From Coemansia sp. RSA 487 (taxonomy: Eukaryota; Kickxellomycota; Kickxellomycetes; Kickxellales; Kickxellaceae), in the NCBI GenBank assembly GCA_027577595.1, contig JANBRJ010000147.1, forward strand, positions 1-24,338: 24,338 nucleotides of DNA, read 5' to 3'. Shown here in pieces: positions 1 to 24,338 of the stretch (position 1 is the first letter of the stretch; the number at the start of each line of letters is the position of its first letter). A program made the position numbers and the translations under genes. The notes beneath the pieces were generated by a model. It searched no databases and was not told where the DNA came from. It worked only from the letters and a program-made list of their open reading frames with translations.

Positions 1-130
1 TTCCTGGTTGCTAACCCATATAGCATTATTGTGAATGTTTAGTTCTGTTCCAAAAGAATCCACACCAATTAAAAAAGCGAACTACAGTGGTGAGCCAATA
101 TTTTTACTTTTGATATATTTATTGTTTCTC

Positions 131-391
131 TGTAACAAAACAAGCAGGGACCCGGGATGGATAACAAGGAGTAAAGAGATACGTTTACTTTTTATTCTTC
201 AGCTAGATAAAAAATAATAATCAGTAAAAACCCATTGCCTTTCTCGAAAGGCAATGTCCAAGAAAATGGTGCCCTTTATATGTAACAGCTCTCTGTTACG
301 TATAGTGCACCATTGCAATGTCCACAATTAGCGGTTGGCCCAGCCCATTTGAAAGGATCAGCCTTTCATATAATAGCACACTAGTGTGACA
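131..391 (-). mobile_element. Solo LTR, older copy (LTR retrotransposon, probably Ty3-like)
   Basis: This 261-bp repeat matches the copy at 10683-10949 along its whole length with clear divergence. Read on the minus strand it starts TGTCAC and ends GTTACA, has a TATA element (CATATAAAGGGC, about 271-282) and an AATAAA further on, which sets its sense as minus. No internal retrotransposon region adjoins it, so it is a solo LTR. The flanking 5-mers (TTCTC and TTTTT) do not form a convincing target duplication, in line with greater age. Two inverted repeats stand out, at 233-256 and 267-312. The Ty3 assignment rests on LTR style alone. Confidence 0.75.
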
Positions 392-1308
392 TTTTTTACT
401 CGTGGCATGATACCAAGCTATGATAAACTTGTGACATTTGTAGAAGCAGCATGAACTGCTGTCTTTTATTGTTTTTGTAAAATAAAAGAAACAAGAGATA
501 GAGAACTAACATTTAAAGGTTAAACATGTAAAAAATTGGCCCACCACTGCAATATCACTTATATGGAAGCCCACTAAATGCTAGCTCAGTAGCTGTGTGC
601 TGTAGACATTGCTTTCTTTATCACACCTTTTAAAAAATACAGTTGTAGGGTTTGTGTGGTTGTCCTGTGTAGATGCTGCCAGCGTAACTTACTCTTGCTT
701 AATGTGTGGTGTAGATTATATTTATTAGCTTGCAAAACAAATGTCATGGAAAGATCAAGGAAAACTGACAAAAACAAGGATACATAAAAGATGCTAGTAA
801 CAAAAGATAGAGAAAGCAAATATCAGCTAACAGAAATAAAAGGAAGCACTAGTGTTACACTGTTGATGCTAGAGCTGTTACATAAGAGTATTCAATATCT
901 TTATAAAACAGAACCAAAGATAACATGACAAATATGGTATAAATGTCAGGCTATTTATATAGCCATAGAGCCAAGAGTTGTGATAATATTTCCTTAAATT
1001 ACATATCAAGGATATGACATATTATATATCATATGTCGTATGTCTTGTTGCTGTATGCAAAGTTGGAATGACACACATTCTATGATCCAGGATGTCCTCC
1101 TACGTTTATATACTAGTATTCAAATTCCATGCTTGATATATTAATCATTGTTAAATAATATTCGTACTAAGAAAGTGGTACCTATTCTAAAGCTATGGTG
1201 TTGTCAAACTAAGTAAAGTAAAGGTAACAAGTATTACCAATATATATGAAAATATAATATCAGGATGCGTAATTATCCCAATTCATCTGCTTTGTACTTA
1301 TAGCCCCT
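392..1308. other. A+T-rich spacer without a recognisable gene
   Basis: No frame on either strand gives a protein I recognise. The minus-strand reading open at 586-819 has no domain-like composition. I see no tRNA, tandem array or terminal inverted repeats here. Confidence 0.5.
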
Positions 1309-1431
1309 TTACAGTATGGTACAGCAGCCACTTTTCCCGTATGGGCACCTAGGTTCATGGTAGTTTAGAGAATCTGGACTTCGCTGATTTACATTACAAT
1401 GTTTGCAATTAAATCCCTGAGTAAGCAACAT
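1309..1431 (-). other. C2HC zinc-finger coding segment (40-aa ORF; exon or remnant)
   Basis: A 40-residue ATG-to-stop frame reads MLLTQGFNCKHC and later NYHEPRCPYGK. The first cysteine pair is C9-x2-C12, then a 12-residue finger with Leu at the hydrophobic position, then His25-x3-Cys29. This is the C-x2-C-x12-H-x3-C layout of C2HC fingers, which otherwise follow the C2H2 fold. It is the last of five such segments on this strand between 1.3 and 3.75 kb. It could be an independent small protein, one exon of an intron-broken zinc-finger gene, or a fossil. A CAG acceptor-like site lies just before the finger. The motif is seen directly; that it is a gene is inference. Confidence 0.4.
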
Positions 1432-2122
1432 ATTTTTTTGTATCTTGTAGTAATTAGCAGCTCAGGAATATATTGTATATGTGAAGAAAAATAACAAATG
1501 TAAAAGCGTCCATGTTTTAAGCTTTTATGTGATACAAAATCTAATTACTGGATGTATGTTTAGCATTATTTAACAGCATGTCATGTTATCACAGATAGGC
1601 AGACCTTTTTCTTGGGAGGGGTTCCTTCTTTAGTTTTTATAATATACTTTTATTCATACTAAACTTTGGGCATTTTTTGGACATATCCGTGTTTAGTAAG
1701 GCTATTTGGTTATATATTCTGTTCTTTATTTAGAGGGGTATTCACAACTATTGTCTAGTTATTACTTGGCTCTAGCTATAATTTATCAAAATCAGTGGTT
1801 GTTTGAGAAATTATGTATTTACGCTTGCATAATATCCCACATTTCACGTCTTGGCTAGCCATACCAACGTATTTATACAGGCAATCTCCATTCATATTTA
1901 TTATTATCTCTCAATTGAAACTTATGATAGTGCGATATAATGCTCTATTCCACAATAGGTTTGGCTTTACTGACCACATATGCTCATTACTTTTTTATCC
2001 TGACATTACAAAGCAAAAGTTGTCCGCGTTTACATGTGCGTTCCAGATATCCTCATATTGTATTATTTTATGCCGCCTGAGTACAAGATGAGTTACAATG
2101 TAATTGTAATGGGCAATAGGCC

Positions 2123-2278
2123 TTAACTTTCGCTATACCAAATAACAAATTTATTTGTTTGTTCTGATTCTACCTGCATTTTTCCACAGTGGATGCAAAA
2201 CTGAAGATAACCGACAATGGGCTGTTTGCATACTTTGCAAGTGTATTTTGTATTGATGAGAACTTTTTGGTTGTTCAT
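2123..2278 (-). other. Zinc-ribbon coding segment (51-aa ORF; exon or remnant)
   Basis: A 51-residue ATG-to-stop frame contains CKVCKQPIVGYLQFCIHCGK, residues 14-33. The spacing C-x2-C-x10-C-x2-C-G, with Phe before the third cysteine, is that of the short zinc-ribbon (double-knuckle) domains found at the ends of many eukaryotic and prokaryotic proteins. A second frame is open over the same DNA (2151-2444) but shows no motif. Such ribbons bind one zinc and often serve as protein- or RNA-contact modules; no specific role can be given. The segment lies in line with C2H2-type segments on the same strand, so it may belong with them. Confidence 0.4.
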
Positions 2279-2584
2279 CTTTATTATTGGCATTGTTTTC
2301 CGTGACTGGCGGTGATGAGCAATTTATCAGGTAAATAGAAATAGTTTTTTGCCTTGTAAAATAGCCAAGGATCCGATAATCCCTTTTTATTTGAAACGAG
2401 TAGATGTCATAGCAACTCAATTGTAACTGTACACAATTCCTCAATTACCAAATAAAGGCACCAACTTTATGAATTGTCATACATGATACTTATTACCTAT
2501 GTGATAAAACCAAACTAATAAAAGACTGCAACACAATGTAACAGACATATTATCCAGTTACACTGATTTTACTTACGTTTGTCT

Positions 2585-2689
2585 TTATTGTAGATAAATG
2601 GAATTTATAATACGCGTGTGCTCTTTATACCCCTCCAAGCTGGTGCCTATTTCATTGCACATTTTACACTGGTAGTTTCTTTTTATGTT
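2585..2689 (-). other. Partial C2H2 zinc-finger coding segment
   Basis: A stop-to-stop stretch reads NYQCKMCNEIGTSLEGYKEH. It has Tyr-x-Cys-x2-Cys, a 12-residue finger with Tyr at the hydrophobic position, and the first zinc histidine at the correct distance. The last ligand position carries Asn instead of His. There is no ATG in the open stretch, so it is either an exon, with the final ligand supplied by the next one, or a decayed finger. It lies between two better-preserved motifs on the same strand. Confidence 0.3.
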
Positions 2690-3077
2690 TCATAATACGA
2701 GGCTAGTACATTCCTTTAAGCAAAACATTGAAAGCTGAATTTGAATGTATTATCTACTATGAAATTAATTGCTGCAGTCATTTTACAAGCTAGATAGGCA
2801 TTAAAGTATTTTGATAGAGTAGAATAACGTATGCGTATATATGAAATGCGTTTGAAAATTAGATAAATGACAAGCAAGCAGCGAGACTCTTTAAATAATC
2901 AAACCAATATTCATTTTACATTTGTGTATTCACTGAATTTACCACATGTTATTGTAAAATATGTTTACTATTGAATCAGATAATGGTAATAATAGTCAAT
3001 AATGATGTGTTTGTATTTTCTTGCAAAGGGTTTAGAAGGTCAACCATAGGTACATTGTCGCAATCAAGCCGCCTGTA

Positions 3078-3245
3078 CTATGCTCCAATTCTGTGTATGT
3101 CACGCATATGTTCATTGAAAGGGACTATTCCATTAAATATTTTGCTGCACATGGTGCATGCGTACCTTTTTAACACTGCAAATTGGACGGTGTTTGATGT
3201 TTTCCAAAGTGTGCATGGCTTGCTGAGAAGTGATATGTTGTTTAG
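3078..3245 (-). other. C2H2 zinc-finger coding segment
   Basis: The open stretch encodes KRYACTMCSKIFNGIVPFNE followed by HMRDIH. All zinc ligands and core residues of a classical finger are present: Tyr-x-Cys-x2-Cys-x3-Phe-x5-Phe-x2-His-x4-His, at 3093-3158. There is no ATG ahead of the finger in the open frame, but a pyrimidine-rich tract ending in CAG sits just upstream on this strand, which would suit an internal exon. The frame stops four codons after the last histidine. Such fingers usually bind DNA in tandem; here only one is found per open stretch. Confidence 0.4.
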
Positions 3246-3590
3246 TTATATGTTCGATTTAGTGGTAGTAAGGTAATGGTCAATAAAAGGTGGTTCTGGC
3301 GGTTTTTGGAATATTTATATGCTATCTATTCTTGGCACTACGATATTATTACACTGTGATTTATTAGATATTAGGCTTGAGAACAGTCCCATGAAAAACA
3401 ATTGTAGTTTTGTAATCGAAAGTTTCTTATATAAAGAACTAGTATATAAGTATGAATCTTTTCCGCAAACACAATAGTTTATTTTAGAAAGTACGGATTT
3501 ATGAACACGTTCACGAATTGTGAATTATCCTAGTTTACCGAAAGCATGAATAAGGAAATGATCTGGTGTATATTATTGTGCTATGCTATC

Positions 3591-3740
3591 TTAACAATCA
3601 AAAAGAAAATAACCATGGAAGCACACCCTATGTGAATGTAGTATTTCTTCTTCAAAAAACACCTCTTCACACACTTCGCAGGTAAAAGTTTGAGGCTTAC
3701 AAGAATACAGACGGCAATTGTGAATTTTATGAAGTACCAT
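3591..3740 (-). other. C2H2 zinc-finger coding segment (49-aa ORF)
   Basis: A 49-residue ATG frame contains FTCEVCEEVFFEEEILHSH and ends the finger at RVCFH. Cys21-x2-Cys24-x12-His37-x4-His42, with Phe28 and Leu34 in the core positions, is an exact C2H2 match (3615-3680). Just upstream on the minus strand is a run of seven T followed by ACTAG (AG at 3747-3748), a good 3-prime splice site that would leave the frame open. This favours an internal exon of an intron-containing gene over a stand-alone peptide. Neither is proven. Confidence 0.42.
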
Positions 3741-4044
3741 GATAATCTAGTAAAAAAAGGGTCGACACTGAAAGGAAAGCATGAATATGCCAATAGATCT
3801 ATGATTTTTAGACGAATGTATGCAAGTTAGAAAATGGAGGCAGAGGGCTGGAATTGGAATGATTTGAACATAAGGAAGGCAATCTTAATGTGTAGGGTAG
3901 GCAATTCCTTTTAAGCAATCCTAATGAATCAATGAGAGGTGGAACTGTGACCAGTACAGCCTGTTGTTTATTTGTTGAACAATGGAGTACATCAACCACT
4001 GTCAACGAATGCAGCTACCGAGATCAGCGTACAATGAACCCTAC

Positions 4045-4188
4045 CTACGCTGAACAGGTTTTATGTATAATTATCCCGCGTGTGTAATGACCCGAGTGAG
4101 AAGCTGCAAAATCCCGCAAATGATCATCAACGGCTAATATATCACTTGCGGCCCTGGCAGTGATGTTCCAATTGCGCAAGGCCTCCAT
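4045..4188 (-). CDS. Possible leader ORF or first exon upstream of the zinc-finger segments
   Basis: A 47-codon ATG frame starts MEALRNWNITARAASDILAV. Its G+C content and codon use resemble the intact genes of this window and contrast with the A+T-rich DNA on both sides. It lies upstream, on the same strand, of the zinc-finger segments at 3740-1309. GT dinucleotides in a GTAGGT context follow right at its stop, so it could be a first exon spliced to them. I do not recognise the peptide and see no signal sequence or membrane segment. Confidence 0.25.
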   Translation of the reverse strand: MEALRNWNITARAASDILAVDDHLRDFAASHSGHYTRGIIIHKTCSA

Positions 4189-5489
4189 CCTTTTGCACAA
4201 ATAAAAAATAGCAAATATGTATTTGTATTCCCCGCTCCTTGCCGAGGTGCCAATTTTTCATGATTTCTCTCTATAAAAGCTCGCCAATTACACTTTTCAG
4301 TAGCATGAAAAAATATATATATTAGCTAATCATTAAAAGCAAAAAATTGGTGCATGCTGCTCTATTGTGACATTTGTCGATAAAGCTGCGAAATTATTAA
4401 TGCTTACCCAAAATATGCAAGCAAATCCCATGTATACCATTGTAAACCTGATTGCACACATGGAATATACATTGTTGTGGCTTGCTGGAAGCTAGTTGTT
4501 TATTGTATATTTGCGAAAGCGACATGACGATTTGAAGTAGCCAATTTTCTATGTATTTGAGCAGTTATCACCAGTAATGGCAAGTTGCGAAGAAAAGCGT
4601 AAATAAAGCAGGATCGTTTTGAGCGCCTTATATAAATTTCGATTTAAATGTGTCAGAATATGAACTATTCATAGTGAATGTGACGATGTGTTTACATTCG
4701 GTCTTTATTGCAGCGTTATACACAACATGCTTATTTTTTACACCAGAGCTGAAAAGCAGTTGCAATTGTGCAATTAGCCGAATATTTGTACATACAGCCT
4801 AATACCTTCGTTATATAGTCTTGAATAGGAAGTTACTAATTCTATAAATGTGCAATTGCTAGTTAATCCATGGTTAATTTCATTTAGTTTCGTTGAGTAA
4901 TGTATTTTTTGCTGATCAGAGCGTCGAATAATTAATTGGCACTATAATGGAAGAAGCTTCTAGACACAGAATCAGCTGAACTAAGCAGAATATTTGATTT
5001 GTTTTATTAAGGAGGCTTGTATAAACATAACCTCCCATACAGTATTTGTTTTTTACGAATTCCGGATCAGAGAATAATGAGTATAAAATTCCATATACTT
5101 GAGTGACGAAAAATAATATCCTTAAGAGTATAATTCATGCATGAAGACGATTGTGTATTCCTGGAATCCCGCAAATAATGTGTATAAATCGTCTTTATGT
5201 GTCTTTTTTTCCCGTATACGTTTATTCGCTTCAACCCTACCACTTAAGCCCAATTATAAAGCATTTAAGTGTATTAGTTTTTCCAATATCAGAATGTGTT
5301 TGGCTTTGGGTTTATTTTTAAACAATAGACGCTGGTCTTTCACTGTATGAAGACACACTTTCTCTAGGAAAGTCCTGGTTAAACGACAGCGAGTGTGATA
5401 ACAACTAGGTTTGCAAGTTACCAAGCTGCAATCATTATCAGAAAGTGTTACGTAGCTTTATCAGCTATAAATGCCAATGTTTTGTTTGA
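4189..5489. other. A+T-rich spacer without a recognisable gene
   Basis: Nothing here can be assigned. A TATA-like TATAAAAG on the plus strand near 4273 is followed only by frames of a few codons. Another TATAAAA near 5082 precedes a 69-codon frame (5141-5350) that resembles nothing I know. The part next to 5490 does not continue the Fanzor homology upstream. Confidence 0.45.
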
Positions 5490-6053
5490 AATAAACCTAT
5501 TCGTGATGTCAGGATGCGACGGATGCTAAGACAACTCGAATTTGAAGTTTATCTGCTTGACGAATTTCGCACTTCAAGGCTGTGTCCGCCATGCCACGGT
5601 GTGCTCGAGAAATTCAAGAAAATAAAAAACTTGCGGCCGTTTCGAAGTTCAGAGAAGAGAAAGCGCAAGGCCTTATGCCATGGATTGCTTGGATGTGCAA
5701 GCACAGAGTGTATAAAGGCTGTAACGGAGGCGACAAACAAAAACAAGAGGAAAGGAAAAAGCAGTGCTGCGCAATACGACTCTGCTTGGACTGCCAAAGC
5801 CAGATGCTGGAATCGCGACATTTCCGCTACCATCAACTCCCGCTATATCGTCAACTGGCAGCTCGAGCACAGCAAAGTCCCCAAACCGTTCAGATGCTCC
5901 ACTGCTTCTGCATATGCTTCTACCGCAGAGCCTCAGCATACTTACCAAACTTGGGTCCTATATTGCAAGTGCTCTGCTGTTTCTCTTTTGAATTTATTGC
6001 GGATGCTTCTAAATGATACTTGCTGTTGTTGCTGTTGTTTTGTATGTTTTTGA
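5490..6053 (+). pseudogene. C-terminal fragment of a Fanzor (eukaryotic TnpB-like RNA-guided nuclease)
   Basis: The frame reads YLLDEFRTSRLCPPCHG early and CWNRDISATINSRYIVNW later. In Fanzor/TnpB proteins the EFRTS block leads into the zinc ribbon, and the WNRD-x-x-A-x-x-N block carries the last RuvC aspartate. Here the ribbon pairs are C24/C27 and C61/C66 and the aspartate is D102, counted from the ATG at 5514. The spacer LRPFR, the LCHGLLGC block and the VPKPF ending are as I recall for fungal Fanzor1-type proteins. In-frame homology begins about 5490, before the ATG and right after a stop. The several hundred residues carrying the wedge/REC domains and the first two RuvC motifs are missing, so no active nuclease is possible. 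The fragment has no internal stop and is more G+C-rich than its flanks. Homology fades after about 5945; the Cys-rich tail comes from T/G-rich DNA. No terminal repeats of the element are visible. Confidence 0.72.
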
Positions 6054-6539
6054 TTGCCTATTTTTTACTAATATTCATCATGGTTTTTTCTACTGCTTTT
6101 TTATTTCGTATTGTATTGTATTGGTGGCTACAAATGACGAGTTCTCGCAATCAGCAGAAAACACTCGACTTTCACACGTCGTCGAAACACTAACTCGTCA
6201 GCGCTTGTCTTTTACAAACATCCCTTCCTCCCAAATAGTATAGAGCTACCCGTGTTTTTTGGATTCAAAGTTTATCTTTGATGTTTGATGAATCTTGCTA
6301 ACAATGTGCAATTATGATGCCCCCGCTAATTAGATAACCATTAGCAGAAATTGGTTTTCTGATTGTAAAAAGGCAACATCGTTCTTAACACTCAATTTAA
6401 TGAGGAGGCGAAGTCTCGAGTTCTGAGGCTTGCAGTGATTCTGCCGTGAAGAAAGAAGGTACTCCGTTTTTTTACAACAGTCACAAAGCTAGATAACACT
6501 AAGCGTTTGCTTTAACAGGGTAAATAAATTATTTGTGTG

Positions 6540-6547
6540 TATAAATA
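6540..6547 (+). promoter_or_regulatory. TATA box (TATAAATA)
   Basis: It lies 74 bp before the ATG at 6614, the same spacing seen for other TATA-led genes in this window. A C/A-rich leader precedes the ATG. Confidence 0.35.
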
Positions 6548-6613
6548 CGTTTTCTTTCCAAGCAAGTTTTTATCTACAACTTTCAACTTGTAATTATTCA
6601 AACCCCAACAACG

Positions 6614-6709
6614 ATGGCATTAACCAACACTCATAGAGCAGCCGCAAATTTATGTTTGCCTCTCACTGGAATGGAAATAAGAGACAATTTGGTCCATATA
6701 TATATGTAA
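6614..6709 (+). CDS. Possible 31-aa small ORF behind a TATA box
   Basis: The frame begins MALTNTHRAAANLCLPLTG and stops after 31 codons. A TATAAATA element lies 74 bp upstream and a CAACAACG sequence abuts the ATG, so the start region looks like a genuine fungal promoter and leader. The peptide has no motif I recognise and is not clearly a signal peptide. It could be a small protein, the front of a gene whose body has been lost, or chance. The stop falls in an AT-dinucleotide tract. Confidence 0.22.
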   Translation: MALTNTHRAAANLCLPLTGMEIRDNLVHIYM

Positions 6710-6991
6710 TATATGCGCTGGAGCATTACTTAATATGCGACCTCCGCGCATGTTTTAGAGTTGCCCATTAGCCGCAAACGTGATAAGGGTTTCAAGTTTA
6801 GCTTTCATAAAGGCTATTTGTAACTGACAACGTATGTTGCAGCAAGTTGTATACCAAAACAAGTTCTATTAATCGTTCCTCCTTTTTATCATTAAAACTA
6901 AAGCAATTAAATATATATTCAGTCATAACATGTAATCAACCTCGGCGCTCAGCGTCTCAGGTTTAGGACAGGAGTATCGTTGCTGAATTAT

Positions 6992-8683
6992 TCAAACGGC
7001 ACCTTCGTTCTCTGCATCTATCGCATCCAGAAGCCACGTGGGTATAAGCTGATAAACCCCGGCAGTGCAACCAGGCACAACACGCCCGATTGCATGTTCT
7101 AGTCCAGGAAACTCGAGCTCACCGTAAATGTCTAGAGTTATAAGGTTTACCAGCATAGATACAAACTTTAGTAGGTTACTCTTGAATATGTGCTTGTGTT
7201 TGGATGCTGTGCAGTGCGCTAGGCTAAGCTGTGACAAATACCGATGCTTTGCAAGACGTTGGTGCTCGGTGACCGGGTATCTCGACGTGAATTTCAGGAT
7301 TCCCTCGAACGAGCGGAGATTGTGCAGGCTGTCAAACAAAAGAAGCAGCTGGTCAAACGTCAGGGCCCAAGAGTTTAGTGTTACATGCATGAGGTTGGCG
7401 TGGGGGACGTGAGAGATGCGTCTGACTGACGGATCAAACGGCCGTTCGAATGATGGAGGAGGAGAATATGCACTTAGTCCAGGCGATGCTGCTGTTGCGG
7501 CAGCAATGGCAGATGGCGTAGTATTATACATGTCCTCATACAACTCGGGCATTTCCACGCGTAGATCGACAAGGGTTGAGCAGCTTTCAATGATGCTTCC
7601 AAGCGTGCCCAGGCCAACAGGCACTGAAGGTATCAGAGTGTCGCCCAGTTCCACATCGTTGCCTAGCGACCCAATGCTTAGAAACTCTAGCCGCCGCATG
7701 CTCTGGCCAAGCAGCGCTACATCGGCATGCGAAATCCCATCCACTGCCAAAAACCTCACGTTTTCCCATTCGCTGCACATCAACCGCACTTGGTCGCTTT
7801 CCGTGACAATGTTCTGGCCGCCATAAGAAGGGTACACTGACTCGCTGAAGTAAAGCAACTGCAGTCCAGGCATCTGCGTGCCGTCGAGAATACCGTTTGG
7901 CAGGTCGACCTCAAGTTCTCTGTTTGATATTGCAATTCTCCGCAAGTTCGGGTACTTGAGTCTACTTCTTCCATCCATATTGTGCGCTATTCCAATAGCT
8001 TTGGCAATGTCGCTTGTGAACCCGTAAATGTTTATATCATGCAACGTCAGGCATGACTTTCGAACCAGCTCAGTCACTTCTGTCAGTTCTGCAGATGCGC
8101 CGTCCAGGAACATAACGCCAAGCTCGCGGTACTCGGGTAGCTGCAACCTCGGCTCGCTGTGCCACTGAGCCACATCAATAACCGAAATGCCAATAATCCG
8201 CAGTTCCTTGACATTTTCGTAATTCTTTGTGAAAAACCATTCTGCTATACTGCGTTCCTCTGACAGCGCCACCCATTGCTCCTGCGCTGAACCTAAACAC
8301 TCGTGAACAAAATCAATTATCTGGCTTGTACAAGCGTCTGTGCGTCCATTAAACGTGTCAAGTTCAATGGAAAACATGCTAATGTGCGACCAGTCCATTT
8401 TGCGGAAAGCGGCTAGTGCATCAAACCATTGCTCGTCGGTGATATCCTCGTCGTCAGATACGAGTAACCGGCATAGATGCGGCTGTACGTTCAAAAACTG
8501 CTGCAGCTTTCCCGTTATTACCACATCAGTTATCGTGAAGAATTCCCAGACATGCGCAATGGCATGGCTGTGAAGCCGCTGGTTCACTTGTGACAGCTGT
8601 CGTAGGTCTTCTTGACTATAATCCCATGACCGCAGGTACTCTATAATTTGCTTCAAGACGTTGTCCGGCAGTCTATCGAGCAT
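6992..8683 (-). CDS. F-box-like protein with leucine-rich-repeat-like body
   Basis: The 563-residue protein opens with MLDRLPDNVLKQIIEYL, the LP-x-x-(V/I)-L-x-x-I hallmark of an F-box. A conserved-looking second helix follows (LRQLSQVNQRLHSHAIAHVW, about residues 28-47). The rest has irregular Leu-rich units, for example LRIIGISV, LRRIAISN, LEFLSIGSLG and LVDLRVEMPEL, as in F-box/LRR proteins that hold substrates for SCF (Skp1-Cul1) ubiquitin ligases. A low-complexity Ala/Ser/Pro insert lies near residues 395-415. No membrane segment is seen. The start is the first ATG and places the F-box at the N-terminus, as usual. It is divergent from the P450 gene. Fungi of this grade have large lineage-specific families of such proteins, so the substrate cannot be guessed. 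Confidence 0.7.
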   Translation of the reverse strand: MLDRLPDNVLKQIIEYLRSWDYSQEDLRQLSQVNQRLHSHAIAHVWEFFTITDVVITGKLQQFLNVQPHLCRLLVSDDEDITDEQWFDALAAFRKMDWSHISMFSIELDTFNGRTDACTSQIIDFVHECLGSAQEQWVALSEERSIAEWFFTKNYENVKELRIIGISVIDVAQWHSEPRLQLPEYRELGVMFLDGASAELTEVTELVRKSCLTLHDINIYGFTSDIAKAIGIAHNMDGRSRLKYPNLRRIAISNRELEVDLPNGILDGTQMPGLQLLYFSESVYPSYGGQNIVTESDQVRLMCSEWENVRFLAVDGISHADVALLGQSMRRLEFLSIGSLGNDVELGDTLIPSVPVGLGTLGSIIESCSTLVDLRVEMPELYEDMYNTTPSAIAAATAASPGLSAYSPPPSFERPFDPSVRRISHVPHANLMHVTLNSWALTFDQLLLLFDSLHNLRSFEGILKFTSRYPVTEHQRLAKHRYLSQLSLAHCTASKHKHIFKSNLLKFVSMLVNLITLDIYGELEFPGLEHAIGRVVPGCTAGVYQLIPTWLLDAIDAENEGAV

Positions 8684-8864
8684 GCTTCAATACAATACTA
8701 TCGACAAGTGAATGAATGAATGAAATAAAGAGGCGACTTGATAACAGCAATGAGCAATATCTGATTTCAGAAAGGAGAAGGGGCGCTAGTTTTCAGTTCA
8801 ACAAAAAATAAAAATAAAAAATGCGGATCAAGCCATTCGTTTCTTTACGCATGTGGGCACAATG

Positions 8865-8870
8865 CACGTG
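8865..8870. promoter_or_regulatory. Palindromic E-box CACGTG in the divergent promoter
   Basis: CACGTG lies in the spacer between the F-box-like gene (ATG at 8683, minus) and the P450 (ATG at 9073, plus), about 90 bp before the P450 TATA box. In fungi this hexamer is the site for bHLH factors of the Cbf1/Pho4/Ino type. Only the sequence match is seen; use is inferred. Confidence 0.35.
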
Positions 8871-8961
8871 ATTCGTTCTTATGAATCTGAGGTTTAATGT
8901 GTGGCGCACATGCTATGCCTTTGATCAATCCCTATTGAGTTGGTCAAGAGAAAAGCGTGCT

Positions 8962-8969
8962 TTATAAAT
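8962..8969 (+). promoter_or_regulatory. TATA box of the P450 gene
   Basis: TTATAAAT lies 104 bp before the ATG at 9073. Transcription starting about 30 bp or more downstream would begin near or after 8998, which argues for 9073 as the translation start. Confidence 0.45.
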
Positions 8970-9072
8970 TTTGCCAAAGTTGGAGTTCAGGTTTGATATG
9001 CATGGTTTGCTTTCTTCAAAAAAAAATAGCTCACGACATCAGGATCTAATAGTATTTATTTTATTTCTGACA

Positions 9073-10644
9073 ATGGAAGGATACCTTGTGATCACTTATG
9101 TCCTCCAGCTCACTGGAGCACTCCTTTTTGGAGTTCTAGTCTACAATGTCATCGTGCAGCTGACAATGTCACCATTAAGGCATATCCCAGGACCGTTGTT
9201 GGCGCGATTATCAAAGCGGTACTACGAGCTAATATCAGCTACCGGAAGAATGGGGTTAAACGGACGGCAGAACGCACACAAATACGGTGACATTTACGTG
9301 TGCCAGCCTGAAACTGTCAGTATCAGCGACCCTGCAGATATCAGAACTGTTCTTAGTACCCCGGCGATTACCAAGCACCCTTACTACAAGCTTTTACGCT
9401 TTACAGGCAGAGACAGCATAATGAGCACATTTGAGTCCGAAATGGTAAGCAAAAAGCGACGCACTTTCGGACCGTATATGACGACTTCCTACGTGTCAAA
9501 AATGGAGTCGCTGATAATGGAACACGGAATTGAGGCAGTTATAGAGCAATGGGACAAGGAGTTGTCAGCATCGAAAATGGGAGCCTGCAAAGTTAACTAT
9601 TGCCATACGTTTAATTTGTGCATGTTCAACCAAGTATCACGTCTTGTTTTTGGCCAAGAGATCCAAGCGTTAAAGAACATTGATTCGCAGCAAAAGCTGG
9701 AATGGATCACAGCATCAACAACATTTATATCGATGCGTGCGTTGTTTCAGTTGCTGCCGCGCCCTCTTTTCTATTTGTTTACACGACCATGGGAGCATAT
9801 GTACAATCAGATAGCGGAGCATGTTGCGGTGTCAATCAAGGAGCGCAAGCAACTGCTTTCAAGTATAAAACTGTCAGGCGGGAAAAAACCTGCCGATCTG
9901 CTACAGGCCCTGATGGACTGCGAGGACCCAGAGTCCAAGGTCCGTCTGAATGCTGAGCAAATACACGCCGAAGCGCTGCTGCTTCTAATTGGAGGCATCG
10001 ATCCCACTGCTTTTACGCTGACATGGACCATTCATTTGCTTACTCTATATCCAGAGTGTTACCGCCGTGCGGTGAGCGAGATCCGGACTGCATTTTCGTC
10101 TAAATCCAGCGAAATCCTTTCCTATAACCAAGTGAAGTCAACGTTGCCGTATCTCGAGGCATGTATTTTGGAATCTCTCCGCCTTGTTCCTGTTCCAAGC
10201 GTCCAAATACCGCGTAAAGTGCCGCCTGAGGGGACGGTAATCAAGGGGCATTTTATTCCTGGAGGAACCGCCATTTTTATCAACACATGGGGCTCACACA
10301 CAGCGGAGAAATACTGGGCAGATCCATTCAAGTTTGACCCAATGCGTTTCCTTGATAAAGATCCAAAATTAAATAGGCAGCGCCGCCACAGTATCTTTAC
10401 CTTTGGCTATGGAAACCGTATTTGCATGGGCAAGCACTTGGCGTGGGTCAATTTGATGACCATTTTAGCCAACATACTGCGAAACTATAACATTTCTCTC
10501 CCAGAAGGCTACTCTCGACGCGGCCCAAATGTTATTGATCCGCAGACTGGACATCCAAGGCTTATGGATATGACAATGTTTATAACAAATAAGCCAAAGT
10601 ATCCCGACAAGGATTGCCAAGTAGTCATCTCCAAGGCCAGATGA
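9073..10644 (+). CDS. Cytochrome P450 monooxygenase (microsomal, family unassigned)
   Basis: This is a complete class II P450 of 523 residues. The N-terminus is a membrane anchor (about residues 8-30) followed by the proline hinge PLRHIPGP. The I-helix has GGIDPT (307-312) where most families have (A/G)G-x-(D/E)-T-T. The K-helix ExxR is ESLR (367-370), a PERF-like FDPMRF follows, and the haem loop is FGYGNRICMG with the axial cysteine at 451. All residues needed for haem binding are present. The open frame extends upstream without an ATG to 8971; ATGs lie at 8998 and 9073. The later one was chosen because a TATA box at 8962 would put the first in or before the leader, and because it gives a normal anchor and length. 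It would sit in the ER and draw electrons from P450 reductase. The substrate is unknown. The solo LTR begins 38 bp after the stop, so the transcript end probably lies in the repeat. Confidence 0.93.
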   Translation: MEGYLVITYVLQLTGALLFGVLVYNVIVQLTMSPLRHIPGPLLARLSKRYYELISATGRMGLNGRQNAHKYGDIYVCQPETVSISDPADIRTVLSTPAITKHPYYKLLRFTGRDSIMSTFESEMVSKKRRTFGPYMTTSYVSKMESLIMEHGIEAVIEQWDKELSASKMGACKVNYCHTFNLCMFNQVSRLVFGQEIQALKNIDSQQKLEWITASTTFISMRALFQLLPRPLFYLFTRPWEHMYNQIAEHVAVSIKERKQLLSSIKLSGGKKPADLLQALMDCEDPESKVRLNAEQIHAEALLLLIGGIDPTAFTLTWTIHLLTLYPECYRRAVSEIRTAFSSKSSEILSYNQVKSTLPYLEACILESLRLVPVPSVQIPRKVPPEGTVIKGHFIPGGTAIFINTWGSHTAEKYWADPFKFDPMRFLDKDPKLNRQRRHSIFTFGYGNRICMGKHLAWVNLMTILANILRNYNISLPEGYSRRGPNVIDPQTGHPRLMDMTMFITNKPKYPDKDCQVVISKAR

Positions 10645-10682
10645 TTTTTTAGTTTCTTTTTGCAAACAGCCAACAGGTTAAT

Positions 10683-10949
10683 TGTGACGAATCGAGCATG
10701 GACCTGGGATGGATAACAAGGAGTATTCAGATGATGTTTTATTTTTTATTTCCTTTCCATAAAAACCAATGAAATAAAAATAAATCCATGCCATTTCCTC
10801 AAAGGCAATGTCCAAGGAATGTTGCCCTTTTATATGTAACAGAGAGAGCCGTTACATATAGTGCACTATTACAATGTCCACAACCAGTGGTTGCCCCAAC
10901 CCATCTGTATGGAAATCAGCCCTGCATATGACAACACACTAGCGTGACA
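10683..10949 (-). mobile_element. Solo LTR, young copy, with 5-bp target site duplication
   Basis: This 267-bp repeat is flanked on both sides by TTAAT (10678-10682 and 10950-10954), the 5-bp duplication typical of LTR retrotransposon integration. On the minus strand it runs from TGTCACGCTAGTG to GATTCGTCACA. It has a TATA element CATATAAAAGGGC (10824-10836) and later AATAAA signals, so its sense strand is minus. There is no internal region, so it is a solo LTR left by recombination. Its first 74 bp (sense) are identical to the copy at 24265, which implies recent activity of the family. Ty3-like affiliation is a guess from LTR style. Confidence 0.88.
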
Positions 10950-11159
10950 TTAATTAAGAAGAATAAAGTCATAGTTTTTTCATTAACCTTCAAACACAAA
11001 GATTCATTGAGTTGCGTTATTTAAAAGTGCAACATTGCCTATTATTGGACTCTAAAAAATAAAATGAACAAAATAAAACCCAATCAACAGTAGCATGTTA
11101 TGAGGTAAAAACTGTTAGACAAATATAAATCTAGTCATAGCTGCGAATTAATAGGTTAT

Positions 11160-11279
11160 TTATTTTGTCCCAGTAGGGCTTCCATTTACATCATGTAATT
11201 TGTATTTATACATTTCAGTTTCTGAGATGTTATACGGTCTGTTGTTATTTTTGCAGACAAAACATGTTTTGGTGGACAT
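11160..11279 (-). CDS. Weak candidate: 39-aa ORF with one Cys-x2-Cys knuckle
   Basis: The frame starts MSTKTCFVCKNNN and contains one C-x2-C pair and a single later His-Asp. It is similar in size to the zinc-finger segments at 1.3-3.7 kb but lacks the full ligand set. The open frame continues upstream of the ATG for some distance. It could be a decayed finger or chance. Confidence 0.15.
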   Translation of the reverse strand: MSTKTCFVCKNNNRPYNISETEMYKYKLHDVNGSPTGTK

Positions 11280-12054
11280 TCTATCGAAAATTTTGCTTTG
11301 GCTTTCCGTATATTGATGAAAGTGATAATATTCTGGATGAACCGCAATATTAGTGCTTGGTGATGGTGCATTGTGCTTTCAACTTCGTTTAAAAATGGAT
11401 ATTTTTGCATGATTTATATAATTTGCATGAAGGGCCTCCAGCCAAAAACTAATTTTCTAGCATTGATAGCAATATTTGTCCCCTTTTTGGTGCTATCGGA
11501 AAACAATTTGGAAAAAATGGAAAAACAACACAAACTACTATTATCCATTTGATATCCCTATGTGTTGTATGTCACCCTCTTACATTTGGTAAATGGATCA
11601 AATAAACTGCTATTCACATTGTTTGCACAAATGAATAGCAATAGCCCTTTTAATATTTCTTTCCCTTGACTTTGCTGTGATCTTGACTTTTCTTCATTCA
11701 TGCTGCCAAATGAAACGATTGCACCACAAGTGGCGTTTGGATCATCTTTTTTCTACAACTACGGCATTCAGATCATAAAGAGAAAATAAAAGTAAAGTCA
11801 CGTTGATAAAAATAAATGCTCTGGAAGTTGGTGAGATCATTAAAAGTTCGCAAATGACATAGTTGCAAGCCGCCAGAACTTTCCTTGTAAACATTATGTA
11901 AAGAAACTCCTTTTTGAAAATATTCACTAAATGTTGCCTCATTTGCAGAAAAGGCTTGGCCAACGCAATTTACTCAGCAGAACAGCAAATTCGTAGGCTA
12001 CTCCTTTACATTAAGAACTTAAGGTGATATTCATATAACGTGTGCAAATAGCCT

Positions 12055-12228
12055 ATGAGCTTTCGACCTCGCTGGTTGGAGATATGCCGACGATACATTA
12101 AATACAAGCGCCATCCATCCGTGCATAAAGATGTCAGATTAGCATTCACAGCTAATTCAACACATCATATGTATATATATATATATACTGAAATTAATAT
12201 TACTCTACAAACACAAGCGGCTAGATAA
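12055..12228 (+). CDS. Weak candidate: 57-aa basic ORF
   Basis: The frame begins MSFRPRWLEICRRYIKYKRH. Its first 30 codons are clearly richer in G+C than the surroundings, unlike chance ORFs here; it then runs through the TA tract. No TATA box or family match is seen. It may be the stub of a degraded gene. Confidence 0.18.
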   Translation: MSFRPRWLEICRRYIKYKRHPSVHKDVRLAFTANSTHHMYIYIYTEINITLQTQAAR

Positions 12229-12473
12229 AGATGACTACAGCGACGATTTCTTGTATTATTGAATCAAGCAAAATATAAAAAGCACTTCTCTCATATGTTG
12301 ATTTATTGCTCAATTATTTATCCCATAGCATTTTGTAAACGTAAAAGTATGAAAACACCTAAATGCGTAGATTAGTTAAACTATATCTGCAATTTCACAA
12401 ATGAGCGCTATGAAACTACATAAAACAGCTACAAAATATGCTTTGGGCGTATATGAAACTGAGAAGCACACAT

Positions 12474-12734
12474 TTAGTGCCAGCCGCCACCACGCCAGCC
12501 GCCACCGCGCCAACCGCCACCACGCCAACCGCCACCGCGCCAACCGCCACCGTTCCATCCACCACCGCGCCAACCGCCACCGTTCCATCCACCACCGCGC
12601 CAACCGCCACCGTTCCATCCACCACCATGCCATCCACCACCATGCCAATTACGGAGTGAAAGGTCATTATCAGTTTCACCACTAATCAATGGGGATGCTG
12701 CAGCCAGTCCAAGGAAGAGCACATATTTGATCAT
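12474..12734 (-). CDS. Secreted tryptophan/glycine pentapeptide-repeat protein
   Basis: The 86-residue product begins MIKYVLFLGLAAASPLISG, a clean signal peptide, followed by a short acidic linker (GETDNDLSLRN) and then eleven units of W-x-G-G-G with x = His, Asn or Arg, ending in WH. The open frame extends upstream, but the ATG at 12734 starts exactly at the signal peptide, and a TATATAAAA box lies about 107 bp before it, so this start is preferred. The mature part is basic and without cysteines. Gly-rich aromatic repeats occur in cell-wall, adhesive and antimicrobial secreted proteins across eukaryotes. None is specific enough to name this one. It stands alone, with no operon-like partner. 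Confidence 0.72.
   Translation of the reverse strand: MIKYVLFLGLAAASPLISGETDNDLSLRNWHGGGWHGGGWNGGGWRGGGWNGGGWRGGGWNGGGWRGGGWRGGGWRGGGWRGGGWH
12477..12648. repeat. 15-bp coding minisatellite with 30-bp higher-order units
   Basis: The array is made of 15-bp units, one per W-x-G-G-G pentapeptide. Three near-identical 30-bp units lie at 12531-12560, 12561-12590 and 12591-12620; the last two are identical and the first differs at its edge base. They encode WNGGGWRGGG dimers, so the array has grown recently by duplication of a two-unit block. Because the period is a multiple of three, several other frames, including a His-rich one on the plus strand, are open as well; these are by-products. Confidence 0.85.
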
Positions 12735-12840
12735 CCTAAAGAAGAATTTCACTAGTATAGTTGATAGAAAAGGGCGTTTTCTGGAATGCTGAAATTGCCT
12801 AAAGAGCAAAGGTCTGAAATAAACAGCAGCAATTGTTGTC

Positions 12841-12849
12841 TTTTATATA
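12841..12849 (-). promoter_or_regulatory. TATA box of the Trp/Gly-repeat gene
   Basis: TATATAAAA on the minus strand lies about 107 bp before the ATG at 12734. It is the strongest match to a TATA consensus upstream of any gene in the window. Confidence 0.55.
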
Positions 12850-13544
12850 CCGTCAAAGCAGTAGAACTTACAAACTCGACACAGTAGTTAGAATACTCCA
12901 CAGCGTTAAAACAAAATTTTCATCACTGCTATCACTCTGGGAGAGCAATTTGCCAAATTTGTATCAAAATGTATCAAATTTATTTGGCCAACCAACTATT
13001 GCAATAATTGGCATGTTTAGTAGTATTGACTCGATATCTACAAATATTAGGATCAAAATGTAATAATGTGATTTCCTTCAACACCGAACACAGCTTTATT
13101 TTTTACTTGTCTTTTTTCCTTTTCATCGTTAATATACTTATTTAACTCAATTAAAATACACATTTCCATTAGTTGAATGGAATAAAATTTTACTCATTGA
13201 TTACTTTTTAGATTTTAATAGCCAAATAATGAGTACACTATACAATAGCAGCATATGATATCGCTGCTATAAGTTAATCGATAGTGGCATTTGCAGCTGG
13301 TCACGTATTTCTATGTTTGAGAAACAGAAAATATTTTTGGAACTAATCACCTTGTTGGAAAATTTGGAGCCAGAAAATTACCAAACCCCTCCAAGAAGAG
13401 TTATACACTTTGCCCAGCTTTCTAATATTGTATATCGATCTTTTCTTTTGAATTTTTATTCTAGATAAGAAATATGACCAGTATGATCTTATAACCAAAT
13501 AGCGAAAATACTACCAAAGCTATAGTACCAGCGAAAGTTTACGC
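12850..13544. other. Spacer with promoter regions only
   Basis: A+T-rich DNA between the divergent Trp/Gly-repeat gene and the dead transporter. The 76-codon frame at 12833-13063 has no domain-like features. Nothing else is recognised. Confidence 0.45.
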
Positions 13545-13550
13545 TATAAA
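13545..13550 (+). promoter_or_regulatory. TATA box of the dead transporter gene
   Basis: TATAAA lies 79 bp before the ATG at 13624, the same spacing as in the other TATA-led genes. The promoter thus still looks whole although the coding region is not. Confidence 0.4.
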
Positions 13551-13623
13551 CTAGACAACTGGAGATACATCCAGCGAAAGGCCCGCTAATATCTCGAATA
13601 TTGTTACAATAGATGTTCCAAAC

Positions 13624-14956
13624 ATGCCACTGCTAAAACCAAAGTGGTGGAAAAGCAAAGCACCGAATGACAGACCCGTTAACGACACATATAGTTGGGT
13701 CGTAGCTATATTAGGGTGTTTCATGTTGCTGTTTTCCACAGGCTGTATCAGTTCCTACGGCGCATACGAAACATATTACCATCTTAACCAGCTTCCCAAT
13801 GAGCCTATTTCAACGCTATCATGTATCAGCACCATGCAATTCGCTAGTATGTGTCTTTTTGGGATTCCTACCGGAATTCCCTGTAAACGCATTGACAGCA
13901 GCCTTGTAATCTTTATTGGCGGGCTGATAATGGGTGTATTGCTAATGGTTGCATCTGTTTGCGATGATGCTGTTTGGAAGCTGATTGTAGCCCAAAGTCT
14001 AATGTTTTCGATTGGCGCATTGATGGTCTTCGTACTTGCTACATTCATTGCATCCTAATAGTTTAGGAAATACCGTTCACTTGCCCTTGGTATGGTTTTT
14101 CTGGCAACGCCATTAGCAGGCTGTGGATGACACTCACAACAAAGGTAATAATGAGCCGATTAGGAATCAGCTGGACTCTACGCATCAATGGAATCATCAT
14201 CTTAGTTACCATTTCAATATTCAGCCTTTTAGTGCGTAACCGCTTGCACATGGCAGCACGCAAGAAAATTGTCGATTTTACGGCACTTTGTGACATCCGC
14301 TTTATTCTTATTTCTCTTGGCAATATTTGTGGCGTGATCGGGTAATTCACGCCATTATTCGATCTCTCTGCCTTTGCTATCGGAAGGATATGCAAGTCGA
14401 GTGTATTTGGGAACAACTTGGCAACCATCATCAACGCAGCTATGGTTATCGGGAGAACCATGATTGGCTACCTGGCACCGCGCATGGGCACCATTAACAC
14501 GATGGTAGCAAGTTTGCTTATTTCTTCTCTCAGTATTTTGGTTCTCTGACTTCCGTTTGAGGCAGCTGGTGCAAACTTAGCATTCAATATAGCACCTAAT
14601 CTATCCAACGGGGCCTTATTAGCCTTCTTCCTGTAGTTATAGCCGATCTTTGGAGTGTCCAACAAATTTCTACTATTGTTGGGCTTACATATATTGCCTA
14701 CGCCGTTGGTGCTATGATTAGAGCCCCATCAGCTGGAGCTATCTTGGATAATATTGGCCACGGTGCATATTTCAAACCAACTATTATATTTTCTGGTGTC
14801 TTTATGTTTGCATTGGTGTTTTTTGTGCTGCTGTGCCTTTCAGTGAACAAGAACCTAATGGCAAGAGTGCAAATTTACTTTTTTTTTTTATTTGCTACCC
14901 GCACAATTTGTTTTATTGACATTTTACAGCAATATATAAGCAAACCCTTATTCTAA
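13624..14956 (+). pseudogene. Broken MFS monocarboxylate/riboflavin-type (MCH-like) transporter
   Basis: The start is intact: a charged head with DTYSWVVAILGCFMLLFSTG opening the first membrane helix, then YGAYETYYHL, the region after helix 1 in MCT/MCH proteins. The first frame ends at a double stop (14056-14061) after four helices. Homology (KYRSLALGM) runs on to about 14098, then shifts frame and continues through the central loop and helices 7-10, with further in-frame stops at 14343 and 14547. It shifts again near 14640 and ends with RAPSAGAILDNIGH, an MCT C-terminal helix signature. That makes at least two frameshifts and three in-frame stop sites, so it is a pseudogene. Full-length homologues carry carboxylates, riboflavin or similar compounds across the plasma membrane with 12 helices. 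The long recognisable span suggests fairly recent loss. Confidence 0.85.
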
Positions 14957-15123
14957 TCGAAACATAAAGTCGTTAAATTGCTAATAAGGAAAGTATGTAA
15001 TTTAGTAAAGGCATTTTTGCACAGCCCGCTGGCGGAAAAGAAGTTGGCCTTATACCAGTATATGGGAATCAATGAATGTAAAAAGAGGCTTCCTACTGAA
15101 TAAGCCAAGACGCCAAATAAATT

Positions 15124-16060
15124 TGACTACTTCCTATAAAGATGCGCTAGCTTCTCAGTATGCTCGTCATACAACCCACCGGCAACGGCAGCCTTTATTT
15201 CGCGCCAGTAGCCTTCTTTATCGATGTGTACAAATTTTGCTGAGATAAAGCCACTACAAAGAACTGTCAATACAACTGACGTCAATGCAGCAGGTTTTAC
15301 AAATAAAATGCATACATTTTGCAAAATTCAGTGCTTAAAGCGCTTGCTCAGTGGATACTAATCATTGTAGAGGTCGTCTATGAAGGTATATGCAATTTTC
15401 TCGACAATATAGCGGAAAATGCCAATGCTTCTTAAGCAGTCGAATTCTAGATCGATAAGCCCTGAGCAGCTTTGAATGGAGTGGTCGTTGTGTAGGCAAA
15501 TTGATCTTGTTTTCAATTAAAATTTCGCAACCTTTGCAAAGATGGCCGACAAAAGGCTATCTGCGCTCTCCAAAGCATAAACGGATTCCTTAGCAATGTG
15601 AAGAAAAAAACCTGGCATTGTGAGAGCAACTGAATTTCAAATCGGAAAGCTCTGGACAGCTTTGCATGAACCAGTAACAGCTGGCAAGCCCAACTGATCT
15701 GATACGACTATCTGCTTTTGTCTCCTTTTCAAAGATGGTCGACAGAAGATTGTCGATATTCCACTTTGCCGCAAGATGCACGAGCTCTGGTGTTTCATCC
15801 TGTTCTTCCCCTTCGTTAATCTCTACCTCTTGAAGCTCTGGTGTTGATGTCCTAATACGCTGTGCAGGCCGCAAGTAATTGTCGTTATCTCAAACTCTCT
15901 TGTATAGGTGCCTTAAAGTAATAATCCTCCAGGAGTGGTATATGTCGAGCAACTTGTACCAAGGTTTATGCTCATCGTTTACACAAGAATCAAAATGGAT
16001 AGTAATGAATCCAGTGACTGTCCCTGGTAGGCACTGGAGTGTAAACAAAGCAGTCGCTGT
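15124..16060 (-). pseudogene. Broken gene, family not recognised (possibly F-box-like)
   Basis: One minus-strand frame reads protein-like over most of 16060-15600. It includes KPWYKLLDIYHSWRIITLRH (the look of the second helix of an F-box or of a repeat), an acidic stretch ELQEVEINEGEEQDE, then LASCYWFMQSCPELSDLKF. A stop interrupts at about 15887. After a run of seven T (complement of 15604-15610) the reading moves by one base to give HIAKESVYALESADSLLSAI, and then continues through three more in-frame stops to HIDKEGYWREIKAA and a final stop at 15124-15126. The coherent amino-acid composition and G+C content across the breaks mark it as a decayed gene. Two parts (NLLSTIFEKE and SLLSAIFAKV) are similar, which could reflect internal repeats. 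I cannot name the family. Confidence 0.5.
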
Positions 16061-16262
16061 TTATGAGAGAAAATAAACTTGATAAAAAGTGGTAAAGCAA
16101 ATCAAAACTAAAACTAAAACATACTGCTAATAGAAAACCATCAATCCACAATAAACAGCATGCAATCAAGCAAAGATTAGTTGATTGAGTGTTTGACCTA
16201 TATGTAATAAACTCGCTAATTAATAAATACTTGGAAAGGGTTGCCTGTTACCGTTACACTCG

Positions 16263-19157
16263 TTACTCCTGGGATCGACGGTTTCTGAGGTTTTCGTCAG
16301 AGTTGTATGGTGGGGGCTGCGATGTTGGAACTTCATACTCAGGAGGCAGCAGATCATCGTAGTTTGGCGGAGGTGAGCTCCGTCCGGTTGCTGCTAGCTG
16401 GCTGGTTGCAGTCGTTGTATTCTGTCCAGTGCTCGTGGTGCTGATGCTTTGCATGCGATTGTTCGTCTCGCCGGGTTGCAGCTCTTGAGTCGTGGCATTA
16501 GATTGCGAGCTGGTTGTCTGTGCACTTTCTGCTTGTGTAAGGTGGCTAGAGGCTTCTGCATCTTCGCTGTGACTCGGTTCACCCATATCTTCGGCAGCAC
16601 TAGCGTGGGTTTCATTTGCTTGCTGTTGCTCGTCTGCTTGTCGCTCTGTCCGAGGTTCAGTCACACTTGCCACAGCTGATGTGCCTTCCGGTACACTTGC
16701 TTGCTGAGACATCGACATTTGTTCCAGGCGCTCAACAGTGGCGAGCATAATATCTTCGCTTGCCTCTGTATTTTGTCTATCCAGTACCGCTGAAGATGGA
16801 GCAGGTTGTTCAGACGCTGCATGCAAAGCAGGATCAGTCACTGGTGCTGTGGTCGATTGCTCTATTCCCGCAGAGGTTTGCGGTGTAGCGCTAGCGGTAC
16901 CAGGAGAAGGAGCTGCAGGTGGGGGATAAGGCGACCCGCCCCATTGCGAAACACTGTGTGCGCCATATGACTGCTGCTGCTGCTGCTGCTGCTGTGATTG
17001 TGGTACCGCCATCTGCGAATACTGCTGGGACAGCTGCTCAAAGAACTGCTGCTGCTGCTGGCGCTGCTGCTCCTGGAACTGGAGTATCTGCTGCTGGAAC
17101 ATTGAGTTGTTGTACGGTGCAGTCTCCGCCATCCCGCCATACGGATACTGCTGTTGTTGCTGAGAAGGTGGCATTGAAGACATTGGAGGCATTTGAGGTA
17201 TTGGAGGCGGCGCAAATGATGGACTCATGACAGGTTCCATTGAGCCAAACTCCATTGTGGTTGGCGGATACGCTGGTAAGGGAGGGTGATACGGCGCATG
17301 GGCGGACAGAAGCATCGGATTGAAACCCATTGGTGCCGCCAGTGCCGGTGGATACATTACACTAGCATTGGGAGCAAATCCACTGCCAATAGTTGGCATC
17401 TGTGGCTGGGGTGGATGCAAAGATGAGTGCGGATTACTGGAACCAACAATTCCACTGGTGCTATTCATTGACTGCTGCTGGCCCTTACGCGACAGCGAAG
17501 GCATGGGCATTGTTATGGAGCTGCTGGTAGATCTGATGGTCGGGGAGGCAGTCGGTGTGCCAGGCATACGATGGGACTCAGGCAATGGCATGTCAAGAGC
17601 AGCAGCGTCGGGCTCTTGGCCAAAGCCACTGACATCCTCGGTAACATCGCGAATACCCCAGAGCTCGCCGATTTTGCCAGACACCACGGAAATGGGCAGG
17701 GTTCCGCGGACTGTGCGCGGCTTGACCCAGTACTCGTGTGTTAGGGGCGGCACCAGCGGCGGCTCATTAGGTTTCAGCTCCTCACGGCGCACAATGTTGG
17801 CCTGATCCAGTTTACCATACAATCTGGCAACAGCCTTGATACGCTGCGTGTTCATCGACTCCACCGTGGTATTGCCTTCGACAATATCATTGTCATTTGC
17901 AGAGGGTTTGACGCGATGGTACTGCACAACGTACACGAGCTGGTGGTGGATTTGGACGTGAGAGTTGCGCATGTCCGGGTGCGCTGCTTTGCTCGACGCA
18001 ATATCGGGCATGCGCATCCTGAGCGTGCCACTGAACATACCATGCGATTTGGGCAGCTCAATGGGACCGAACCTAGAGTACTGCGTGTCACGGCCTAGGT
18101 CGCGGACCTTGGTGATTGCGTTGGTGTACTCGGACGACCATTCGCGCGCGTACGCCAGCGCATTGTGCGACGAGTTTGGTTCCAAGCTGTCTTGGCTTGA
18201 TGCTGCCGTATGGGCAAGCCCCAGTGCCCCAGGCTCCAACAAGTTCTGCTGTGCTTCAGCGCCATACGGATTTGTTGCGCTGGGCCCAGCGTCAACACTA
18301 ATAAGTTGGGGCTTCTGCTTGCCCGCATTAGCAGAAGTCTCGGCCTTCTGCGGGCGCGCAATGATGGTGATTTCCTCGATGTGCGCAACAACCTTTGTGA
18401 CTTTGTACTCTTTGTTGATGGGCAGCGCCTCGAATGATATCAGCGGCTGCGACGCAATAGAGAATGCGCGACCACGTGGGAACCGCAACTGCAAGCCCAG
18501 GCAGTTGTCCCACAGGTGCGCGAACACAAAGGGATTTCGCAGACTAATGGTGTCCTTCTTCAGGCACATCGCTTGCCCAAGCGGAACGTTCTCGGGCCGA
18601 AGCTGCTGTCCCTCAAATGGCATGTATTGAAGCGCAGGCACCTTGAGCGATATCCGGTCGTCCGAGTACAGGTCGCGAGCCATCGGCACCTGGTCGAGCT
18701 CAAGCGGCGTCGACATTGTAGTATCTGGTTTCAGAATAAATGAATACTCCAGACGCGTCTCCAGCTCATAGCGCAGCGCATACGCCTTGGTCTCGATGGA
18801 CCCGTCCAGCCCCTTAGGCAAGGGCATTTCGATAGCATACTGGTGGTTTCCAGGCTCCAGTACGTGTGTGATGCCGTTTTTCGGCAGAACAGCCCAGGTG
18901 CAGATGGCTTTGCTGGTCTTTTGCAAATACGGATGCAGACTGTCTGAGGAAGACGCCGCAACCTTCGCTGAAGCCTTGTTGACTATGTCATCATTGATGT
19001 CCACAAGCTCTGTGCTTATTAGGCGGATAGCAAGCTGTCGAAGCTTCAGCTTGTCGCTGGTCTTTATCTTTAGCTGTCCCGACAGCGTTGACTCGCGGTT
19101 CTTGTACACAAGACATTTGGAGCACCCTTGGTCAATGTTGACTACTAGGTCCAGCAT
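16263..19157 (-). CDS. Alpha-arrestin (ART-type ubiquitin ligase adaptor) with three PY motifs
   Basis: The 964-residue protein has an arrestin-type N-domain (LSGQLKIKTSDKLKLRQLAI near residue 26) and a C-domain that contains FSGTLRMRMPD and HVQIHHQLVYVVQYHR (about 375-415). A long Pro/Ser/Gln-rich tail follows from about 500. It includes polyglutamine runs encoded by a (CTG)n-like tract near 16970-16993 and a Gln-rich stretch near 17040-17100. The C-terminus carries PPNY, PPEY and PPPY (residues about 930, 938 and 948), the ligands of WW domains in Rsp5/Nedd4 HECT ligases. Family members bind plasma-membrane transporters and bring the ligase for endocytosis. The open frame extends to 19238 but lacks an upstream ATG; the ATG at 19157 puts the arrestin fold at the N-terminus. 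No partner gene is adjacent. Confidence 0.85.
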   Translation of the reverse strand: MLDLVVNIDQGCSKCLVYKNRESTLSGQLKIKTSDKLKLRQLAIRLISTELVDINDDIVNKASAKVAASSSDSLHPYLQKTSKAICTWAVLPKNGITHVLEPGNHQYAIEMPLPKGLDGSIETKAYALRYELETRLEYSFILKPDTTMSTPLELDQVPMARDLYSDDRISLKVPALQYMPFEGQQLRPENVPLGQAMCLKKDTISLRNPFVFAHLWDNCLGLQLRFPRGRAFSIASQPLISFEALPINKEYKVTKVVAHIEEITIIARPQKAETSANAGKQKPQLISVDAGPSATNPYGAEAQQNLLEPGALGLAHTAASSQDSLEPNSSHNALAYAREWSSEYTNAITKVRDLGRDTQYSRFGPIELPKSHGMFSGTLRMRMPDIASSKAAHPDMRNSHVQIHHQLVYVVQYHRVKPSANDNDIVEGNTTVESMNTQRIKAVARLYGKLDQANIVRREELKPNEPPLVPPLTHEYWVKPRTVRGTLPISVVSGKIGELWGIRDVTEDVSGFGQEPDAAALDMPLPESHRMPGTPTASPTIRSTSSSITMPMPSLSRKGQQQSMNSTSGIVGSSNPHSSLHPPQPQMPTIGSGFAPNASVMYPPALAAPMGFNPMLLSAHAPYHPPLPAYPPTTMEFGSMEPVMSPSFAPPPIPQMPPMSSMPPSQQQQQYPYGGMAETAPYNNSMFQQQILQFQEQQRQQQQQFFEQLSQQYSQMAVPQSQQQQQQQQSYGAHSVSQWGGSPYPPPAAPSPGTASATPQTSAGIEQSTTAPVTDPALHAASEQPAPSSAVLDRQNTEASEDIMLATVERLEQMSMSQQASVPEGTSAVASVTEPRTERQADEQQQANETHASAAEDMGEPSHSEDAEASSHLTQAESAQTTSSQSNATTQELQPGETNNRMQSISTTSTGQNTTTATSQLAATGRSSPPPNYDDLLPPEYEVPTSQPPPYNSDENLRNRRSQE

Positions 19158-19770
19158 ATTCTCTCCCTTTTCGTTGTGCCTATTTCGTTGGTATCGGCAA
19201 AGAGCTGAACGCGCAAAACAAATAAATAGATGGTACAAAATACTATAACAAAAGCTTAAGGTATAAAAATAAAACAGGAAAAGACAGTGGGTGTGTGGCT
19301 TGAATCAAAGACAAGGCTGTTTATCCCCTCCCTTCTAGCTTTGATTGTGTGAATAAGGATGTATGCAGCGTCTGTGGACAAGCAAGAAAAAGGCAGAGCG
19401 ACTACTGACAAGCAAATGAATATACACCGAAATAATATGAATGTTGTAGAAACTGTAGGCAAAGAGAAATAGGCGTTTTCGAAACTAGCCATTTTTATAC
19501 TTCCTTTTGCAGCTTTCATCATTACTATCCATTTCATGTTTCCTTTGTGCTGTAGAACGATAAAGACAGCATAATACATTGCAGATGCAAAAGCAAGAAA
19601 AATAGGCGACTCACATGTTTGCTTAGTTTTCCTAAAAGAAGCACCATTTCTTCTATATCCGCAGCCAAGACTTTTCCCCAACTCTTAGGACAAGATGTGG
19701 AAAAAGGAGAATAAACGTAAATCACATCTTTTTTCCCACAACAAACGGAAAAATCAATGCGTAAAACCTG
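19158..19770. other. Arrestin 5-prime region and Etr1 3-prime flank
   Basis: Spacer between two minus-strand genes. The 141-codon minus-strand frame at 19256-19681 is Cys/Phe/Ser-rich, matches nothing known, and sits where the arrestin promoter and leader should be. I treat it as noncoding. Confidence 0.5.
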
Positions 19771-20952
19771 CTAAGAGGAAAACACAAAGGCATGCTTGTT
19801 TCCACTGAACCAGCCAACGGCTTCACGGACACGTGCTTCAGCAACCTCTGCTGGCAACATGGGCGAGGATGCGGGCCACTCAACCTCAGTCATCGGCTGC
19901 GCAACAAACGTGCCATCCGCAGACAGGCCCAATATATCCTGCCACATTTCCGCTCTCTCTGGCGTATCCATATGGTCTGCGTACCAGCGGTTCATCCAGA
20001 ACCCGCATGCCCTGATATCCTTGAACAAAAGAAGCGACGTTGGCATAGTGACCGGCTGCCTGGACATGCCGCCATAGCTGACCAGCGTAGCACCAGGAGA
20101 CAAAATTTTAGTCATTGCCAATGTACTGCGACCGCCAACGCAGTTGAATCCCAAGCGCACCGGCCCATCGAGCTGTCTCAGCCGGTCCTTCACTACTGGG
20201 TCGTTGAGCTCCTTATCCTTCACAACGATATCGCCACCTAACCGGAGCAGCTCATCAGCCAGTTGGTCATAGTTCTCGCGATCCCGGACCACATTGACGG
20301 TCCGAACACTCATCTGTCGCGCAAGCTGGATCACGGCCCGGCCAACCCCCGAGTTTGCACCGTTTTGCACCACGTAGTCGCCCGTACCCAGGACACCAAA
20401 GTCACGCAACATTCGGTACGCCGTGCTCGGATTGACTTTGACTGACGCTACATCCAACGCACTTGTACCGCGATGCCATTCTGCTGGGATGGCAATTAGT
20501 TCGGTATCGGGCACAACCACATGTGTTGTCCATGTGCCGAAGGCTCCAGCACGGTGCGGAACCACCCAGTCACCGGGATGCAGCATGCTTTGTGGACCCA
20601 CAGCTATCACTTCGCCCACGCCCTCGTTGCCGCCTACTGCCGCACGAATACCGCTTATCAAACCCTCTGTGAATTGGCCCTTCACAGGGTACACACCTTC
20701 TATTTGGTTCAGATCAGATGGGTTTACTGGTGCCGCAAGCATCCGCACCATCGTTTGAGTTCCTAGCAGAGTATCGGGCGATGCTAGCTCATGCTCAACT
20801 ACCTTGAGCACCTTGCTGGGCTCGCCAGTCTCTGTATACACTGCTGACTGCGCTCGTAGCTTGCTCATATGTCTGCTGTGCACAGTTACAGCATTAGCAA
20901 AAGCTCTGGGCGTAATTTCCAGTAGTCGTGTTGCCGAGACGCGTCTAAACAT
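19771..20952 (-). CDS. ETR1: Mitochondrial enoyl-[acyl-carrier-protein] reductase (NADPH), Etr1/MECR
   Basis: The 393-residue protein belongs to the medium-chain reductase superfamily and matches Etr1/MECR in length and motifs. It reduces trans-2-enoyl thioesters with NADPH in the last step of mitochondrial type II fatty acid synthesis, which supplies octanoate for lipoic acid. The first 30 or so residues are Arg/Ser/Ala-rich without acids early on (MFRRVSATRLLEITPRAFAN), a mitochondrial targeting sequence. NPSDLNQIEGVYP (77-89) contains the catalytic tyrosine (Tyr88). GGNEGVGEV (107-115) follows, NGANSGVGRAVIQLA (197-211) is the dinucleotide loop, and VNVVRDR (219-225) is the NADPH phosphate-binding strand. 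No zinc ligands are present, as in this branch. The start is the first ATG and fits the targeting peptide. The neighbouring arrestin is unrelated. Confidence 0.95.
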   Translation of the reverse strand: MFRRVSATRLLEITPRAFANAVTVHSRHMSKLRAQSAVYTETGEPSKVLKVVEHELASPDTLLGTQTMVRMLAAPVNPSDLNQIEGVYPVKGQFTEGLISGIRAAVGGNEGVGEVIAVGPQSMLHPGDWVVPHRAGAFGTWTTHVVVPDTELIAIPAEWHRGTSALDVASVKVNPSTAYRMLRDFGVLGTGDYVVQNGANSGVGRAVIQLARQMSVRTVNVVRDRENYDQLADELLRLGGDIVVKDKELNDPVVKDRLRQLDGPVRLGFNCVGGRSTLAMTKILSPGATLVSYGGMSRQPVTMPTSLLLFKDIRACGFWMNRWYADHMDTPERAEMWQDILGLSADGTFVAQPMTEVEWPASSPMLPAEVAEARVREAVGWFSGNKHAFVFSS

Positions 20953-21742
20953 TGCTTTTTTTTTACAATCGCGTACAAAACAAGAATAAGGAATAGAAAA
21001 AACTCAACTGGGAAACCAAGAATGCAAATCTGATGATGATGTTGTGATTGCATTGAAATACCCGCCTATCATACGCAGTAATGGTTTTGGGAACACGAGA
21101 AAAAATTCTCGAGCATGAATCAGCGTTCCCAAACAAAGCCAAAAAACAAATGCTCAAGTGACGGAAGCGAGCTACATAATTTTTGATTCCGAGGAAATTA
21201 CTATATCGTACCTTTTTTATCAAGTAGACGTCAAAAACAAAACCAATTAGCATTATTAATTGTTGTGTCTTCCAGTCAAGCCAAATTCAAGTGAATCTAT
21301 TAATTAGACATTGCGATCATTTCCGCTTTGGGCTGTAGTCTAATATCTAATTGTTTCGTGTAATGGCTATAAGGCATTATTGATTGTCTAAAGAAATAAA
21401 ACCGATACTAAGAACAGAAGCAATAGTAGGGATATGAAACTAGATGAGATATCAAAATAAAGGCTTGGAAACAGAAGTGGGCCAACCTATACCTCAGTCG
21501 ATTTAACATTGTCAATTACGTGTTACATTCACACCAAAATCCGAAACGCAATTGTATCAGTACAGCTTAACAGAAAATGTGTCATAACAATTTGGATATT
21601 GAAACAAGATGATATCATATTGCGTTGAACTGGCTGGCGAATGTTGAATCGGAAAATGCACTGCATCATAATCCTATTATACTTGCCATTCCATACACAT
21701 CCTCATTTACCAGAGTATTGAAAATGGCTAGTCCTCAATGGG
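20953..21742. other. Upstream region of Etr1 and spacer
   Basis: An A run and pyrimidine-rich DNA precede the Etr1 ATG, with no clear TATA box, as expected for a housekeeping promoter. Further right I see no gene, repeat or RNA. The minus-strand frame at 20963-21253 overlaps the Etr1 leader and is not protein-like. Confidence 0.45.
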
Positions 21743-21750
21743 TATAAAAA
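21743..21750 (+). promoter_or_regulatory. TATA box (TATAAAAA) before the 36-aa ORF
   Basis: Lies 89 bp before the ATG at 21832, within the 70-110 bp range shared by other TATA-led genes here. A pyrimidine/CA-rich leader with ACAAGCAAG and GCAAACA precedes the ATG. Confidence 0.45.
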
Positions 21751-21831
21751 GTCAAACATTCTCCACCCACTTGTGTTCAATGTCTAAATCCATCCAATTT
21801 AACAAGCAAGATAACATTTCTATTGCAAACA

Positions 21832-21942
21832 ATGCCAACCAAACCTAAAGATTCCAAGAAATCTCCGAAAAAGCCGATTCTACGTTTGGATTCGCCGCCG
21901 TCATATATCCCTCCAGATTCTCCTACTACAGGACCACATTAG
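21832..21942 (+). CDS. Candidate 36-aa Lys/Pro microprotein with a PPSY motif
   Basis: A 36-codon ATG-to-TAG frame begins MPTKPKDSKKSPKKPILRL and goes on with DSPPSYIPPDSPTTGPH. The first half is basic, the second half Pro/Ser-rich with PPSY (residues 22-25), which fits the PPxY consensus for WW domains. A clean TATA box sits 89 bp upstream, and the frame is richer in G+C than its flanks, both unlike chance ORFs here. There is no signal peptide or membrane segment. I know of no family match. It could also be the first exon of a larger gene, but the next 480 bases show no continuation. The shared PY motif with the arrestin tail is only a resemblance. Confidence 0.4.
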   Translation: MPTKPKDSKKSPKKPILRLDSPPSYIPPDSPTTGPH

Positions 21943-22421
21943 TCCAATTAGAAAGCCTAAATAGCTCTGCTTTTTTTGGTAAACTACTATGCATTCTAGC
22001 ATCTTTGTTTAATACGTGAAACAAGTGGACGAAAAGGCAAATAAATGAAAAACTAACAAAATAAACAAAAAAAAATAATGAATCAACAAAACAGTTTGTG
22101 AAAAATAAAGCATAAAAGATAAAGTGGCTAAACAGGTAAAGAAAAAAGAGAGTAAAAGAGCACTACTTTGTGGTGTTATTTCTTTTACTAGAATTTGTGC
22201 ATATATGTCATCCCATGTCAAGCAACACGTAGAAAAAGATGCTAACGTTATAGAGCGTAATCTGGTTATAGCATGTCCTGATTCCGACAAAGTTTTATAT
22301 GTGCAAGTTGCCTCCGTGAAATTAATTATTTTTATCCAAATATTGGCAATAACATGGGAAACTAATGTTTTGTAATATAAGCTACACAAACCTATCCCGA
22401 CCCACACACTTGTTGTATCCT
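21943..22421. other. A+T-rich spacer
   Basis: Flank of the broken gene that ends at 22422. Opposing frames of 83 codons (plus, 22124-22375) and 177 codons (minus, 22009-22542) are open. The minus one is hydrophobic T-rich DNA that overlaps the pseudogene in another frame; neither resembles a known protein. Confidence 0.4.
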
Positions 22422-24036
22422 TTAAGAGGTGTGGATTGGAACATTTTTTAACGCTTCTAGTAATGCGTTTTGAAAACTGCAAACTCTCAAAAAGGACGAA
22501 ATTAGGGCACAAAAGCGCAAGGATGATGAGTAACAATACCAAGGGTTAGCATCTCCAGACAACATGTTACAATCGACGTACTTAAAACATATACTCAAAG
22601 GCGTTTTAACTGAGTACTGATTTTCAATGTACCCGTAATCATAAACAATCTTTTCTTCTTTCCCCGATTCAACAACACAGCAAGATAGCTTTACAAGGTT
22701 TGGCAAATGCTTAATGGTACCGATGACACCACACAGAGTAAACCGTGCTTCCGAATAATCCAATACGCGGATTCCGTAGGCAGCCGGGTATTTGTTTACG
22801 GACTTGCATAGAATGGCAGGGTTAAATTCCTTAGTTGAAATGGCTATACATCTTGCTGTCGACAGTAAAATGTGGAACAGTGTTTCCGTAGTCCCATCAC
22901 GCGAGAAGTCTCCGCTTTGAACGTTGTTATCCTAATTAGCGATTGCAACAAAACGTAGTTTTGTAAATAGGCCCCGTTTAAACGCTTGGTACAGATCCGC
23001 AAACACAACAAATGCACGGATAGCACTTATATTCAATGATTGAAGAGTCTCAAGGGACCCCCTGAATAGAATATCACTGCTGTAGTAACAGCCGCATTCC
23101 CAATATAATTCTTTCAGTACCGGAAATGGATCGATTGAAGCATTCACGTCCGTATATACTGCAATAGGATTATGACAAAAGGATGTAACGCGTAAAAGCT
23201 CCAATCATGGATATAAACAATACCGCCGCCATCTTTATGTACCAAGGCACCTAGCATATCCTTTTCTTCAAACAGGATCAAAAGAGTAGTGAAGTGATGC
23301 TGCGTTGTTGTAAATCGGTTGTACCAGTTCTATTCCACACTCAACAAAGTCGCAGTAAAGCTTTGTTAGCGTATACTCCTGGTGATCAATTAGGCATTCT
23401 GTCGGGGGCTGTTCGATTTGCGCCATGTCAAACCCGTTTATAACAATGGACAATAGCCGATTTATACTGTTTTCGTGGTTACCAAATTCAGAACCAATTT
23501 GTATCATCACAGTATTTCACATGCCTATGGAGATAGATTTAATATTAAGCATGGTCTTTGCTATACGTTGAGCAGGAATTGTTGTGCAGTTTTCGCTCAG
23601 TTTGCAAGCTGTAGTAACATTGTCACTTCTACTTGAAGCCTTTGGGATTATTTTCGGTGTTGAGGCATTGGCAAACACAAGCGTTTGGACCCATTCAGCG
23701 CCAATATTAGAAAGTAAACTGTCAATAAACGTATTTCTTTCGGCAGGCAGGCAAATTTTCACACGTTTGATCTGGCGATAGGCAGTACAGTCACGATGTA
23801 CTTTCATTTTTGACGGAAGATTTGTAAACCAAAGCCCATAGCGTCTGTAATCACATAAATTCAGTTCTGCTATTTGGTAGAAATCCTCAAGAATAAGATA
23901 GCTTTACAGCTGTGAAACCCCATATAGAGTGCATATGGTCGTTTCTATTGCAAGCTTAAGGAGAATCAAGGAACAGCTGGCCAATGTTTATTGCACTATT
24001 AGACAGAAGTTTTTGAAACGGCAAAAGTATAGACAT
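22422..24036 (-). pseudogene. Broken F-box/LRR-like gene
   Basis: A start-like MSILLPFQKLLSNSAINIGQ at 24036 resembles the F-box opening (L-P-F-Q-K-L-P-x-x-I). After one frame change near 23940 a single frame carries the homology almost to the end, with these recognisable parts: AELNLCDYRRYGLWFTNLPS, QIKRVKICLPAE, FPVLKELYWECGCYYSSDIL, LETLQSLNISAIRAFVVFAD, and GTIKHLPNLVKLSCCVVESG, finishing at a stop at 22422-22424. Several in-frame stops lie between (for example at about 23517, 23265 and 22930). Leu-rich (L-x-x-L-x-(I/C)) units suggest an LRR-like body. The span equals about 538 codons, near the 563 of the intact F-box-like gene at 6992-8683, but the two do not look like close copies. It is dead as it stands, and most parts remain readable. 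Confidence 0.65.
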
Positions 24037-24264
24037 CTTTGAAAGCAGAAAAGGAAGATGTAATAAAAGCTTTGATGTAAAAGGTGACAAAGGCTCATTA
24101 AAGTGGATTCGGGCGGCGGTTGTAGCAGCTGTTTATTGTGTCGGCGCTGAAGCTCCTTTGCTAGCTCTCTCATGGTGGGATAGCACCAGTATGGGTCGAC
24201 TCTAACAGAAACCAGGAGACAAACAAAAAACTCCAAACATTAACAAAATTTCGCCACAGAAAAA

Positions 24265-24338
24265 TGTCACGCTAGTGTGTTGTCATATGCAGGGCTGATT
24301 TCCATACAGATGGGTTGGGGCAACCACTGGTTGTGGAC
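24265..24338 (+). mobile_element. Start of a third LTR copy, cut by the window edge
   Basis: Begins TGTCACGCTAGTGTG on the plus strand and is identical over its 74 visible bases to the sense start of the copy at 10683-10949. It is in the opposite orientation to the other two copies. Whether it is a solo LTR or the 5-prime LTR of a longer element cannot be told from this window. Confidence 0.85.

Follow-up and report, generated by a model that had tools for sequence, protein, structure and literature searches.

Fanzor1 remnant and its reading frame

The window, that is the whole stretch of 24,338 nucleotides analysed here (Coemansia sp. RSA 487, JANBRJ010000147.1, forward strand), is contig C147 of the 17.8-Mb, 184-contig assembly covered by our searches. 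Together with the Fanzor relatives, neighbouring P450, arrestin-like and dehydrogenase genes indicate that the genome is probably fungal. Repetitive frames occupy positions 12376-12842 on both strands, the minus strand carrying a Gly/Trp/His-rich repeat frame (GGGWHGGGW). On the plus strand, a frame at 5490-6053 is open over 187 codons, with a TGA stop immediately 5' of codon 5490. Its translation contains DEFRTSRLCPPCH at 5559-5597, then CASTEC, then CWNRDISATIN. The features of the locus are collected in Table 1.

In a phmmer search against PDB chain sequences, the remnant matched the Fanzor1 proteins of Parasitella parasitica (PpFz1, E=8.4e-19) and Spizellomyces punctatus (SpuFz1, E=1.1e-10), every other row of the same run having E≥0.83. 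Six full-length Fanzor frames from the same genome aligned by tblastn over 5490-5891 to 5490-5936, with 37-42% identity. As these matches end at 5891-5936, the open frame past about 5900 is mostly non-Fanzor: the Fanzor1 part is roughly the first 135 codons and one third of the frame is unrelated. We conclude that 5490-5894 encodes a Fanzor1 C-terminus in which the C4 zinc ribbon is kept along with the glutamate of DEFRTS and the last aspartate (NRD). The initial annotation had proposed a Fanzor C-terminal remnant that keeps the zinc ribbon as well as the final RuvC aspartate, and phmmer, translation and tblastn agree on it. In searches with general profiles, Cas12f1-like_TNB remained sub-threshold in Pfam (E=0.054, 14.1 bits for a cut-off of 26.3), the longer 187-aa frame had no Pfam match, and neither NCBIfam nor PHROGs returned a match to the remnant.

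The order of motifs, DEFRTSRLCPPC...CASTEC...CWNRD, fits the Fanzor1 motif given in PMC3627910 (a C4 zinc ribbon, then RD, with [TS][TS] before). With the solved structures of PpFz1 and SpuFz1 (PDB 9cf0 and 8gkh) the remnant has in common the C-terminal TNB/RuvC-III part, including the DEF(R)TS glutamate, CxxC and CxxxxC pairs and NRD aspartate; relative to these structures it is devoid of REC, WED and RuvC-I. Aligned on the SpuFz1 numbering of PMC10432273 (offset 394), the DEFRTS glutamate corresponds to E541 and the NRD aspartate to D606, so that of the catalytic triad of acids two remain and D383, the RuvC-I aspartate, is gone. Homology to the full-length proteins begins at about residue 588 of the Fanzor at locus L049 (L numbers designate loci of the genome), and nothing upstream in the element matched them at E≤1e-3.

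Table 1. Positions of the features in the window.
Feature	Position	Strand	Basis
Whole repeated element, one copy	5002..6272	+	blastn to 39 loci; left border +/- about 6 bases, right border sharp
Left-end region, whole or partial also in copies without Fanzor	5002..5302	+	blastn
Left-end hairpin with 5' asymmetric inverted repeat, majority form AAGGGAGGTTTGTA	5009..5036	+	pairing in alignment A2, consensus fold
Fanzor1 C-terminal remnant (TNB zinc ribbon and RuvC-III)	5490..5894	+	translation, phmmer, tblastn; neutral codon-position divergence
Remnant: E25 codon	5562-5564	+	
Remnant: CPPC	5583-5594	+	
Remnant: CASTEC	5694-5711	+	
Remnant: NRD aspartate codon	5817-5819	+	counted from translation
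Remainder of open frame, largely without Fanzor homology	5895..6053	+	frame list, tblastn
Junction AAACTTGG, where L012, L013, L016 and others carry a segment of about 240 bp missing in the window	5947..5954	+	
Right-end region, common to remnant-bearing and Fanzor-less copies	5947..6272	+	blastn
3' asymmetric inverted repeat, majority form TACAAACCTCCCTT, complement of the left repeat; degenerate in the window copy	6213..6226	+	
Terminal 12 bases GGATTCAAAGTT, sharp right border, next base variable	6261..6272	+	33 right ends; 29 pattern matches

The remnant belongs to a multicopy element

A DNA search of the genome with 4300-6990 gave at least 80 matches. Alignment of the window by blastn to 39 fetched loci defined a unit of about 5002-6272, outside of which the flanks are unrelated. 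The left ends have the palindrome in common, with unrelated bases upstream, and all 33 right ends stop at near-identical ...GGATTCAAAGTT, with variable bases beyond. The remnant is therefore located inside a multicopy element, palindromic at its left end and sharply bounded at its right end, and is not a lone gene. A pattern search of the genome retrieved 51 left ends and 29 right ends, while reversed-pattern controls gave 0.

Fanzor presence was scored at each locus by tblastn (E≤1e-3). The right end was found in 33 of 40 loci (39 fetched plus the window), 17 with and 16 without Fanzor sequence; both ends were found in 20 of the 40, separated by 449-1981 bases (9 with Fanzor, 11 without). These proportions describe a sample rather than a genome census, because loci were picked by similarity to the window, and right or left ends by probe score. 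The 3' segment of about 240 bp that lies between fragment and right end was whole or partial in 20 fetched loci (8 with Fanzor, 12 without) and missing from the window copy in the blastn alignment with these loci.

The left hairpin was analysed in alignment A2, in which 22 of 23 rows were kept (L012 left out). Of 236 pair cells, 91.5% were paired, two pairs were changed on both sides, and the consensus fold had a z of -18.5, with none of 100 column shuffles as low; the DNA fold of the window copy alone gave a z of -1.6. Two elements with this left end, L071:698-1687 and L043:1326-2301 (oriented), are 95% identical over 990 bases, which suggests fairly recent mobility.

Truncation and decay of the Fanzor fragment

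The absence of an internal stop, from which a single large truncation without slow decay had been deduced, holds for the window copy. Among the 16 loci matched by the L049 Fanzor in tblastn, eight start at the same residue (588-589), as would be expected if this group goes back to one ancestral truncation. To this extent a single truncation stands, but it does not cover all loci, since L020 starts at residue 444/483, L034 at 543 and L040 at 573, L043 is reduced to the tail (774-902), and the Fanzor sequence of L009, L011, L016 and L021 starts at residues 618-634. As an event at the window locus itself, in which a lone Fanzor gene would have been truncated once, the initial reading accounts for the single open frame, but it is refuted by the existence of many copies with identical, defined ends and the same fragment start in eight of 16 loci; we regard it as hardly credible.

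Divergence among the window copy and 14 others was 17.06, 16.83 and 18.53% at codon positions 1, 2 and 3, respectively. Full-length controls were two sets of six Fanzors, taken from 20 fetched long-frame loci; they showed the third-position bias expected for genes under selection, with 7.98/7.89/15.12% in one set and 8.16/6.54/16.26% in the other. The near-equal divergence in the remnant, compared with these third-position-biased genes, means that it lacks protein-level constraint. Moreover, 13 of the 14 other copies have one or more gaps of a length not divisible by three, some of these gaps being unaligned ends. The open frame thus gives no support to the deduction that slow decay had not occurred. 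Judged from codon positions, the remnant is a neutral passenger and the open frame of the window is a survivor among decaying copies.

This comparison also bears on the idea that the short frame encodes a mini-protein with a function of its own, the zinc-ribbon/RuvC-III fragment having been domesticated. Its 187 codons are open and the cysteines and acids intact, but the equal divergence at the three codon positions, the frame-breaking gaps in 13 of 14 copies, the different behaviour of the full-length controls, the TGA directly ahead of codon 5490 and the third of the frame that is not Fanzor all speak against it. We consider such a protein very unlikely; as a candidate it was ruled out by codon-position divergence relative to the full-length controls.

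Full-length Fanzors in the same genome

The initial annotation had suggested a search for full-length relatives. A protein search of the genome gave 153 matches at E≤10, 20 of them in long open frames (675-902 aa). The same kind of right end as in the window element is carried by two of the full-length Fanzors, namely L049, with a frame of 902 aa, and L050, whose frame is broken once; L048 has the exact 3' repeat but another terminus. No left end was recognised at the fetched loci for the elements to which L048-L050 themselves belong. No full-length member of the window's own lineage was present among the 153 matches, the long-frame rows being 37-54% identical to the window remnant.

Small elements that combine a window-type left end with an L049-type right end were found at L068, L070, L071, L044 and L045, while at L069 the window-type left end is associated, by eye, with an L048-type right end. 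Since different types of right end occur with a shared left end, short derivatives seem to have arisen from at least three Fanzor lineages.

A reverse-oriented left-end hairpin is present at L048:1141-1174, about 0.9 kb upstream of the full-length frame, and probably belongs to a neighbouring element placed head to head. A second full-length family (L051, L052, L053, L060 and L063-L067) has its right end near ...CTAGTTTTGCAAAA; in some pairs of this family the shared sequence extends as far as 4 kb upstream of the Fanzor frame.

Mobility of the element

The locus in the window is probably one copy, now dead, of a non-autonomous transposable element that descends from an element carrying Fanzor1. 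In the mechanism that we propose, the ancestral Fanzor element of this lineage would have lost the N-terminal two-thirds of its gene, and the short form, with both ends kept, would have been multiplied by a replicative transposase of the Helitron2-like (HUH) type acting in trans. Recognition of the left hairpin and of the right end by this enzyme would produce insertions without target duplication, and further deletions would give the Fanzor-less 'ghost' copies, the Fanzor fragment being a passenger of the element. We give about even chances to the part of this scheme in which a Helitron2-like enzyme, now lost or unassembled, acted in trans; that the element is non-autonomous and Fanzor-derived is the broader claim and the firmer one.

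The ends resemble those of Helitron2. The 5' asymmetric inverted repeat forms a terminal hairpin (A2, above). The complementary 3' repeat is subterminal, but it lies 46 bases before the right border, against 20-30 bases in the Helitron2 elements described in PMC3627910, and the 3' hairpin is weak. Of 28 left ends, 19-23 have a T at each of positions -6, -5, -4, -2 and -1. The ATT preceding the left end had been considered as a TAM, by comparison with the ATN of PpFz1; this reading was dropped, as T enrichment spans six bases. No target duplications were detected by eye in the joined flank pairs of 20 elements. When the same joined flanks were compared with the fetched loci in search of empty sites, no match extended across the junction and three matches concerned the right flank only.

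A conventional cut-and-paste transposon, bounded by terminal inverted repeats and having captured a Fanzor, would also place complementary repeats such as AAGGGAGGTTTGTA and TACAAACCTCCCTT close to both ends. The right repeat is however internal, 46 bases off the border, and matching duplications were absent (by eye) at 20 junctions, so that we hold this origin to be unlikely.

We searched the genome for the enzymes of the different mobilisation systems. No Rep-helicase (PF14214) was found at E≤0.01, but control genomes were silent too, making this search uninformative. A single match to the PIF1-family helicases, in a frame of 541 aa, was present in the genome, which argues against RepHel in this assembly; an autonomous partner may exist in another strain or in sequence that was not assembled. 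The serine recombinase of IS607-type elements (PF00239) was absent from the genome at E≤1, with 10 of 14 controls positive, as was the Y1 transposase of IS200/IS605-type elements (PF01797) at E≤0.01, with 6 of 14 controls positive. Mobilisation of the IS607 or IS200/605 type was dropped, as neither the recombinase nor Y1 is in the genome. Four left ends devoid of a window-type right end were traced about 6 kb downstream for an autonomous Helitron; only short elements beside host-like genes were encountered, and two of the four (L068 and L071) carry L049-type Fanzor tail sequence.

In a genome without recognisable transposase for these elements, the remnant and ghost copies might owe their spread to the full-length Fanzors themselves, through RNA-guided cutting followed by repair, with many gene-less right ends supplying the guide RNAs. 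We regard this as a long shot; if true, the Fanzor-less copies would be a dispersed heritable guide library, parasitic on a few nucleases.

Search for guide RNA at the right end

The initial annotation expected the remaining segment to be the part most likely to keep RNA features. The right end is indeed retained, but the 3' segment of about 240 bp is gone and structure tests were not significant. Compared with column shuffles, the right-end alignments folded no better: z was -1.1 for A1 (33 of 35 rows kept; L016 and L024 left out) and -1.4 for A3 (19 of 22 rows kept; L016, L024 and L035 left out). The 240-bp segment had looked hairpin-rich, but alignment A5, made from the 14 fuller of the 20 loci matching it, gave a z of -0.91, with 40 of 200 shuffles as low; pairing counts in A5 lean slightly to structure, the covariation score being reached in 28 of 500 shuffles. 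The right end of the window copy alone folded with a z of -0.63, the terminal 31 nt of the right ends were unremarkable (median of 0.305 of shuffles as stable; 3' hairpin not significant), and Rfam had no match in 4900-6400. These folding tests, none of them significant, give no support to a structured RNA at the right end.

In one family of full-length Fanzors, the stop codon is followed by a region of 133 nt (alignment A4, comprising L054:4048-4180, L055:4008-4140 and five loci related to them). It gave a z of -5.1, with none of 100 column shuffles as low, indicating that the folding test is able to detect structure. The copies differ by 9.9% in this region and by 16.3% at third codon positions of the same family, and no pair is changed on both sides. 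From its sequence, this region is a good omegaRNA candidate.

Right ends of remnant and ghost copies could be transcribed as omegaRNA scaffolds with flank-derived guides and used in trans by full-length Fanzors, which would favour retention or spread of the copies. The sharp right border with variable sequence beyond, the right end common to full-length L049 and L050, and the description in PMC10432273 of S. punctatus ghost loci whose scaffolds work with SpuFz1 are in line with this possibility. Against it, A1, A3 and A5 fold like column shuffles, A5 pairing counts favour structure slightly at most, and Rfam, the window copy and the terminal folds gave the negative results above; we retain it tentatively, as rather doubtful. 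By analogy with the published ghost loci, the kept right end may serve as a scaffold template beside a flank-derived guide. The window copy is itself a poor guide-RNA candidate because part of its 3' sequence is lost.

Comparison with known Fanzor elements

In the case of the window, a seemingly preserved open frame is a decaying passenger. The genome represents a second type among fungal-looking Fanzor genomes: a nuclease lineage persists there mostly in elements that have no gene or only a fragment of it, and full-length Fanzors under purifying selection coexist with them. It offers a natural setting for the question, raised for ghost loci by Saito et al. (PMC10432273), of whether Fanzors work in trans on such elements.

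Ghost Spu-1 elements and partial SpuFz1 loci were described in Spizellomyces punctatus (Saito et al. 2023, PMC10432273). As in the Spu-1 system presented there, a Fanzor1 genome contains complete, partial and Fanzor-less copies with the same two ends, the right end is beside a variable flank, there are Fanzor-less elements of about 550-600 bases, and no transposase was found in the elements. Spu-1 differs by its 30-nt terminal inverted repeats and demonstrated omegaRNA (PMC10432273), whereas the window element, with a hypothetical omegaRNA at most, ends in a hairpin on the left and in an asymmetric border on the right.

The Fanzor1 elements CRe-1, 2 and 3 of Chlamydomonas reinhardtii are non-autonomous Helitron2 (Bao and Jurka 2013, PMC3627910). 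According to the description given there, their ends are in common with confirmed RepHel elements, whereas RepHel was not found for the window element, and many 5'-truncated copies have target duplications of 7-19 bp, whereas none were seen in the window family; the right repeat of the window element is also farther from the end. Both share a left hairpin formed by the 5' asymmetric inverted repeat, a subterminal 3' repeat, a T-rich left flank, internal deletions and a conserved right end (PMC3627910). The window element is a new member of the known 'ghost' Fanzor and Fanzor-Helitron2 elements.
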